In this document: piece after piece, positions 1 through 64,000 of the stretch
Layout: every line of letters begins with the position of its first letter
Numbering within the stretch: position 1 is the stretch's first letter
Origin: Pseudobdellovibrionaceae bacterium
GTDB lineage: Bacteria > Bdellovibrionota > Bdellovibrionia > Bdellovibrionales > Bdellovibrionaceae
Assembly: GCA_021731025.1 (NCBI GenBank)
Contig: JAKFYD010000021.1
Span: 1 to 64,000, forward strand
DNA length: 64,000 bases
Direction of reading: 5' to 3'
Notes under the pieces: model-generated
Told to the model about the DNA's origin: nothing
What the model saw: the letters and a program-made list of their open reading frames with translations, nothing else
The model's database searches: none
Translations under genes and position numbers: made by a program

Positions 1-55
1 TAAATTCCCAAATCTCATCGGGAAGACGCCATTGCTTTGAAATCCGTTTCACCAT
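1..55 (-). CDS. IS5-like transposase, N-terminal start only (runs off left edge)
   Basis: On the minus strand an ATG at 55-53 follows a good AAGGAG ribosome site (61-70) and reads MVKRISKQWRLPDEIWEF before leaving the window. The pattern of a Trp followed by LPDEIWE resembles the N-terminal DUF4096-type segment of IS5-group transposases. Only 18 residues are visible, so the family call is inference. It lies beside other transposase remnants, which supports a mobile-element origin. Whether the gene is intact cannot be told from this window. Confidence 0.5.
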   Translation of the reverse strand, partial: MVKRISKQWRLPDEIWEF

Positions 56-122
56 GATGAATCTCCTTGAAGAATCATCATTACAAAATCATATCAAACC
101 TTTGTCCATAGTTTTCGGATAG

Positions 123-416
123 GCTCTAAATCAGGATCCATTTAGTGGTCATTTGTTTGTTTTTATTAACTCGAGAAGATCAGCGATAAAGTGTCTTTAT
201 TACGATGGTACCGGTCTTGTTTTACTTTGTAAGCGGTTAGAAAAAAGTACATTTTCTAGAATTAACCCCATGTTTAAGGGGGAAATTATTCTAACGGCAG
301 CTGAGTTTGCATTATTTTTTGAGGGAGCCGATCTTGAGAAAAGATTTATAGAAAGTCCCAGGGAAATAAATAAAAAATTCCCAATGAGTCAAGAGTTGCA
401 GTCTGTAAGTTTATAA
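123..416 (+). pseudogene. IS66 family accessory protein TnpB (Orf2) remnant
   Basis: The open frame begins right after an in-frame stop at 120-122 and reads DPFSGHLFVFINSRRSAIK, then YYDGTGLVLLCKRLEK and a late LTAAEFALFFEGADL. These are hallmark blocks of the IS66 Orf2 family (PF05717 type). The usual protein is about 115 residues and starts with an extra 15-20 residues that are missing here; a conventional start is absent and only a TTG at 153 is available. I read it as a 5'-truncated fossil. It precedes the tnpC remnant in the same order as in intact IS66 elements. Confidence 0.8.
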
Positions 417-432
417 AACAATCTTTTTATAA

Positions 433-1362
433 ATGAAGCAGCAAAATATTTTTGACCCCATCCCAAGTGAAAAGTTCAGTTTGAACCAGTTGGCAGATGC
501 TATAGAGCCTGCTGTGGATAAAATTTTAGAAAAAGAGATTAAACCCAGTTTTGTTTTGCATGTGGATGACACAAGGCACAGGATGCTTAAAAAACCTGAT
601 CAAAATCATTATCTGTGGGGATTTTCAAATAAAGTGGCCAGTTATTTTGAAGTCCATGGGACTAGGTCTGGGGACGTAATTAGTGAATTATTAAAAGATT
701 CAAAATGTGAATATTTAGTGAGTGACGCCTTTAGCGGGAACAACAAGTCTGTTAAAGATACGAATGAATATCGATTGGAAAATAAATTAAATCTTATTCG
801 GCAAGTGTATTGCAATGCCCATGCAAGGCGAAAGTTCAAAGAGGCCCGGGAAAAGATGATCGATGCACAGGTGTATATCGATCATTATAAAAAGATTTAT
901 CATCTCGAAGGCCAGGCTAAAGAAAAGCCACCGGATGAAGTTTTAGCATTACGCAGTCAGATGCGTCCGTTATTTGAAAAATTAAAATTACTCTGCGAAC
1001 AGAATAGAGATAACTATTCTTCAAAAAGTTCAATTGTCGAAGCCATGAATTATTTTTTAAAAAACTACGACGCCTTAACGAGATTTTTAAATAATCCAAA
1101 TCTTCCGATTGATAATAATCCCCAGGAGCGACTTCTTAGAAATCCTGTGATTGGAAGAAAGACCTGGTATGGAACGCAGACTGAGCGTGGAGCAAAAACA
1201 AATGCGATCATGTTTACGATTGTCGAGAGCTGCAAATTAAACAAAATAAATCCCAGAGAATATTTAAAAAATCTGGTCATAGGTATACTTCATAATAACG
1301 AAGTCATAACACCGAATGAATTCAAGAAGTTGAAAGAATTTAAAGCAAATCCTACGGGGTAA
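433..1362 (+). pseudogene. IS66 family transposase TnpC, N-terminally truncated
   Basis: The frame encodes the DDE catalytic region of IS66 transposases. It shows FVLHVDDTRHRML (first Asp block), YLVSDAFSG (second Asp), CNAHARRKF, and DNNPQERLLR (catalytic Glu), followed by a GRKTWYGTQTERGAKTNA segment and the IS66 C-terminal block. Intact TnpC is roughly 500-550 residues, with an N-terminal helix-turn-helix/zinc-binding region; this version is 309 residues and begins near the catalytic domain. The catalytic residues look preserved, but loss of the DNA-binding half makes activity unlikely. It is directly abutted at about 1363 by a remnant of another transposase. Confidence 0.85.
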
Positions 1363-1366
1363 GCGG

Positions 1367-1750
1367 ATGGGTTACTATTTTGCCCCAGTGCTGAGTGAAA
1401 TTCCTGAATCGGTTAAGATCGATCGAGTGCTTGCAGATGCGGGATATGATGCAGAGAAAAATCATGTGTTTGCAAGAAAAACCCTGAATGTGAGATCTAC
1501 GATTATACCAGCCTTTGCTAGACGAAACAGTGGTCCGATTCCTCAAGGGAAATACCGCAGACAAATGGTGACGAGCTTTAGTAAAAATATTTACAAGCAA
1601 CGCTCGCAAGTGGAGTGTGTTTTTTCAAGAATCAAAAAGCTTTTAAGTCCCGTGGTTAAAGCCAGGAACTGGGGCTCTCAAGAAAGAGAATGTCATCTTA
1701 AGATTTTAACTTTTAACTTGATGCTACTCGCAGGGGCTTTGAAACAATGA
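1367..1750 (+). pseudogene. IS5/IS4-type DDE transposase, C-terminal remnant
   Basis: The 127-residue frame carries VLADAGYDAEKNH (second catalytic Asp block), GKYRRQM, and the YKQRSQVECVFSRIK segment with the catalytic Glu (Y-x2-R-x3-E-x6-K signature), then a leucine-rich C-terminus. This is the C-terminal third of a DDE_Tnp_1-like transposase; the N-terminal part with the first Asp is absent. The frame remains open a little upstream of the ATG at 1367, where it meets the IS66 remnant, so the junction near 1360 probably marks an insertion or deletion boundary. Non-functional by truncation. Confidence 0.75.
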
Positions 1751-1818
1751 TATCTTTTCAACACAGCCCCACGGTGGCAGTGGGAAATAAATCTTCTTAA
1801 GAATTCCCAATTGCCACT

Positions 1819-2775
1819 CTAGTTTTTGTAATATGGATTATTAAAAGTCGGGAATTGATTCATTTCGCTTTGACCAAAATAAATTTTAGCGTAGCTGAAT
1901 TTAATCATTTCCAAAAGAAGCATATCCAACCTTGTCATATTGATAGAAAGTGCTGGTCCTCCGTTAACTGTATCGACATCGACTGTTTTGAGATCTGATT
2001 CACAGGTTTTTACGGAGTGTGCAAACTGTTGATTAATTTGCGTGATAGAAAATGTACTCAACACCTTATCAAGGATCCCAGTTGATCCACTTTGGGTCCG
2101 AGTTGATTTTTTGTTTGCATAATTTGTTTTTACACAATGAGTGACCATGAGCCTTCCAAGAAAGTGAAGCTCAAGAGAGCTTTTAGCGATGTGCAAAATC
2201 TCGGCTTCAGAGAAGCGGTGCCCTTGCTGCATAGCCTTAGACATATAATCTAAAGACTTCGCCGCCATCAATTTCATCAGTAATAGACTATCCATGTTCT
2301 GGGAAATGTAATGAAGAACCTCTCTTCGGAGCTGATCAAATCTTTTATCTTCTTCAAATTTTACCTTTGCGCTCTCTTCGGGATTTCGCACAATCATCTT
2401 AGTAAGATCGTAGGTATAAGACATGCTACCTTTTGACCATCCCATAATTTGTCTCAGACCAGTAAGGCTCATTATATCTGGGACAAAAAAGGAAAGAGGA
2501 TTTAAAAAACTCATCGAAATTTCTTTTCTTCCAGTAATAACTTCGTCAATGATTTTTGTGAACGTATATTCAATCTCTTTAACCACTTGTCCCACTTTCG
2601 CAGATTCATGCAACTCGTTCATTGTCTGTACTGATTGAATATAGGCAGACAAATAATTTTTTTGCTGAGCTAAAGCTTCGACTTCACTAATTCGTGCAAT
2701 ACTCAAATTAGTATTGGCCAATGCAGTCGTTGTTACTAAAGAACTCAATACAATTATTTTTAATAAATTTTTCAT
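1819..2775 (-). CDS. secreted protein of unknown function
   Basis: The 318-residue product begins MKNLLKIIVLSSLVTTTALA, a classical Sec signal peptide with probable cleavage after ALA, so it is predicted to be periplasmic or outer-membrane associated. The rest is largely helical, with two cysteines in the second half (in THCVKT and KTCESD) that could form a disulfide in the periplasm. No family motif is recognised. It is 30 bases downstream of, and co-oriented with, another secreted protein (2806-3825), so the two are probably co-transcribed and may act together. Function unknown. Confidence 0.75.
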   Translation of the reverse strand: MKNLLKIIVLSSLVTTTALANTNLSIARISEVEALAQQKNYLSAYIQSVQTMNELHESAKVGQVVKEIEYTFTKIIDEVITGRKEISMSFLNPLSFFVPDIMSLTGLRQIMGWSKGSMSYTYDLTKMIVRNPEESAKVKFEEDKRFDQLRREVLHYISQNMDSLLLMKLMAAKSLDYMSKAMQQGHRFSEAEILHIAKSSLELHFLGRLMVTHCVKTNYANKKSTRTQSGSTGILDKVLSTFSITQINQQFAHSVKTCESDLKTVDVDTVNGGPALSINMTRLDMLLLEMIKFSYAKIYFGQSEMNQFPTFNNPYYKN

Positions 2776-2805
2776 TTTTTAATTTTCCTTTTTAATTATT
2801 TATTT

Positions 2806-3825
2806 TTATCTGACAGAGCTACAGGCCATCATGGCGTCGTTTAAAGAAATTTCTCTTCTCAAAGTTTTATTCTCATCAATCTGGAAGTTTCGCACACATT
2901 TAGCGTAGGCCGCACCTTTGAGGCATATTTTTTTAACTTGATCATTGGTAAATTGTCTAATCCATGAGTCAACATAAACAGCCTGTCTGGAATAGATGTC
3001 TTGACAGTCCTTAAAGGCACTGCTGGAAATATAAGCCACAGTAGATTTATAGTTATTGAATGATGCAGATTTTAGTTCCTGAGCTTCTGTCTTGAAATTT
3101 TCAGCGTTGGTTTCCAGTTGAGAAGCGACCACATCAGCTACTTCGTGATTAAACATTTCCACTTGCTCTTCTCTTGCCACGTCCGAATCAAAAATTAAAA
3201 AAGCTTCACTTGTTTGCGAATCGCGGATGTACATAGGAATGTGCACCAGTTTGAGCAAATTCACTTTTATTTCAGATTTGTCCACAGTTGATAAGTTTCC
3301 TTTTTGAGCTAAACCCAACAATTTTGCTTTTTGGTAGAGTAGGTTTGCTCGTTTAGTTAGATTCAGTAAATCAAGATAGTAACCACCTTTATGACGTGAA
3401 ACTGTCTGAGCTATTTGGTCCTGTTGCATTTTGCTGAGATCTGTAAATCCCAATGAAAGATCCCGATCTAAAAGTACCTCTTTTACCTTGATGACTTCTG
3501 AATATTTAGCTTTAGGATCGACTCCTGCTTTAATTCTGACATTATCCAAAATGGACTTGGCTTCGCCTAAAGCCTGACCATATTTTTGCTCACTTATAAG
3601 TTGTTCAACTAGCGCAAGCGATTTATTAGTCGATTCAAAAATCTCATTGTACATTTGTTGAGTCGGCGCGTTTGGCATTGCCTCTTGAATAACTTCTTCT
3701 ACCTTCTTTGATGGTTCATTGGCAACTTGCTCTTCATCTGAGCCAAACCACAAAAATCCGGCCTGTGCTGACAGCGATAAAGCTGTAATCATTGTTACCG
3801 TCGAAAATAATAATCCTAGTTTCAT
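2806..3825 (-). CDS. secreted helical protein of unknown function
   Basis: The 339-residue product starts MKLGLLFSTVTMITALSLSAQAG, a signal peptide, with mature protein beginning near the FLWFGSDEEQ segment. The mature chain is mostly charged helix (many K/E/Q), followed by a C-terminal region with four cysteines (KDCQD, KKICLKG, AKCVRN, MACSS) that may form disulfides. The ATG has a weak AAGGAG-like site on the minus strand (about 3831-3837). It is first of a two-gene unit with the 1819-2775 gene. I recognise no family. Confidence 0.75.
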   Translation of the reverse strand: MKLGLLFSTVTMITALSLSAQAGFLWFGSDEEQVANEPSKKVEEVIQEAMPNAPTQQMYNEIFESTNKSLALVEQLISEQKYGQALGEAKSILDNVRIKAGVDPKAKYSEVIKVKEVLLDRDLSLGFTDLSKMQQDQIAQTVSRHKGGYYLDLLNLTKRANLLYQKAKLLGLAQKGNLSTVDKSEIKVNLLKLVHIPMYIRDSQTSEAFLIFDSDVAREEQVEMFNHEVADVVASQLETNAENFKTEAQELKSASFNNYKSTVAYISSSAFKDCQDIYSRQAVYVDSWIRQFTNDQVKKICLKGAAYAKCVRNFQIDENKTLRREISLNDAMMACSSVR

Positions 3826-3901
3826 AAATTCTCCTTACTTGTTATTTAGGCCAAATGACTTGGCGACGGTCTTTTATACTCAGATCCAATAGGTTTTAGA
3901 A

Positions 3902-3915
3902 TGCACAGATGTGCA
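3902..3915. promoter_or_regulatory. perfect inverted repeat upstream of sigma-54 promoter
   Basis: TGCACA-GA-TGTGCA is a perfect 6-bp palindrome with a 2-base spacer, placed about 20 bases upstream of the -24 element of the sigma-54-type promoter at 3933. It could bind a dimeric regulator. The assignment rests on symmetry and position only. Confidence 0.35.
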
Positions 3916-3932
3916 CAACCCGAATTAAAACT

Positions 3933-3950
3933 TTGGCACGAGTATCGCAA
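3933..3950 (+). promoter_or_regulatory. candidate sigma-54 (RpoN) promoter
   Basis: The sequence TTGGCACGAGTATCGCA matches the RpoN consensus TGGCACG-N4-TTGCW, with a perfect -24 half (GG at 3935-3936) and a single change in the -12 half (TCGC for TTGC; GC at 3947-3948), at the obligatory N10 spacing between GG and GC. It points toward the gene at 4066, giving a leader of about 100 nt. The match is strong; use in the cell is inferred. Confidence 0.65.
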
Positions 3951-4065
3951 ACTATTAGTTGGTCGCTGTCAGTGGAAATTTATTCCGCTGGTTGCGAATT
4001 AGACGCAAGCGAGAGCCTAAACTCTAGATGACTGTCTAACTATTTTACACTTAAAGGTATTAATC

Positions 4066-5130
4066 ATGTTTAAAAAGATCTTAGCAATAGCATTTATCCT
4101 ACCTTTAATGACGAGCTCATTTTCACAGGCCGGAGTCATATCTTACGGTCAAACCCTTGAGGCTCTTTGTTTGGATTGCACTGTTTCTGCGTGGGACTAC
4201 TCTATAAGAAATCAAAAGGAAATTCCGGCATATGCTAATCCTAATAATATCCAACCTGCAAAGGAAATTGTCCTCTTTGTACCCCCTGAGTTTAAAAATG
4301 CAGAAATGATTGTTTTGAATAATGCTGTTAATAGAGTCAGTAAGTCGACATTTGCAGAAAAACTTCTAACAAAGATATTAAGAAGAGATAATGGCGAGGA
4401 CTCTTCAATCGTTAATGTGAAACTGTTTTTTGAAATTCCCATAGAGTTTGGGAGAGCAAATTTTAATAAGCCGATGTGGGTTACAGAAAGAGACAGTATC
4501 CACGAACTCTATGGCGCTTTTGATTCAAATGGCGAAAATGGAACTATTGCTTTAAATAATTATCAATATAACGTTAACCTCCCCTACACCTTCATCCATG
4601 AGCTTTTTCATTTGCTAGATGGCAACGAGAAAATTGGCGATCATATAATTGATAATTTTCTGGCTGAATATCGAGCTTTGCTAGCTGAAATCAAGTTTCA
4701 TCAAGAGCACATCAAATACCATGAAGAAAAAAAACAATATTACATGGCATCCAAATGGCATGATCAGTTTTTTGGATATTTTACGAACACTCAAAAAGAA
4801 GCTTTCAAAAAAACCTTAGACTTGTTGTACCCGGAAAACCCTCAGATGAGCGCTATTGATAAGAATAGCTTTCAATTTCTAGTTGAACGATTGGGCTATG
4901 GAAATACCTTAAGTCCCTCGATCAGAGTGGGTTTTACAAATGATCCCCAAATTTTGAAGAGTTTAGCAAAAACTAATAAGGAGAAAAGGGATTACATCGA
5001 AAATTTTTTCGACAAAAGTGAAAATCGAGAGCATTTAAATCCATCATATTTAAATAATATTCGCCCTCAGGGACTTAACAATTTTGAATCCATAGGTGGT
5101 CCGCGGCCCCGAGGAGCTACAGGTGGATAA
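4066..5130 (+). CDS. secreted putative zinc metallopeptidase (HExxH, gluzincin-like)
   Basis: The 354-residue protein has a signal peptide (MFKKILAIAFILPLMTSSFS, cleavage near QAG). At residues 178-182 it has HELFH inside a hydrophobic helix (YTFIHELFHLLDG), the zinc-binding HExxH motif of metallopeptidases. About 19 residues later a Glu in FLAEYRA (residue 201) is well placed as third ligand, as in gluzincins; that part is inference. The overall family is not recognised. The C-terminus is Gly/Pro/Arg-rich. A candidate sigma-54 promoter lies about 110 bases upstream, and the stop overlaps the start of the next gene, so the two are translationally coupled. Confidence 0.7.
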   Translation: MFKKILAIAFILPLMTSSFSQAGVISYGQTLEALCLDCTVSAWDYSIRNQKEIPAYANPNNIQPAKEIVLFVPPEFKNAEMIVLNNAVNRVSKSTFAEKLLTKILRRDNGEDSSIVNVKLFFEIPIEFGRANFNKPMWVTERDSIHELYGAFDSNGENGTIALNNYQYNVNLPYTFIHELFHLLDGNEKIGDHIIDNFLAEYRALLAEIKFHQEHIKYHEEKKQYYMASKWHDQFFGYFTNTQKEAFKKTLDLLYPENPQMSAIDKNSFQFLVERLGYGNTLSPSIRVGFTNDPQILKSLAKTNKEKRDYIENFFDKSENREHLNPSYLNNIRPQGLNNFESIGGPRPRGATGG

Positions 5131-6493
5131 ATCTTCAAGCGCCCTCGCAATCAAAGAAAAAGCATTTAAGCTGGCCGAAAGTGGTCAAACCGCTTTAGCC
5201 TTAAAATTAATTTCAGAGTACTCTTCGACTACGGCAGCAGAGTCCCGAATCGTGGGACATAGCCAAGCTGAAATACTGATATTAGCTGGAAAACCTGAGC
5301 AAGCTTTAGAGATTTTGTTAGCCGTACAGAAAGAACACGGAGATCACGTCGCACTCCTTGGTGAAATAGCGATGTGTTATTATATTTTATCAGATTTTAG
5401 AAATTGGAAATTCACCTTCGAAGATATGAAAAAATCTTATGTCGAGAATAAAGACATATTAGTCTTTGAAAGGCGAATTATGGCAGAATTAAATATTGCA
5501 AAATTCACCGAAGAAGACGGTGAAGTTGCCTTAGCGGCTGCAAGCTATCTGCGCATTATGAAAGAACTCAATCAACGTCACGATTCAAAAAGATTTTTTA
5601 GAGCTATTTCACAAGCCTTAAGAGTTTTAGCAACTTTTAGAATGTCTTCCCAACTTTCAGAAGTTTACCGCGAGATGATTAGTATCGCCGAAAAACAAAT
5701 TGGCCTTAACGCTTATGTCGATGTTCAACAGGCGCTATTGCTTTCTGAACTTGTGCTTGTTGGACCAACAAGTGCCTCTTCACGTTTAATTGAGATATTA
5801 AATAATAAAGATATCTCAATTTTAGATAAACAAACTCTGTACTATGATTTTTTAGAGGAACATCTTCTTCGCGGGTTCGAAATCGAAGAACAAATAAAAG
5901 CCTACGATTCTAATTTTAAAGATCTTAATGTTTTTGAAACTGAAATTCGCAGGCTGACCTTCAGCACAACTGCTGAAATTAACATTGCTGACTTAACAGC
6001 TTTTTCCCGCCAAATGCCCTTAGCTTGTTATATTCGTTTACTGGGAGTATTTATTGCGAATGCTCAAACTCCTCAAGTTCTGGCTGAACTACGTAGCCAG
6101 TTTAAACTTGTGATTTCATCATTGCATTCAGAGTCTCAACAACTTTGGATTTCAAGATACAAAAAGTATTTTGTCGCGAACGATGAAATTGAAATTATTT
6201 ACGACTCGAGAAATAAAACTCTTAAATTTGGCAGCAAGGCCGCTAACCTCAGCCGTCGATCGGGATTCCAGGGACTTGTGGAACTTTTTAATTCATCTTC
6301 ATCTTTGGAAACACAGACTGTAATTCAAAAACTCTGGAATGTTGACTTTGATCCTAATTATTACAAAAGCCTTCGCATGACTGTTCATCGTTTGAACGAA
6401 GTTATTTTTGAACTTACAGGAATTCCCAAGGCTATTGAAATCAACAAACAGAAACTAGAAGTAAAAGGAAAAATGGTATTTAAAATTGTTTAA
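5123..6493 (+). CDS. putative TPR-type regulator with C-terminal winged-helix-like domain
   Basis: I choose GTG at 5123, which overlaps the upstream TAA (5128-5130) and has GAGGAG nine bases before it; a GTG at 5096 lacks this. The protein is about 456 residues. Most of it is alpha-helical, with repeating A/L patterns (KAFKLAESGQTALALKLI, PEQALEILLAVQKEHGD) typical of tetratricopeptide repeats. The last 90 residues (SRRSGFQGLVELFN to VKGKMVFKIV) resemble a winged helix of the type found at the end of SARP/LuxR-like TPR regulators. Function is inferred: possibly a regulator or partner of the coupled HExxH protein. Its stop overlaps the convergent fliW stop at TTAA. Confidence 0.6.
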   Translation: MDKSSSALAIKEKAFKLAESGQTALALKLISEYSSTTAAESRIVGHSQAEILILAGKPEQALEILLAVQKEHGDHVALLGEIAMCYYILSDFRNWKFTFEDMKKSYVENKDILVFERRIMAELNIAKFTEEDGEVALAAASYLRIMKELNQRHDSKRFFRAISQALRVLATFRMSSQLSEVYREMISIAEKQIGLNAYVDVQQALLLSELVLVGPTSASSRLIEILNNKDISILDKQTLYYDFLEEHLLRGFEIEEQIKAYDSNFKDLNVFETEIRRLTFSTTAEINIADLTAFSRQMPLACYIRLLGVFIANAQTPQVLAELRSQFKLVISSLHSESQQLWISRYKKYFVANDEIEIIYDSRNKTLKFGSKAANLSRRSGFQGLVELFNSSSSLETQTVIQKLWNVDFDPNYYKSLRMTVHRLNEVIFELTGIPKAIEINKQKLEVKGKMVFKIV

Positions 6494-7014
6494 GCCTCAA
6501 TCTCACGAACAGGCAGTCTCACCGCCACATCCATCCCTTGCAGTTGATGCTTGATCGACACCGCAGGGTTCGCCACCACTCGCATTTGTAATTTCGAAAA
6601 GATAGGCTCACGGATCGCTAGGTTGTTGTCTTGCAGGACACACTGGCGAGCAATGCGGGCCTCACGATTTACAATGATGGGTGCTTTAAGATTAGCTGTC
6701 ATTTGAGTGGGATCATCAGGAATAGTAACGATGCAGAAGTAACGAGCCTTATCCAGATTTTTCATTTTCATCAGCTCAAGATCATTACGAGATAAATTAA
6801 TTTTAAAAGAGTCTGTAAACAATTCGGGCTCGAGCACAGGGAAAGCAATGTCTAAAGCTTCGCAACTTTGTAACCAAGCAAAAATTTCGTCTGAAGGATC
6901 ATCGAGTAAAATAAATTTACGAAGATCTGAAAAACCTAAAAGGCCTTCAGGAAATGTCAGCACATCTTCTTCTTGAAATTCAACTCGACCGAATCGCGAT
7001 GTTTGAATGATCAC
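6490..7014 (-). CDS. fliW: flagellar assembly factor FliW
   Basis: The 174-residue product has the FliW signature near the N-terminus (TSRFGRVEFQEEDVLTFPEGLLGF), then LQSCEALDIAFPVLEP and the conserved DPTQMTANLKAPIIVN block. FliW binds flagellin and antagonises CsrA, coupling flagellin translation to filament assembly. The AAAGGGGGT ribosome site precedes the ATG at 7014. csrA lies immediately upstream (7157-7405), the expected partner. It is the last gene of the flagellar operon. It is slightly longer than the usual ~150 residues because of a C-terminal tail. Confidence 0.93.
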   Translation of the reverse strand: MIIQTSRFGRVEFQEEDVLTFPEGLLGFSDLRKFILLDDPSDEIFAWLQSCEALDIAFPVLEPELFTDSFKINLSRNDLELMKMKNLDKARYFCIVTIPDDPTQMTANLKAPIIVNREARIARQCVLQDNNLAIREPIFSKLQMRVVANPAVSIKHQLQGMDVAVRLPVREIEA

Positions 7015-7156
7015 AAGACCCCCTTTGTGCTATCAGTGATTAAGACACATGTTTGCGAATTCCCGGTGCATCACTCTTTAAATTTGGACTTAAATCTAAG
7101 GGGACTCAATAAAATTCATGACTTACGCGCTGCACTTTGCTGAGGGCACTTTGTGA

Positions 7157-7405
7157 TTATTCGCTTTTAGCAGGAGCTTTGGTATTTAACAATTTAGCGA
7201 CTGATCGTGATTTATCGGAGCTCACTTGCGCTGATTGTTGATTCTGATCTTGAATCGCCAGATAAACTTCTTCCCGATGGATTTTTGTATCCTTCGGAGC
7301 TTCGATTCCTAATCGAACTTGTTTACCTTTGATTTGAACGATACGGATCTTGATGTGATCATCGATCGCAATGCTTTCGCCTAACTTCCTTGTCAAAACT
7401 AGCAT
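7157..7405 (-). CDS. csrA: carbon storage/translational regulator CsrA
   Basis: [16 protein letters not shown] and [24 protein letters not shown] are textbook CsrA beta-strand blocks, including the RNA-binding LTR near the start and the HREE segment. CsrA dimers bind GGA motifs in mRNA leaders and repress translation, typically of flagellin. The 82-residue length exceeds the common ~61 because of a Ser/Lys-rich C-terminal extension of about 20 residues. It sits between flgL and fliW, the classic arrangement for the FliW-CsrA-flagellin switch. RBS AAGGTGG precedes the ATG. Confidence 0.95.
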
Positions 7406-7473
7406 AGTCCACCTTCATGAGAACTGTCTGGTAAGTTCATCGGTCTATTTCAGCGGAACTGTAGGTATAATTT

Positions 7474-8556
7474 CTATCTTAAAAAGTCAAGGAGGCTAGG
7501 TTGAATCATTTTCCCCGAAGTATCCAGTGTGGCCTTCAGAGCACTATCCGCTTTATTGATATCACTCACCAATTGGAAAATATCGGCGTCTTCCAACTGC
7601 GATGCCGCGATTTTATTGTCAACAATGGCCTTTTGGAGGGTATCGGTCACGTTGGTCACGGCCATTATCCTTGATCCTACTTCAGCTCGAGTCATTACCA
7701 CCTGTGAAATGGCCTGATCTAAGAAGTCCAATGCACTTTGCACCCCGACTTTGTCATTGGTCCGCAAAGACACTTCGAGACCCTTTAAGGTCTGAAAAAT
7801 ATTCACGCCACGTTCTTTAGTCACCGGGTCTAAAGACCCCATTTGTTCGGGTCTTAAGGCCGATGCAGGTCCTCGAGTCTCGAGAGCGTTCTCTTGGATT
7901 TGATTCTGCACATCTCGGGATTCTTGCTCTTTGCGACGAACATCCTGAAGCTCGTCGACATCACGAGGGTTCAAAACACCGGGACGAGCCATTCCATCTT
8001 CATTTAATCCTACACCTTGAAAAACTTTGCTTCCAGGGATGTTCATCGACACAAAAGAGTCTTTGTGCGTTTGAATTTTCATATCACCATCGTCGCCCGC
8101 GTATTCGCCGTTGCGATCAAATGGCTGTGTCTGAGTTTTAAAACCTCCGAAAATAAAGCGTTCGCCCAACTTTCGATTTCCAATGTTCACAGACTGTTGA
8201 AACATCTGCGCAACCTCTTCGGCTGTGGCACGACGGCTTTCGGTGTTGGCACCGGCATCGCTGGCTTGGCTGATCGCTAATTCTTTGGCCCGGATTAAAA
8301 GTTCTGAAAGCTCACCCAAAGATTGATCTGAAAACTCTAAAAATGATTTTGCGGAATTAATATTTTTAACGAACTGATTGTTGCCGCGCTCTTCAGTACG
8401 CACAGATAAAACACGCGCAGCCCCCAGCGGATCGTCAGAAGGTTTGTTGATTTTCTTCTGACTCGCAGCTTGGTTCTGCAATTCCGACATATCACCGCGG
8501 TTTTTGCTGATGTTCTTATTCACCTGGTTGAATTGCATTTTATCTGCGATTCTCAC
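7474..8556 (-). CDS. flgL: flagellar hook-filament junction protein FlgL (HAP3)
   Basis: The 360-residue product has the flagellin-like N-terminal helix (MRIADKMQFNQVNKNISKN, followed by KINKPSDDPLGAARVLSVR) and a C-terminal helix with LEDADIFQLVSDINKADSALKATL. That is the HAP3/FlgL pattern in which both termini form the D0/D1 coiled coil. It joins the hook to the filament outside the cell. The middle contains GERFIFGGFKTQTQPFD, typical of FlgL. It follows flgK by 12 bases and precedes csrA, consistent with one transcript. Confidence 0.93.
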   Translation of the reverse strand: MRIADKMQFNQVNKNISKNRGDMSELQNQAASQKKINKPSDDPLGAARVLSVRTEERGNNQFVKNINSAKSFLEFSDQSLGELSELLIRAKELAISQASDAGANTESRRATAEEVAQMFQQSVNIGNRKLGERFIFGGFKTQTQPFDRNGEYAGDDGDMKIQTHKDSFVSMNIPGSKVFQGVGLNEDGMARPGVLNPRDVDELQDVRRKEQESRDVQNQIQENALETRGPASALRPEQMGSLDPVTKERGVNIFQTLKGLEVSLRTNDKVGVQSALDFLDQAISQVVMTRAEVGSRIMAVTNVTDTLQKAIVDNKIAASQLEDADIFQLVSDINKADSALKATLDTSGKMIQPSLLDFLR

Positions 8557-8568
8557 GTCACATCACCT

Positions 8569-9981
8569 TTACATCTTCTTCAAGTTCAAAATTGTATCGA
8601 ACATTTCATTAGCCGTTGTAATCAAACGCGCCGATGCATCGTAAGCCTTTTGCATTTCGATCATCTTCGTCGCTTCTTCGTCTAAACTCACTCCGCTAAT
8701 GCTTTCCCGAATATTACTTAACTGCGATAAAATATTTCTTTGAGACTCTTGGCTCTTCATAGCTCTTTGAGCCAAGGTTCCGATTTGTCCAACCTGAGAA
8801 TTATAAAAATCATCAAAGGTTGAACCCCCATTGTCCATAACCTTGCGAAACTGCAGTGTCGAAAGCATATTCGCAATCGTGTTATCTCCGGGAGCATCGG
8901 CTCGGGCCGCGGCTGCAATTTTTCCAACGTCTAAGGCTACTGTTTCATTGACGGCCAGTCTTTCCGCGGCGCCTTTGGCTTGATCGGGCATCTCAAAAAA
9001 CAACACACCTTTACGGCCGTAGCGATCAAAACCCTCAATGTGAACTGTATTTACTTCTTTGGCGATCGAGTAAGCTAAATTATCGATAGTAGAAAGATGT
9101 TGTTCGATCAATTGATCTCGCACTTCCAGTGCTCCCCCGATTTTTCCACCTTTAATTTGTTCCGTGACTTGAAACAAACTTCCATTGGCACTGGGACGAT
9201 AAAAAATTTCAACTCGGTCACGCTCATCCGTGCGCGCTGCTTTCAGCTCGTTGACACTGCCGCCAGAAACAAGGATTGCGGTATTTCCCGCTGTGACCGA
9301 TACCAAGCCATCTTTGCCCTCGGCCCAAGAGATATCGATTTTCTCGCCTAATTTTTTGAGTAGGAGATCGCGGCGATCCCGTTCGTCATTGGCATCGACG
9401 CCTTGGATTTCAACCAGCTGAACTTTTTCGTTCAACTGACCGATCTCTTTCGCCATCTGATTAATTTCTTCAACGTTCGTTTCGATCTGCCGATCCAAAT
9501 CATCTTGAATTCCCTTAAGCTGATCGTTGACGCGCTTAAAGTCTTGAGTCAGAGCATTCCCCGACTCACGAACTAAACTTCGTGAAGTTAAACTTTCGGG
9601 ATTGTTCGAGAGTTCACGAAAACTATTAAAGAAATCAGTGATGTACTGATTCAGACCCTTATTGATTTGTTCATTATAAACTTGTTCGACTCGGCCTAAA
9701 GCATCAGCCCGGGAATCCATAAATCCCATATTCTGACCTTCTTTTTGAATTTGCTTTTCTAACCAAGGATTATTCGTTCGAGTCACTGAGCCCGCGCGCG
9801 CGCCCATTCCGATTTGCAAATTTCCAACACTCAGTGGAGGACTCGTGACAATGTCCACGCGCTGGCGAGAATAACCTTCGGTCGATTTGTTAGCGATATT
9901 GTGGGACACCGTCTGCAGGGCAGTCTGACTGTTGGACATGGCTCGCTTGCCCACATCCATCATCGCCGAGATTTTAGACAT
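8569..9981 (-). CDS. flgK: flagellar hook-associated protein FlgK (HAP1)
   Basis: The 470-residue product opens with a rod/hook-type N-terminus (ALQTVSHNIANKSTEGYSRQRVD) and closes with the matching EEATKMIEMQKAYDASARLI helix ending in TANEMFDTIL, the FlgK signature. In between are the usual NDERDRRDLLLKKLGE and IGGALEVRDQL segments. It forms the first junction zone distal to the hook. It is somewhat shorter than enterobacterial FlgK (about 547 residues), so an outer domain is probably reduced. It lies between flgN, its expected chaperone, and flgL. Confidence 0.95.
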   Translation of the reverse strand: MSKISAMMDVGKRAMSNSQTALQTVSHNIANKSTEGYSRQRVDIVTSPPLSVGNLQIGMGARAGSVTRTNNPWLEKQIQKEGQNMGFMDSRADALGRVEQVYNEQINKGLNQYITDFFNSFRELSNNPESLTSRSLVRESGNALTQDFKRVNDQLKGIQDDLDRQIETNVEEINQMAKEIGQLNEKVQLVEIQGVDANDERDRRDLLLKKLGEKIDISWAEGKDGLVSVTAGNTAILVSGGSVNELKAARTDERDRVEIFYRPSANGSLFQVTEQIKGGKIGGALEVRDQLIEQHLSTIDNLAYSIAKEVNTVHIEGFDRYGRKGVLFFEMPDQAKGAAERLAVNETVALDVGKIAAAARADAPGDNTIANMLSTLQFRKVMDNGGSTFDDFYNSQVGQIGTLAQRAMKSQESQRNILSQLSNIRESISGVSLDEEATKMIEMQKAYDASARLITTANEMFDTILNLKKM

Positions 9982-10032
9982 ACTGTCCCTCTTCTGAACT
10001 TCATCCTGAAGTTCGACGAGCTTTTAGCTCGC

Positions 10033-10548
10033 TTAGGCTTCCTTACTTACAAAATTTCCCGCTGGTGAAGGCCCGGCTTTGTATTGGCCTTTCTTCTCAT
10101 AGGTTTTTTTCCCTGTCAGCGTTTCTTTAATATCATCCATTGTACCATTTAAAGTTTTTAATGCCGATTGCGCATAAGTTTGATTTTCGGTGTTGAATTC
10201 CATCAAACGTTTGATCAACAAATCCAAAGTGGCGTGCAAGGATCGCAGTTGATCCCCTTGGGCCTGCGGCATTTTCTGAGCGATCTCCAACAATCGTGGA
10301 CTTTCAATTTCGGCTTTCACGACGCTGGCTAATTCCTGAGCGTGCTTAAAGCGTAAAGTATCAGCCAAACGAATTTTCATCAGCACTTGATCCTTCAGCA
10401 GATTGTTTTCTGTCAAATTATCAAGTTGCGCGGCTAACAACATTTCTTTTTCTTTGCGAACGATATCCAACAGCTGGCGATAGAGAGTGGTCATCTCTTC
10501 GAGAGTATTCAAAAGCTTTTTGTAAGATCTTTCGATAACAGCATCCAT
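10033..10548 (-). CDS. flgN: FlgN-type chaperone for FlgK/FlgL
   Basis: The 171-residue product is nearly all helical, rich in Leu/Glu/Lys, with the FlgN-like start (LLNTLEEMTTLYRQLLDIVRKEKEMLLA, then LTENNLLKDQVLMKIRL) and a late helix ENQTYAQSALKTLNG. FlgN keeps FlgK and FlgL soluble and escorts them to the flagellar export apparatus. The position between flgM and flgK is the canonical one and supports the assignment strongly, because the family is poorly conserved in sequence. The last ~25 residues are a Gly/Lys/Pro tail. Confidence 0.85.
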   Translation of the reverse strand: MDAVIERSYKKLLNTLEEMTTLYRQLLDIVRKEKEMLLAAQLDNLTENNLLKDQVLMKIRLADTLRFKHAQELASVVKAEIESPRLLEIAQKMPQAQGDQLRSLHATLDLLIKRLMEFNTENQTYAQSALKTLNGTMDDIKETLTGKKTYEKKGQYKAGPSPAGNFVSKEA

Positions 10549-10563
10549 GCTGAATCAACCTTC

Positions 10564-10887
10564 CTAGCTTTCCATTTCTAAATGGTCATCGACCATTTTA
10601 TCGGCGACAGCTTTCGCATCAACTTTGTATTTTCCTTGATCAATCAATTGACGAAATTTTTCAACTTTAGCCATATCCACATCAGGGGCGGCGGTTGCTA
10701 ATTCTTTGATGCGTTTTGCTTCTTGCGCTCGAGGAGAAACATCGATTCGTGAAGATTCACCGAGATTGTCAGCACCAATATTTTTTGTCAGCGGCGATGC
10801 ATCCGATTTTATTTTCTTCATCGCATCTGTTTTTACGCCATCAACCAAGTTTAAGTTTTGTCCAACTTTGTTGTGAGTAATTTTCAT
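10564..10887 (-). CDS. flgM: anti-sigma-28 factor FlgM
   Basis: The 107-residue protein starts MKITHNKVGQNLNLVDGVK, is polar and probably disordered in its first half, and has the FlgM C-terminal helices: RIDVSPRAQEAKRIKELA, then VDMAKVEKFRQLIDQGKYKVDAKAVADKMVD. FlgM binds sigma-28 (FliA) until exported through the finished hook, which delays late flagellar genes. The AAGGAG ribosome site lies just before the ATG. A 100-base gap separates it from flgJ, so it may have a promoter of its own, though I found no convincing site. Confidence 0.9.
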   Translation of the reverse strand: MKITHNKVGQNLNLVDGVKTDAMKKIKSDASPLTKNIGADNLGESSRIDVSPRAQEAKRIKELATAAPDVDMAKVEKFRQLIDQGKYKVDAKAVADKMVDDHLEMES

Positions 10888-10987
10888 CGGAAGACTCCTT
10901 GCTTTTAATTCGCTTATACTTCGCTTATGGGCTGACTAAGGATACCCAGTTCTTTACAGTGTATCACAAAGAGACAGCGGAACAAAA

Positions 10988-11740
10988 TCATTCTGAGACA
11001 CTTTTCTGGTCCAAGCCCAGAGCCCAGAAGAAAGACCGGGCTTCAGGACTTAAAAGCCCAACAGTTTCGCCCTGATCTACAACTTGGCCTTGGGCTAAGG
11101 AAGGGGCATGACCCCGAAAGACCAACCGGGACTGCAATCCCTCATCATGGGATATTTCTAAGAGAGTTTCATCAGGGCCTAATTTAATGTTTTGGGCAAT
11201 ACGACCAGCTAAAGGGCTTTCCAATTTCAACAAAGCTGAATTATCCATGGATTTTTTTTCAAACTCGTAAGTGAGAGGAAACTTTCCTTGAGAAACGCTC
11301 GGCGAAGTTTGTTGGCGCACTTGAAATTGCGCTAACTTGTCCACCGAGATAGGTCCATTCACTTTTTCCATTTTTTCTTTGAGACCGGCAGCTTCACCGT
11401 AACGATCAATCAGCTGCTTGTAGATCATATCCGCTAAACCGATTCCACCACGGTCACCCCATTTTTCAACGTGGTCGTGATCCAACTGTTCACGAAATAT
11501 TTTTTCGCCCTGATTTTGTTTGATGAAGCCGGATTCCTGCACCGTCGAGCGCATGGCCTTAACCATCTCTCGCAAGAATTGCTTTTCATACAACTTAGAA
11601 ACATCTTTGAATTGCTGATCGATCTGCTCGGCCGTGGGCACACGGCCTCGTAGGGGACGAGCCCCACCGGCTGAATCAATCATGACAATTTCCATTGAGA
11701 AAGAAAAAAAAGGGGAGTTGAGTCCGAGAATCTCGTGCAT
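10988..11740 (-). CDS. flgJ: flagellar rod-binding protein FlgJ (N-terminal type) with degenerate C-terminal domain
   Basis: Residues ~45-125 match the FlgJ rod-binding domain: LYEKQFLREMVKAMRSTV, then EKIFREQLDHDHVEKWGDRGGIGLADMIYKQL. There is no muramidase domain of the enterobacterial kind. Instead the last ~80 residues (ESPLAGRIAQNIKLGPDETLLEISHDEGLQ, then VVDQGETVGLL) look like a beta-rich M23/lipoyl-like fold without the HxG/HxH zinc ligands. The start is uncertain: ATG at 11740 lacks a clear ribosome site, while ATG at 11683 has GGAAA in front and would remove an odd hydrophobic segment. It is separated from flgI by an unusual 219-base gap. Confidence 0.8.
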   Translation of the reverse strand: MHEILGLNSPFFSFSMEIVMIDSAGGARPLRGRVPTAEQIDQQFKDVSKLYEKQFLREMVKAMRSTVQESGFIKQNQGEKIFREQLDHDHVEKWGDRGGIGLADMIYKQLIDRYGEAAGLKEKMEKVNGPISVDKLAQFQVRQQTSPSVSQGKFPLTYEFEKKSMDNSALLKLESPLAGRIAQNIKLGPDETLLEISHDEGLQSRLVFRGHAPSLAQGQVVDQGETVGLLSPEARSFFWALGLDQKSVSE

Positions 11741-11892
11741 CCTGCACTTGACTCTTTATCTGCCCGTGAGCACCAGTCCTTGGCCTCTGCTGAGCTTTGT
11801 CTACTGTTTCCTGCGAGAAACTTTTGACTCTTGACCTTCCATGGTTCGCGATCTCTTTCTCACCCTCCCCGCGTTTCAAACCCATCCATAGG

Positions 11893-11957
11893 TTCGAAAC
11901 AAAAACTTGTTTGCATACTTTTATTTTAGTTAACTGTGTTCCATTTCGAAACAAAAA
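11893..11957. repeat. pair of 13-bp direct repeats in the flgI-flgJ gap
   Basis: TTCGAAACAAAAA occurs at 11893-11905 and again at 11945-11957, the second copy ending just before the flgI stop codon. The rest of the 219-base gap shows no convincing gene, terminator or sigma-54 site. The repeats may come from a small duplication or may be protein-binding sites; the sequence does not decide. Confidence 0.4.
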
Positions 11958-11959
11958 TC

Positions 11960-13000
11960 TCATAAAACTTCAAGCTCCCCGTGCAAAGCTCCAGCTGCTT
12001 TGATCGCTTGAAGCAAAGTGATCAGGTCTTTAGGACTGACTCCCAGCTTATTTAAGTTCTGGACTAGATCTCCAACGCTGACTCCGCTATCAAGCATGGC
12101 TATTTTTTCTTCTTTAGTCGCTTCCTTTTTACCCTCTTTATTTTCGCCACCCACTTTGACAGAAATACCTCCGTGAGCAACGGCCACCCGAGAGACTTTA
12201 ACTTTTTCACCAATCACTACGGTTCCCGTCTTTTCATTGATGATCACAACAGCGCGAGTATCAGGATTTACATTGATGGATTCGATGGTAGCTAACAGTT
12301 CGACACCGCGATTTTCATAGGCGAAAGGAGTCACGATATCGATTGTTCCTGCATCTTTCGCGCTGGCGTAGTGTCCGCTTAATTCTTTATTAATTGTCAG
12401 AACTGTTCGTGCTGCCGTCGTGAAATCGGGATTGTGCAAAGTCAGCCGGAACATTTTTCGAGAAGCAAAATCGCTTTGCACATCTTTTTCAATGATCGCG
12501 CCATTGGGAATGCGACCCGAGGTCAGATGCATGTCTTTGCCATCGCCACCAATCAAAACGGTTCCCTGAGCCACAGCAAAAATCTGTTCATTTCCCGCTC
12601 GCAAAGGCGATTGCAATAAAGTTCCCCCTTGCAAACTGGATGCATCACCAATGGAACTGACAGTGATATCCAAAGGATTTCCCGCTTTGGCAAATGCAGG
12701 CAAAGTCGCTGTGATAATGACACCGGCTACGTTTTTACTTTGTACGTCGTTGTTATCCAGCTTGATCCCTAATTTATCGAGCATGCGAGACATGCTCTTT
12801 GAAGTGAATTCACTTTTCCCATCGCCCGTTCCTTTAAGACCAACCACGATGCCGTAACCGACCAATTGATTTTCGCGCACACCGCGAATGCTAGCGATGT
12901 CCTTCAATCGAGCCGCGTTCGCCCAATCCGCAGCGAGCAGAATAATTAAAACGGAAAATGGCCATAAAACTTCTTTCAGTCGCAACAGAATTTTTTCCAT
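11960..13000 (-). CDS. flgI: flagellar P-ring protein FlgI
   Basis: I start at ATG 13000, directly after the flgH stop (13002-13004), with AAAGAG in front; an upstream ATG at 13042 would overlap flgH. The ~346-residue product has a signal peptide (LWPFSVLIILLAADWANA) and the FlgI signature ARLKDIASIRGVRENQLVGYG, then VVGLKGTGDG and the late DLVQNLNKLGVSPKDLITLLQAIKAAGALHGELEV. FlgI assembles around the rod in the peptidoglycan layer. Co-transcription with flgA and flgH matches its known need for the FlgA chaperone. Confidence 0.95.
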   Translation of the reverse strand: MEKILLRLKEVLWPFSVLIILLAADWANAARLKDIASIRGVRENQLVGYGIVVGLKGTGDGKSEFTSKSMSRMLDKLGIKLDNNDVQSKNVAGVIITATLPAFAKAGNPLDITVSSIGDASSLQGGTLLQSPLRAGNEQIFAVAQGTVLIGGDGKDMHLTSGRIPNGAIIEKDVQSDFASRKMFRLTLHNPDFTTAARTVLTINKELSGHYASAKDAGTIDIVTPFAYENRGVELLATIESINVNPDTRAVVIINEKTGTVVIGEKVKVSRVAVAHGGISVKVGGENKEGKKEATKEEKIAMLDSGVSVGDLVQNLNKLGVSPKDLITLLQAIKAAGALHGELEVL

Positions 13001-13001
13001 A

Positions 13002-13775
13002 TTATTCGCTCTTTTCTTTTTTTCTGATGCTAACGACATCAAACTGAGGATCTAAAAGTTTGTTCGAGCTCACACCTTCATCATTGTAATCTTCAGGACG
13101 AATCATACCGGTGACGATGACTTTGTATTCACGTTTTCCAATCATGAAAGGCTGAGCCCCTTTCACGCGATAATTGCCATCAGGAAGCTTTTCAACAATG
13201 CGAGTTTGGATCTGTTGAATGTCGGAAAAATCCTGTTTATCTTCTTTTGTTTCTTTTCCAACTTCCGCATTTTTATTGGTTGGTGGATTTTGCACCGAGG
13301 CTTTTTCTGAAGCAGGAGTGCGATCCGCAGATTTTTCAGCAGCTAACTTTTGCTGAAGTTGTGCTTCTTTTTCTTGATCTTCCAATTGCTTCAAAAGTTT
13401 TTTGATCACGTTCACTTTGACTTCAACTTGTTTGAAAGCGGGACCTTCCATGCGTACATTCAAAACGTCACCCTCGCGGCGAGCTTTATTTTGTGCAAAG
13501 AGATAAGAGCCTTGGCCTTCCATGACCCACATCGATCCCGCTTGGCTTCCCAACTCTGACTCTTCTTCTAAACGGGATTTTGTCATTTTTTTATACTGGC
13601 GATCCGCTGCAAAACCCACCTGAGGATTTTCTGAATAGCGAGTTGAGGTTTCTTTCACAGTTTCCGTTTTGCTTTGGCCTTCACCAAAGAACTGATTCCA
13701 CGTCGAGCAAGAGCACAACCATAAAATGGAATTAACAATAAAAATCTTTTTGCTCGTATGACCTATTCGGTTCAT
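13002..13775 (-). CDS. flgH: flagellar L-ring lipoprotein FlgH
   Basis: The 257-residue product has a lipoprotein signal with the lipobox region ILWLCSC, then GSMWVMEGQGSYLFAQNKARREGDVLNVRM, which is FlgH-like (the GSLW and D-x-(L/V)-x-V/I-x blocks). The C-terminal half contains the usual LPDGNYRVKGAQPFMIGKRE and VTGMIRPEDYN segments. It forms the outer-membrane bushing of the rod. An insertion of roughly 50 charged residues (QLEDQEKEAQLQQK and following Lys/Glu/Ala-rich stretch) interrupts the middle. It overlaps flgA by four bases (ATGA). Confidence 0.92.
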   Translation of the reverse strand: MNRIGHTSKKIFIVNSILWLCSCSTWNQFFGEGQSKTETVKETSTRYSENPQVGFAADRQYKKMTKSRLEEESELGSQAGSMWVMEGQGSYLFAQNKARREGDVLNVRMEGPAFKQVEVKVNVIKKLLKQLEDQEKEAQLQQKLAAEKSADRTPASEKASVQNPPTNKNAEVGKETKEDKQDFSDIQQIQTRIVEKLPDGNYRVKGAQPFMIGKREYKVIVTGMIRPEDYNDEGVSSNKLLDPQFDVVSIRKKEKSE

Positions 13776-14707
13776 TGAATCACCACGCTGTTGTTGTCTT
13801 TGATTTTGCCCATGATCAATTTTTGGTGATCACTGCTTTTCACTTTAATAAGGTCACCAATGAAACCAGATTCTTCCGCCGTTGCATTCGACTGAATTTC
13901 GAAATCTTCATTTTCAATCAGGATTTTAACCAATTGACCTTTTTTTATGGCTGCTTCTCTTTTAACGTCAGAAGCCCCAACGGGTGTTCCCACAGACAGA
14001 GAACGATTCATCATCATGCCCGTCATTTGCTCTATATTTAAAAAGCCGTCTTTCACTTGAGCCATATCTAAGCGTTTCAGCTCTAGATCGCCCTGCTGAA
14101 TTTTGTGCAAAGCAGGAATAAGACGAGTCGTCACCGGAACATTTTTGTAAGCTTTAATGCGAACGGAAACCCACAGGCTTTTCCCATCAGCTTCAAGGGG
14201 AATTAAAAGAGAATTTTTAATGGAGAGATCTGTCACATTGATTTGCCAGTGACGAGCTTTCAATGTTGGCACTTTCCCCACAAAAACTTCAACATCGCAA
14301 CTGTCACATTGGGCTTGCAGTTGATTGGTCAGTCTTCTTTCAATTTCGCTCGCTGAAATCTGATCCATCAACTTGATTTCAACAGTATCGGGAATTTGCC
14401 AAAGAAGACCTAGATCTTTGAGCTCAGAATTTTTAATCACTTTAAGAATCCGAGACCGAGCCACAGACTGCACACCGGTTCCATTATTTGAAGAAAAAAT
14501 TTCTGGAGATAATTTTATCTCTGCTAATTTTTTCAAAATAGAATTGTTGGCTTTAGTCACACGAACCAAATCGATCCACGAGTAAGATTTTTTTGAAGAG
14601 AGCTCAACTTGGCTATCCAGTATAGCCTCGACTTTCGAAGAAGCTTCAACGGCATCCATCGCAAAAATAAAAGCTGTAAAAAAGAAACTGAAAACGACAA
14701 GTTTCAT
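13772..14707 (-). CDS. flgA: flagellar P-ring assembly chaperone FlgA
   Basis: The 311-residue protein has a signal peptide (MKLVVFSFFFTAFIFAMDAVEA) and a C-terminal SAF-type domain: VPVTTRLIPALHKIQQGDLE, then NRSLSVGTPVGASDVKREAAIKKGQLVKI and IGDLIKVKS. These are the conserved blocks of FlgA, the periplasmic chaperone for FlgI. It is longer than E. coli FlgA (219 residues) because of an extra N-terminal region. It starts two bases after the flgG stop and overlaps flgH, so translation is coupled. Confidence 0.9.
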   Translation of the reverse strand: MKLVVFSFFFTAFIFAMDAVEASSKVEAILDSQVELSSKKSYSWIDLVRVTKANNSILKKLAEIKLSPEIFSSNNGTGVQSVARSRILKVIKNSELKDLGLLWQIPDTVEIKLMDQISASEIERRLTNQLQAQCDSCDVEVFVGKVPTLKARHWQINVTDLSIKNSLLIPLEADGKSLWVSVRIKAYKNVPVTTRLIPALHKIQQGDLELKRLDMAQVKDGFLNIEQMTGMMMNRSLSVGTPVGASDVKREAAIKKGQLVKILIENEDFEIQSNATAEESGFIGDLIKVKSSDHQKLIMGKIKDNNSVVIQ

Positions 14708-14709
14708 TA

Positions 14710-15495
14710 TTATCTCATATTGTTTATGGATTGCAGCATTTGATCCGACGTTTGAATAACCTTACTGTTCGTTTCGTATGCTCGTTGGGCCGTAATCATG
14801 TTCACCATTTCATCAACGATATTCACATTGCTCGTTTCAAGTTGCCCTTGAGCTAAGGCTCCGGTTCCACCCAGTCCCGGGCGATTGACGATAGGTTGAC
14901 CGCTGGAAGGTGTTTGAGTGAAAAGATTTTTTCCCATGGCCCGTAAGCCAGCAGGATTTACAAAGTTAGCAATATCAATCTGACCGATCGTGGTGGGCAC
15001 ATTGCTTTGCCCTTGAACAATCCGCACTTCTCCGGTGGCGGTGATTTCTAAACCTTGCACTCCTGGAGGAATTGTAATTTCAGGTTGCAGTGCATTTCCA
15101 TTTTTATCGGTGATTTTACCATTCGCATCTTTTTTAAAAGCGCCGTCACGAGAGTAAGCCAGCTGTCCATCGGGAGTTAATATTTGGAAAAATCCAGGAC
15201 CTTCAATCATCATGTCCAAAGGATTCTTGGTGATGGCCGTATTTCCCGTATCGAAATCTTTTTGAATAGCTGCAGTTTTTACTCCTAAACCCGTCTGCAC
15301 TCCATTGGGAGAATAAGAATTTGCTCCCGTTGCCGTACCGGGCTCTTTGCTGGTGTGATAGAGAAGATCTTCAAATTCAGCGCGAGATTTTTTAAAGCCA
15401 TTCGTCGAAACGTTGGCAATGTTATTGGCAATCACATCCATATTATTTTGTTGTGCGGCCATCCCCGTTGCTGCCGTATTCAAACTTTTAATCAT
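14710..15495 (-). CDS. flgG: flagellar distal rod protein FlgG
   Basis: The 261-residue product matches FlgG along its full length. It has the N-terminal helix MIKSLNTAATGMAAQQNNMD, then VIANNIANVSTNGFKKSRAEFEDL, NPLDMMIEGPGFFQI, and the C-terminal VNIVDEMVNMITAQRAYETN with SKVIQTSDQMLQSIN. The protein forms the distal rod. The RBS GAGAGGT precedes the ATG. It follows flgF by 24 bases, the usual order flgF-flgG. Confidence 0.96.
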   Translation of the reverse strand: MIKSLNTAATGMAAQQNNMDVIANNIANVSTNGFKKSRAEFEDLLYHTSKEPGTATGANSYSPNGVQTGLGVKTAAIQKDFDTGNTAITKNPLDMMIEGPGFFQILTPDGQLAYSRDGAFKKDANGKITDKNGNALQPEITIPPGVQGLEITATGEVRIVQGQSNVPTTIGQIDIANFVNPAGLRAMGKNLFTQTPSSGQPIVNRPGLGGTGALAQGQLETSNVNIVDEMVNMITAQRAYETNSKVIQTSDQMLQSINNMR

Positions 15496-15518
15496 AGAAA
15501 CCTCTCAATAAATTTTGT

Positions 15519-16340
15519 TTACAGCCCAGTTTTTCCAACGACATTGACCAGCTTGTCCGCCATCGAGTCATAAGCACTGATCGCTTTTTGTGTGCTTTCA
15601 AAAACGCGATGGGTTTGAATCATGTCCGTCATTTCTTGAACGACGTTGATATTGCTCATTTCAAGAAAGCCTGACTGAACCGTTGCACCCGGCGTTGCCG
15701 TCACTTCGGGATTCATATTTGCCTTAAAACCGTAAAGTGAGTTTCCCACTTTTTGAAGACTGTCAGGTTTTTCAACGTTAACGATCGATAACTTTCCACG
15801 AACTTCAGCGCCCTCTAAAATTTCGCCGGCGTCAGTGATTGAAACTGGAGCCCCGCCACTGATTTGAATCGTGCGCGTCGATGGATCTGCAGCAGAATCC
15901 CCGGTGTTGGTCAAAACAGGATGACCTTCTTTGGTTACCAATCGACCATTGCCATCCAGAGTAAAATTCCCACTGCGGGTCAGTCTTACTCCTTGAGGAG
16001 TTGCCACTTCAAAAAATCCTTTTCCGTTAATAGCGACATCTAAAGGATTTCCGGTTCTCTTTAAACTTCCTTGGGAAAAATCAGTGAAAGTGCCCTTGGC
16101 ATCCACAAAACTTTTATCCCCGCCTTGGACATCATAGAAACTTTCAATAGAGGCTGGAACGCGGGGAACTTGAATGACTGTGGGAGGTTTTTCGTTCGCC
16201 GTCAGATATTCGTTAAAGACTTGTTGATCTCTTTTGAAAGCGGGAGTGTTTGCATTCGCAATATTATTCGCGATGGTATCCAGTTTTAGGCTTTGCGCCA
16301 TGGCTCCGCTCAATGCGGTATAGACACCCTTTGTACTCAT
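15519..16340 (-). CDS. flgF: flagellar proximal rod protein FlgF
   Basis: I start at ATG 16340, preceded by GGAGGTGGG; an upstream ATG at 16376 would only add a short non-conserved leader. The ~273-residue product has the rod-type N-terminus MSTKGVYTALSGAMAQSLKL, then DTIANNIANANTPAFKRD, the GNPLDVAINGKGFFEV block, and the C-terminal VQEMTDMIQTHRVFESTQKAIS. Next to flgG it is best called FlgF. It is the first gene of the twelve-gene minus-strand flagellar operon and has a sigma-54-like promoter just upstream. Confidence 0.9.
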   Translation of the reverse strand: MSTKGVYTALSGAMAQSLKLDTIANNIANANTPAFKRDQQVFNEYLTANEKPPTVIQVPRVPASIESFYDVQGGDKSFVDAKGTFTDFSQGSLKRTGNPLDVAINGKGFFEVATPQGVRLTRSGNFTLDGNGRLVTKEGHPVLTNTGDSAADPSTRTIQISGGAPVSITDAGEILEGAEVRGKLSIVNVEKPDSLQKVGNSLYGFKANMNPEVTATPGATVQSGFLEMSNINVVQEMTDMIQTHRVFESTQKAISAYDSMADKLVNVVGKTGL

Positions 16341-16364
16341 CCCACCTCCATGCATTAAAAGAAA

Positions 16365-16381
16365 AGCAAAGCCCATTCCAT
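16365..16381 (-). promoter_or_regulatory. candidate sigma-54 promoter of the flgF operon
   Basis: On the minus strand, TGGAATGGGCTTTGCT fits TGGCACG-N4-TTGCW with two changes in the -24 half and an exact -12 half. The GG (16379-16378) and GC (16367-16366) are at N10 spacing. The predicted start near 16354 leaves a very short leader that still includes the GGAGGTGGG ribosome site (16349-16341) of flgF. RpoN control of rod/hook genes is common in flagellated bacteria. Confidence 0.5.
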
Positions 16382-16557
16382 ACCGACAAAGGTGAGGAAA
16401 ATTATTTCTGGACTCATGGAACTGCGACTAAAACCCGATAGGAGATCTCGGTTCAATGAAACTCGACCTTGGTCGATCCAATTTCTTGGCGCTCTTAATG
16501 CCAGACCGTCAAAACAATCACTCGACGTGATTCTTCTTCTTCGAGATAATTAAAAGA

Positions 16558-17544
16558 ATGTTTAACGGCTTACTGGCGCTCCTTGTCGCCGTTTCTACAA
16601 TCTCTTTTTTTGGTTCGAGGAGTGGCGCTGCCACTCCTCAGAGCCAAAAATTAACTACGCCCTCTCGCTTTCCTTCTGAAGGTCAAAGTCTCAAAGAAAA
16701 ACTGCGAGCCATGACCTTGAGTAATAAATATCCAAATTCAAACGCGCTGATTTTTGATCTTCCCGTCACTTACAATAAACAAGTCAGCAAGTGGGTTGAT
16801 TACTACCAAACAAAAGGTCAACGTTGGTTTCGCGAATGGCTCGAACGGGCTTCCGCCTATATGCCCTTCATACAAAAGGAATTGAATCGCGCGAATTTAC
16901 CGACGGACTTAGCTTTTATGGTGATGATCGAAAGCGGTTTTTCACCTTACTCTGTGAGCCACGCCAACGCCGTTGGCCCTTGGCAATTTATTGAATCCAC
17001 CGGCAGTCGTTATGGTCTGACTAAAAGTTGGTGGATCGATGAAAGAAAAGATTTTGGCAAGAGCACCTTGGCTGCTATTAAATACATCAAAGATCTTCAC
17101 CAAGAATTCGGCAGCTGGTACCTGGTCGCCGCAAGTTACAACATGGGTGAAAATGGCTTGCGCAAACAAATCAAAAAACATAAAACCAAGGACTATTGGA
17201 CCCTCATCAAATTGAAAGCTTTGCCCGTGGAAACTCAGGAATACGTTCCTAAAATTTTGGCCGCGATGTTGATTTCGAAAGCCCCGAATCTGTATGGCTT
17301 TCGGGATATTTCTCGTCGTGAAGCTTTGGATTACGATGTTGTTACAGTTCCCGGTGGGCTCGAGATTGACACCCTCGCTGATCATTTAGGAATTACTCGC
17401 AAGGCTCTGAAAGATTTAAACTCAGAATTGGTTTTAGGATATGTGCCTCGACAAATTTCCCATCACCAACTGCGAGTTCCCAAAGGGGCTAGTCCCTTGA
17501 TTTCGAAATATCTTGAAGCCCGCAGTGGGAAAAATTGGGAGTAA
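16558..17544 (+). CDS. mltD: membrane-associated lytic murein transglycosylase (MltD-like)
   Basis: The 328-residue protein has a signal peptide-like N-terminus and an SLT family 1 (Slt/MltD) domain at about residues 110-240. It shows LAFMVMIESGFSPYSVSHANAVGPWQF with the catalytic Glu in IESGF, then the AASYNMGENGL block and TQEYVPKILAAMLI. It cleaves the MurNAc-GlcNAc bond of peptidoglycan. The tail (PGGLEIDTLADHLGITRKALKDLN, then VPRQISHHQLRVPKG) resembles one LysM-like wall-binding repeat. It is divergent from the flgF operon, whose FlgJ lacks a muramidase domain. The stop overlaps lysC. Confidence 0.85.
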   Translation: MFNGLLALLVAVSTISFFGSRSGAATPQSQKLTTPSRFPSEGQSLKEKLRAMTLSNKYPNSNALIFDLPVTYNKQVSKWVDYYQTKGQRWFREWLERASAYMPFIQKELNRANLPTDLAFMVMIESGFSPYSVSHANAVGPWQFIESTGSRYGLTKSWWIDERKDFGKSTLAAIKYIKDLHQEFGSWYLVAASYNMGENGLRKQIKKHKTKDYWTLIKLKALPVETQEYVPKILAAMLISKAPNLYGFRDISRREALDYDVVTVPGGLEIDTLADHLGITRKALKDLNSELVLGYVPRQISHHQLRVPKGASPLISKYLEARSGKNWE

Positions 17545-17546
17545 GC

Positions 17547-18734
17547 GTGCTGGTCCAAAAATACGGTGGCGCGACTTTATCAACTCCCGAAAAAATTAAA
17601 TCTATCGCCGAAAAAATCTCCCAGCTTTCTCGTGAAGGTCAAAAAATCATTGTTGTCGTGAGCGCCATGGGAAAAACAACGAATTCTTTGCTGGGAATGG
17701 CAGCTGCTGTTTCCGCGCAACCCGATCCCCGCGAATTAGATATGCTCTTAAGTGTGGGCGAAAGAATCAGTATGGCCTTAATGAGCATCGCACTGAATGA
17801 TCTGGGCTGTCCCGCCATCAGCTTCACGGGATCTCAAGCGGGAATCTTCACCGATCATTCCCACGTGAACGCCATGATCATTGATGTGAAAGCACATCGA
17901 GTTGCTGAATCTCTGGATAAAGGCAAAGTCGTTATTCTCGCTGGATTCCAAGGAGTCTCACCTGTCACCAAAGAAATTACGACCTTGGGTCGCGGAGGTT
18001 CTGACACCACGGCCGTAGCGATGGCCGCGGCCTTCAAAGCGGAACGCTGCGAAGTTTTAAAGGATGTCTCGAGTGTTTTCACTGCAGATCCAAGAGCTGT
18101 CGACAATCCTCGCGCCATTAAAAAATTAAATTACCACCAAATGCTCGAGATGACTTACTGGGGAACAAAGGTTCTTCACTATCGCTCGGTCGAACTGGCA
18201 CGACTGAAAAATGTTAATCTCTATGTCGGTCCCGCTCATTCATTAGAGGAAGGCACTATGATCACCGAAAAATCTGGAAATGAATTTGAAAGTTCCAAAC
18301 CCCTAGCGATCAGCACTCATTCGTGGGCCATTGAAATAAAAGCCGAAGGAAATAGCCTTGGCGCCGCCTGGGAAACAGTTCAAGCTGATCTTGGCTACAG
18401 CAAGATAAACTTCGGGCAATTGCTGCAAGCTCGTCAAACAGATTCTGGATTTAGTTTCTTAGTTACCGGTCCCGACGAATTTTTAAAATCTCTTCGCGAC
18501 AATGAAACTCATTTGAAAAAAATTAAATTAAGCTCGAATGAAAGCGCGGTGGTTACATTAACTTGCACTGGAACCACAAGCCCCGAAATTTACGCCGCTG
18601 TTTTGAAAGCTTTGAAAGAAGATAAAATATCTCCCCAATCCATTTTCACTAGCTCGATGTCCGTGATCGTGGTTGTTCCTGGGAAAGATAAAGACCAAAC
18701 AATCCGTTGCTTACACCGAATGATTCAGCCTTAA
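17547..18734 (+). CDS. lysC: aspartate kinase (monofunctional, ACT-regulated)
   Basis: I favour GTG at 17547 (reading MLVQKYGG), with GGGAG just before it; TTG at 17535 is an alternative. The product phosphorylates aspartate, the first step to lysine, threonine, methionine and diaminopimelate. The kinase domain shows VQKYGGAT, KIIVVVSAMGKTTNSLL, SVGERIS and TLGRGGSDTTAVAMAAA, then LHYRSVELA. C-terminal ACT domains span about residues 260-395. The opening motif is GGAT where most aspartokinases have GGTS, an unusual substitution. The stop overlaps the convergent 18731 gene. Confidence 0.88.
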   Translation: MLVQKYGGATLSTPEKIKSIAEKISQLSREGQKIIVVVSAMGKTTNSLLGMAAAVSAQPDPRELDMLLSVGERISMALMSIALNDLGCPAISFTGSQAGIFTDHSHVNAMIIDVKAHRVAESLDKGKVVILAGFQGVSPVTKEITTLGRGGSDTTAVAMAAAFKAERCEVLKDVSSVFTADPRAVDNPRAIKKLNYHQMLEMTYWGTKVLHYRSVELARLKNVNLYVGPAHSLEEGTMITEKSGNEFESSKPLAISTHSWAIEIKAEGNSLGAAWETVQADLGYSKINFGQLLQARQTDSGFSFLVTGPDEFLKSLRDNETHLKKIKLSSNESAVVTLTCTGTTSPEIYAAVLKALKEDKISPQSIFTSSMSVIVVVPGKDKDQTIRCLHRMIQP

Positions 18735-21037
18735 GGTCTTTGCTTTAAAGAATAACTTTTAGCTTGATAACGATTTCTTACTTTTTGCCAAATGGTTCCA
18801 CTGTTAGGACCTGTCAATCCATCAGGACCTGTTAGGCCTGACAAACCTGGCGAAAATTTATTCATTTTTCCTAGGGGTCTAAACTGATTGAAGTCCGTCG
18901 AAGAAGGATTACGGTAATATCCATTATTCCCGCCACCTGTGCCGCCCCCTGGGCGACCCAACGCGAAGCCTCCACCTTTTGAACCTGAACCCCAATTTCC
19001 ATTGTAAACTTGTTGGCTATTCCGCTCGTAACCACCGGCACCACCACCAGCGGATGAACCACCGCCTCCACCACTGCCGCCGTTAGGATTCAGAGGAGCT
19101 CCAGAACCTTTTTTTCCTCCGGGATCTTCACCAGGTGCACCCGCGCCCCCGGCTCCACCTTCACTCAGAGAAGAAAAATCCATTCCAGCTCCGCCACCAC
19201 CAGCATTTTCACCCAAGGTACCGGCCATCCCCCCCGGTAAATTTGGAACTCCAGCGCCTCCAGCAACGGCGCCAAAACCCGTAGCTCCTTGGCTAGCGCT
19301 GTTTTGGCAACGGGGATCACGAGGACTTCGCAAACAAACACAAACCATGTTCGAAGCGGCAAAAGCAGGATTGTCACAATTTTGTGCTCCAAGCCCGCCA
19401 CAACCGGGCGCCAATGGATCACGTTGGCAGATCGTTGGTTGGTTCATGGCTTTGGTATAAGCAGCACACTGCTGTGAGTTCTGAATAGACTGCATAACTC
19501 CATTCGCGTTTTGTTTTGCAGACTCAACTCGGTTGCCATAACCTTGGCATTGTTTAGTGTAATCATCCAAAGTCGCAATAGAATCCTCTAAGGCTTTAAA
19601 CCCTTTGTAAGAGGTCGGGCATTTTTCAATACTTGCCTTTGCTTTTCGACAAGAGGACACACAAGTTTCACGACTGGATTGGCACATGGTTTCGAAAGTG
19701 GTTAGAGCAGCATTCATTCCACCTGCCATGGTGACCATTCCCGAACAAGCCGCTTGAATACTGGTTTGAGAAATGGCTCGTAAACCATCCGCAGCTGTTT
19801 GCATGCTGCGAGTCCACTGACCAATACTGCCATCTTCAGGATCACAATTTCTTTCAGCCGGAGCAAATTCATTTTGACATTGATAAGCAGCTTCTTCAGC
19901 AGCATGGCAGTATTGTTTTTCTTTCTCGGTCAGTGGCTCGGGGTTTTCGGGATTGTTTTCTTGAGGTTTTTCCTGAGCGACATTTTCTGGCTCTTCAACT
20001 TTATAAGGATTTCCCGCAGAATCAACTCCGGGATCTCCCGAACAGCAGATATTATAAGAAGATGTTTGAGTCATGTCGCACGTAACACCTTTATTCCCCT
20101 TGCTATTCCAAGCACTGTTCCACTGACTTACTTCAGAGATACTATTAAATGAAAAGCTAAAATTCGTGCCACAGGCTGATCCGTTCTGTTCTTGAGCTTG
20201 CTGAACTGGAACTTGTTGAACCGGTTGGAGACTATTGTTGATGACCTGATTATTTGGATCGGTAACTGTCTCCTGAGTTTGAACAATCTCTTCTTGCGGT
20301 TGTTGAACTACAGGTGTTGGTCGTGTCACTACAGCAGGTTGTTCACCCGCTGTAGATTTGGGCTTGGCTCCTTCAATAACATTAACAGGGTTTTTCGTTA
20401 CGATTTGCACGGGCTCTTTGGTGATTACCTGAACGGGTACCTTGGTTACAACTTTGGGATTAGGCCTAACTTTCGCACCACCACAAGTTTCATGCCCAGG
20501 ATTTTCACTGCAGAAATCCAAAAATTTTCCAACTTCGGCATCTGGAAGCTTCCCATTCACTAACGAAGTTGTCTTACCATCAGCTGGAGGTGCGGGTGAT
20601 TTAGATTTCGCTGCGTTTACAGCTTCCGGCTTTGGAGGCGGAACAAAAGTTGGGGCTGCCGCTGGAGATCGCTTCTTATTTTGTGAAGTTGAAGCCTTTG
20701 GAACTGTCAGATGTCCTTTGCTTGGTTGAGGCTGCATCGCCGCTGTGGCCGCGAAGGGAGCTTGCGAAATCGGAGCGTTTTGCTTGGGCTTTCCCCCGCC
20801 AGGAAGTTGAAGTGGAACTGGATTAGATACGGAAGATGATGGTCCTTTAGCATTTACTAAATCTGGGTTAATCGAAGGCGCAGGAGCCTTGCTGCTTGAA
20901 CTTCCACAAAGGCTTACCTTAGGATCACAATTGCCACGCATGTTTTGCATTGGTTGTTTTGGATTTTTCGCGAATGAAAAATTTGAAAAAACAAAAGTAA
21001 GTACGAGGATAAAAAAGCCAAGTATTTTTAAAATCAT
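18731..21037 (-). CDS. large exported Pro/Cys/Gly-rich protein with collagen-like tail, unknown function
   Basis: Start at ATG 21037, preceded by GGGGGA. The ~768-residue product has a signal peptide (MILKILGFFILVLTFVFSNF), then four zones. There is a Pro/Ala/Lys-rich stretch with a tandem KVPVQVITKEPVQIVTKNPV repeat. A cysteine-rich helical domain follows (about 20 Cys, e.g. MCQSSRETCVSSCRKA, CAAYT, CVCLRS). Next comes a long Gly/Ser/Asn low-complexity stretch (e.g. GGSGGGGGSSAGGGAGGY). The end is a collagen-like GLSGLTGPDGLTGPNSG followed by a basic C-terminus, WQKVRNRYQAKSYSLKQRP. It is probably a cell-surface or periplasmic structural protein; no family recognised. Confidence 0.7.
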   Translation of the reverse strand: MILKILGFFILVLTFVFSNFSFAKNPKQPMQNMRGNCDPKVSLCGSSSSKAPAPSINPDLVNAKGPSSSVSNPVPLQLPGGGKPKQNAPISQAPFAATAAMQPQPSKGHLTVPKASTSQNKKRSPAAAPTFVPPPKPEAVNAAKSKSPAPPADGKTTSLVNGKLPDAEVGKFLDFCSENPGHETCGGAKVRPNPKVVTKVPVQVITKEPVQIVTKNPVNVIEGAKPKSTAGEQPAVVTRPTPVVQQPQEEIVQTQETVTDPNNQVINNSLQPVQQVPVQQAQEQNGSACGTNFSFSFNSISEVSQWNSAWNSKGNKGVTCDMTQTSSYNICCSGDPGVDSAGNPYKVEEPENVAQEKPQENNPENPEPLTEKEKQYCHAAEEAAYQCQNEFAPAERNCDPEDGSIGQWTRSMQTAADGLRAISQTSIQAACSGMVTMAGGMNAALTTFETMCQSSRETCVSSCRKAKASIEKCPTSYKGFKALEDSIATLDDYTKQCQGYGNRVESAKQNANGVMQSIQNSQQCAAYTKAMNQPTICQRDPLAPGCGGLGAQNCDNPAFAASNMVCVCLRSPRDPRCQNSASQGATGFGAVAGGAGVPNLPGGMAGTLGENAGGGGAGMDFSSLSEGGAGGAGAPGEDPGGKKGSGAPLNPNGGSGGGGGSSAGGGAGGYERNSQQVYNGNWGSGSKGGGFALGRPGGGTGGGNNGYYRNPSSTDFNQFRPLGKMNKFSPGLSGLTGPDGLTGPNSGTIWQKVRNRYQAKSYSLKQRP

Positions 21038-21133
21038 CCATCCCCCAGTCTCACAGTTTATCGTCATTTTCTGAAGAACTCTTGATTTTCAGAGACAAAT
21101 CTCAATTTGAGACAATATTTTCGTCGAGGAGAA

Positions 21134-21167
21134 TAAAAAAAAGGGGCTACCTTCTTCGGTAGCCCCT
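21134..21167 (-). terminator. intrinsic terminator of recA
   Basis: A perfect 10-bp stem, AGGGGCTACC (21142-21151) with GGTAGCCCCT (21158-21167) and a 6-base loop, is followed on the minus strand by a run of T (plus-strand A's at 21135-21142). It lies 25 bases after the recA stop. Confidence 0.92.
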
Positions 21168-21192
21168 AACTTAGAACCTATGTAACTGACCT

Positions 21193-22374
21193 TTAGTGCT
21201 TAGAAACAGTCGACTTTTTCTTAGCGTCTTTTTCTTTCGCATCTTTTGCGGCCTTTGAAGCTTTTCCATCGTCTGGTCCAGCTTCTATAGCGACAAGCTC
21301 TTCAGCTCCGTCAGCTCCTGACGAACCTTCCGCTGTCATCAGTAATTTACCGATGCCATTGGCTGCCAAGATTTGCGCACGCAAATCTTTTTTCAGTTGA
21401 GGATGTTCTTTCAGAAAGTTTTTCGCTTGGTCGCGACCTTGACCCATACGTTCACCTTTGTGGCTGAACCATGCACCTGATTTTTCAACCATGTTTGCGG
21501 TCACGGCTAAATCCAAGATATCACCTTCTTCAGAAATTCCTTCACCAAACATCAGATCAAATTCCACTTTGGTAAACGGCGGAGCCATTTTATTTTTCAC
21601 AACTTTAACAGCTGTGCGATTTCCAATGACGTCCTCACCATTTTTCAGTGCACCAATACGACGTACATCCAAACGAACTGATGAGTAGAATTTCAGAGCA
21701 TTACCACCCGTGGTGGTCTCTGGATTTCCAAACATCACTCCGATTTTCATACGGATTTGATTGATGAAGATCACTAAAGTTTGTGAACGGTTGATCGCCG
21801 CAGTTAATTTTCGCAGAGCTTGTGACATCAAACGAGCTTGTAAACCCATGTGACTGTCACCCATCTCTCCTTCAATTTCCGCGCGAGGCACAAGGGCCGC
21901 GACCGAATCGACGATAAGCACGTCGATGGCTCCAGAGCGCACCAAAGTTTCGGTGATCTCTAAAGCTTGTTCACCCGTATCTGGTTGTGAAATTAAAAGA
22001 TCTTCGGTGTTCACACCCAATTTACGAGCATAAGTAATGTCTAATGCATGTTCTGCATCGACGAAAGCGACGACGCCGCCTTTTTTCTGGGCTTGCGCAA
22101 TCACTGACAAAGCCAGTGTTGTTTTACCCGAAGACTCTGGGCCATAAATTTCAACGATTCTTCCTTTAGGAAGTCCGCCGATGCCCAAAGCGATATCCAA
22201 GCTCAAAGCTCCCGTGCTGATGGTTTCAACATCTCTGACTAAGCTTTCGTTGGCGCCCAAGCGCATGATCGAACCTTTGCCAAATTGTTTCTCGATCGTG
22301 GACACTGCCAGATCAAGAGCTTTTGATTTTTCAGCCATCCCTTTGGAGTCTGTGCTGGTATTTGCATTTGCCAT
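21193..22374 (-). CDS. recA: recombinase RecA
   Basis: The 393-residue product is RecA: Walker [10 protein letters not shown], Walker [35 protein letters not shown], the L1/L2 DNA-binding loops ([38 protein letters not shown]). It forms filaments on single-stranded DNA and stimulates LexA-type self-cleavage and recombination. The C-terminal tail is unusual: where E. coli RecA is acidic, this one ends in a Lys-rich stretch ([20 protein letters not shown]). GAGG precedes the ATG. No SOS box could be recognised in the 71-base upstream gap. Confidence 0.98.
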
Positions 22375-22445
22375 TTTTACCTCTTTGTTTGTTGTTTTTG
22401 TTCGTCTTTTCCAAATTTATTTGAGCGAGCGCAAAGGCCACTCAC

Positions 22446-22928
22446 TTATTTTGCACTTACACTCTGAATTAAAAATTCCATCGCAAAATTCACGGCGTGG
22501 TTTTGGATTTCCACTCGCGAACCCGGAAAAAATTTTTTTTCCGCAGCTTCAAAATCTGGTCCACTGACGGCGAACCACACTGTTCCTACAGGCTTATCAG
22601 GTCTTCCTCCAGTCGGACCTGCTACTCCCGTAATTGCTACGGACCAATCAGAATGTAAGCTTCGGCGCGCTCCTTGCGCCATTTGGCGAGCGACAATTTC
22701 GCTCACGGCACCCTCACTCAGAAGAGTGTCTCGACGAACCCCCAGAAGATCCTCTTTCGCTTGATTCGAGTAACTGACGACAGAACCTAAAAAGAGCTCA
22801 GATACTCCCGGTTTCTCTGTCACAACAGCAGAAAGCTTCCCTCCAGTACAACTTTCCGCAAAACTCAAAGTGAGTTTTCTCGAACGAAAGATTTCGATGA
22901 GTTGATCTAAGGTTGTTGGATTTTTCAT
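22446..22928 (-). CDS. pncC: nicotinamide-nucleotide amidase (CinA C-terminal domain, PncC)
   Basis: I start at ATG 22928, just after the pgpA stop (22931-22933). The ~160-residue product has the CinA-C motif LTLSFAESCTGGKLSAVVTEKPGVSELFLGSVVSYSN, then SDWSVAITGVAGPTGG, the classic AESCTGG and GVAGPTG blocks. It deamidates NMN to nicotinate mononucleotide in NAD recycling. It lacks the N-terminal MoCF-like domain of full-length CinA, as do many proteobacterial stand-alone versions. Placement next to recA is common. Confidence 0.92.
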   Translation of the reverse strand: MKNPTTLDQLIEIFRSRKLTLSFAESCTGGKLSAVVTEKPGVSELFLGSVVSYSNQAKEDLLGVRRDTLLSEGAVSEIVARQMAQGARRSLHSDWSVAITGVAGPTGGRPDKPVGTVWFAVSGPDFEAAEKKFFPGSRVEIQNHAVNFAMEFLIQSVSAK

Positions 22929-22930
22929 TT

Positions 22931-23425
22931 TTAAAATCCCGCGATGACGACTTGGGAACCCAGCCAACTTGTTTTGGTGTAAATCACCTGCAAAACAATA
23001 TTCGCTATAATTCCTGCGGCAACATCATCAGCCACAACCCCTAGGCCTCCTCGAACCTTCTTATCTATATATCCTACGGGGAAAGGCTTAAGGATGTCCA
23101 GAAAACGAAACAGAAAAAAACCTGCGACATAACTTTGCCAGGTTATGGGAAGCCACGTCATAGTGATCATAAATCCCAGCACTTCATCGATCACAATTTC
23201 CTTGGAATCGTGAACTCCCTTTTCCTTTTCATACGTTTCCGCTGCGACAATCGCGACGGGAAGCATCAAAAGTGTCATTCCCATAGCTAAAAACGGACTT
23301 AAAAAGTTGAGTAAAAGCACAAAAGGAATTGCTGCTATCGTCCCCCAAGTCCCCGGAGCTTTGGCCATCTTTCCGACGCCAAAAAAAGTAGCAAAATGAA
23401 TTAAAAACAAACAAAGCGAGTTCAT
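22931..23425 (-). CDS. pgpA: phosphatidylglycerophosphatase A
   Basis: The 164-residue membrane protein has GVGKMAKAPGTWGTIAAIPF near the start, then DSKEIVIDEVLGFMITM and RFLDILKPFPVGYIDKKVRGGLGVVADDVAAGIIAN. These are the diagnostic PgpA blocks, with acidic metal-binding residues. It removes the 3-phosphate from phosphatidylglycerophosphate to yield phosphatidylglycerol in the inner membrane. Four hydrophobic segments are visible. It overlaps the upstream DUF4442 gene by four bases and is followed immediately by pncC, so the three are one unit. Confidence 0.93.
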   Translation of the reverse strand: MNSLCLFLIHFATFFGVGKMAKAPGTWGTIAAIPFVLLLNFLSPFLAMGMTLLMLPVAIVAAETYEKEKGVHDSKEIVIDEVLGFMITMTWLPITWQSYVAGFFLFRFLDILKPFPVGYIDKKVRGGLGVVADDVAAGIIANIVLQVIYTKTSWLGSQVVIAGF

Positions 23426-23904
23426 ATTTTTTTCACTGACAAAGTCAGCCCATAACTCATGATTTTTTCTTCCTCGGAGATCCGCGCAGGATCTTTTCCC
23501 TTTTCCACGGCAAAGCCTTCAAATCGTCCTTCAACCCTTTGTCCACTTTGAGCGGCTTCCGCAATTAAGGCTTCAACCCCTTTAATATTTAAAAAACAAA
23601 AATCAATATCCGTCTGAGCCCGTCGGTGAAAACGACAATCGAAATCTTTAAAAATAAAATTCACTGGTGCCTTTTGAATCTGAATTTTTTCAAAGACTTT
23701 AACTCCAATCGAAAGTTCTGCTCCCATGGCTAAGGCCCCAAAATACATCGAGCCCAAATGATTGCGAGTCACGTAATTGAGCTTAACACGCACGATGCTT
23801 CGCAATTCAGTCAACTCAATCACCCGAGGCTTCATAAATCCAAGAAGTGGAATCTTTAAGAGCGTCGCAATCTGCAGAATAGCGTTGAGTTTGAAATTTT
23901 TCAC
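23422..23904 (-). CDS. DUF4442/PaaI-like hotdog-fold protein
   Basis: The 160-residue protein matches DUF4442 hotdog proteins: ELRSIVRVKLNYVTRNHLGSMYFGALAMGAELSIGVKVFEKI with the conserved N-H-x-G/S-x-M-x-F-G-A-L core, then PVNFIFKDFDCRFHRRAQTD. Hotdog enzymes of this type are often acyl-CoA thioesterases; the substrate is not known. The overlap with pgpA suggests a link to lipid metabolism, which is inference. Confidence 0.75.
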   Translation of the reverse strand: MKNFKLNAILQIATLLKIPLLGFMKPRVIELTELRSIVRVKLNYVTRNHLGSMYFGALAMGAELSIGVKVFEKIQIQKAPVNFIFKDFDCRFHRRAQTDIDFCFLNIKGVEALIAEAAQSGQRVEGRFEGFAVEKGKDPARISEEEKIMSYGLTLSVKKI

Positions 23905-23939
23905 AAATTCATACTAATACTTTTGCACAAAATAGAAAG

Positions 23940-24446
23940 TCATTTATTTTTCCTCAGCGACCAACCCTGCTTTTTCCGAAACTTCGCATCCCTCAAATAC
24001 CGAGTGGCAATAAACAACAAGGCATGGCTTCTTCTGCGCTGATCGCACTTTTTCAACCAAGGATGTGCCAGCGCAGCTGGTAGTAATCTTTCCCATATTA
24101 GCGTTGAAATCAATTTTTGGCTCTTAGGTCGTATTGCATAAACCAATTCACAATCCATAACCTCTGCAACCTTGGCTAAAGTAGCAAGAGTAATTGTCCC
24201 ACTGGCTTCGTTTTCCTCATATTGATTATAAGTAGAATGACTGACTCCAAGCTTTTTCGCTATGGCCACGGCAGAAAGTAAAAGACCAGTGCGGGTCTGT
24301 TTTAACCAATCGCCTTGGCTAAGCTTCCAAGGTTTAATTTCGTTAGATAAAAACGGCTTTAATCGATGATCATGATCAGCTCTTTCCGATTTTATAACCC
24401 ACAACTTAAAAGACCTACTTAGCTCACTTTCGGTCAACACATCCAT
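23940..24446 (-). CDS. XRE-family regulator, similar to 'mobile mystery protein A'
   Basis: The 168-residue protein has a helix-turn-helix at about residues 52-105 (TRTGLLLSAVAIAKKLGVSHSTYNQYEENEASGTITLATLAKVAEVMDCELVYAI). The phrase SGTITLATL-x-K-x-AE-x-MDCELVYA-x-RP is characteristic of the family annotated as mobile mystery protein A, which normally accompanies a Fic-domain protein B. No Fic gene is adjacent; neighbours are DUF4442 and, divergently, recX. The C-terminus is strongly basic (LRDAKFRKKQGWSLRKNK). It is either a solitary antitoxin-like regulator or a domesticated one. Assignment is from pattern memory. Confidence 0.65.
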   Translation of the reverse strand: MDVLTESELSRSFKLWVIKSERADHDHRLKPFLSNEIKPWKLSQGDWLKQTRTGLLLSAVAIAKKLGVSHSTYNQYEENEASGTITLATLAKVAEVMDCELVYAIRPKSQKLISTLIWERLLPAALAHPWLKKCDQRRRSHALLFIATRYLRDAKFRKKQGWSLRKNK

Positions 24447-24516
24447 CTCTTCCCCTTTGATATGAGTCCTCCAAAGGACTGACGGTTATAACCTGCAATT
24501 CTTGTGAGGAGGTAAA

Positions 24517-24627
24517 ATGCGCCTACAAACCTCCGGGTCCTCGAGAGGGCTTGACTGTCGAATACGGCCCAACAAATATGGATTATGGTTTCTTCGAAGC
24601 AATCGCCCCCTGCGGCTGAAAAAGTAA
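24517..24627 (+). CDS. possible 36-residue leader peptide overlapping recX start
   Basis: A strong GAGGAGGT ribosome site (about 24506-24513) precedes ATG 24517, which opens a 36-codon frame ending TAA at 24625-24627. It overlaps the first 43 bases of recX in another frame. The peptide is Arg/Leu-rich (MRLQTSGSSRGL to RPLRLKK) and has no known relatives to my knowledge. The recX ATG itself has only a weak site, so this small frame may couple or attenuate recX translation. It could also be coincidental. Confidence 0.35.
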   Translation: MRLQTSGSSRGLDCRIRPNKYGLWFLRSNRPLRLKK

Positions 24628-25046
24628 TTATGGATTTGCTGGCCCGTCGCGATCATTCTGAAAAAGAACTGCGGGAAAAGTTGATGAGGCGTAAGTTCGC
24701 AGACGAACAAATTGAGCAAGCCTTAGCCTATGCGCATGAACGCCGTTGGCTTGGAGATAGCACTCGCCTGGCCCAAACTTTAGCGGATAACCTTCACCGT
24801 CGGGGAAAAGGCATTAAGAGTATTAATCACGAGCTTTCTCGAAAAGGCCTTCCGCAAGTGTCGATCGACAAAGATCTTGAATATGAAAAGGCCTTTGCCC
24901 AAGCCCAGAGAAAACAGAAAACTAAGAAGTTTGCTGATCTGAAAGACCCCAAAGTTCGCGCTGGCCTGGCGCGATTCCTTCAAACTCGGGGATTTTCCAC
25001 AGAAATCATTCGCAAAGTCCTGCAAGAGCTGCGAGTTGCAACTTGA
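24585..25046 (+). CDS. recX: RecA regulator RecX
   Basis: The 153-residue helical protein shows RecX three-helix repeats: AEKVIMDLLARRDHSEKELREKLMRRKFADEQIEQALAYAHERRWLGD, then RRGKGIKSINHELSRKGLP. RecX binds the RecA filament groove and limits its growth or activity. It is not next to recA (2.2 kb away, opposite strand) but directly upstream of alaS, a frequent recX-alaS pairing in bacteria. The start at 24585 lacks a strong ribosome site; see the overlapping small frame at 24517. Confidence 0.85.
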   Translation: MVSSKQSPPAAEKVIMDLLARRDHSEKELREKLMRRKFADEQIEQALAYAHERRWLGDSTRLAQTLADNLHRRGKGIKSINHELSRKGLPQVSIDKDLEYEKAFAQAQRKQKTKKFADLKDPKVRAGLARFLQTRGFSTEIIRKVLQELRVAT

Positions 25047-25098
25047 TCCTTTTCCCTGAAAACTGATAGTCTCAGACCACCTAAAAAGGATTATGAGT

Positions 25099-27828
25099 AT
25101 GTCGAAAACATTCACTAGCCATCAAGTTCGCCAAACCTTTGTGGATTATTTTAAAAAGCAAGGCCACACCTCGGTGCCGAGCTCTTCCTTAATTCCTGAA
25201 AATGATCCCACTTTGCTTTTTGCGAATGCGGGCATGAATCAATTTAAAAATACTTTTATTGGTGTCGAAAAGCGGGATTACAACCGCGCTGTTTCCGTGC
25301 AAAAGTGCGTGCGCGCTGGTGGGAAACACAATGATTTGGAAAATGTGGGTTTTACAGCTCGTCATCATACTTTTTTCGAGATGTTGGGAAATTTTTCTTT
25401 CGGCAACTACTTTAAAAAAGACGCGATCCATTTCGCTTGGGAATTGCTGACTAAAGATTATGGGATTCCCAAGGAAAAACTTTACATCACGGTTTTTGAA
25501 ACTGACGATGAAGCCGCTGATATTTGGCATAAACAAGAAGGTGTGCCTAAAGATCGTATTTTTCGCTTAAAGGAAGATAATTTTTGGCGCATGGGCGATG
25601 TGGGACCTTGTGGGCCATCAACAGAAATCTTTTTTGATCATGGTCCCAAAGCAGGCCGTGAATCTGATCCCTTCAAAGGTATCGTCAGTGGGGAAGATCG
25701 TTTCGTTGAAATCTGGAATCTTGTCTTTATGCAATTCTACGAGAAATCTCCTGGAGTCATGGATCCACTGCCCAAACCCTCGGTGGATACAGGCTCAGGG
25801 CTCGAGCGAGTTACTGCTGCTCTTCAGGGAAAATTCAATAACTACGATACCGATTTATTTGCGCCGATGATTGAAAAGGCCTGCAAAATTTCTGGAGTGG
25901 ATTACGTCACTGATCTTGAAGTGTTGAAAAAAAATTCTTCCATCGCGGAAAAAACTGCGGCTCTGCGTGTGCTTGCGGATCACAGTCGGGCTGCTGGATT
26001 TTTGATTGCTGACGGCGCTCTTCCCAGCAATGAAGGCCGAGGTTACGTTCTTCGTCGTATTCTTCGTCGCGCAATTCGTTTTGGTCATAAATTAAATTCT
26101 CAAAAATCCATTATGCCAGGAATGGTTGATTCTCTGATTGAACATATGGGCACTGCTTATCCCGAGCTTAAGCAGCGGCGCGAGCATGTGCTTTCTACTG
26201 TTAGAGATGAAGAAGAGCGCTTTCTGGTGACTTTGGATCAAGGAACTCAAATTCTGAATGATGAGTTGAAAACATCTTTATCGCGAGGACAGAAAATTCT
26301 TCCCGGCGAAGTGGTTTTTAAACTTTACGATACCTATGGCTTTCCTGCTGATCTCACTCAAGTGATTGCTCATGAACAGGGCTTAAAGATTGATGAACAA
26401 GGATTTGAAAAACACATGGATGAGGCTCGTCACAAAGCGAAGGCTTCCTGGAAGGGTCAGTCGGTGGCCTCGGATGAGAAACATCTTTTGGAGCTCTCGC
26501 AAAAAGTAAAACAAAAATCCGGAGCCACCGAATTTACAGGCTATGATCATATGTCGGCCTCAGCGCAAGTTTTAGCGCTGTCTGATGGCCAACAAGAAGT
26601 TAAAGAGCTGAAAGCTGGGGAAAAAGGATTTGTGATTTTAAACACAAGTCCATTTTATGCCGAGGGCGGAGGCCAAATTGGCGACCAAGGTCAGTTGAAT
26701 GGCGAGCATGCTGTGCATGCTTCGATTTTCAACACGACTCAACAAAATTCTGTTTATCTTCATCATTTGGAAATGACCCAGGGAGTTTTGAAAGCTGGCG
26801 ATAAGGTTCAAGTTCAAGTTTCAACTCCAGATCGTCGCAACACCATGGCCAATCATTCGGCCACGCATCTGATGCATGCGGCTCTTCGCAAAGTTTTGGG
26901 AACTCACGTGGGCCAAGCAGGTTCTGTGGTCGACCCTACCCGTTTGCGTTTTGATTTCACTCACAATAAAGCGATGACAAGCGAAGAGATCGATAAGGTC
27001 GAGCAGCTGGTGAACGAGCAAATCGGTCAGGCCTTAAATGTCGAAGCTCAAGTGATGCCTCACAAAAAAGCCCTCGAGTCCGGAGCCATGGCTCTGTTCG
27101 GAGAAAAATACGGAGACCAAGTCCGCGTTCTTCGCATGGGAGATTTCTCGACCGAACTTTGTGGTGGGACTCATGTCACCAATACGTCTCAGATCCGCGT
27201 CTTTAAAATTATTTCTGAAACCGGAGTCAGCTCGGGAGTTCGCCGTATTGAAGCCGTTACAGGAGATGTGGGAATTCGTTACTTGATGGGTGGTTTACAA
27301 GATTCTCTCTCTGCAAGAAAAGTTTCGGGCTTGCCCAGTTCTTTGAATGACATCATGACTTCCGGGGGAAATGAGCTCGCTCACTTTATCGAAAAGAAAA
27401 AAGAAGAAATAAAAAATTTCGAAAAAGAAATTAAAAAAATTCAAGGATCACAAATTAATATTGATGAGCTCGCTGCAAAAGCCGCGAAGTTCACTTCCCG
27501 CAGTGGAGTGGCTGGCAAGCTTTTAACATTGTCTTTGGATTTGGATGATCGCGATGTCCTTGCTCAAGTGACTGATCATCTTAAAAATAAAATTCAATCA
27601 GGCATTGTGGTCGTCGTTGGCAAAGGCGAGCAAAGCCATCCTATCATTGTGAGTGTCAGTAAAGATCTGACTGGTGATCATAAAGCGGGAGATCTTCTGA
27701 AAGAAATTGCATCAATCATGGGAGGCAAAGGTGGCGGTCGTCCCGATTTTGCGCAGGGCGCAGCTCCGCAACGGGAAAAATTGCCCGAAGCCTTTGAAAA
27801 AATTCAGGCGCAGTTTAAACTGAACTAG
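25099..27828 (+). CDS. alaS: alanine-tRNA ligase
   Basis: I favour ATG 25099 (MSKTFTSHQVRQTFVDYF) over ATG 25093, because AAAAAGGA is too close to the first. The ~909-residue enzyme charges tRNA-Ala. It has the class II catalytic core (PENDPTLLFANAGMNQFKN, AGGKHNDLENVG), the tRNA-recognition region, the editing domain with NHSATHLMHAALR and FSTELCGGTHVTNT (zinc-ligand and editing residues), and a C-Ala domain ending in GGKGGGRPDFAQG. All expected domains are present; the length is slightly above the family average of about 875. Confidence 0.98.
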   Translation: MSKTFTSHQVRQTFVDYFKKQGHTSVPSSSLIPENDPTLLFANAGMNQFKNTFIGVEKRDYNRAVSVQKCVRAGGKHNDLENVGFTARHHTFFEMLGNFSFGNYFKKDAIHFAWELLTKDYGIPKEKLYITVFETDDEAADIWHKQEGVPKDRIFRLKEDNFWRMGDVGPCGPSTEIFFDHGPKAGRESDPFKGIVSGEDRFVEIWNLVFMQFYEKSPGVMDPLPKPSVDTGSGLERVTAALQGKFNNYDTDLFAPMIEKACKISGVDYVTDLEVLKKNSSIAEKTAALRVLADHSRAAGFLIADGALPSNEGRGYVLRRILRRAIRFGHKLNSQKSIMPGMVDSLIEHMGTAYPELKQRREHVLSTVRDEEERFLVTLDQGTQILNDELKTSLSRGQKILPGEVVFKLYDTYGFPADLTQVIAHEQGLKIDEQGFEKHMDEARHKAKASWKGQSVASDEKHLLELSQKVKQKSGATEFTGYDHMSASAQVLALSDGQQEVKELKAGEKGFVILNTSPFYAEGGGQIGDQGQLNGEHAVHASIFNTTQQNSVYLHHLEMTQGVLKAGDKVQVQVSTPDRRNTMANHSATHLMHAALRKVLGTHVGQAGSVVDPTRLRFDFTHNKAMTSEEIDKVEQLVNEQIGQALNVEAQVMPHKKALESGAMALFGEKYGDQVRVLRMGDFSTELCGGTHVTNTSQIRVFKIISETGVSSGVRRIEAVTGDVGIRYLMGGLQDSLSARKVSGLPSSLNDIMTSGGNELAHFIEKKKEEIKNFEKEIKKIQGSQINIDELAAKAAKFTSRSGVAGKLLTLSLDLDDRDVLAQVTDHLKNKIQSGIVVVVGKGEQSHPIIVSVSKDLTGDHKAGDLLKEIASIMGGKGGGRPDFAQGAAPQREKLPEAFEKIQAQFKLN

Positions 27829-27892
27829 TTTAAAAGCCTTGCAAGCTCCTAGGCCTTGGTCTAGCTTTTTATTCCTAACCAAAGGAGCTCTT

Positions 27893-28300
27893 ATGAAATT
27901 ATCGATTTTAGCTTTAGTAACTGCACTTAGCTTTTCTGCTTTCGCTCAACAAAAAGACAAACCTTTTTTGAACTGCACAGTCCCTATGGAAGGTGGAACA
28001 TCTCCCGTCAAATTGACTTTAACTTTAACCAGCGACACTTCTGCTGATTTTATCAAAGCCATATTGGTTGATGGCCAAACCACTTTGAACTTTTTCTCTC
28101 AATTGAAAAAAGATGAAGCACTTGCGCAATTAACTTCAGGATCAATGGGTTTAGTGTTGGTTTCCGAAACTTCTCGCCAAGAAAACGGTGTTGTTCGCAA
28201 TGCTGGCTTCATGGGCATCGCGAAACGTGACAATGCTTTTTCAGGCTTATTGTCAGCTCAAGGAAGCTTGTACCCTCTACAATGTACAGCTGCTCAGTAA
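27893..28300 (+). CDS. small secreted protein of unknown function
   Basis: Start at ATG 27893 with AAAGGAGC before it; an ORF start upstream at 27839 would add an irrelevant leader. The ~135-residue product has a clean signal peptide (MKLSILALVTALSFSAFAQ) and a beta-rich mature part with one likely disulfide pair (LNCTV near the start, LQCTA at the end). It is monocistronic: alaS ends 64 bases upstream and a bidirectional terminator follows. No family recognised. Confidence 0.75.
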   Translation: MKLSILALVTALSFSAFAQQKDKPFLNCTVPMEGGTSPVKLTLTLTSDTSADFIKAILVDGQTTLNFFSQLKKDEALAQLTSGSMGLVLVSETSRQENGVVRNAGFMGIAKRDNAFSGLLSAQGSLYPLQCTAAQ

Positions 28301-28324
28301 TCTAAGCTGAAAATTTGTTCTCGC

Positions 28325-28353
28325 AAAAAAGGAGCTTTGTAAGCTCCTTTTTT
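28325..28353. terminator. bidirectional intrinsic terminator
   Basis: GGAGCTT (28331-28337), a 3-base loop and AAGCTCC (28341-28347) form a stem extended by A's on the left and T's on the right (28325-28353), so it can stop both the 27893 gene and the converging acetyltransferase gene. Confidence 0.88.
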
Positions 28354-28999
28354 ATTTTTGTTCCAACTTTTTCTCGAGAACAATCTTCATTCCACCCTCA
28401 TCGGACGCATGAGTGCCAATCACATCAAAACCATTTTTCAGATTTAGCATCAGCATTTCGCGGAATCGATTTTGAGTTTTCGTTTGAATTTTTTTATAGC
28501 CTTGTTCTACACACCAACGATGTTGGGTCTGCATTAAATTGGAAGCGATGCCCAAGCCTCGATACTCCGGCACTACGCCACCCAGCCAACTGTAGAATTC
28601 CCCTTGGGACTGCTCATAGCCCAGCTTGAAGCCAACCGCTTGATCTTCGACAAAGGCGGTTAACAAATAAAATTTCTTATGCTGATTGAAGGTCGAGTAA
28701 AACCATTTCTCGTCCCATTCTCCAAAAGCTTTTTCAATTACCGGCGCGAGAGTCTTAATGTCTGATTCACTCACATCTGTCGATGTGACAATTTCCAGAG
28801 GTATCTTTTTAAATCGCGGCACTGATTTGCCATCGATGTTCACATTCTCAAAAAACATATCTCGAGGACGAACCCACAGTCGGCCTAGGTCGTTGGAATA
28901 GCGGGTTTCGTAGATAACCAACTCCTCTAAAGTTTCGCTATGCCTTGCTATTCCAATGTACTTGTAAGCCTTATCCTTGTAGTGATGATAAAGTTTCAT
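28352..28999 (-). CDS. DUF1653-GNAT acetyltransferase fusion
   Basis: Start at ATG 28999, with GTGGGGT upstream; a start at 29077 would run through the rpsI terminator. The ~215-residue protein joins two modules. Residues 1-65 (MKLYHHYKDKAYKYIGIARHSETLEELVIYETRYSNDLGRLWVRPRDMF) match DUF1653, normally a stand-alone ~70-residue protein. Residues ~80-210 are a GNAT fold with the acetyl-CoA loop VVPEYRGLGIASNLMQ. The substrate is unknown. The fusion suggests the DUF1653 part senses or binds the acetylation target, which is inference. Confidence 0.8.
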   Translation of the reverse strand: MKLYHHYKDKAYKYIGIARHSETLEELVIYETRYSNDLGRLWVRPRDMFFENVNIDGKSVPRFKKIPLEIVTSTDVSESDIKTLAPVIEKAFGEWDEKWFYSTFNQHKKFYLLTAFVEDQAVGFKLGYEQSQGEFYSWLGGVVPEYRGLGIASNLMQTQHRWCVEQGYKKIQTKTQNRFREMLMLNLKNGFDVIGTHASDEGGMKIVLEKKLEQK

Positions 29000-29023
29000 T
29001 CTTGTGACCCCACTCTTTTGGAA

Positions 29024-29056
29024 ATAAAAAAAGCCCAAGTTTTGCTTGGGCTTTTG
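29024..29056 (-). terminator. intrinsic terminator after rpsI
   Basis: AGCCCAAG (29032-29039) and CTTGGGCT (29045-29052) pair across a 5-base loop, followed on the minus strand by a T run (plus-strand A's at 29024-29032). It lies 30 bases beyond the rpsI stop and separates it from the DUF1653-GNAT gene. Confidence 0.9.
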
Positions 29057-29084
29057 TAAATTCCAGTTTGTAAACAAAAACGAA

Positions 29085-29486
29085 TTATCGTTTTGAGTAT
29101 TGGAAGCGACGACGAGCTCCGGCTCTTCCGTACTTCTTTCTTTCCACCATACGTGGATCGCGAGTCACATATCCGGCTTTTTTCAAAACGCCTTTGTTCT
29201 CGGGATCAACGGCAATCAAGCAGCGAGTGATTCCTAAACGAATCGCTCCAGCTTGTCCTGATTCTCCACCACCAGCAACGGTGACTTGAGCATCCATTTT
29301 GTCTTGTTGGTTCAAAAGCTCAAGAGGTTGCAAAATCACCATGCGAGATTGCATACGACGTAAATAATCGTCAGCTTTTTTTCCGTTGATGGTGATCACG
29401 CCTTTTCCAGGTTTCATGAAAACACGTGCAGCGCTTGTTTTTCTTCTTCCAGTTGCGTAGTAAACTTTTTCAGCAGCGGCAGCCAT
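29085..29486 (-). CDS. rpsI: 30S ribosomal protein S9
   Basis: The 133-residue protein has [21 protein letters not shown] at the start and ends with the S9 hallmark [24 protein letters not shown], whose C-terminal Lys-Arg contacts P-site tRNA. It also shows [21 protein letters not shown]. It follows rplM by two bases, the universal rplM-rpsI pair, and is closed by a strong terminator. Confidence 0.98.
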
Positions 29487-29488
29487 TC

Positions 29489-29929
29489 TTAATCCTTTTT
29501 CACAATTTGATAAGCTTCAGGTTTCTGAGTCGCATGAGGATGATCAGAACCTGGGAAAGCTTTAAGTTTTAAAATCATGTGACGAGACATTTTATTGGTT
29601 GGAAGCATTCCGCGCACAGCTTCAGTCATGATGAAAGTTGAATCTTCTTTGCGCATTTGCTCAGCAGTTTTTTCTTTAAGAGAACCGAAGAAACGGGAGT
29701 GACGGAAGTATTTTTTATCAGTCCATTTTGTTCCGGTGAGTTCCATTTTGTCAGTGTTGATAACGATAACGAAATCGCCGGTGTCCACGTGAGGTGTGAA
29801 AATGGGTTTGGTTTTTCCACGTAAAAGATTGGCAACATGAGTAGCGACCCGTCCAACACGTTGATTGGCGGCATCGATCAAATGCCATTTTCTTTCAACT
29901 TCATCAGTTTTTGCATTCCAAGTTTTCAT
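29489..29929 (-). CDS. rplM: 50S ribosomal protein L13
   Basis: The 146-residue protein matches L13: the [38 protein letters not shown] start and [16 protein letters not shown], then [34 protein letters not shown]. It is an early-assembly protein of the large subunit. It is downstream of truA by 52 bases on the same strand, an arrangement seen in many bacteria. Confidence 0.98.
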
Positions 29930-29981
29930 GAGATCTCCAATTGATCTGGCTTCTCTTTTTTAAGTAAAGCGAATGAATCTT

Positions 29982-30767
29982 TTAAAGTTCGCGGCACCTG
30001 TTGTCAAGTTCCTTGGGATAATAAACTTTCCATAAATACAGCCCCTGGGGCGCTGCTGGAGGTCCCGCTTCCCGCCGGCTTTTTAAACCTATGATTTTAC
30101 TTAATTTTTCCGGGTCTTCCTTAAGGCGCTCGAGCATCAGCTGAGTTCCGACGATATTCCTCACCATTTGTTTCAGAAAGCCACTGCCTGTGATAGTTAG
30201 CTGAAGCAGGTCTGGGTTTTTACGAATCCAATCGGCTTTATAAATCTTTCTCACCGTGTGGGGGACTATCGTTCCGACAGATTGAAAGCTTTTAAAATCA
30301 TGCTCTCCCAGAAGATGTTTTGAACTTTTTTGAAGATGCTTGAGATCCAGTGGACGACGGATCCACTCGACATAGCGATCTAAAAACACAGATCGCTGGG
30401 GTTTGTTGTAAATCAAGTAGCGATAAGTTTTATGAGTCGCTGAAAGTGTCGCGTGAAAATCTGATGGGGCTATCCAAACTCTTTTCAACAAAATGGTCGA
30501 TGGCAAATGAGTTCTTAAGGCCTCTGACAAATTCCATCTTTGCATGGATTCTTCGCTACGATTCACATCAAAGTGACAAACTTGGGAAATCGCGTGAACA
30601 CCGGCATCGGTGCGTCCCGAAGCGAAGAGAACTATTTTCTCTTTAAAAACTATTTTCAGAGCATCTTCGATGGTGTGTTGGACACTTTTTAAAGGACCGT
30701 GGTTCTGCCTTTGCCAACCGCAAAAATCTGTTCCGTCATATGAAACTTCAAAGCGAATTCGAGTCAT
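29982..30767 (-). CDS. truA: tRNA pseudouridine(38-40) synthase TruA
   Basis: The ATG at 30767 is ten bases from AAGGAG; the ATG at 30776 is too close. The ~261-residue enzyme isomerises uridines 38-40 in the anticodon arm. It shows RFEVSYDGTDFCGWQRQ, the catalytic Asp in FASGRTDAGVHAISQVCHFD, then YRYLIYNKPQRSVF and the VRNIVGTQLMLER block. It starts the truA-rplM-rpsI segment. Confidence 0.96.
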   Translation of the reverse strand: MTRIRFEVSYDGTDFCGWQRQNHGPLKSVQHTIEDALKIVFKEKIVLFASGRTDAGVHAISQVCHFDVNRSEESMQRWNLSEALRTHLPSTILLKRVWIAPSDFHATLSATHKTYRYLIYNKPQRSVFLDRYVEWIRRPLDLKHLQKSSKHLLGEHDFKSFQSVGTIVPHTVRKIYKADWIRKNPDLLQLTITGSGFLKQMVRNIVGTQLMLERLKEDPEKLSKIIGLKSRREAGPPAAPQGLYLWKVYYPKELDNRCREL

Positions 30768-30800
30768 TAAGGACATTCTCCTTGGAAATACGAGGTGCCC

Positions 30801-31715
30801 TTAGTAATCGACGGTAACACCGATATTGATCACATTACTGGACATATCGAGATCATCGGAAAAACTTTGATAAAGGCGAAACTCGGCAGCTAACCAGAGA
30901 TTGCTAATGCCATACTCTCGGTCAAAAATAAATGCCGTTTGTTTGTCGAAGGCGGTTAAGTTGAGAAGCAGCCCTCCGGCTCCATAAGCTGCAGGCGATC
31001 CAATCACTTTCGTTTCTTTTCCGTCGTCTCGCGTTTCCACAAGACCAAAATAAGTTCCGCCCCCAGAAATATAAGGCACAAACCACTGTCGAGGCATGTA
31101 CTCGAACCGATAGATCAAACCTAAATTCAAAGGAATTGCGATGAAGGTGTATTGCTCTTTGGCTTCCACTAGCCCTGTCGCCGGCGGCGTTGGAGCTACT
31201 TGAAGAATCCCACTCCCTTGAGTCATGAAGAATCCTGTACCCATTTGCAGACCTAATTGTTTAAAACTTTCGAAAGGAATGATTTCGTAATCGAAGAGTA
31301 AAAAAGTGGGCGCACTTTCTTTATAAATATCGCTGAAAGAGATGTCGCCGACTGCCGTTGTAGCCGTGATTACGGGCGCTTCATAACTGCCGATCCGAAT
31401 CGACATGGTTTTTTCTTTTTTCGTTTTTGCTTCTGTCTTGTAATAGTAGTTTCCCGTCGTGCGATCGATCAGGTAAAGGCCTTTTTTAGCATTAGGATGA
31501 GGGATTTTATTAGGCTCTTTTTGGGGGGCCGGCGGTGTTGACGGAGCGGCTGTCTGGGGAACTGGATCACTGGAACCTAAAGAAAGGTCTTCTTCGTCGC
31601 TGGTTGTGTAAGGTGGCTCATTGGGTTTTTGATCTAGATTTTCCGATTGAGCAATCGCCAAGGAACTTGTGAAAAAAATAAAAAAGATAAAGCTCTTAGA
31701 AAATTTTAATTTCAT
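30801..31715 (-). CDS. probable outer-membrane beta-barrel protein
   Basis: The 304-residue protein has a signal peptide (MKLKFSKSFIFFIFFTSSLAIAQ), a Pro/Ser/Glu-rich linker (residues ~25-75), and a C-terminal ~200-residue beta-rich domain with alternating hydrophobics and Gly/aromatic pairs (LGLQMGTGFFMTQGSG, FIAIPLNLGLIYRFEYM, WFVPYISGGGTYFGLV), ending NIGVTVDY. This looks like a porin-like OmpA/OMP_b-brl barrel; specific role unknown. It overlaps the upstream CFI-box gene by one base, so the two are co-expressed. Confidence 0.7.
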   Translation of the reverse strand: MKLKFSKSFIFFIFFTSSLAIAQSENLDQKPNEPPYTTSDEEDLSLGSSDPVPQTAAPSTPPAPQKEPNKIPHPNAKKGLYLIDRTTGNYYYKTEAKTKKEKTMSIRIGSYEAPVITATTAVGDISFSDIYKESAPTFLLFDYEIIPFESFKQLGLQMGTGFFMTQGSGILQVAPTPPATGLVEAKEQYTFIAIPLNLGLIYRFEYMPRQWFVPYISGGGTYFGLVETRDDGKETKVIGSPAAYGAGGLLLNLTAFDKQTAFIFDREYGISNLWLAAEFRLYQSFSDDLDMSSNVINIGVTVDY

Positions 31716-33094
31716 TAAGAAGCCCTTTTAAGCCATTGAAGTTTTAAAATTTGCCAAGTTCTTCGCAACACCAATAATGTTAATAAAGCCGAAAACACTC
31801 CCCAAAGAATTCCCCACTGCAGGGAAATTTCCACAAAGATCAAGAGCGGCCATAAGGCACCGCGAACTAGTGTTTTTAGAGTTTCGTGTTTTTTGATAAC
31901 GGTGGCGGCTTGAGATCCATATTTGTAATAAACCTGGATAAACTTTTTCCCCCACTCGCTACCAGCTAAAAACTGATTGCGGAATTCACGGAATTTTTGC
32001 ACGTGACGATTCAGTGACGAACCGAATGCCGCAGTGGCGATAAAACATTCTTTATCGGTTAAGATCCCAGCAACGTCATTGGGCTCAGCACATTTGTTAG
32101 TCGTTCCACTGGTGTTTGGCGTGTACCTGAGAATATTACCTGTAATATCTTGGGTGGCCATTTTAAAGCAGTATCTATCACCATTTTGAAGATCGTTCAG
32201 ACGATTATCACCTAATGGATCTTCACCGGATTGGACGGCAATCTCGAAAGAGTCGCTTGAATTTGTAATCGTATTATAAATTGCTGAGTCAGCGGTTCCT
32301 TCTGGTCCGGATGCAGCAAAAAATACAATATTTCTTACAGGAAAAGAAGCGTTACCTAGAGCAATCGCAGGACTATCTACATTCCACGAAGGCTCAAAAA
32401 CAGTGATGTATGCTTTTTCATCGCCTCCGAAGACTTCAAAATAGCAACCTGCCCCTTCACTGGTTGTAGCTCCGTTAGGGCATTCGGTGTAATTGCTGGC
32501 CGTTGACCCAACAACACTCAAATTAATTTCGACGGTAATCATTTCAACAAATTTTGCGTCCTTTACAGGTCCAAAATAAATAGATCGTGAAGCTCCTGTG
32601 GGAGCCGAAGCTTCGCCGCAACTTGGATCAACTATTCCAGGAAGACCGGTACAAAGATCTCTCCACAATATTCGAATAGAATATCCTGAAGCCGTCGACG
32701 TGGGCGCAGTCACGTTGGTAAAATTATTCGTTGGTGTGGTTGCGTCTGTTGATAACTGGACAGGCAAACCACCTATACCCTGAGTTGTCGAACTGACATC
32801 AATTTGTAAATACATATTCCCATGAATGCTGGCGCGATTGCAGGGAATGTCGGTACCACCTAAACAAGTATCACAAGTTGAAGTCGCTGAAGCTCCATTA
32901 CAATTGTTAGCCGCATTAGCCCAGCCAGCATAGATTTTTACGGTTTTACCATCAATCACAGGGGTTTGGGAATAACCACTTGGTACACTAATGGATTGAG
33001 TAGCTGTTGTCTGAGCTTGCCCGACAGAAAACACAGTTCCCAACATCGAAAGCAAAAAATAAATATATTTAAAATTTTTCTTTAAAAGCTGCAC
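31715..33094 (-). CDS. CFI-box-CTERM domain exported protein
   Basis: The 459-residue protein has a signal peptide (YIYFLLSMLGTVFSVGQAQ), a beta-rich, Ser/Thr/Asn-rich body with several cysteines (NNCNGA, TCDTCLGG, CNRAS), and at about 345-455 the motif DKECFIATAAFGSSLNRHVQKFREFRNQFL. This is followed by a hydrophobic transmembrane segment and a basic end, which is the CFI-box C-terminal domain found in exported deltaproteobacterial-type proteins. That domain is thought to act in cell-envelope anchoring or sorting. The body is unrecognised. It is paired with a barrel protein directly downstream. Confidence 0.7.
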   Translation of the reverse strand: MQLLKKNFKYIYFLLSMLGTVFSVGQAQTTATQSISVPSGYSQTPVIDGKTVKIYAGWANAANNCNGASATSTCDTCLGGTDIPCNRASIHGNMYLQIDVSSTTQGIGGLPVQLSTDATTPTNNFTNVTAPTSTASGYSIRILWRDLCTGLPGIVDPSCGEASAPTGASRSIYFGPVKDAKFVEMITVEINLSVVGSTASNYTECPNGATTSEGAGCYFEVFGGDEKAYITVFEPSWNVDSPAIALGNASFPVRNIVFFAASGPEGTADSAIYNTITNSSDSFEIAVQSGEDPLGDNRLNDLQNGDRYCFKMATQDITGNILRYTPNTSGTTNKCAEPNDVAGILTDKECFIATAAFGSSLNRHVQKFREFRNQFLAGSEWGKKFIQVYYKYGSQAATVIKKHETLKTLVRGALWPLLIFVEISLQWGILWGVFSALLTLLVLRRTWQILKLQWLKRAS

Positions 33095-33112
33095 TCTTTA
33101 ATGAGATCACGA

Positions 33113-34135
33113 TCATCCGGGGATGTCAAAAATTCGCTCGGCAATCTGCAAACCATTGAGGGCAGCGCCTTTTTTAAGGTTATCAGAGACAACCCACATC
33201 AGCCATAATCGCGGATCTTGGGGATCACGGTGAATTCGGCCGACATAGACGGGGTCTTCACCCGATACATCACGGGGGGTCGGATAAATTGAGTGCGAAG
33301 GATCATCCATCACCACAATTCCTGGAAATCGATCTAAACAAGCGATGATTTCTCTTCGCTGAACTTCTTTTTTCAGCTGTACCCACACCGTTTCGCAGTG
33401 GGAATTCAATGCGGGCACCCTGACTGTGAAAGCTGAGATTTTTAAATTTGGAAGCTGAAGAATTTTTCGCGTTTCATTCATGATTTTGACTTCTTCAGTG
33501 CAAAATCCTTCCTCATTGAAGGAACCAATTTGGGGAATCACGTTGAACAAAATGGGATGAGGGAAAGTCTCTACGTGCGGCTCGTGATCTTTATAGGTTT
33601 CCATTTGCTGAAGAAGCTCATCCTGCCCTGCCTGACCGGCTCCACTGACAGCTTGATAGGTGCTGACTTTCACGTCTTCAATGCCGTAAGCATCAGCGAG
33701 AGGTTTTAAAGTGATGGCCAATTGAATGGTTGAGCAATTGGGATTTGCAATGATGCGAGGTTTTCCATTTCTGACGATGAGGTGGCCATTGACCTCGGGA
33801 ACAATCAGATCTGTATTCGGATCCATACGAAAAGCCGCTGAATTATCAATGGCGTAAGCTCCACAGCGAACAGCTTCAGGCGCCCATTCTTTACTGATCG
33901 CATCCCCTGAAGAAAAAAAGACAAGATCTAATCCCTGAAAAGCATCGCGCTTCAAAGTCTGACAGATCCACTTTTTTCCTTGAACTGTGATCTCTTTTCC
34001 GAGGGAAGCTTCACTGGCGAAAAGGCGGAGCTCTTGCAGTGGAAATTTTTTTTCCTCGAGCAAAGTCATAAAGGCCTGGCCCACCATTCCTGTGGCACCC
34101 ACAACACCGACATTTAACTTTTTTGTCGAATTCAC
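33113..34135 (-). CDS. asd: aspartate-semialdehyde dehydrogenase
   Basis: The 340-residue enzyme makes aspartate semialdehyde from aspartyl phosphate, the branch point for lysine, diaminopimelate, threonine and methionine. It shows VGVVGATGMVGQAFMTLLEEKKFP (NADP-binding), FFSSGDAISKEWAP, DNSAAFRM, the active-site Cys in IANPNCSTIQL, and the YQAVSGAGQAG substrate loop. The aspartokinase gene lies elsewhere in the window (17547-18734). Confidence 0.96.
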   Translation of the reverse strand: MNSTKKLNVGVVGATGMVGQAFMTLLEEKKFPLQELRLFASEASLGKEITVQGKKWICQTLKRDAFQGLDLVFFSSGDAISKEWAPEAVRCGAYAIDNSAAFRMDPNTDLIVPEVNGHLIVRNGKPRIIANPNCSTIQLAITLKPLADAYGIEDVKVSTYQAVSGAGQAGQDELLQQMETYKDHEPHVETFPHPILFNVIPQIGSFNEEGFCTEEVKIMNETRKILQLPNLKISAFTVRVPALNSHCETVWVQLKKEVQRREIIACLDRFPGIVVMDDPSHSIYPTPRDVSGEDPVYVGRIHRDPQDPRLWLMWVVSDNLKKGAALNGLQIAERIFDIPG

Positions 34136-34146
34136 GAATAATCCTT

Positions 34147-34965
34147 TTAGCCGTCGTCTTCCACCATCAGATCAGGTTCGTCTGTGGTTTCAGGAGCATA
34201 ATTATTAGGTCTCATTTTCCGGGCTTGTTTTCCCAATTTAAAAACTCCAAACACAGCGCCCAGCAATGCGTAAGACATAAACAAAACAAAGAGCATCACT
34301 TCGGGCCACAGAGCCACAACGCAAAGAATTCCCACACCAATAATCAGGTAACGAAAGGGCATTCTTTCCTTTAAATCCAAATCTTTAAAACTTCGATAGC
34401 GAAAAGTGCTAACCATAACAATAGCTAAAAGCATCGTCATCAATAGTAGACCGTAATGTCCCCAGCCGTCCCACTCGAGATCTTGAAAGGCCAGAACCGC
34501 AGAGGCTACAATACCTGCGGCCATAGGAATCGGAAGACCTTGGAAATAATTTTTTTCAACGATGTTCACTTGAACATTAAATCTGGCTAAACGAATCGCG
34601 CCGCAAGCGACAAAAAGAAAACAGGCCATCCAACCTAAACGACCAAAAGGTTGCAAGGACCACATGTAAAGTAAAATCGCGGGAGCCATTCCGAAGCTGA
34701 CCAGATCACACAATGAATCGTACTCGGCACCAAATTTACTGGTGGAACGTGTAAGGCGGGCCAGACGCCCATCGAGCTGGTCGAAGACGGCCGCAACAAC
34801 AATGGCATAAGCTGCGATTGTAAAATTTTGTCGCATGGCCTGAATGACGGCAAAAAAACCGCAGAACATATTTCCGGTCGTCATTAAGTTCGGCAAAATA
34901 TAAATGTACATCGCTAATTTTTTTTGCTGATTTTCGCTGAGGCTATCTATACTTTTTTCAACCAT
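34147..34965 (-). CDS. pssA: CDP-diacylglycerol-serine O-phosphatidyltransferase
   Basis: The 272-residue integral membrane protein has the CDP-alcohol phosphotransferase signature DG-x2-AR-x8-G-x3-D-x3-D in QLDGRLARLTRSTSKFGAEYDSLCDLV, preceded by LPNLMTTGNMFCGFFAV. About seven hydrophobic helices are visible. It makes phosphatidylserine from CDP-diacylglycerol and serine. The DAG/polyprenol-kinase-like gene starts just upstream on the same strand, a sensible lipid cluster. Confidence 0.9.
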   Translation of the reverse strand: MVEKSIDSLSENQQKKLAMYIYILPNLMTTGNMFCGFFAVIQAMRQNFTIAAYAIVVAAVFDQLDGRLARLTRSTSKFGAEYDSLCDLVSFGMAPAILLYMWSLQPFGRLGWMACFLFVACGAIRLARFNVQVNIVEKNYFQGLPIPMAAGIVASAVLAFQDLEWDGWGHYGLLLMTMLLAIVMVSTFRYRSFKDLDLKERMPFRYLIIGVGILCVVALWPEVMLFVLFMSYALLGAVFGVFKLGKQARKMRPNNYAPETTDEPDLMVEDDG

Positions 34966-34986
34966 AGTGAATCAAACTAATGCAGC

Positions 34987-35640
34987 TCAGGCAAAAAAGC
35001 CAAAAAAATAAAATAAAAGAGAGAGACCGGTTGCGCTAACAATGGGCAAAGTTAAATTGTCATCCAAATTGGCAATAGGAATTAGCTCGGCTAAAGAACC
35101 CACCAGGCCGGCAAAAAGACTAAAAATTAAAAGACGGTCAGCAGGGTAATCTTTCCACGATAAAAATAAATATGAGCAAAGCATACAGGTCACAAAGGCG
35201 GCTAAAAAACCTTGAACTGTTTTATTTCCTAAAATCTTCTCCTTACCAAAACGAATTCCCACGTAGGAAGCTAAAGGATCGGCAAAACACAAAAAAAGTA
35301 AGGTCAAAGAAACGATATCCCGAGGGAAAACAAGCACAACAAAAGCGACTCCCACTATAAGGAAGCTGGTTCCTGCTAGTTTATGAGCTTCGCTTTCACG
35401 CATGATCGGACCGAAAACATGAAGTGCAAGATCATTAAGAGCCGCGTACTTTTGGCGTAAAAAATCTCCTCCGATAAAAAAGACCATGGCAAAAGCTAAA
35501 AAACCAAGGGCCGTCGTCTGAGAAATTTTTTGATAAAGAAGAAACATGCTAAATACGGTCAGCATATGCCAGACTTTTCGGGCCCAATGAATATCACTGC
35601 GTTTTTTTAGCCGAACTGGCGATTGAAGATTTTTAGTCAC
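34987..35640 (-). CDS. CTP-dependent diacylglycerol/dolichol/phytol kinase family protein
   Basis: The 217-residue membrane protein matches the Dgk1/SEC59/VTE5 family: DIHWARKVWHMLTVF at the start, then LLFLCFADPLASYVGIRFGKEKILGNKTVQG and SLAELIPIANLDDNLTLPIVS. These enzymes phosphorylate a lipid alcohol with CTP. The substrate here is unknown. The gene is just upstream of pssA, suggesting a role in phospholipid precursor supply. Six to seven hydrophobic segments are visible. Confidence 0.85.
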   Translation of the reverse strand: MTKNLQSPVRLKKRSDIHWARKVWHMLTVFSMFLLYQKISQTTALGFLAFAMVFFIGGDFLRQKYAALNDLALHVFGPIMRESEAHKLAGTSFLIVGVAFVVLVFPRDIVSLTLLFLCFADPLASYVGIRFGKEKILGNKTVQGFLAAFVTCMLCSYLFLSWKDYPADRLLIFSLFAGLVGSLAELIPIANLDDNLTLPIVSATGLSLLFYFFGFFA

Positions 35641-35700
35641 GGTTTAAAATAGAAGACAGCTTAGCGGGGGGCAACAAAGTCTCGAGAATGGCGCGAAACG

Positions 35701-36198
35701 TCAGATTTGGGGAGCTGTCATATCGGCTCGAAGTTCGATTTTTCTTTCTTCGGAAGTTCCTTTTGGGCTGACATATTTGATTAAAATTTGATTCGTGCCT
35801 GGAATAAGCTGAATCAGATCGGTTTGATATTGATCTTTGCCAAACGGCATTATTGAAGCCGTGTACCCATTCGTTTGGTTGACAATTTTTACGGCCGAAT
35901 AAGAACTTTTGCTGGCGCAGCCACGCCCTTTTACTTGGACAAATTGTCCATTCACATTCACTGGTAAAACCTGTTTTGAATTCAGATCGCAAAGATTGAC
36001 GGAAATGGATTGGAATTTCATCTTCGCCGGTTTCGCCGAAATCTTTTTGATTGAGGCCGGTGCGCGATCCGATTCCGGTTTTTCAGCGAGAATCGTTGGA
36101 TCATTTGAAGCTACGCTTGAAACAGTCACTGCCGTAAAGGCAATCAATGCTAAGACAAAGCCCACTAAAAATTTGTTTTCTTTGCTGATGACATACAT
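35701..36198 (-). CDS. single-pass periplasmic-facing protein of unknown function
   Basis: The 165-residue protein has an N-terminal anchor (KFLVGFVLALIAFTAVTVSSVAS), a Lys/Pro/Ala linker and a C-terminal beta-rich, Ig-like segment (IQLIPGTNQILIKYVSPKGTSEERKIELRADM) with two cysteines (NLCDLN, GRGCASK). It lies downstream of exbB-exbD on the same strand, but a 193-base gap carrying a palindromic element intervenes. It could replace TonB or TolA as ExbBD partner, but I see no TonB motif. Function unknown. Confidence 0.65.
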   Translation of the reverse strand: MYVISKENKFLVGFVLALIAFTAVTVSSVASNDPTILAEKPESDRAPASIKKISAKPAKMKFQSISVNLCDLNSKQVLPVNVNGQFVQVKGRGCASKSSYSAVKIVNQTNGYTASIMPFGKDQYQTDLIQLIPGTNQILIKYVSPKGTSEERKIELRADMTAPQI

Positions 36199-36255
36199 TC
36201 AGTATGACTTCGGCAGAATTTTGACTGGACTTAAGCTGTGTCATTCTGAGATTAG

Positions 36256-36379
36256 AAATTATCTTTTAGAACTTAAATCTCTGCGTTCTCCTCCCTCGAG
36301 GTCCCTGCGACGTACAGGAAGTATGCCTCAGTCGCCCTCGGTCGTGCGGCCTTGATCTTTAAGTTCTAAAAGATAATTT
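36256..36379 (-). repeat. dispersed palindromic element, copy A
   Basis: Outer arms 36256-36277 and 36358-36379 are perfect 22-bp inverted repeats around an 80-base interior. The interior matches the one at 48215-48293 almost base for base, in the opposite absolute but same relative orientation to transcription. The arms are different from those of the other copy. It begins 12 bases after the exbD stop and ends 57 bases before the start of the 35701-36198 gene. In the interior, CGAGG can pair with CCTCG. Confidence 0.9.
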
Positions 36380-36391
36380 TCGTATTTAGAT

Positions 36392-36808
36392 TTATTTTTT
36401 GGGAGTCGCCTTATCGATGCTGATGGCGAATTTTTTAACGCCCACACTTTTGACGATGTCGAGAACGCCCACAACTCGACCATGAGCTACATCTTTATCA
36501 GCAGAGATGATGGCCTGAACCTCTGGATTTTTCGAAAGCTCTTCCGCGGCTCGCTGTGAAACTTGAGCTTCATCCGTGAAACTTCCGTTGAGATTAATTC
36601 TTCCATCCGCAGTTAAGGCAATGTTCAATTTGCTTGGATTTGTTTGGTCACCCGAAGCCGCCTTTGGCAAATTCACGTTGATCGTTGGTTTGATAAACAT
36701 GGGTGCAGTCACCATAAAAATAATGAGAACCACTAAGATGATATCAACTAAGGGAACAACGTTAATCTCTGAAAGTGGTTCGTCGTCCTGATTTGATTGC
36801 ATCGCCAT
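36392..36808 (-). CDS. exbD: ExbD/TolR family protein
   Basis: The 138-residue protein has one N-terminal membrane helix with the proton-path Asp in NVVPLVDIILVVLIIFMVTAPM, followed by a periplasmic ExbD domain (INVNLPKAASGDQ, ALTADGRINLNG, VISADKDVAHGRVVGVLDIVKSVGVKKFAI). It works with ExbB as an ion-driven motor. It starts two bases after the exbB stop. No tonB is adjacent. Confidence 0.92.
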   Translation of the reverse strand: MAMQSNQDDEPLSEINVVPLVDIILVVLIIFMVTAPMFIKPTINVNLPKAASGDQTNPSKLNIALTADGRINLNGSFTDEAQVSQRAAEELSKNPEVQAIISADKDVAHGRVVGVLDIVKSVGVKKFAISIDKATPKK

Positions 36809-36810
36809 AA

Positions 36811-37440
36811 TTAAAGACCTTTTTTCTTCGCGTAAGCGAGACCCATTTCTTTCACGCTTTCTAAACTTTGAAAAATCCTTTTCAATTTACGGCTGTAGTA
36901 ATTATAAAAAATAACAGCGGGAATCGCGACAAAAAGACCTGCAGCTGTTGCCACAAGAGCCAGTGAAATCCCGGCCATCACTGTTTGCTGACCTGCTTCT
37001 GAAGCTTGTGCCAAATCATTGAAGGCTTTCATGATCCCTAACACGGTTCCTAAAAGACCAATGTAGGGAGCATTTGATCCTACAGTTGCTAAAAATCCTA
37101 AAAATTTCTCGAGATCGGCTCGCTCGGTGAGAGCAAAAGTGTTAAAAACTTCTTCCAGTCCCCGACTGCCGGCGTCTTTCATATGGCGAAGAGCATATCC
37201 CGCTGATCTTCCCTCGATCGAATCAGGATCACGGGCAATGGATTCGAATTCATCCACACTGTTACTCTGAAGAGCCGAACGGATACGAGTTCGAACTTTA
37301 TCGGATTGGGAAGAAACTTTTCGAAGAGCAAAGAAGCGCTCTAGAATCATACCTAAGCTGATGATACTTAAAAGCACCAGGATCCATAAGACAAATTGAT
37401 CTGCAACGTGGGCAAAAGCAAAAATTTTTTCAGTCAGCAC
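36811..37440 (-). CDS. exbB: ExbB/TolQ family proton channel protein
   Basis: The 209-residue protein has three membrane helices (LWILVLLSIISLGMILERFFAL; APYIGLLGTVLGIMKAF; ISLALVATAAGLFVAIPAVIFYNYY) and the MotA/TolQ/ExbB signature GLLGTVLGIMKAFNDLA. It forms the pentameric channel that pairs with ExbD to energise outer-membrane processes. It is the first gene of a short minus-strand unit, divergent from the sulfatase-like gene. Confidence 0.92.
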   Translation of the reverse strand: MLTEKIFAFAHVADQFVLWILVLLSIISLGMILERFFALRKVSSQSDKVRTRIRSALQSNSVDEFESIARDPDSIEGRSAGYALRHMKDAGSRGLEEVFNTFALTERADLEKFLGFLATVGSNAPYIGLLGTVLGIMKAFNDLAQASEAGQQTVMAGISLALVATAAGLFVAIPAVIFYNYYSRKLKRIFQSLESVKEMGLAYAKKKGL

Positions 37441-37546
37441 GCAAACTCCCTTTTCTTTATTGTCACCAAGGATATCTATTCAGTATTCTCTTGGAATAGA
37501 TGCTGGTCAACAATGGATCGCTAGCGACGAAAGTGATTTTAAATTA

Positions 37547-39361
37547 ATGGTTTCATTTCTTTTCAGGATGATGGTCCTGGTCTATTTCGTTTTTACTTTC
37601 GCCGGCTGCCGCGTCGAAGAAAAAAAGTCCATTTTAATATTAACTTTTGAACATTTAAACTCTCAAGAAAACTTATGTAACCGTGAGAAAAATAATTTAA
37701 GAAATTCGGGCTTTTTGGAAATTTGTCCTGAAAGTATTCGTTTCACTCATGCTTATGTTCCATCAACATTGAGCTTACCCAATCTGAGCACTTTGATGAC
37801 GGGGCTATACCCTTATCAACATCAGGTTCGGCACAATGGTCCACCTGGGCTTGGTGCCGAGTATGTGACATTGGCAGAAATTGCTGTCCAAAATAATTTT
37901 CGAACAGCTTTTTTTTCCGGGGGCCCTCCCGTTTTTAGAAAGTCAGGATTAAATCAAGGCTTCGAACTTTTTGACGAGAAAGTCAAAATCACTCCCCGCA
38001 CTTTTCACAGTCCCTTTGCCGATTTGATTCAAGCATATCGCGAATGGATCGCCAATGAAGTTCGCCGCGACTCTTTTCTAGCGACTTTTTATATTCCTGA
38101 TCTGTTATTTAAAGATTCTTTAAAAACAGATCTCATTGAGGCCCGCAGTCCTGGTTACGAAAATCAACTCGAAGAAATTGACGAAGGCCTTTTTCAACTC
38201 ATCACCATGATGAAGAAGAATCAAATCTGGAATAAAACCACCGTTATTATTTTAGGTCTGAACGGTCGCCCGAATCCCGAACGTGGCCACGTTCTGCATC
38301 CTCTCAACCTTCACTCTGAAAACACCCAAGTGACTTTGCTGATTAAGCCTGCGTACGAAGAATCTCAGTCCGTTCATTCTCACCGAACTTTCGACGCTCC
38401 GGTATCGGTCGCTGATGTGGGAAGAACCATCTTTGAAATTTTGGGGCAGGGCTTACGAAAGAAAAATGCCAGTGAAACTCTTTTTCCCGTGTTCAGTTTG
38501 AAACAGAATTTAGAATCGACTTCAGCACCGTGGCCTGGCCAACGCGTAATTCCCATCGAATCGGGATGGATGTTTGGTCATGAATTGGGTGAAATTCGTA
38601 GTGCTGCTGTTCTTAATCATGAACTGATTTTATTCGATGGTTCGCCAAAACTTTACAATACTCTTACGGACCGGTGGGAAAGTCGTCCTTACGTGTTCAA
38701 TAACTACAGCGAAAAACCCATTGCTTCGACTTTGCGAAAGCTCTCTGAGGCCGGTTATAAGCCCTGGCGCTGGCCCGCTTCTGTACCCCAAGAAATATTT
38801 CGCATTCCCCAAGAGCTTTGGTGGAATCCTGTAAACGAAACTAAACTTCTGGAACGAATCAATCAGATCACAAGTGCGACAACACCATTGAACCCCTTGG
38901 ATCTTTGGGGAGCTCTTTTTTCATTGCAAAAAAAACAAAGTAAAAAACTGGGTAAATTTATAAAGCGTCTTCATTACCCCGAGTGGAGTTCCGAATTTAA
39001 TCCCTGCTACCAACTGATTGACAGGAAGGATGCTAACTTTACCGATAAGAAAAAGTGCTCTTCAAAAATTTTTCTATTGTGGTTGGACTGGACTAAATCT
39101 GAAAAGAAAACCGGCCCGGATTTAATGAAAACGGCTCTGTTCAAGGCTTTGGCTCAGCAGGAAATTCAACGACGCATTCAAAAGATCAACTGGGGATTGA
39201 ATTTAATTTGGAACGACTACGAATTATCGATACCACAAATTAATGAATTGGATTGGGTGATGTCCAAGACTGAAAATACCCGCGATCGGGCCCTCTTTTC
39301 CCGCAGCCTCGAAAATATCGAAAAACAAGTCTATCAAGATTCAGATTTTATCTCTTACTAA
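37547..39361 (+). CDS. sulfatase-like lipoprotein, probably catalytically degenerate
   Basis: I favour ATG 37547, giving a signal MVSFLFRMMVLVYFVFTFAGC with the lipobox FAGC; a TTG at 37460 is less likely. The ~604-residue protein resembles the sulfatase/alkaline-phosphatase superfamily: VPSTLSLPNLSTLMTGLYPYQHQVRHNG followed by VIILGLNGRPNPERGHVLHP and a VADVGRTIFEILG block. The usual N-terminal metal-binding DTLR is here LTFEHLN, and no clear C/S-x-P-x-R formylglycine site is present. It may be a pseudoenzyme. The C-terminal ~250 residues are unrecognised. A plausible promoter (TTGTCA, 18 bases, TATTCT) lies at about 37460-37490. Confidence 0.65.
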   Translation: MVSFLFRMMVLVYFVFTFAGCRVEEKKSILILTFEHLNSQENLCNREKNNLRNSGFLEICPESIRFTHAYVPSTLSLPNLSTLMTGLYPYQHQVRHNGPPGLGAEYVTLAEIAVQNNFRTAFFSGGPPVFRKSGLNQGFELFDEKVKITPRTFHSPFADLIQAYREWIANEVRRDSFLATFYIPDLLFKDSLKTDLIEARSPGYENQLEEIDEGLFQLITMMKKNQIWNKTTVIILGLNGRPNPERGHVLHPLNLHSENTQVTLLIKPAYEESQSVHSHRTFDAPVSVADVGRTIFEILGQGLRKKNASETLFPVFSLKQNLESTSAPWPGQRVIPIESGWMFGHELGEIRSAAVLNHELILFDGSPKLYNTLTDRWESRPYVFNNYSEKPIASTLRKLSEAGYKPWRWPASVPQEIFRIPQELWWNPVNETKLLERINQITSATTPLNPLDLWGALFSLQKKQSKKLGKFIKRLHYPEWSSEFNPCYQLIDRKDANFTDKKKCSSKIFLLWLDWTKSEKKTGPDLMKTALFKALAQQEIQRRIQKINWGLNLIWNDYELSIPQINELDWVMSKTENTRDRALFSRSLENIEKQVYQDSDFISY

Positions 39362-39377
39362 ACTAGTAACTAGGGCT

Positions 39378-40061
39378 TTAGGTAAGTCCTAGGATTCCAA
39401 GCCAAAAAGGCTGATCCTCCATTTGTGAGCCAATTTTATTAATAATCTTTTGTAAATCAATTTCAGAATCTGTTAATTGCCAAATATCTCGTGGGATTTT
39501 CGATGAAGAAAATAATATGATCTGATCTTCTTCTTCCATAACACAACTTCCAATGCTCAATGGGCAACTGCTTTCCAATCCAAGCCCCGCTGCCGGCAAA
39601 GGGCTAGCTTCCGCGTGAATTCCCAAGACGTCTCGCATTTGATCATTGCTCACACAGAGCGGATGTAAATCTTGTCCTGGCTTTTTCATAAACAACTGTG
39701 AACTACCACACTGCACCCAAGATAGCTGACGATCTGTTTTCCACAGGGCCACCACTTCAACCAAGCTGTTGTACTCAATTTTATTTTCGCCGCGATAAAG
39801 ACGATCGTTGCTCAAGAGTGCAGCAACCCGAAGAGCATTTGCTTCGCTGGTGTAACAAGACATAAACTCGAAAGGGGAAGTCACCTCGACATCACCACGA
39901 GTCGCACTGACATACTTTACGATCTCTTCAACAACGGGCATTCCGGCATCGGCATTTCCCCAGGATGTAGCAATGACCCAAAATTCGCCGCCGAACTCTT
40001 CGCGGACGATAGGTTTGGGTCGAGCACTGCGACCACTGTAAGATCGTTCTCTTAAGCGCAT
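39378..40061 (-). CDS. PP2C-like protein lacking metal ligands (probable pseudophosphatase)
   Basis: The 227-residue protein follows the PP2C order (VIATSWGNADAGMPVVEEIVKYV; ALRVAALLSNDRLYRGENK; LSWVQCGSSQLFMKKPGQDLHPLC; ILFSSSKIPRDIWQL). At each place a bacterial PP2C has a metal Asp (ADGMGG, GDSR, SDG) this one has another residue (ATSWGN, GSSQ, SSSK). Aspartates for Mn/Mg binding are therefore missing, so catalysis is unlikely. The alignment is by eye. It follows three FHA genes, whose domains normally read phosphothreonine. It could serve as a scaffold or sensor. Confidence 0.6.
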   Translation of the reverse strand: MRLRERSYSGRSARPKPIVREEFGGEFWVIATSWGNADAGMPVVEEIVKYVSATRGDVEVTSPFEFMSCYTSEANALRVAALLSNDRLYRGENKIEYNSLVEVVALWKTDRQLSWVQCGSSQLFMKKPGQDLHPLCVSNDQMRDVLGIHAEASPLPAAGLGLESSCPLSIGSCVMEEEDQIILFSSSKIPRDIWQLTDSEIDLQKIINKIGSQMEDQPFWLGILGLT

Positions 40062-42047
40062 TCAGTTTGCTCCATACTTTTTCAGCTTGATCATCGCTTT
40101 TTGATAGAAATTTCCATCGGGGATATCTTGTTCGAGAATTTTTTTCCATTTACCGATGGCGCCCGAGTTATTTTCATCCGGCATCACTTTACCAAAACTT
40201 TCTTCAATGATGGCTTCATCCCAAAGGATTTTCATTTCTTTCTGTAACGCTTTAACGTAATTATCAATTTTATCATTGAGCTCATCCGACTGAGGATTCA
40301 CCTTGCGAGCCATTCGTAAATTGATAATAGCTTGTTTATAGTTTTTATTTTGAGCTAACTTTTCGGCTTCTGCCAATAGACCTGCGGTCTTTGTCCCGAT
40401 CTGCGACTTGAGACTGCTCAAAATTCTTTGGGCGCGCGACTTTAAATTCTTCGGGTCAGCCAACTTAGAATTAGTCACTTTACGATAAGCCTCAATGGCC
40501 TCGGTCATATTTTCATTTTTATCAATTCTTTCAGCTTGGCTAAAGAGACGCTGTAATTTTTCGGCTTGCTCTTGATATTCTTTTTTGTCCTGGGATTGCT
40601 TTTGCATTTGCATTTCCAGCAGGGCGAATTCGGCACGTAAAGTTTCAAGCAAGTGATGTGTCGGATTCAAAGTCACAGCTGGACTTATGCATGCTTCGAA
40701 TTCTTCTCGGGTCGTTTGAGGTTTCAAATTCAATTTGCAATTGGACGTCACTTCATTAATTGTATGCTCTTGTTCAGCTAACATTTTTTCTTTAGCTTCA
40801 AATTCTTTTTGTTTAGTAATGAGAAAAATTTTCTGCTCGGCACTTTGATCCAAGTTCTCGATGTCTTTAGCCCAAAAACTTTTTTTATATTCGGGCATAA
40901 CTTCACGAATTTTTGAAAGCTCTGCGCGACAAAGTTCTGAGTTATCAGATTCATAATAACTTTGCGCCAATTGAAAGGATTGTTTCACTAAAATTTGCTG
41001 TTCTTTGGACAAACGGTTAAAAGGATCATTGGGATTCCCTTTAGAGTTTCCAGCAATGGTCCTCCCGGTATTTTTTGTATTATCCATTAACATTCCAGCG
41101 ACGAGAACCACCGCCAAAACACCGATGACCACTTGAAGCTTTTTAGCTTTCAGCTTAGCTAAGAAATTTTCGGCTTGGACTGGGGGAGGCTGAGCAGCAC
41201 CCGGATTTCCATAGGGCGCATAAGGATCTGGGCCATAAATCCCTGGATCAGCAACGGGATAATTTCCATGAGCAGCTGGCGGTGGAAACGATTCCACCGG
41301 CGTAGTTTCAACCAAAGCTCGTGAAACTTGATCGTAGTCAACATTCTGCACTCGCTCCATAAAATTGGGATCATGCAATTCAAAATACAAGGTGTTATCT
41401 AAAACCGTAATGGCGTCGCCGCTTCGGAGGGGAGTCACATCCGTCGATGAAATATTATTTCCATTCAGAAGGGTGCCGTTGACGCTTCCCAGATCAATGA
41501 TGCCGTAGCCGCTGTCAGTTTTGCGGATTTCAAATTGTCGTCGGCTGACCCGCTGATCTTTAATGGGGATTGCGCTGGAAGAATCACGGCCTGCAAGCCA
41601 GGCATCGCCCCCCTCTAAACGCAAGAGTTGAGTTTCCTGGCGATCACTACCAATAAATTTTATAAAGGGGACTTGCTCGAGCCGACCGACAAAAGTTCGG
41701 TCCTCATTCACTTCATGAGCGCCTAAGCTTAAAGAAGAATTCCTATTCTCTACAGCTTCCACAATAAAATCAAATTCGTAAGGAGGAATATGAAATACCA
41801 GTGAATCCGTCAGAGGGAGATTTTGAACCTTCTCGTTTTGGAAAAGCAATTCACCAAACCGCGAAACAACCTCTAACTGCCATTCGTTTTGTTTACAAAG
41901 AAGATGAAAGTGTTCTCGAGAGATTGTTTTTTCTGCCAATAAGGGGATATCGCAGTCTTCCTTGCGACCAGCAACATAGATTTTTCCCGGATCCAAGGGA
42001 ATATCCTGCAACAGTTTTCCGTTGTGCTTGACCTTCAGCCGGGCCAT
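40062..42047 (-). CDS. double-FHA membrane protein with C-terminal TPR-like region
   Basis: The 661-residue protein has FHA domain 1 at about residues 25-80 (KIYVAGRKEDCDIPLLAEKTISREHFHLL), FHA domain 2 at about 150-225 (DAWLAGRDSSSAIPIKDQRVSRRQFEI, LGSVNGTLLNG), a Pro/Tyr/Ala linker, one membrane helix near 303-320 (LQVVIGVLAVVLVAGMLM), and a long helical, TPR/coiled-coil region. FHA domains bind phosphothreonine. It lies between an FHA/TPR gene and the PP2C-like gene in the Tad-linked cluster. Possibly a docking platform for the pilus or secretion machine. Confidence 0.8.
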   Translation of the reverse strand: MARLKVKHNGKLLQDIPLDPGKIYVAGRKEDCDIPLLAEKTISREHFHLLCKQNEWQLEVVSRFGELLFQNEKVQNLPLTDSLVFHIPPYEFDFIVEAVENRNSSLSLGAHEVNEDRTFVGRLEQVPFIKFIGSDRQETQLLRLEGGDAWLAGRDSSSAIPIKDQRVSRRQFEIRKTDSGYGIIDLGSVNGTLLNGNNISSTDVTPLRSGDAITVLDNTLYFELHDPNFMERVQNVDYDQVSRALVETTPVESFPPPAAHGNYPVADPGIYGPDPYAPYGNPGAAQPPPVQAENFLAKLKAKKLQVVIGVLAVVLVAGMLMDNTKNTGRTIAGNSKGNPNDPFNRLSKEQQILVKQSFQLAQSYYESDNSELCRAELSKIREVMPEYKKSFWAKDIENLDQSAEQKIFLITKQKEFEAKEKMLAEQEHTINEVTSNCKLNLKPQTTREEFEACISPAVTLNPTHHLLETLRAEFALLEMQMQKQSQDKKEYQEQAEKLQRLFSQAERIDKNENMTEAIEAYRKVTNSKLADPKNLKSRAQRILSSLKSQIGTKTAGLLAEAEKLAQNKNYKQAIINLRMARKVNPQSDELNDKIDNYVKALQKEMKILWDEAIIEESFGKVMPDENNSGAIGKWKKILEQDIPDGNFYQKAMIKLKKYGAN

Positions 42048-43100
42048 CTAGAATCTCCCTTCAAGCCCCAGGCTGCATTCACGCAGATATTTTTCAGCCT
42101 CATCATACTTTTCGTAACTGGAACGATCTCCCTGCGCTAAAACCAAAACTTGCGAGAAAGCGGATTTACACAGACGATAGTTTTTTCGCTCTTTGTTTTT
42201 TAAGCCCTCAATAAAATTAAACTCCATCACTTTGCGGTGCTTAATGGTGGATTGCTCGTAGTACTTGCGGGCTTCGATGTGTTCAGGATTTAGGTTCAAG
42301 ACAATGCGGAAGTATTCCCGCGCGCGAACGTATTGTCCTTTTTGATAATCACGGAAACCCTTGATAAAATTTTCTTCAGCTCGCTTGTAACTGAGATTAT
42401 TTTTTTTGCTGAGCCGAGCCTCAAGAATTTCAATTTGTTCCTGAGACTTTTGCATTTCTTTTTCAATAGCTTCGCTATTACGTATCGATTCTTTCTTGCC
42501 GCTCTTTGGATTGGAATTAAAGAAGGCAAAATAAAGAACCATACCGATAACACCAAGTATAAGGTAAAATCGAAATCGGCCATTGGATTCTGGAGCGGCC
42601 TTGTTCATTGAATATTGATTCGCTTGCGGGCGGGAATGAACCCCGATGTTAGCCATCGGTGCTATATGAGCCTTTGCCAAGGGAGCTTGCGCTAAAGGTT
42701 TCGGCCCACCGACAGCGGCCGCCGGGGTTAAGGGCTGATTCGTACGAACTGGCGTCAGATGGGAAGGCGGTTTAGCCGTCACCAAACGAAATTTTATTTC
42801 TGATTCACCAATAGTTAAAACACAATCTTTTTGCAGCTGATGAAATTCAGTTTTAGCTCCATCCACAAGAACGTAATTTTTTTGACTGACATTGGTAAAA
42901 TAAAGTTGGCCATCTGAATTTTTAATTTCAGCGTGAACACGACTCACTCGTAAATCTTGGGACAAAACGACTTGATTTTCGTTTCCCCGACCGATGCTAA
43001 TCTGAGGTTTGGTAAAGGTAAACTTCTGCCCTGAGTGAGGACCCTTCACCACTTCCAATTCATAAGAAAGAGTTAGACCAACCTTCGGAGCAGCACTCAT
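42048..43100 (-). CDS. FHA-domain membrane protein with TPR-like C-terminus
   Basis: Start at ATG 43100, overlapping the upstream stop as ATGA. The ~350-residue protein has an FHA domain near the N-terminus (QISIGRGNENQVVLSQDLRVSRVHAEI, then LYFTNVSQKNYVLVDG), a Pro/Ala linker, a membrane helix (FYLILGVIGMVLYFAFF), and a helical region with TPR-like repeats (FIKGFRDYQKGQYVRAREYFRIVLNLNPEHIEARKYY; FIEGLKNKERKNYRLCKSAFSQVL). Same architecture as its neighbour, suggesting duplication of the design. Confidence 0.82.
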   Translation of the reverse strand: MSAAPKVGLTLSYELEVVKGPHSGQKFTFTKPQISIGRGNENQVVLSQDLRVSRVHAEIKNSDGQLYFTNVSQKNYVLVDGAKTEFHQLQKDCVLTIGESEIKFRLVTAKPPSHLTPVRTNQPLTPAAAVGGPKPLAQAPLAKAHIAPMANIGVHSRPQANQYSMNKAAPESNGRFRFYLILGVIGMVLYFAFFNSNPKSGKKESIRNSEAIEKEMQKSQEQIEILEARLSKKNNLSYKRAEENFIKGFRDYQKGQYVRAREYFRIVLNLNPEHIEARKYYEQSTIKHRKVMEFNFIEGLKNKERKNYRLCKSAFSQVLVLAQGDRSSYEKYDEAEKYLRECSLGLEGRF

Positions 43101-44743
43101 CCCGGAGCCCCCGATTGCGGCAAGATGGTGATCAAGAAATAGCAAATGCTATTCCCGCTTAAAAAGCCTTGGCACTGAATCGTGCACATTAAACCATTGA
43201 ACTCAAGATGATCCGAATGAATGGCATAAGGCACTTCACGGCTTTTACCCATAAGATGTTCAATGTTTTGTTGAAGTGAATTATCAGGAATAAATGTGAG
43301 GCCATTCTGCTGTAAAGTTGGTAACGAGACTCTTGCCAATTGCTCGAAGCTGGAGTTTGCCGAAAGGATTCGATTATCCGCTGCAACCACCATCGCCGGC
43401 GCACCAATCATCTTTGTTAAGTTACTGGCTTCTTCATCGCGATTTTCACTCGAGGATTCTGCCTGTCCTCCCCCGCCTTCGCCGTGATGCGATCGGGTTA
43501 AAACGCTATTCATATTGGCTATCAGATTCTGCAGTGGCTCGAATTGAAAAGTCATTTCCAGATCAGAGCGCTTTTCACGAAGTGCTGTATCCAATTGTAA
43601 ACTTAAATTTTTAATTGGGAATTCAATCAACTTATAAATAAAGAAGAAAAGAAAGAAACCCACCAGCGAGGCAATCATTAAGGTCTGCATAAACAAACTG
43701 ATGGTCTTTCCCTCGTCGAAAGCTAATGAAGACACATCATAGATAACGATGGCATGAGCTTTTGTTTTCATCTCGCCGTTTTCAACATCGTATCCTTCAA
43801 TAGGAGCACTCGCCGCGATCGTTGAAGAATCTAACTCGACTGTTAAGGCTCGACGTTCTTTCCTGACTTTTTGAACAAAAGATAATTCCGAAACCCTTCC
43901 CGCTTTGGTCGAAGGCGCAAGAATCATCCCGTCGATGTCCTGAATAATAAAGACGGTTTTCACTCCCTCTTCAACTTCGGCCGAGTAAGTGCTTAAGGCC
44001 CCAGAGTTTTCCACAACCGCTTTCTTATTTGTGGCCGCTAAATTCCGAGCTAAAGAAGAGGCACGGTTTCGGCTCTCTTTCAAAATGCTGCTTTTCGCTA
44101 ATTGCGACATCGGGATCATGGAAAGTAACGTGACGATAAAAATAAAGGCGCCCACGAAACCTAACAACACCAATTTAAAATCGAACATCTGCGCTAATTT
44201 ATAGACACCAGGTAAAACGACTCTTTCTAAATAAGCTTTGAACTGCTCAAGAATTCCCGCAAAAAGATTGGGACGAGCCGAAGGCGCTGATTCAGCCATC
44301 TCAGGAGCAGGTGCAGCCTGAGCATAAGCTTGAGACTGGACACCAACGTGAGGTTGAGGAAAATTTCCCATTTGCAAGGCCGCATTGCCCACAGCTGGGT
44401 AAGCATTTCCGCTATGAGAAACCGCTGGAAGTTGCGAGCGCGCGGGTCTTAGTTCTTGAGCCGGTACAATATCTAATAATATTTCGTGCAGACTGAACTT
44501 TTCGCCCAAATGAAGAATGCTATTTTGAATTTTAATTCCATTCACGTAAGTGCCATTGCTCGATTTTAAATCGACAATAATGATTTTATCCTTAAGAACT
44601 TGGATTTCACAGTGAGCTTTAGATACTCCTTGAGCTATAACTTGAATATCAGCTTGGCCTGCTCGACCGAGAATATTTTTTCCACTTTTTAAATTAAAAA
44701 TTTGACCCGCTTGCGGGCCATTGAGAATTCTAACGGCCCACAT
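43097..44743 (-). CDS. FHA-domain, two-helix membrane protein with PAS-like C-terminus
   Basis: The 548-residue protein has an FHA domain (NILGRAGQADIQVIAQGVSKAHCEI, LKSSNGTYVNG) at residues 20-75, a linker, a membrane helix (~195-215, LVLLGFVGAFIFIVTLLSMIPM), an extracytoplasmic sensor-like region, a second membrane helix (~350-370), and a C-terminal PAS-like domain (APAMVVAADNRILSANSSFEQLARVSL). No kinase or GGDEF domain follows. It resembles a sensor without an output enzyme, so the FHA domain may be the output by binding a partner. It overlaps the DUF192 gene by 14 bases. Confidence 0.8.
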   Translation of the reverse strand: MWAVRILNGPQAGQIFNLKSGKNILGRAGQADIQVIAQGVSKAHCEIQVLKDKIIIVDLKSSNGTYVNGIKIQNSILHLGEKFSLHEILLDIVPAQELRPARSQLPAVSHSGNAYPAVGNAALQMGNFPQPHVGVQSQAYAQAAPAPEMAESAPSARPNLFAGILEQFKAYLERVVLPGVYKLAQMFDFKLVLLGFVGAFIFIVTLLSMIPMSQLAKSSILKESRNRASSLARNLAATNKKAVVENSGALSTYSAEVEEGVKTVFIIQDIDGMILAPSTKAGRVSELSFVQKVRKERRALTVELDSSTIAASAPIEGYDVENGEMKTKAHAIVIYDVSSLAFDEGKTISLFMQTLMIASLVGFFLFFFIYKLIEFPIKNLSLQLDTALREKRSDLEMTFQFEPLQNLIANMNSVLTRSHHGEGGGGQAESSSENRDEEASNLTKMIGAPAMVVAADNRILSANSSFEQLARVSLPTLQQNGLTFIPDNSLQQNIEHLMGKSREVPYAIHSDHLEFNGLMCTIQCQGFLSGNSICYFLITILPQSGAPG

Positions 44744-45077
44744 AGAGTTCGTCTCCTTCCTGAATTCCTAAACGAGAAATTGTTCCTGCAGGAAGTTCAA
44801 AGACAGAGCTTGCGCTCCAAACTGGAAGGACTAATCTCCATGGACGAACTTCCCTTTTGAGGGATTTTACTTTTAAAGTTCGATCAACAAAAATACAATC
44901 AATGGCAAAATTCATAAAACAAGTGTGAATGCTGTTGCAACGATGAATCCATAATCCCTGTTGATCCAACAGAGATTTCCGTCCCATAAGGCCAATTCCC
45001 CGACTCCAAAATCCGTCGGCGATTTCCAACTGAGAAGAGATAGTTATGTTCTTTGTTCTATTTTCCAACACGGGCAT
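44730..45077 (-). CDS. DUF192 family protein
   Basis: The 115-residue protein matches DUF192: LEIADGFWSRGIGLMGRKSLLDQQGLWIHRCNSIHTCFMNFAIDCIFVDR, then KREVRPWRLVLPVWSASSVFELPAGTI. The family is small, widespread and of unknown function; members often sit next to Tad/Flp pilus genes in deltaproteobacterial-type genomes. It begins two bases after the tadC stop. Confidence 0.85.
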   Translation of the reverse strand: MPVLENRTKNITISSQLEIADGFWSRGIGLMGRKSLLDQQGLWIHRCNSIHTCFMNFAIDCIFVDRTLKVKSLKREVRPWRLVLPVWSASSVFELPAGTISRLGIQEGDELYVGR

Positions 45078-45079
45078 CC

Positions 45080-45988
45080 TTAATTGTTTCCATACATAAA
45101 TGAAATTGCGACCGGACCAAAAACCATGATGAACACAGCGGGAACAATAAAAATCATCATGGGCACCAAAATCGCTTGCGAAGCACGAGCTCCTGCTTTT
45201 TCAGCACGCACAAATCTTTCCAATCTCATTTGCACAGTTTGTTCTTTCAAAACTCGAGAGATGGGTGCACCACTGGCTTCAGAATCGATGAGCACGGCCA
45301 CAAAACTTGTAATTTCCGACATGTCTAAACGTTCACCAAACTCTTTGAGGGCTGTGGCTTTTGCTGCACCCAACTGAACATCTTTCAACACAATGGAAAG
45401 TTCTTCAGCAAGCACACTCTTTTTGGTTTCTGCTTTATCAACCAGCAACTGAATTGCCGCGAAGAAATCCATACCGGCCTCGACCGAAAGAGCTAACAAA
45501 TCAATGTAAAAGGGCAAATGCTCGCGCACATTTTGTTCACGGATTTTTTTCTGAGCTTTGGCGTCCATGATGGGAGCGTAAAAACCAAAAGGCATCATTC
45601 CCAGGATAACGATATTGCTCAGATCAAGTTCCAATGCGAAATTCATCACTAAGACAAAAAGAGGAATCATCACTCCCCATAGAATTTGCATTCCAATAAA
45701 CTCATCTTCGTTCAGCACTCGTGAAATTCCAGCGGTCTTGATGGTCTGCCTGATTTGCTTTCGGTAAGATTCATTTTTAATTCTTAAAGCATGTTGCAAA
45801 GTGAATTGATGAATCAAAGGGCGAGATAATTTAATCAAGGTCCGATCTGTTTTTTCAGGTTCGCTGTTGTTGGCCCAAGACAAACTTTGTTTATCTGCGT
45901 TATTGGAGATCAAAGCCGATACAAGTAAGTAAACGGCCAAACCACCAAATAAAAGTCCTCCGAAAAGTAAAAAACCGGCACTTCCCAT
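45080..45988 (-). CDS. tadC: Tad/Flp pilus platform protein TadC
   Basis: The 302-residue inner-membrane protein matches T2SSF/TadC: HLPFYIDLLALSVEAGMDFFAAIQLLVDKAE, then LSIVLKDVQLGAAKATALKEFGERLDMSEITSFVAVLIDSEASGAPISRVLKEQ and a terminal AILVPMMIFIVPAVFIMVFGP. With TadB it forms the pilus assembly platform. tadA, tadB and the secretin are not in the window; maf is divergent on the other side, so this is the first gene of an isolated TadC-FHA operon. The rest of the Tad machine must be elsewhere if it functions. Confidence 0.9.
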   Translation of the reverse strand: MGSAGFLLFGGLLFGGLAVYLLVSALISNNADKQSLSWANNSEPEKTDRTLIKLSRPLIHQFTLQHALRIKNESYRKQIRQTIKTAGISRVLNEDEFIGMQILWGVMIPLFVLVMNFALELDLSNIVILGMMPFGFYAPIMDAKAQKKIREQNVREHLPFYIDLLALSVEAGMDFFAAIQLLVDKAETKKSVLAEELSIVLKDVQLGAAKATALKEFGERLDMSEITSFVAVLIDSEASGAPISRVLKEQTVQMRLERFVRAEKAGARASQAILVPMMIFIVPAVFIMVFGPVAISFMYGNN

Positions 45989-46016
45989 TTGTTCCTCTTT
46001 GTGTTCAATTCAAGCT

Positions 46017-46610
46017 ATGCATCATCTCATTCTAGCTTCTGAGTCCCCCCGCCGAAAACAACTCCTTCAGGATGCAGGTTTTCAATTTGAGACTCTCCTA
46101 GTGAAAGTATCGGAAATTCCTGGAAAAAGTTTGACGGTTGACGAGAAAATATTATCCAACGCGAAAGAAAAATCGGATGCAGCCTGGACCCGACTTAAGC
46201 CTGAAAAGCGCGAGCCTTTTGTCCTTTTAACCGCAGATACCGAGGTCATTTTAAACAACGAGCTTTTAGGTAAACCTCAGGACGAAACTGATGCCATTCG
46301 CATGTTGACGGAATTATCGGGGACCATTCACCAGGTGAAAACTGGACTTTGGCTTCGTGAAAGTGTGACAGAAAAAGAAGTGTCTCATATCGAGACAACC
46401 CAGGTCCATTTCAAGAAACTCTCTCGTGAGTCCATCGAAAATTATGTGAAATCGGGCGAAGGTACAGATAAGGCAGGCGGTTACGCCATTCAAGGTCAAG
46501 GGGCCCAATTCATCAAAGAATTTGTCGGAAGCTATGACAATGTGGTAGGTCTGCCTGTTCAAGTTCTGAAAAGAATTTTGAACGAAAATGCTTGGGTAAT
46601 TCGGGGTTAA
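46017..46610 (+). CDS. maf: Maf-type nucleoside triphosphate pyrophosphatase
   Basis: ATG 46017 (MHHLILASESPRRKQLLQD) is preferred; the ORF start upstream adds nothing conserved. The ~197-residue protein has the signature ASESPRRKQLL, then LLTADTEVILNNELLGKPQDETDAIRMLTELSG, the TTQVHFKKLS segment and GTDKAGGYAIQGQGA. Maf proteins hydrolyse dTTP, UTP and modified nucleotides. It leads the maf-yggS-proC-divIVA plus-strand run. Confidence 0.93.
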   Translation: MHHLILASESPRRKQLLQDAGFQFETLLVKVSEIPGKSLTVDEKILSNAKEKSDAAWTRLKPEKREPFVLLTADTEVILNNELLGKPQDETDAIRMLTELSGTIHQVKTGLWLRESVTEKEVSHIETTQVHFKKLSRESIENYVKSGEGTDKAGGYAIQGQGAQFIKEFVGSYDNVVGLPVQVLKRILNENAWVIRG

Positions 46611-46637
46611 TACGGAATCAATCTGGGAAATGGCGCA

Positions 46638-47342
46638 GTGAAAACGAAATCTGAAATCCTCTCTGAAGTCGAAGAAAAATTAAGCCAGCTCGGCCGACCA
46701 AAAACTTCTGTGATGATTCTTGCCGTCTCGAAATTACAACCCACTGAAAAAATCTTACAACTTCATCGCGAAGGCCAAGTTGATTTTGGCGAAAACTATG
46801 TTCAAGAAGCCCTTTTTAAGATGGAAGAACTTCAAGAGTCTCCTCTGCGATGGCATCTGATCGGCCATCTTCAAAAAAATAAAGTTAAACTTTCTGTGGG
46901 ACGATTTGAGTGCATTCACTCTGTGGATTCTTTGGAACTTGCAGAAAAGATCAACGCCGAAGCCGCAAATTTGGGAATTCGCCAAAAAATTCTTTTACAA
47001 ATTAATCAAGCTGAAGAAACAAAAAAAACGGGATTCCAACCTGAAACATTTATGAAAAGCTGGCCAGCACTGGAAAAATTGAAATCTCTGCAAATCTGCG
47101 GCTTGATGTGCCTGCCGCCCTTGTTTCAGAATCCCGAAGAGACTCGGCCTTATTTCCGGGAGCTCCGTGAACAACTGCTTTCTTTAAGAGAACAAGCTGA
47201 TCTTAGTCTTCACCCCTTGGATCAACTTTCTATGGGCACCAGTCACGACTATCTGGTCGCTGTGGAAGAAGGCTCAACAATTATTCGTTTAGGCACAATC
47301 TTATTTGGCGAACGTGTTATAGACATGAAAGGACAACTGTGA
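46638..47342 (+). CDS. yggS: PLP homeostasis protein YggS/PLPBP
   Basis: GTG 46638 is the only reasonable start. The 234-residue protein has MILAVSKLQPTEKILQLHREGQVDFGENYVQEALFKM with the PLP-binding Lys in SKLQP, then RWHLIGHLQKNKVKL, ICGLMCLPP, and SMGTSHDYLVAVEEGSTIIRLGTILFG. It buffers pyridoxal 5'-phosphate. The GTGA at its stop starts proC. yggS next to proC is widely conserved. Confidence 0.94.
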   Translation: MKTKSEILSEVEEKLSQLGRPKTSVMILAVSKLQPTEKILQLHREGQVDFGENYVQEALFKMEELQESPLRWHLIGHLQKNKVKLSVGRFECIHSVDSLELAEKINAEAANLGIRQKILLQINQAEETKKTGFQPETFMKSWPALEKLKSLQICGLMCLPPLFQNPEETRPYFRELREQLLSLREQADLSLHPLDQLSMGTSHDYLVAVEEGSTIIRLGTILFGERVIDMKGQL

Positions 47343-48169
47343 ATCCTCTGTTAAAATCAAAACGAATTGGATTTATTGGCTCTGGAAATATGGCCCAAGC
47401 CATGATCAAAGGAATGTTAGAGTCTCAACTAACGGTTGCAGATCATCTCTTTGTTTCGAATCGCACTCCTGGAAAATTAATGAAGATGTCTGAAAATTAT
47501 AAGGTGAACGTTTGCCAAACCAATGAAGAGTTGGTGGAAAAATGCGACATCATTATTTTAGCAGTGAAGCCCCAAGATCTCATCGCCGCCATTGAACCGA
47601 TTGCCCAGATTTTTTTGGATAAGCAAGTGGTTATCAGTTTAGCTGCAGGAATCACGATGCAAACTTTAGAAAAGCATTTGCCTCAATGCCGAGTCGTTCG
47701 TTTGATGCCGAACACTCCTGCCATTATTGGCCGAGGCACTTTGGGTTTTTTCATGAATGAACCTGACGAAGGCTTAGAAACTCTGATTGAAGATTTATTT
47801 TCTCCTTTAGGTTCTGTGATGAAACTTCAAGATGAAGATCAATTCGAAGCTTTCATGATCGCCTGCTCTTCGGGAACTGGCTTTGTCTTCGAGCTGATGA
47901 CTTACTGGCAAGAATGGATCGAGGAACATGGTTTCGATCCCGAAGTCGCAAAAGCGATGACTGTTGAAACTTTTTTAGGCGCCGCCGAGCTGGCTTACAA
48001 ATCACCCGACGTAGGTCTGGAAGAGCTGCAAGCACGAGTCGCTTCGAAAAAAGGCGTAACAGCTTCTGGACTTGAGTCCATGAGAGAACTCGAAATCGAA
48101 CGCGCCCTGCGCGTAAGCTTCGAAAAAGCCGCTCTAAGAAATAAAGAGATGGCCCGACTGTTGAAATAA
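47339..48169 (+). CDS. proC: pyrroline-5-carboxylate reductase
   Basis: The GTG at 47339 overlaps the yggS stop (GTGA), with AAAGGA upstream. The 276-residue enzyme makes proline from pyrroline-5-carboxylate. It shows the NAD(P)-binding IGFIGSGNMAQAMIKGML, DIIILAVKPQDL, VRLMPNTPAIIGRGTLGF, and the C-terminal GVTASGLESMREL loop that forms the active site. Twenty-two bases after its stop a palindromic repeat begins. Confidence 0.95.
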   Translation: MNPLLKSKRIGFIGSGNMAQAMIKGMLESQLTVADHLFVSNRTPGKLMKMSENYKVNVCQTNEELVEKCDIIILAVKPQDLIAAIEPIAQIFLDKQVVISLAAGITMQTLEKHLPQCRVVRLMPNTPAIIGRGTLGFFMNEPDEGLETLIEDLFSPLGSVMKLQDEDQFEAFMIACSSGTGFVFELMTYWQEWIEEHGFDPEVAKAMTVETFLGAAELAYKSPDVGLEELQARVASKKGVTASGLESMRELEIERALRVSFEKAALRNKEMARLLK

Positions 48170-48191
48170 CGTTGTTATCTATGATTTTCTT

Positions 48192-48316
48192 GTGGGAGCA
48201 ACCAAAACTTTAAAGATCAAGGCCGCACGACAGAGGGCGACTGAGACGTACGTCTGTACGTCGCAGGGAGCCCGACGGAGGAGAACGCAGAGATTTAAAG
48301 TTTTGGTTGCTCCCAC
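48192..48316 (+). repeat. dispersed palindromic element, copy B
   Basis: Outer arms 48192-48214 and 48294-48316 are perfect 23-bp inverted repeats. The 79-base interior (48215-48293) is the same element as copy A at 36256-36379. An apical hairpin at 48245-48262 (GACGTAC, 4-base loop, GTACGTC) and flanking CTG/CAG and GGGC/GCCC pairs give a long rod when transcribed. It begins 22 bases after the proC stop and ends 60 bases before divIVA. Confidence 0.92.
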
Positions 48317-48376
48317 GGGCGAAAGTCTCGTATTCTGTGGTAGAGCCATCATTCGTCATTTCATGGAGGAAATAAG

Positions 48377-48982
48377 ATGAAGATTTCGCCACTCGATATC
48401 ACTCACAAAACTTTTGATCGCAAAATGATGGGCCTTGATCCGGATCAAGTTCATAATTTTCTTCAACATGTGGCTGCGCAAATGGAATCCATTATGCGTG
48501 AACGCAATCAATTGCGCGAAGAACTTCGCGAACGCGAATTGAATTTGCTCGAGTACAAAGAGCGCGACAAAGTTTTGAAAGATACAATTGCTACAGCATC
48601 ACAGATGACGGACCGAATGCGCGGTGATGCTGAACGCGAAGCTAAATTGATCATTGCCGACGCCCAACAAAAATCTGAACTCATCACTCGGGACGCTCGC
48701 GATTCCTTGAAAAAAACTTATCAAGAAATCAGCGATCTGAAACGGGCTCGCTTGCAATTCGAAGCAAATTTAAAAGCATTAGCCCAAGCTCATCTCAGCA
48801 TTTTGGATCAAGGTGAAAAGTACATGCCCAGCGTGAATTTACCAAATTCATCGAGCGCAACGGCTGCTACAAACTCGGCTCCTGGCCCTACGCCAGTGAG
48901 CGGCGCTGGCGCCGAGAGTGGTGGATATCGTTCAGCGATCTTTCGCTCTTCCGATATTTCACCTTTATCTTCAAATTCTTAA
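48377..48982 (+). CDS. divIVA: DivIVA-domain protein
   Basis: The 201-residue protein starts MKISPLDITHKTFDRKMMGLDPDQVHNFLQHV, the DivIVA N-terminal membrane-curvature-binding domain, followed by a long coiled coil (QMESIMRERNQLREELRERELNLLEYKERDK and on to about residue 150) and a Ser/Ala/Gly-rich tail. DivIVA oligomers mark poles and division sites, mainly in Gram-positives; in this lineage it may organise the pole or septation of the filament. GGAGG precedes the ATG at 48377. Order yggS-proC-divIVA mirrors Gram-positive synteny. Confidence 0.9.
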   Translation: MKISPLDITHKTFDRKMMGLDPDQVHNFLQHVAAQMESIMRERNQLREELRERELNLLEYKERDKVLKDTIATASQMTDRMRGDAEREAKLIIADAQQKSELITRDARDSLKKTYQEISDLKRARLQFEANLKALAQAHLSILDQGEKYMPSVNLPNSSSATAATNSAPGPTPVSGAGAESGGYRSAIFRSSDISPLSSNS

Positions 48983-48993
48983 GCAAGCGATTG

Positions 48994-50115
48994 TTAGCGA
49001 CGTTTTTTCTTCTTCACCGATTTTAACTTGATCGTCATTTCGGCGTCGTCCAATTGATGGCGAACATCCTCACGGGATGGGCTTACAGGGCGGCGCTTCG
49101 GTGCGCCTGGTGCCGGAGCAGGACGGAAAATTTCTTGATCAACGCCGTCGTCAACATTTTCGTGAAATTGTTCGATGTCGCGATCGGTGCTGATGGGAGC
49201 AGGATCTGACAGTCTTCGAATTGTTTTTTGAGTTTCCATTAAGTCGAAAGACATCGACACAACCGCACCGAAAGTCATTCCATTGGCATAGTTGGTTCCA
49301 TAAAAAGGATAGGCCATATTTAAACCTAACTTGAAGCGTGTTGATAATTCGTGTTCACTCCACAAACGAAATTCCGTGACCGCAGGATTAACACTGTAGA
49401 AGCGATAGCTTCCTCCGTTGACTCTTTGGATAACGGCATTTCTTTTGGTTTCGGAACCTTTGTCTCCATCATCCATGATGGATTGGAAACCGCCCAACTC
49501 TGCGCCGAAAGAGTTTCGATTTAACCGCCAACCAGCGCCAGCTTCATACATCAACAAACTGGATCGACCTTCCATACGATAATTAAATCCACCGGAGCCA
49601 TACCAAATAAATTGGCTTCGTCGATGATCAAATCCCAGCGATCCCACCAACTGAGTTACTCCTTCAGTATTCAAAGCGGTGTCTTGCCCGGCCTTTACAG
49701 TTTCCAAAGGGAAGATCAGTTGCAGTTCCCCAGTCCAATCCACAAATCCTCGAGAGAGAAGCCCATCAACACCCAAATGAATTTCGGGAAGGCTCGAGTT
49801 ATTGCGAGTGGCATCGACATTTTTACTTTGGGCGGTTGAGATCATCAGTGCGGAAGATAAACTCCAACTTTCTCCGTAGCCGTAGCGGAGGCCCAAGGGA
49901 GTGCGTATCAGTTGATAACCGGCGCCGGAAGAAAGATCTCGAATGGAAGATCCACTGTCGAAATTTGAAGAGGAAGACATAAAGTCCAATCCTGCCCCTA
50001 GTTCGAGTCTTCCCTGATGATAATTTTTAAATTTGCTTAAAGGAATTGCTTCGCTCAGTGTCGAATCTAGCAAGACCAAAAGATATAGGAGTAAAACAAG
50101 ATAGCGTGAATTCAT
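48994..50115 (-). CDS. probable outer-membrane barrel-like protein of unknown function
   Basis: I start at ATG 50115 (MNSRYLVLLLYLLVLLDSTLSEA); upstream starts would overlap the divergent MFS gene. The ~373-residue product has a signal peptide, then a beta-rich domain with alternating hydrophobics and aromatic/Gly patterns (LELGAGLDFMSSSSNF, LGLRYGYGESWSLSSAL, GSLGFDHRRSQFIWYGSGGFNYRM), and a Pro/Arg-rich basic tail (KKKKRR at the end). It may be a barrel of ~12-14 strands. Unrecognised. Confidence 0.65.
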   Translation of the reverse strand: MNSRYLVLLLYLLVLLDSTLSEAIPLSKFKNYHQGRLELGAGLDFMSSSSNFDSGSSIRDLSSGAGYQLIRTPLGLRYGYGESWSLSSALMISTAQSKNVDATRNNSSLPEIHLGVDGLLSRGFVDWTGELQLIFPLETVKAGQDTALNTEGVTQLVGSLGFDHRRSQFIWYGSGGFNYRMEGRSSLLMYEAGAGWRLNRNSFGAELGGFQSIMDDGDKGSETKRNAVIQRVNGGSYRFYSVNPAVTEFRLWSEHELSTRFKLGLNMAYPFYGTNYANGMTFGAVVSMSFDLMETQKTIRRLSDPAPISTDRDIEQFHENVDDGVDQEIFRPAPAPGAPKRRPVSPSREDVRHQLDDAEMTIKLKSVKKKKRR

Positions 50116-50153
50116 TAGGACTATCATAACAGTCTCAACACAGAGGTAAAGAT

Positions 50154-51383
50154 TTGTCTCAACCATCGCAAAAATCTCAACTTACAATTATTTTTCTAAC
50201 GGTTTTTATTTATTTGGTTGGATTTGGCATTATCATCCCCATTATTCCCATCTTAAGTCGAGACCTTGGAGCGACTCCCACCGAAGTGGGTTTACTGATG
50301 TCGATCTACTCCTTGGCTCAATTTATTTTTTCACCCTTTTGGGGAAGACTGAGCGATCGAGTGGGTCGCCGACCTATCCTGTTGTTTTGTATGTTTTGCG
50401 AAGGACTTTCTTACTTGCTCTTTGCCTTTTCACACACCTTAACCTGGGTTTTCATTGCTCGCGGATTGAGCGGCTTTTTTGGAGCCAGCATCTCGACATC
50501 TTCCGCAGCGATTTCCGATGTCACCACCGAACAAGATCGTTCGAAGAGCATGGCCTTAATTGGTGCGGCCTTTGGTCTGGGTTTTATTTTCGGTCCAGCC
50601 TTAGGGGGACTTTTGGCCAGCAACGCCCATCACATTTCCGAGGCTCCGTATTTTAAAACCAGTTTCACTGCGGGATCTGTCGCTGTGATTTGCTTCGCCA
50701 ATTTTATTTTTGCTTGGTTCAAATTTAAAGAAACTCTGACTGAAAAGCCCACAGCTCCTGTTCAAAAAAAATCCCGTCTTCTCAATATCTTCAAAAATTT
50801 AAAAATCACCACAGTTGGCCCCTTGATGTTTATTTTTTTCCTGGTAACCATGGCGATGGCAACGACAGAGGCTACTTTGATCCTGTACATGGCCGAAAAA
50901 TTTCAGTGGGGCATCACCGAAGTCAGCTGGGGCTTCGTCTACGTTGGTCTAGTCTTGGTTTTTACCCAAGGTTTCCTGGTCAGAAAATTGTTGAGCTCCT
51001 GGGGAGAAAAAAATGTTCTCTTTGCAGGATTAATTATTTTCACTTTTGGTCTCGCAGGAATTGGCTTGTCCCCTAGTGTTTGGGCGCTGGCCTTGCCTAT
51101 TACACTTCTTTCAATCGGCAATGGCTTGTGCAATCCCTCGATTTTAGGAAGCATTAGCATTCTCACTTCAAAGCATGAACAAGGAGAAAAATTGGGTCTG
51201 ACCCAAAGCCTTTCTTCCTTAGGAAGAATTTTGGGACCGCCCTTAGGAGGCTACGTCTACGGGCAATGGATGATCCAAGCACCCTTTATTGTGTCGGCCG
51301 GATTTTCTGTGATTGGCTTTCTTATTTGTCTAAAAATCTTTAACCACATTCCTAAATCAGGACAGAAAGTAGCAACAGCATGA
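50154..51383 (+). CDS. MFS transporter (drug/metabolite efflux type)
   Basis: TTG 50154 is used, with GAGGT eight bases before. The 409-residue protein has 12 hydrophobic helices. MFS motif A is FWGRLSDRVGRRPILLF between helices 2 and 3; the second half-repeat shows a similar loop. A further AFGLGFIFGPALGGLLA matches the motif C of drug-H+ antiporters. The TetA/MFS_1 type is likely; substrate unknown. It overlaps the rhodanese gene by four bases (ATGA). Confidence 0.88.
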   Translation: MSQPSQKSQLTIIFLTVFIYLVGFGIIIPIIPILSRDLGATPTEVGLLMSIYSLAQFIFSPFWGRLSDRVGRRPILLFCMFCEGLSYLLFAFSHTLTWVFIARGLSGFFGASISTSSAAISDVTTEQDRSKSMALIGAAFGLGFIFGPALGGLLASNAHHISEAPYFKTSFTAGSVAVICFANFIFAWFKFKETLTEKPTAPVQKKSRLLNIFKNLKITTVGPLMFIFFLVTMAMATTEATLILYMAEKFQWGITEVSWGFVYVGLVLVFTQGFLVRKLLSSWGEKNVLFAGLIIFTFGLAGIGLSPSVWALALPITLLSIGNGLCNPSILGSISILTSKHEQGEKLGLTQSLSSLGRILGPPLGGYVYGQWMIQAPFIVSAGFSVIGFLICLKIFNHIPKSGQKVATA

Positions 51384-51721
51384 GCTCACTGATGGGTATT
51401 GGATATTATCAATTCAACAATTTAATTAAAAACCGCGTTCCCTTTGTTTTACTCAACTACGGAGTGGATTTTAAAAACTTCGAGAAGGGAATTTTTCAAG
51501 CTCATTTAGAAAAGCATTTAGTGATCACGACGCCAGAAGAAACATTAAATTATTTAAAGGCGCAAAATTTCCCTCTCGAACAATCCATTATCCTGGCTTG
51601 CCCTGAAGGAAAAATGTCAGAAAAAATAGCGCAAAAATTAGAAAAGGCCGGATACAAAAATGTTTATTTTCTCTCCGGCGGTTATCAAAATATTTTAAAG
51701 GAAAAGTCTACTTCTGAGTAG
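51380..51721 (+). CDS. rhodanese-like domain protein
   Basis: The 113-residue protein has a rhodanese fold pattern with the active-site loop ILACPEGKMSEKIAQKLEKAGYKNVYFLSGGYQNIL (Cys-x-x-G/E-x-x-S type). Rhodaneses handle persulfide sulfur. It overlaps the MFS gene by four bases and converges with the 51708 gene, overlapping it by 14 bases. Specific partner unknown. Confidence 0.8.
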   Translation: MSSLMGIGYYQFNNLIKNRVPFVLLNYGVDFKNFEKGIFQAHLEKHLVITTPEETLNYLKAQNFPLEQSIILACPEGKMSEKIAQKLEKAGYKNVYFLSGGYQNILKEKSTSE

Positions 51722-52916
51722 GTAAGAATTGATTTAAAGTCTCTTTAAATTTTTGTCGCGCTTCCAGCAGTGGACCCGTTACTTGATCCTTAGCTTCGAC
51801 ATAAACAACATTATTCAAAACCGTTTTCAAGCTTTCGTCTTTGTGCGGGACTACTCCTAGTTTTGTAAGGAATTGCTGTCCCTCAAGAACTTGATTCATC
51901 AACTTTACGAACAATTGCAATTGCACGACATTGAATTTTTCAACTTTCAATTCCCATTGCGGGGTCGTGTTCAAACTAGGACTTACTTTCGAAAGCAACT
52001 GACCAGCACCTTTTGCTATTCTTCCCGTAATACTATTGCTATCAAGATTTGTCGCTGCTGCTTTTTGTACAAGCGGCCAACCTTGAATCAAAGAAACTTC
52101 ACCAAAAGCTATGGTAGAAAAAGCTGTTACTCGCGCTTGTATCAACCGAAGAGCTAAGCGTTCATTGGCCAAAACTTCTTTAGTGTATTCAGAAATTTCT
52201 TCGGGGCGAATTTCACCTTTATTGATGGCTTCTTTTTTCTCTAAGGAACTTGTAATCATGCTGAGCATAGAAACTTTTTCAGTATCTTTCAAAGTGTTGC
52301 TCTTCAAATATTCGTTTTGCTTGCGATTGATCACATGTAAAGTTGCAGCGATTGCATTAAAGCTTGCATCTTTGTTAGCTTCATCACCACTTTTAGCTTG
52401 CGCCAAAGCTTTCGTATAATCGGCCCCAGTATCGAATTCTTTAAGGGCTTTAAAAAATTCTGCGACCGCAAGGTATTGCAATTCTGTTCTTTTTTCCTTT
52501 GTCGAATCTTGACCCAAACCATTAAACAACTGGAATTCAAAAGATGAAAAATATTTTGCACCTTCTTCCACTTTCATTCCCAATGAATCGGCAGTTTTAA
52601 TTGCATGAAGGGCATCTCGTCTTTGCGAAGACGAATCATTCATACGAGCCAAGTCAACTAACTCATTCGTTACGGCTGACATACCCTGAGTAGTCCCGTG
52701 CATTGAACTTGTAGTTTTTGCCATAACGGTTGTTGTGTCATACATCGACGCCGTTGTTTTATCCATGTTCTCAGTGGTCTCGCCCATCTTTTTGGTGTTT
52801 TGTTCAAGGCGGCCTGTGGAGTCATGCATTTCCGTGAGTTGCTTTTTCATATCGCAAGCGGCAAGCCCAAGCATCATTGTTCCCGCAATAAGGATAATTT
52901 TCTCGCGACTTTTCAT
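51708..52916 (-). CDS. lipoprotein with Met/Thr heptad-repeat stalk, unknown function
   Basis: The 402-residue protein has a lipoprotein signal with lipobox LAAC (Cys21). Residues ~28-83 are eight consecutive seven-residue units, the last six of the form x-x-M-x-x-T-T (e.g. KKMGETT, ENMDKTT, ASMYDTT, TVMAKTT, SSMHGTT). This gives a coiled coil with Met at a and Thr at d, an unusual polar core. The rest is helical and unrecognised. A GGAGGAATT ribosome site precedes the ATG. It is probably an envelope-tethered oligomer. Confidence 0.7.
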   Translation of the reverse strand: MKSREKIILIAGTMMLGLAACDMKKQLTEMHDSTGRLEQNTKKMGETTENMDKTTASMYDTTTVMAKTTSSMHGTTQGMSAVTNELVDLARMNDSSSQRRDALHAIKTADSLGMKVEEGAKYFSSFEFQLFNGLGQDSTKEKRTELQYLAVAEFFKALKEFDTGADYTKALAQAKSGDEANKDASFNAIAATLHVINRKQNEYLKSNTLKDTEKVSMLSMITSSLEKKEAINKGEIRPEEISEYTKEVLANERLALRLIQARVTAFSTIAFGEVSLIQGWPLVQKAAATNLDSNSITGRIAKGAGQLLSKVSPSLNTTPQWELKVEKFNVVQLQLFVKLMNQVLEGQQFLTKLGVVPHKDESLKTVLNNVVYVEAKDQVTGPLLEARQKFKETLNQFLPTQK

Positions 52917-53124
52917 AATTCCTCCATACCAATTCCGCTGTCAAAACCTCTGACAGTCAGTCAATTTTTGTCGCAATTCCAAGCTCCAAAACACTTAAAT
53001 CCGTTCTGACCCACTGAATTGCATCTCTCCCTTAGTTTTTTCAAAAACGAATCCAATTTAAAGTTTAGGAGAGGCTCCGGGTGTCAGTCCTTGAGGTTAT
53101 CTCTTAAATAAGGTACGAAATCTT

Positions 53125-55806
53125 ATGGCTGAAAAATTAGGCGATCGTTACAATCCTGCAGATGTTGAATCTAGAACCTACCAATGGTGGGAATCTTCCG
53201 GTTTTTTTAAGGCGCAAGATCAATCCACGAAACCTCCCTTTTGCATTATTTTACCTCCTCCCAATGTCACTGGTTTTTTGCATATGGGGCACGCCTTGGA
53301 TCACACCATCCAAGATTTATTGATCCGTTGGAAACGCATGTCAGGTTTCAACGCTTTGTGGCTCCCCGGTACCGATCACGCCGGTATCGCCACTCAAATG
53401 GTGGTCGAGCGCGAAATTAAAAAAGAAAATTTAACTCGTCACCAAATGGGTCGAGCCAATTTCGAAGAGCGAATCTGGCAATGGAAAAATCAATATGGCG
53501 ATCGCATCACTCAACAGATGCGTCGTTTGGGTGACTCTTGTGATTGGGACCGCAACACATTCACTTTGGATGAAGGCGTTTCCAAAGCTGTGCGAAAAGT
53601 TTTTGCTAGTCTTTACAAAAAGGGTTGGATCTATCGCGGGCAACGTTTGGTTAACTGGAGTGGCCCTTTAGAAACAGCCATTTCCGATCTGGAAGTTGAA
53701 CACAAACAAGTTAAGGGCGCACTTTACCATATTAAATACCCTCTCGAAAACAGCAGCGAATTTTTGACCGTGGCGACGACTCGTCCCGAAACTCTTTTGG
53801 GCGATACCGCGGTTTGTGTTCACCCTGAGGATGAGCGCTACAAACACCTCGTTGGTAAAAATGTTATACTTCCCCTGATCAATCGCAAAATTAAAATCAT
53901 CGCAGATGAATATGTGGATAAAGAGTTTGGCTCTGGTGTTGTCAAGATCACTCCAGCTCATGACTTTAACGATTATAAAATCGGCAAAGCTCACAAACTG
54001 GAAATGATTAATATTCTGAATAAAAAAACTGAGCTCAATGAAAATGCTGGTCCCTATCAAGGATTGAAAGTTGCCGAAGCTCGCAAAAAAGTTTTGGAAG
54101 ATTTAAAAACTCTGCAGCTTCTTGTGAAAGAAGAGCCTCACGTTCACTCGGTCGGCCACTGTTCACGCTCGGGCGCTGTTGTCGAACCTTTCCTGTCTGA
54201 GCAATGGTTCGTTAAAGCGGAAATGTTAGCGATCCCTGCGCGACGTGCTGTTGAAAGTGGAACCATCCGCTTCGAACCAGAGTCTTGGACCAAAGTTTAT
54301 TTGCATTGGATGAGCATCATCGAAGACTGGTGTATTTCCCGCCAGCTGTGGTGGGGTCACCGTATTCCCGCTTGGTTCTGTGATGACTGCGAGCACATCA
54401 CTGTGGCCGAAACCGCGGTTGATCACTGCGAAAAGTGTCAGAGCAAAAAAATACATCAAGACGAAGATGTTCTTGATACTTGGTTCAGCTCGGCGCTTTG
54501 GCCTTTTTCAACGATGGGTTGGCCGGAAGACACGGAAACTCAAAAAACATTTTATCCTACGAACACCTTAGTTACCGGCCACGACATCATTTTCTTTTGG
54601 GTGGCTCGCATGATCATGATGGGACTCGAATTCAAACGAGACGTTCCCTTCCGCACCGTTTACATTCACGGTTTAGTTCGCGATTCCCAAGGCCGCAAAA
54701 TGTCGAAGAGTCTGGGCAACTCCGTAGATCCGGTCGAGATGATCGACAAGCATGGAGCTGATGCTCTTCGCTTCACTTTGTTAGCTCATCTTTATTCAGG
54801 AAAAGATCTTAAGTTTTCAGAGCAACGGTTAGAAAGCTACCGCAACTTCATGAACAAAATCTGGAACGCGGCTCGATTTTCTTTAACTCACTTGGAAGAT
54901 TTCCAAACACCAGCTGCAGGAGTGAAAGCCATTCCCGTGCGCTCGGAAATCAGCGTCTTTGATCAATGGATCTTGTTTAAGTTGGGAGAAGTTGAAAAAC
55001 GCATCGAGGAAAATTTCGAAAAAGAACGCTACTCTGATGCCGCCAACAATCTCTACCAATTTATTTGGCATGAGTTCTGTGACTGGTACATCGAATTGAT
55101 TAAACCCATTCTTACAGGGAATAATCCCCAAGAGCGTGCGGCTACTCAACTGGTGTTGGCCCAAGTGATGAATCGCTTCATCCGCTTATTGCATCCATTT
55201 TGTCCTTTCATCAGCGAAGAGATCTATCAAAAGCTTCCGATCAAGGACAAAGCCTGCATCATCGATCAGTATCCTAATCCGCGTATAGACAAAGAGCTTC
55301 TTGCTTTGGGCTCTGCTCAGGCAGAGATGGAAATTGATCTGGTGAAAGAAGTTGTCACCGCGATTCGCAATATTCGTGGTGAAAATCGCCTCAGTCCCGC
55401 AGTGAAACTTCACGCTCGCTTTGGAGTTTCCGATGAAACCACACAAAAAATCATCGGCAACAACAGAACAGCGATTATGACCTTAGCGCGACTGGAAGAT
55501 TTCCAAGTCGGTGAAGACGGAAACCTTTCAAAATGTGCTGTTGCTCAGGTAGCGATAAAAAATTATCGCGTGAAAGTGATTTTACCGCTGGAAGGTTTGG
55601 TTAACTTCGACGAAGAGATCAAACGCATCGAAAAGACCGTCGAGAAATTGCAAAAAGACATCAACATTTTGAATCAAAAGCTTTCGAATGAAAAATTCGT
55701 GGCCAATGCGGATGAAGATGTCATTGCGGCCGATCGAGTTTTATTGGAACAATCGAGATCGCAAATCACTTCTTTGCAAGAAGCACTGATTCGGTTTCAG
55801 AATTAA
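53125..55806 (+). CDS. valS: valine-tRNA ligase
   Basis: The 893-residue enzyme charges tRNA-Val. The class I HIGH-like motif is LPPPNVTGFLHMGHALDHT and the KMSKS motif is RKMSKSLGN. The editing domain (TRPETLLGDTAVCVHPEDERY) and a C-terminal coiled coil (KRIEKTVEKLQKDINILNQKL) are present. The 208-base upstream gap shows no T-box or leader gene I can support. A stem-loop follows the stop. Confidence 0.98.
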   Translation: MAEKLGDRYNPADVESRTYQWWESSGFFKAQDQSTKPPFCIILPPPNVTGFLHMGHALDHTIQDLLIRWKRMSGFNALWLPGTDHAGIATQMVVEREIKKENLTRHQMGRANFEERIWQWKNQYGDRITQQMRRLGDSCDWDRNTFTLDEGVSKAVRKVFASLYKKGWIYRGQRLVNWSGPLETAISDLEVEHKQVKGALYHIKYPLENSSEFLTVATTRPETLLGDTAVCVHPEDERYKHLVGKNVILPLINRKIKIIADEYVDKEFGSGVVKITPAHDFNDYKIGKAHKLEMINILNKKTELNENAGPYQGLKVAEARKKVLEDLKTLQLLVKEEPHVHSVGHCSRSGAVVEPFLSEQWFVKAEMLAIPARRAVESGTIRFEPESWTKVYLHWMSIIEDWCISRQLWWGHRIPAWFCDDCEHITVAETAVDHCEKCQSKKIHQDEDVLDTWFSSALWPFSTMGWPEDTETQKTFYPTNTLVTGHDIIFFWVARMIMMGLEFKRDVPFRTVYIHGLVRDSQGRKMSKSLGNSVDPVEMIDKHGADALRFTLLAHLYSGKDLKFSEQRLESYRNFMNKIWNAARFSLTHLEDFQTPAAGVKAIPVRSEISVFDQWILFKLGEVEKRIEENFEKERYSDAANNLYQFIWHEFCDWYIELIKPILTGNNPQERAATQLVLAQVMNRFIRLLHPFCPFISEEIYQKLPIKDKACIIDQYPNPRIDKELLALGSAQAEMEIDLVKEVVTAIRNIRGENRLSPAVKLHARFGVSDETTQKIIGNNRTAIMTLARLEDFQVGEDGNLSKCAVAQVAIKNYRVKVILPLEGLVNFDEEIKRIEKTVEKLQKDINILNQKLSNEKFVANADEDVIAADRVLLEQSRSQITSLQEALIRFQN

Positions 55807-55853
55807 AAAATTCATTGGGTTCGAAGTCATTTTTATGAATCTTCAAGCCCAAT
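55805..55853. terminator. bidirectional terminator between valS and the PIN-like gene
   Basis: ATTGGGTTCGAAG (55814-55826) pairs with CTTCAAGCCCAAT (55841-55853) with one wobble and one mismatch around a 14-base loop. On the minus strand the stem is followed by a run of T (plus-strand A's at 55805-55810), and it overlaps the end of the PIN-like gene. On the plus strand the T tract is weak. Confidence 0.55.
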
Positions 55854-56615
55854 TTCTCTTAAGTAAAGTTCGTCAGGTTTTGACTCTTCAAGGATTAAGA
55901 CAGCTTTATTATTAAGTCCTGGTTCATTTATTTCAGAAAAATTAAAGTCCTGATCTCCTGTGACGAAAAGTTTTAATGTGCAGGCCATGAAAAGGTTCAA
56001 GATCATTCCATCGGGTCCACGAACTCCAAGTTTCCCCATAGTTGCAACCATTTCACTCCAAAGAAGCGGTCTTGGCACGAGATCTGAGGTTTCGCCTTCC
56101 ATTAATTCTATAAAAGATAAACCAAAGTCTTCCTCTAAAATCGTCCACTCATTTACAAGAATCTGCCCCGCGTACTTTGAACAAAAGCTTTGCCATCCAA
56201 TATTTCCTACAGCTTTGACCAACTCTTTACGCAAGTCTTTAAGCTGTCGTTCTCCAATTTTATAGGACAGCCTCTTCCTTTTTTGACCAGCTTCTTGATC
56301 ACGAATACTTTTAACGAAGTTGAAAAGTGACTTGTAATCAGTTTTTGGATCCATCGATTTGTAGAGTTTTGCAGCTCCACGAGTAATCATTTTGCGAAAC
56401 ACAAGATCAACAAACTCCATACGACCAATTATATTTGTATGAATTGGAATATTTTTTTCTTCGAGAATCAAAGATACTTCGAGCGATTGCGGATAAACTC
56501 GGTCGTCTTTATAGGCCATCCCGTATAGAAAACCAGTGTCGGCAAGGCAGCCATCACTACAGTCTACTTGATTCAAGAATTGTTTTAATTCTTCCACTCC
56601 CTTTAGAGTTCGCAT
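55833..56615 (-). CDS. enlarged PIN-like domain protein, candidate toxin
   Basis: The 260-residue protein begins with GCLADTGFLYGMAY, whose Asp resembles the first acidic residue of PIN nucleases. GRMEFVDLVFRK follows (second acidic position), and RGPDGMILNLFMACTLKLFVTGDQDF comes late (third and fourth acidic positions). PIN toxins are usually ~130-150 residues; here a ~110-residue Lys/Arg-rich insertion separates the early and late motifs. The start overlaps the stop of a 57-residue gene (TAATG), typical of toxin-antitoxin pairs. The PIN call is by motif order and spacing, not certain. Confidence 0.55.
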   Translation of the reverse strand: MRTLKGVEELKQFLNQVDCSDGCLADTGFLYGMAYKDDRVYPQSLEVSLILEEKNIPIHTNIIGRMEFVDLVFRKMITRGAAKLYKSMDPKTDYKSLFNFVKSIRDQEAGQKRKRLSYKIGERQLKDLRKELVKAVGNIGWQSFCSKYAGQILVNEWTILEEDFGLSFIELMEGETSDLVPRPLLWSEMVATMGKLGVRGPDGMILNLFMACTLKLFVTGDQDFNFSEINEPGLNNKAVLILEESKPDELYLREIGLEDS

Positions 56616-56788
56616 TACATTTCCAAGTCTTCGGATGAGTTTCTATCCTTAGCAATTTTTTTCGACTTCTCAATTTTATTAATAATTTTCATTATGTCCT
56701 CTGGAGGAGCTTGTTCACCTAACTTTTCTAGTTTCTCAGACCATTTCTTAACAGCTCCTTTCTTAGGCCCATTCTTTTTTCTTTCCAT
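56615..56788 (-). CDS. small charged protein, candidate antitoxin
   Basis: ATG 56788 is fixed by AAGGAGGT directly upstream. The 57-residue product is highly charged and helical (MERKKNGPKKGAVKKWSEKL, then LGEQAPPEDIMKIINKIEKSKKIA), the type of small partner often encoded before a PIN toxin. Stop and downstream start overlap as TAATG, so expression is coupled. No family recognised. Confidence 0.55.
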   Translation of the reverse strand: MERKKNGPKKGAVKKWSEKLEKLGEQAPPEDIMKIINKIEKSKKIAKDRNSSEDLEM

Positions 56789-56854
56789 ATCTACCTCCTT
56801 GAGACACTTTTGTATCACAATGCATTTTCCGTTTCTAACCACCTGAGATTAGAG

Positions 56855-56874
56855 AACTAATTAAGAGTTTAGTT
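56855..56874. promoter_or_regulatory. inverted repeat upstream of the candidate toxin-antitoxin pair
   Basis: AACTAA (56855-56860) and TTAGTT (56869-56874) are inverted repeats with an 8-base spacer, 67 bases upstream of ATG 56788. A TATAACT-like -10 element is adjacent on the minus strand (about 56872-56878). Such a site could serve as an autoregulatory operator. Confidence 0.3.
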
Positions 56875-56944
56875 ATACTAAATGCAGAAATTGGGCCTGA
56901 AGCAGCCACTGCTATATTGATTTAAAAATCTAGAGAGATAATTC

Positions 56945-57706
56945 CTACAAACAAGAACAGGTCGAGCGACCGCTATCTAGGCCCACGCACTTGAAAGTGC
57001 GGCCGTTGCGGTTCATTTCGATGTCGGCGATTTGATCATTTTTTTCGACGAAGACGATCTCTTCGCCGTTTTGAAAATACATTCTGGATCCTTTTTCTCG
57101 AATGGCGACTTTTCCTTCGCCTTCGAGGGAAGCAATGAAAGAATCTTGGGGGTCCGTGGAATTGCTGTTGTCCAAAGGTATAGGAATTAAATTATCTTTT
57201 TCGGCTTTGTAATACTTCAGTCTTTTGACGATGCGGTCGTCAGCGTCATACTCCATCTCGATGCGGATTCGTCTTTGCTCACCATTGGGTAAAGTGACCA
57301 ATGTGTTTGACCAATCTTCTGAACGAATCACCGGATCCCCAATTTCATTGCGAACGGAAGCGACCAAGTTTTCCAAACGAGGTTCTTTTTGTTCCGTATC
57401 AATGGCGTTCTTGATATCCAAACAAGTTCCTAAAGTTTTAAGGGCTTCCATAAACTGAGCTTGCACAAGGCTTGGATCAACAGAATTTTCATTGTCTGAT
57501 TGTGAAGCGGTGTCGGCTGAAGTTCCAGCTGCAACATCGACGGGTGCATTGGGATCCGGAGTTGGAGCGACCATGTCCTCTTGCTCGACAGTGTCTTCCG
57601 TTTCATTGACGATCTCTTCAGGATTTTTCTGAAAAATGGCCTTCAATAAAAGAAGGCCACCAATCAGGATAACAATAATGAGAAATATTTTTTTATTTCG
57701 ATTCAC
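56945..57706 (-). CDS. single-pass membrane protein of unknown function
   Basis: The 253-residue protein has an N-terminal anchor (KIFLIIVILIGGLLLLKAIF), an acidic Pro-rich linker (VAPTPDPNAPVDVAAG), and a beta-rich C-terminal domain with three cysteines at the end (KCVGL, STCSCL). A C-terminal SGRSTCSCL looks like a metal- or disulfide-bearing tail. No family recognised. It lies upstream of, and co-oriented with, the candidate toxin-antitoxin pair, with a 156-base gap. Confidence 0.65.
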   Translation of the reverse strand: MNRNKKIFLIIVILIGGLLLLKAIFQKNPEEIVNETEDTVEQEDMVAPTPDPNAPVDVAAGTSADTASQSDNENSVDPSLVQAQFMEALKTLGTCLDIKNAIDTEQKEPRLENLVASVRNEIGDPVIRSEDWSNTLVTLPNGEQRRIRIEMEYDADDRIVKRLKYYKAEKDNLIPIPLDNSNSTDPQDSFIASLEGEGKVAIREKGSRMYFQNGEEIVFVEKNDQIADIEMNRNGRTFKCVGLDSGRSTCSCL

Positions 57707-57757
57707 AGTTTGGGTTTACCCCAATTTTTGATCTCTGTCCTTTATTTTTTGAAAAGA

Positions 57758-58201
57758 TCAGAAATCATTTCGACTGCAACTCAACTGAATTTCACTGCGG
57801 ACTCCATCGCAATCCATTTTAAGGGTACTTAGGACTTCATCTTCAGAGTCAACTTCGAGAGGCCATACCCAGCGGTAGTTGCAATCCTGATAGTTCCCTG
57901 GAGAAAAAGGATACTCCATTTGGTCTTGATGAAATCGACCTTGAAGATCGTTCAATCCAAATTTTAAAGGAAGAAGTGGAAAAGGACCCTGGTTATGTTG
58001 AGTGGATTGCAGAAAATCCATTCGGTAGATCTTGAGATCTTCTTCGAAAACGACGTTCATCAAAATGGAATGTTCGTCGTCCTCGCCATCACAATCGTAC
58101 TCGGAAATCATGGGCAAAGCCCTAAGAGCTGTGGCAGCTTCGGCTGTCATCGCCGCTGAAAAAACAAAATTCAAAGCCAATAAAGAAATAACTAGTTTCA
58201 T
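57758..58201 (-). CDS. small secreted protein of unknown function
   Basis: ATG 58201 is chosen, with AAAGGAG directly upstream. The ~147-residue protein has a signal peptide (MKLVISLLALNFVFSAAMTAEA) and an acidic, cysteine-containing mature chain (SEYDCDGEDDEHS, YQDCNYRW, MDCDGVRSEIQLSCS): four Cys likely in two disulfides. No family recognised. Confidence 0.7.
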   Translation of the reverse strand: MKLVISLLALNFVFSAAMTAEAATALRALPMISEYDCDGEDDEHSILMNVVFEEDLKIYRMDFLQSTQHNQGPFPLLPLKFGLNDLQGRFHQDQMEYPFSPGNYQDCNYRWVWPLEVDSEDEVLSTLKMDCDGVRSEIQLSCSRNDF

Positions 58202-58273
58202 GAGAACTCCTTTGTTGGCCAAGCCGAAAAGCAAAGGAGGATCCAGCACGAACTCAAATATAAACCGGAATCA

Positions 58274-59275
58274 CTATTTAATAAGGCCGATTTCGCGCAG
58301 TCGCTGCATTAAAAAATCGCCAGCACTGATGTCAGGATACTTCGCACCGGTGCCCCGACACGAAGGCAAACAACTGAGTAGAGATTCAGGATGAGGATGC
58401 ATAAAGAAAGGCATTGAATAACGACTTTGAGTTTTTCCTTCAGGAGTATTCACCACTTGATGTGTGGTTGAAGGAATCACATCGTTGGTCAAACGAGCCA
58501 ACATATCGCCCGCATCTACGATCAAAGTTCCCATATCACTTTTCACATCAAGCCATTGACCGTCACGATCTTTCAACTGCAAACCCGAAGCGGTCGCTGC
58601 AGGTAAAATTGTGATGAAATTAATATCTTCGTGGGGAGCTGCCCGCAAACAGCGAGGATCAACTCCTTCACCGATGGGGGGATAGTGAAGCAAACGCAAA
58701 ATCGAGTTTCCTTCTTTCACCATGTCCGTCAAAAAGTTTTTTTCGACAGCCAAAGGAAAACTCAATGCTTCGAGCATCAACAAACCAGCGGCTTCCAATG
58801 AAGAATAAAGTTGAGAAAAAACTCTCTCAAATTCAGGAAGTTCAACGGGCCAAATGTTTGGTGGATAAAATTTAGCCATGCGATGGAAAGCCGGAAGTTC
58901 TCTTCCAACGTGCCAAAATTCTTTCAAATCCATGACCGGTGAATCTTTAGCATGCTCTTCACCAAAAGGAGTGTAACCGCGTTGTCCCCCACCCGACGGA
59001 GAAATGTATTTTGTTTTATTTTCTGTTGGTAACTTAAAAAAGGTCTCAAGCATTTGGTAAGCTTGGGCTAAAAGATCAGAACTGACGCCGTGATCTTTCA
59101 AGATAATGAAGCCGTAATCTTTAATTCCTGAAAATAAACTGGTGATGAATTTTTCTTTTTCAGCCGGAGTGCCGTGAGAATAATCTCGTAAACTTAAGGT
59201 AGGTACTTTTCTTAAAGTTTGGGTCGAATTCGAGTTCGCAGTGCTGGTGTTCGTCTCAGAGGTATTCAGAGTCAC
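58274..59275 (-). CDS. 2-oxoglutarate/Fe(II) oxygenase (isopenicillin N synthase-like)
   Basis: The 333-residue protein matches the IPNS/DIOX_N-2OG-FeII_Oxy architecture: PTLSLRDYSHGTPAEKEKFITSLF at the start, and the double-stranded helix with iron ligands His-x-Asp in CLRAAPHEDINFITILPA and the later His in VIPSTTHQVVN, followed by the co-substrate Arg in TQSRYSMPFFMHP. Substrate unknown; in bacteria such enzymes hydroxylate small molecules or peptides. No biosynthetic cluster is adjacent. Confidence 0.88.
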   Translation of the reverse strand: MTLNTSETNTSTANSNSTQTLRKVPTLSLRDYSHGTPAEKEKFITSLFSGIKDYGFIILKDHGVSSDLLAQAYQMLETFFKLPTENKTKYISPSGGGQRGYTPFGEEHAKDSPVMDLKEFWHVGRELPAFHRMAKFYPPNIWPVELPEFERVFSQLYSSLEAAGLLMLEALSFPLAVEKNFLTDMVKEGNSILRLLHYPPIGEGVDPRCLRAAPHEDINFITILPAATASGLQLKDRDGQWLDVKSDMGTLIVDAGDMLARLTNDVIPSTTHQVVNTPEGKTQSRYSMPFFMHPHPESLLSCLPSCRGTGAKYPDISAGDFLMQRLREIGLIK

Positions 59276-59342
59276 AGAGGCCTCCCGTTTTGCATCACGT
59301 CATAACCCAAATTCCCCTAATTTCGCAAGGGGGTAGGTAAAA

Positions 59343-60080
59343 TTAACTCTTCATTGAAAGAATTTTAAGCACCAGGGCCTTTTCGGGAGTCACATATTTG
59401 AAATGAACATCCCCATCAAAGAGCCGAAAGGCATGTTCCTGGCGGTAAGGGGATTTTTGATTCTCATATCCTTTATAAACCTGGGGCCGAGGATCTAAAC
59501 CGATGGTTTCCGTGATAATTTCGCGGAGATGAACATGACCGGTTCTTTCCTGCCATTGAGCCAACGAGGCTTCGACCTCGGGAGCGAATTCGACCTCCAC
59601 TCTATTTGGGCTGATGGATTTGGTCCAACCTGCATTGGCTTCGGGTAAAGCCTCGATTTCCGGCATATAGGGTTTAACATCCAAAATCGGCGTGCCATCA
59701 ACTAGGTCAATTCCCGCTAACTCTAAAGTGTCCTTTTCAACTTTAACCAGTTGAACCAAAGAAAGCCCAATGGGATTAGGCCGGTGAGGAGTGCGAGTGG
59801 CAAAAAGTCCAATAGGTTTACCCTCGAGGCGTGGGGGATGAACCTTGGCGTGAAACCGGGAAATAGCATTTTGGTGAAAAACAAAAATCAACCAAACGTG
59901 ACTGAAGCCTTCTAAGCCTTGCAAAGATTGCTCGGGTTGCAAGTCCGCGCGAATTTTTAATCGAGCCGATGAACTTTTAACTAAACCAGGTTGGCGGGGA
60001 ACGCCGAATTTTTCTTTGTAACAAGATTCGATAAAACCAATGGGCTCGAAATTAAAGTTTCCTTGAAGCTTTGAATCCAT
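59343..60080 (-). CDS. trmO: tRNA (N6-threonylcarbamoyladenosine37) N6-methyltransferase TrmO
   Basis: The 245-residue protein matches the TrmO/TsaA family: IGFIESCYKEKFGVPRQPGLVKSSSARLKI at the start, LEGFSHVWLIFVFHQN, and the SAM-binding signature RTPHRPNPIGLSLVQL, then DLVDGTPILDVKPYMP. It methylates t6A37 in tRNA-Thr. The gene is divergent from the BMP importer cluster. Confidence 0.94.
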   Translation of the reverse strand: MDSKLQGNFNFEPIGFIESCYKEKFGVPRQPGLVKSSSARLKIRADLQPEQSLQGLEGFSHVWLIFVFHQNAISRFHAKVHPPRLEGKPIGLFATRTPHRPNPIGLSLVQLVKVEKDTLELAGIDLVDGTPILDVKPYMPEIEALPEANAGWTKSISPNRVEVEFAPEVEASLAQWQERTGHVHLREIITETIGLDPRPQVYKGYENQKSPYRQEHAFRLFDGDVHFKYVTPEKALVLKILSMKS

Positions 60081-60196
60081 GGAAGCCCTTATAGCACGGG
60101 TTTTTCCGCTAAAGAAATTGTTTGAGTTTAAAGCTCTTAAAGCCTAGCTTGTGGGCCATCGTCGAGGAATTTTTACTTTATTTTAAGGAGGAATCG

Positions 60197-61171
60197 ATGC
60201 CTTTATTTTTTCTGGGCTTAATTTTTTTCAGCGAAATGGTTTTTGCCTCTTTAAAAGTCGGATTGGTTCTGGATAAAGGGGGTAAAGACGATAAGTCTTT
60301 TAATACCGCCGCTTATGAAGGCGCCCGACAAGCTGAAAAAGATTTCAAAATCGAACTGAAATATGTTGAAGCCACCGACATCAATGCCCTGGAAAATCTG
60401 CACCGCCAATTTGCTCAAAAAAAATATGACTTAGTAATTGGCGTAGGCTTCGCGCAGGCCGAAGCTGTGCGAAAAATTGCTGGCCAGTTTCCTTCAACAA
60501 AATTCGCGATTATTGATGGAGAAGTGAACTTGCCCAATGTTCGGTCGCTGATGTTCGAAGAGCACCAAGGTGCTTTCGTGGTTGGCGCCATTGCAGCCCT
60601 CAAATCTAAATCAAACAAAATTGGGTTTATAGGCGGAATGGATATCCCTTTGATTCGTCGATTCTCCATGGGATATAAGGCCGGCGCTAAACACATCAAT
60701 CCAAAGATCGAAGTGATCGAAAACTTTATTGGCTCTACAGGTGAAGCTTGGAACAACCCAGCCAAAGCTAAAGAACTGGCCCTAGCTCAAATTGGCTCTG
60801 GAGCTGAAGTTATTTTTGTGGCTGCTGGTGCCTCGGGATCAGGGGCTTTTGATGCCATTGAAGAAAAAAAGAAACTCGCTATCGGTGTCGACAGCAATCA
60901 AAATTGGATTAAGCCAGGGTTTATTTTAACCAGCATGCAAAAGCGAGTTGATCAAGCCGTTCACAAAACCATTGAAGACGCCAACAGCGGCAAATTCACA
61001 GCAGGCACTGTTCGCTATGGGCTCGGCGACAAAGGCATTGATTACAGTCTGGATAAATTCAATGAGAAACTAATGACGGCTGATCTTCGGCAAAAGGCTG
61101 ATGAGCTGAAGGCCCAAATTGCTTCCGGAAAAATTTCTGTTCCTGACTATTACAAAACTTCAAAAAAATAA
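60197..61171 (+). CDS. BMP-family ABC transporter substrate-binding protein
   Basis: ATG 60197 is preceded by AAGGAGG; the ORF upstream would add a long non-signal leader. The ~324-residue product has a short signal region (MPLFFLGLIFFSEMVFA) and matches PnrA/Med/BMP lipoproteins: LVLDKGGKDDKSFNTAAYEGARQAEKDF, DLVIGVGFAQAEAVRKIAGQFP, GKIGFIGGMDIPL and GSGAEVIFVAAGASGSGAFDAI. It binds nucleosides in related systems. The stop overlaps the ATPase gene (TAATG). A lipobox is not evident, so it may be free in the periplasm. Confidence 0.9.
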   Translation: MPLFFLGLIFFSEMVFASLKVGLVLDKGGKDDKSFNTAAYEGARQAEKDFKIELKYVEATDINALENLHRQFAQKKYDLVIGVGFAQAEAVRKIAGQFPSTKFAIIDGEVNLPNVRSLMFEEHQGAFVVGAIAALKSKSNKIGFIGGMDIPLIRRFSMGYKAGAKHINPKIEVIENFIGSTGEAWNNPAKAKELALAQIGSGAEVIFVAAGASGSGAFDAIEEKKKLAIGVDSNQNWIKPGFILTSMQKRVDQAVHKTIEDANSGKFTAGTVRYGLGDKGIDYSLDKFNEKLMTADLRQKADELKAQIASGKISVPDYYKTSKK

Positions 61172-62700
61172 TGACGACGACAGCGATTGAATTCAGAAAG
61201 GTCAGTAAAACTTACGGTGCTTGTCGTGCCAATGACGATCTTTCTTTTAAGGTCACCGCTGGATCCATTCACGGTTTTATTGGCGAAAACGGAGCTGGCA
61301 AATCCACTGCAATGAAAATGCTCTTTGGTTTGGAAACGCCCGACAGCGGCGAGATTTTTGTTTTTGGTCAGCATATTCGCTTTTCTTCAGCCACTGACGG
61401 CATCCAGGCTGGCATTGCTATGGTTCACCAACATTTTATGCTGGCCGAAAATTTAACGGCCTTAGAAAATTTTTTGTTGATTCAAAATTCATCCCGTCCT
61501 TGGAGTTTAAGAAATTATTCTGCAGAATTGGCGGAAGCTCAGAAGTTCGCCCAAAGTTACAATTTTGAAATACCATGGATGAAGCCTGTTCACGAACTGT
61601 CGGTCGGCGAACAACAAAGGCTAGAAATTTTAAAAGCCCTTTCGCAACGGGGTAAAATTTTAATTCTGGACGAGCCCACGGCTGTTTTAACACCCCAAGA
61701 GACTGAAGAACTCTTTAAAAGACTTACCGAGCTTAAGAAACAGGGGCACACTTTAATATTGATTACCCACAAATTAAAAGAGGTTCTAGAAATTACGGAC
61801 GAAATCACCATTTTACGTCAAGGAAAAGTGGTGGCCTCAATGAAAACCTCCGAAGCAACTCCAAGTCTATTGGCCGAAAAAATGATTGGTCATTCTCTAG
61901 ATCAAGAGAGTGAATCTTCCTTGCCTCGATCCACTTCAAAGAATGAAGCATTAAGATTGAATCTTCAAAATATCAAAGCGGTAAAAAATAATGTTCAATT
62001 GCACATTCCTGCCCTAAAACTTCACCACGGGGAAATCATCGGCATTGCCGGTGTCGAAGGAAATGGGCAAAAGGAATTGACCGAGTTGCTGTTAAATCCA
62101 AAATCTTTTTCATCGATTGAAGGTGAACTCGAAATTTTGGGAACTTCGATGAAAAATCATTCCACTGCGCAGATCCGTGAATTATCCTTAGGCGTTTTCC
62201 CTGAAGACCGACTTCGCTTGGGAAGTATTAGTTCAATGAATCTGGTGCAAAATTTTCTGCTGGGTTATCAGAAAAAATTTTCAGCTGCTGGAAAACTTCT
62301 TTCATGGGCTTCGTTAAAGTTGAAAACGATGGAAGGAATTGAAAAATTCAGTGTCTCGCCGTCCGATCCCATGAACACTTTTTCCAGTCTTTCCGGAGGC
62401 AATCAACAAAAGCTTGTTGCCGCCCGCGAGCTCTATTTCAAACCTGATTTGATTTTTGCCTTTCATCCCACGCGAGGGGTCGATATCGGAGCGGCCCACT
62501 TTATTCATCAACAGTTGCTAGCTGCGAAAGCCCGCGGGGCTGGCGTTTTGGTGATTTCTTCTGAACTCGATGAACTTCTGAAATTATCTGATCGTATTTT
62601 GGTCTTGTACCGAGGACAGATCCAAGCTCAGTTTTCGCGAGAGCAATTTGATGAAAATCAGATTGGTGCAGCCATGGGCGGAATTGAGCTCTCGTCATGA
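61171..62700 (+). CDS. double-NBD ABC transporter ATPase (nucleoside/sugar type)
   Basis: The 509-residue ATPase has two nucleotide-binding domains. The first has Walker A GENGAGKST, signature LSVGEQQRLEIL and Walker B ILILDEPTAVLTPQE. The second lacks a conventional Walker A (IAGVEGNGQKELTELL) but has the LSGGNQQKLVAARELYF signature and a degenerate HPTRGVDIGAA Walker B, as is usual in BMP-family importers. It energises the importer in the same unit. Confidence 0.93.
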   Translation: MTTTAIEFRKVSKTYGACRANDDLSFKVTAGSIHGFIGENGAGKSTAMKMLFGLETPDSGEIFVFGQHIRFSSATDGIQAGIAMVHQHFMLAENLTALENFLLIQNSSRPWSLRNYSAELAEAQKFAQSYNFEIPWMKPVHELSVGEQQRLEILKALSQRGKILILDEPTAVLTPQETEELFKRLTELKKQGHTLILITHKLKEVLEITDEITILRQGKVVASMKTSEATPSLLAEKMIGHSLDQESESSLPRSTSKNEALRLNLQNIKAVKNNVQLHIPALKLHHGEIIGIAGVEGNGQKELTELLLNPKSFSSIEGELEILGTSMKNHSTAQIRELSLGVFPEDRLRLGSISSMNLVQNFLLGYQKKFSAAGKLLSWASLKLKTMEGIEKFSVSPSDPMNTFSSLSGGNQQKLVAARELYFKPDLIFAFHPTRGVDIGAAHFIHQQLLAAKARGAGVLVISSELDELLKLSDRILVLYRGQIQAQFSREQFDENQIGAAMGGIELSS

Positions 62701-63734
62701 AGAAAGTCATTCTAGGATTTGCTATTGGTTTAGTCTGCGCCTTAAGTTTAACTTTATTTGCCGGCGAGAATCCCTTTCATATATTTTCGATTTTAGTGAA
62801 GAGCGCGTTTGGATCTAGCTATGATTTGGGTTTAACTCTTTATTATATGACGGCCTTAACTTTTACGGGCTTGTCAGTGAGTCTGGCTTTTTCTGCAGGG
62901 CTTTTTAACATCGGAGCTGAAGGCCAATTGCTCATGGCTTCGCTGGCCGCTGCAGCCTGCGGAATATTATTGCCCGATGTTGCCTGGCCTTGGGCTCCGC
63001 TGCTGGCGACAGTTGTAGCCGCAATTGCTGGAGCTGTATGGGCCCTTGTTCCGGCTTTACTGAAAATTTATCGTGGCAGCCACGAGATTATTGTCACCAT
63101 GATGATGAATTTTATCGCGGCTAGCTTAACCGGTTGGATGATTTTAAAAAAAATCCCAAACCCTGATTCGCAAAATCCAGAATCCGCGAAAGTTTCTTCG
63201 AGTTATCTCTTCAGTGAATTTGATTTTATCAAAAAAGCACTCGGCGAATCCCCGGCCAGCTTGGCTTTGCTGCTCGCGGTGATAGCCGCTTTAAGCTTGT
63301 GGTTCGTGATGAAGTACACGCGGTGGGGTTACGAAGTGCAGATCACTGGTTTAAATTCCCCAGCCGCTGAACGTGCCGGAGTGCCGGTGGAACGCCGACA
63401 AATCCAGGCCTTTTGCGGAGCCGGAGCTTTAGCTGCAGGTGTAGCGGTCACGGAAATTCTTGGGAACTCAGGACAGTTTCGCATAGGTTTTTCCCCCGAG
63501 TTCGGCTTTATCGGTATTGCTGTGGCTTTGATGGCTCGGAATCATCCGTTGGGAATTTTACTTTCCGCTTTTCTGATGGCCAGTCTGCACAAGGGCGCCT
63601 CCGATTTGGATTTTGAAACCACCACCATCACCCGTGACTTTTCAAAAATCATTCAAGGCGTGATTATTCTTTTTGTTGGAGTTCAGTCTTACCGAATTTT
63701 CAAACGACGGAATCCCCATGCTCCCCGAGTTTGA
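62697..63734 (+). CDS. ABC transporter permease (BPD_transp_2, first subunit)
   Basis: The 345-residue protein has about 9-10 hydrophobic helices and the BPD_transp_2 pattern: ALTFTGLSVSLAFSAGLFNIGAEGQLLMASL, GSHEIIVTMMMNFIAASLTGWMILKK, and GLNSPAAERAGVPVERRQIQAFCGAGALAAGVA. It overlaps the ATPase gene as ATGA and the second permease by 17 bases. It forms half of the translocation pore. Confidence 0.92.
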   Translation: MKKVILGFAIGLVCALSLTLFAGENPFHIFSILVKSAFGSSYDLGLTLYYMTALTFTGLSVSLAFSAGLFNIGAEGQLLMASLAAAACGILLPDVAWPWAPLLATVVAAIAGAVWALVPALLKIYRGSHEIIVTMMMNFIAASLTGWMILKKIPNPDSQNPESAKVSSSYLFSEFDFIKKALGESPASLALLLAVIAALSLWFVMKYTRWGYEVQITGLNSPAAERAGVPVERRQIQAFCGAGALAAGVAVTEILGNSGQFRIGFSPEFGFIGIAVALMARNHPLGILLSAFLMASLHKGASDLDFETTTITRDFSKIIQGVIILFVGVQSYRIFKRRNPHAPRV

Positions 63735-64000
63735 TTGGATCCTAGGATCATTTTTAGTTGCGGTTCTTCGGCTATCAACGCCGCTGATCTTTGCAAGCCT
63801 TGGAGGTTTTTTCAGCGAGCGTTCCGGAGTTGTGCAAATTGGACTCGAAGGCTTAATGCTGATTGGAGCTTTTGCTGGCGCGGTGGTCGCTCACGCTGCA
63901 GGTTCCAGCTGGCTAGGATGGATGGCCGCCTTTGCCGCGGGATCTTTCGTTTCCCTGGTCTACGCTTTTTTTGTCATCGAACTCGAAACAAATCAGGTTG
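63718..64000 (+). CDS. ABC transporter permease (second subunit), cut by right edge
   Basis: ATG 63718 starts a frame open to the window edge (94 residues seen). It shows TPLIFASLGGFFSERSGVVQIGLEGLMLIGAFAGA, the N-terminal BPD_transp_2 block of the partner permease, with several hydrophobic helices. It overlaps the first permease by 17 bases, typical of this importer. Confidence 0.9.
   Translation, partial: MLPEFDWILGSFLVAVLRLSTPLIFASLGGFFSERSGVVQIGLEGLMLIGAFAGAVVAHAAGSSWLGWMAAFAAGSFVSLVYAFFVIELETNQV

Follow-up and report, generated by a model that had tools for sequence, protein, structure and literature searches.

Copies A and B in the Window

The window, i.e., the whole 64-kb stretch of DNA that was analyzed, harbors two repeats: copy A (36256–36379), whose core is read from the minus strand, and copy B (48192–48316), whose core is read from the plus strand. 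Copy A is situated between a gene for an ExbD/TolR protein (36392–36808, minus strand; PF02472) and a downstream gene for a 165-aa protein without a Pfam match (35701–36198, minus strand). Copy B resides between a gene for a pyrroline-5-carboxylate reductase-like protein (47339–48169, plus strand; PF03807, PF14748) and the downstream gene for DivIVA (48377–48982, plus strand; PF05103). Together with the genome size, these neighboring genes point to a Bdellovibrio-like host. The distances to the genes claimed in the earlier note, i.e., 12 and 22 nt from the upstream stop codons and 57 and 60 nt to the next start codons, were confirmed.

The outer arms of copy A comprise 22 bp and are 100% complementary: the 5' arm on the core strand (36358–36379, minus strand) begins 12 nt past the exbD-like stop codon and pairs with the 3' arm at 36256–36277 (minus strand). 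The left and right arms of copy B (48192–48214 and 48294–48316, plus strand) form a perfect repeat of 23 bp, also with 100% complementarity. Among the inverted repeats listed for the window, only these two arm pairs are perfect at a length of at least 22 bp, the remaining pairs being 72–88% complementary. The enclosed cores of 80 nt in A (36278–36357, minus strand) and 79 nt in B (48215–48293, plus strand) are fitted by one covariance model (77 bits, E 2.4e-19, and 87 bits, E 3.3e-22, respectively). The pair of repeats with perfect copy-specific arms and near-identical cores described in the earlier note is thus real. The arms had also been regarded as unrelated; this appears to hold for A versus B, except for TTTAA(A) beside the core, but not for the family, since a loose arm consensus is discernible across 15 copies.

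Both cores contain the conserved internal-loop strands CAAGGCCGCA (the 5' side of J1/2; 36345–36354 on the minus strand in A, 48218–48227 on the plus strand in B) and GAGAACGCAG (the 3' side; 36281–36290 on the minus strand in A, 48281–48290 on the plus strand in B). In copy B, the P2 helix is formed by GGGC (48235–48238, plus strand) and its partner GCCC (48270–48273, plus strand). The apical hairpin P3 consists of GACGTAC..GTACGTC in B (48245–48262, plus strand) and of GGCATAC..GTACGTC, with one mismatch and one G.U pair, in A (36309–36327, minus strand).

The Repeat Family and Its Spread

A search with copy B in the genome of the window (G000) recovered 15 near-complete copies of a short, non-coding, multi-copy element of about 121 bp (family 1), plus several fragments, giving roughly twenty occurrences in all. 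Both checks suggested earlier, for further copies in the genome and for the pairing of their arms, turned out positive, the arms pairing in every full copy. The same genome possesses about nine copies of a second, related family of the same architecture with a core and arms of its own. The arms of family 2 (G000:C3:60263-60403 and L241-L250) end in AATAAGCCCG, and their outer halves are variable. One family-2 copy is nested within a family-1 core on contig C9 (G000:C9:34900-35109), and another (C55:5461-5606) has family-1 sequence on either side, indicating insertion of one element into another. Where family-2 elements are nested (L016, L019, L242, L245), the family-1 core has lost some of its sequence.

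Across Bdellovibrionota, the model R1 revealed a patchy, multi-copy presence in 19 of 369 genomes. With the model R2, 18 copies were detected in G044, 24 in a Nitrospirales MAG (G369), about 116 in a deltaproteobacterial MAG (G370, CSMAG_2994), and 18 in G371; within the phylum of G369, 80 of 198 sampled genomes carry the element. The first matches across phyla came from an exact-pattern search, so their identity at the pattern bases exists by construction; the later model searches across phyla had no exact-pattern requirement.

In CSMAG_2994, the core lies within a longer element with constant ends and direct repeats of about 6 bp. These copies (L030-L094) have the ends GTGTCCATCC..GGATGGAAAC and TANNTA-like 6-bp direct repeats, and many of them are found at contig ends. 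One arm type is common to most copies of G369, and in other genomes of its phylum the arms are variable again. Constant ends in one genome, a single prevailing type in another, and variable ends elsewhere mean that the core is common to elements with different ends. In Nitrospirales and others in this phylum (L306-L316, L326-L329), nearly every copy displays one mid-arm mismatch, TTTTGA versus TTTTCA, which may mark the left versus the right ends.

The family was absent from phage records, and an exact-pattern search of viral contigs gave no match; plasmid records compared with the related CSMAG core gave weak partial matches only. The open-access literature, searched also for sequence strings, yielded no description of this element family. 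It appears to be an unnamed repeat superfamily spread across Nitrospirota, Bdellovibrionota, and deltaproteobacterial genomes.

Conserved Fold of the Core

In the alignment of 15 copies, 97.1% of the cells pair, and 21 of the 35 pairs display double changes. Neither the paired fraction nor the covariation score was reached in any of 500 shuffles, and both were abolished by sliding the pairing partner. All three stems (P1, P2, and P3) covary, and the two internal loops are conserved. The plan common to the families comprises the P1 arms, the loop CAAGGC(CGCA)/(GAG)AACGC.G, P2, a loop around GACYGAG/CGCAGGGAG, and the apical P3. One strand carries tandem G.A loops that are conserved and, in P3, a G.U pair that is nearly invariant, and the GATCAAGG strand is predicted to fold more stably than its complement in 15 of 15 copies. 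The conserved pairing proposed for the core is, hence, strongly supported by covariation in three stems and by internal loops kept across phyla. At the curated score, Rfam 15 had 0 matches in the window, and a permissive Rfam search of four loci returned chance-level matches only.

Arms Matched within Copies and Different between Them

The pairing of the arms in G000 extends to position 21 and then falls to background, so the standard arm of the family comprises 21 bp. The agreement of the arms is 0.943 within a copy versus 0.597 between copies (the maximum of 2000 shuffles being 0.778), and 82 departures from the arm consensus are matched in both arms versus 18 that are unmatched. In a relative from the same family (G024), 22 copies fall into two arm subfamilies. 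The larger one shows 0.922 agreement within versus 0.696 between copies, and the smaller one, with 0.929 equaling the shuffle maximum of 0.929, is too uniform to exceed the shuffles. Arms fairly constant between copies were encountered only in CSMAG_2994 and in the larger group of G369. As a side observation, G024 contains 51 sites of AAGACTTTTCAAACACGCTC within 3 mismatches, the reversed-pattern control giving no matches; arm sequence lacking a core takes the form there of short palindromes or of solo arms next to stop codons.

Unmatched arm changes accumulate in G024 at 0.038 per nt, near the 0.056 per nt of core changes, and clearly decayed copies of this genome are decayed in arms and core alike. 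Young copies possess one to several matched arm changes, often with no unmatched ones. The arm mismatches of G000 and G024 together comprise 14 G.U and 15 A.C, i.e., there is no G.U excess. A strand bias in these mismatches was considered and rejected: it is suggestive in G000 only (8 G.U versus 2 A.C) and vanishes once G024 (6 versus 13) is added. The similar rates of unmatched arm and core changes, the decay in both, and the lack of a G.U bias favor matching at birth over slow compensatory evolution. The pattern fits copies that start out with identical arms and decay later. A stronger constraint on the core than on the arms may play a part as well, which makes the relative ages of the copies uncertain.

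Evidence for Mobility

Direct repeats of roughly 9–11 bp flank four young copies in G024 (L141, L147, L148, L151), outside both arms; around the G000 copies, no direct repeats above chance were found. The site orthologous to that of L122 is empty in G032 and G035, where neither arms nor core are present. In G001, the other genome of the genus that was compared, the element is absent at the A and B sites; reading these as empty sites was rejected, since the identity of about 70% is too low for exact junctions. Support for the mobile repeat envisaged in the earlier note thus comes from the direct repeats and the nesting, from the empty site, and from the patchy distribution. The rebuilding of a matching arm at insertion, suggested along with it, is unlikely if the arm is taken from the target, given the location of the G024 direct repeats outside both arms. 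Neither a cognate transposase nor an autonomous copy came to light; the arm pattern, searched in G024, gave no inward-facing pair around a gene.

Orientation and Placement Near Genes

The copies occur mostly in short intergenic spaces, often directly beside a stop codon, and many of them lie between convergent genes (gene calls here are ORF-based). With the core strand taken as plus, a minus-strand stop codon of the neighboring gene is located −3 to +8 nt from the right end in 22 of 37 copies; the left end is equally close to a stop codon in 4 copies, versus these 22 (p 0.0005). The simplest account of this bias would be an asymmetric target preference. The copies in CSMAG_2994 do not display such a bias.

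Among the codirectional copies, 15 are opposite to the orientation of A and B versus 3 in it (p 0.008), and these three are A, B, and one more. Hence, the same orientation relative to transcription noted earlier is true of A and B but represents a minority in the family. The GATCAAGG strand is antisense to the adjoining upstream gene in most copies, and the constant orientation to a regulated gene characteristic of cis-regulatory elements was not observed. An attenuation or processing device of fixed orientation is not supported, given the varying orientation, the prevalence of copies that, relative to A and B, are antisense to the upstream gene, and the decay of old copies.

Two placements are candidates for a retained function. 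An orthologous copy near csrA has a core 97.5–98.7% identical in three species of the genus g6, and its non-coding flanks beyond the csrA side are mostly 72–84% identical. It resides about 110 bp upstream of csrA (G029:C83:22002, G217:C39:38941, and G035:C99:27532; L106, L206, and L097). The comparison of core and flanks suggests that at least one copy has a role at its site. In the flgK 5' UTR, a copy found in two species (G029:C83:16967 and G217:C39:34393; L110 and L195) has undergone three matched arm changes and a swap of the P2 helix with the pairing kept. These copies may have been retained for function or homogenized by conversion, and they leave room for the RNA explanation at some sites.

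Possible Origin of the Matched Arms

On balance, A and B are probably copies of a non-autonomous, MITE-like palindromic element, the arms of which are matched by arm-to-arm copying and the core of which must fold. The element is built of 21-bp terminal arms (P1), a conserved loop, P2, a second conserved loop, and the apical P3, and the entire unit, arms and core together, would insert. One arm would be copied onto the other by replication template switching, an established maker and maintainer of perfect stems (PMC8794818), or via a fold-back intermediate; a fold-back transposition intermediate would match the arms just as template switching does. The arms of one copy would then drift together, and the core may vary less due to the need to fold and be recognized for mobility; a putative transposase would act in trans. 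Counting against this reading are the searches that turned up no cognate transposase or autonomous copy, the G000 copies with no direct repeats above chance, the constrained csrA-linked copy, the copy-specific ends, unusual for a transposase substrate, and the right-end stop bias (22 versus 4), which is unexplained by a symmetric element. Overall, the interpretation in the earlier note is partly supported: structure and mobility hold up, a fixed-orientation attenuator is not supported, and an arm rebuilt from the target is unlikely.

A rather unlikely alternative is a family of functional structured RNAs (cis-regulatory or small RNAs), in which selection on the fold of the GATCAAGG-strand RNA gives rise to covariation. 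Such selection would agree with the covarying P1, P2, and P3, the tandem G.A loops and the near-invariant P3 G.U kept on one strand, the lower folding energy of this strand in every copy, the csrA copy constrained in three species, and the matched arm and P2 changes of the flgK copy. It is difficult to reconcile with the antisense position of this strand relative to the adjoining upstream gene in most copies, the lack of a G.U excess in the arm mismatches, old copies decayed in arms and core, G001 lacking the element at the A and B sites, and the lack of an Rfam match. It is also unlikely that selection for mobility keeps the arms of this mobile element paired through ordinary compensatory substitutions, with no arm-to-arm copying: unmatched wobble pairs do exist, and G000 alone leans toward G.U, but G024 leans the opposite way, and young copies have several matched arm changes with no unmatched ones.

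If the element were a REPIN-like hairpin of single-stranded DNA, moved by a Y1 (RAYT) transposase that recognizes the folded core, just such a folded core with conserved loops and free stems would be expected, and Y1_Tnp proteins were found in 14 of 14 genomes tested, including 8 in G000. This explanation is nevertheless quite improbable, as element-free genomes also carry Y1_Tnp genes (seven in G001), the Y1 loci examined have no flanking element and no full element within them, and IS200-type transposition would not be expected to leave direct repeats at the ends. The eight G000 genes, RAYT-like and weak (e.g., C3:92037, C5:14107, C6:16272), are more than in most relatives. Highly improbable is a mobile core that drops into host hairpins or copies the target flank into an arm, so that the arms are host sequence. 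The copy-specific arms beside stop codons and the arm-like sequence without a core in G024, as palindromes and solo arms, would fit it, but the arms follow a subfamily consensus and are uniformly 21 bp long, the direct repeats lie outside both arms, and the empty L122 site lacks the arms as well; insertion of the core into host terminators or solo arms was rejected on the latter two grounds.

A broader and doubtful extension of the MITE-like reading is a widespread class of mobile elements recognized by the single-stranded (RNA or DNA) fold of the core, not by the ends. Each move would regenerate one of the arms from its partner, leaving the ends free to drift, and the targeting would be stop-proximal with a preferred orientation.

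Comparison with Known Systems and Significance

The A/B family resembles MITEs in being short, non-coding, intergenic, and multi-copy, with a stable predicted hairpin and terminal inverted repeats that measure about 20 bp. Some copies have direct repeats (about 9–11 bp at several G024 copies and about 6 bp in CSMAG_2994, none above chance in G000). The family differs in that the arms vary between copies of one genome and match within each, in that conservation across phyla resides in the inner core and not in the ends, and in that no autonomous partner was found. Each copy does possess terminal inverted repeats (21 bp, 94% paired, with a sharp end), but these are not common between copies (agreement 0.60 in G000 and 0.70 in G024b). 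In its behavior, the family is like a MITE; it is not assigned full membership, since the copies do not have their arms in common and a cognate transposase did not come to light.

Compared by description only, ERIC and the Rickettsia palindromic elements are, like the A/B family, intergenic palindromes (about 100–150 bp) with conserved folding and, unlike it, have conserved ends. REPINs and REP elements with RAYT transposases are likewise hairpins of small size scattered through intergenic regions and probably mobilized in trans (PMC3116915), but the A/B family is 120 bp long, with 21-bp arms of free sequence and two conserved internal loops, has direct repeats in a relative, and is not linked to RAYT genes. 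Hairpins maintained by template switching are alike in their perfect stems, in multi-base matched changes, and in the copying of one arm onto the other that is proposed here; this mechanism was described for RNA genes (PMC8794818), and its extension to the termini of a mobile repeat is inferential.

Stem covariation is commonly taken to prove that an RNA is functional; in this family, it is found in a multi-copy mobile repeat whose copies seem to decay once inserted. The element family therefore serves as a natural system for testing if template switching or fold-back copying is able to yield “compensatory” changes without selection on RNA, and it includes possibly domesticated copies near csrA and flgK.
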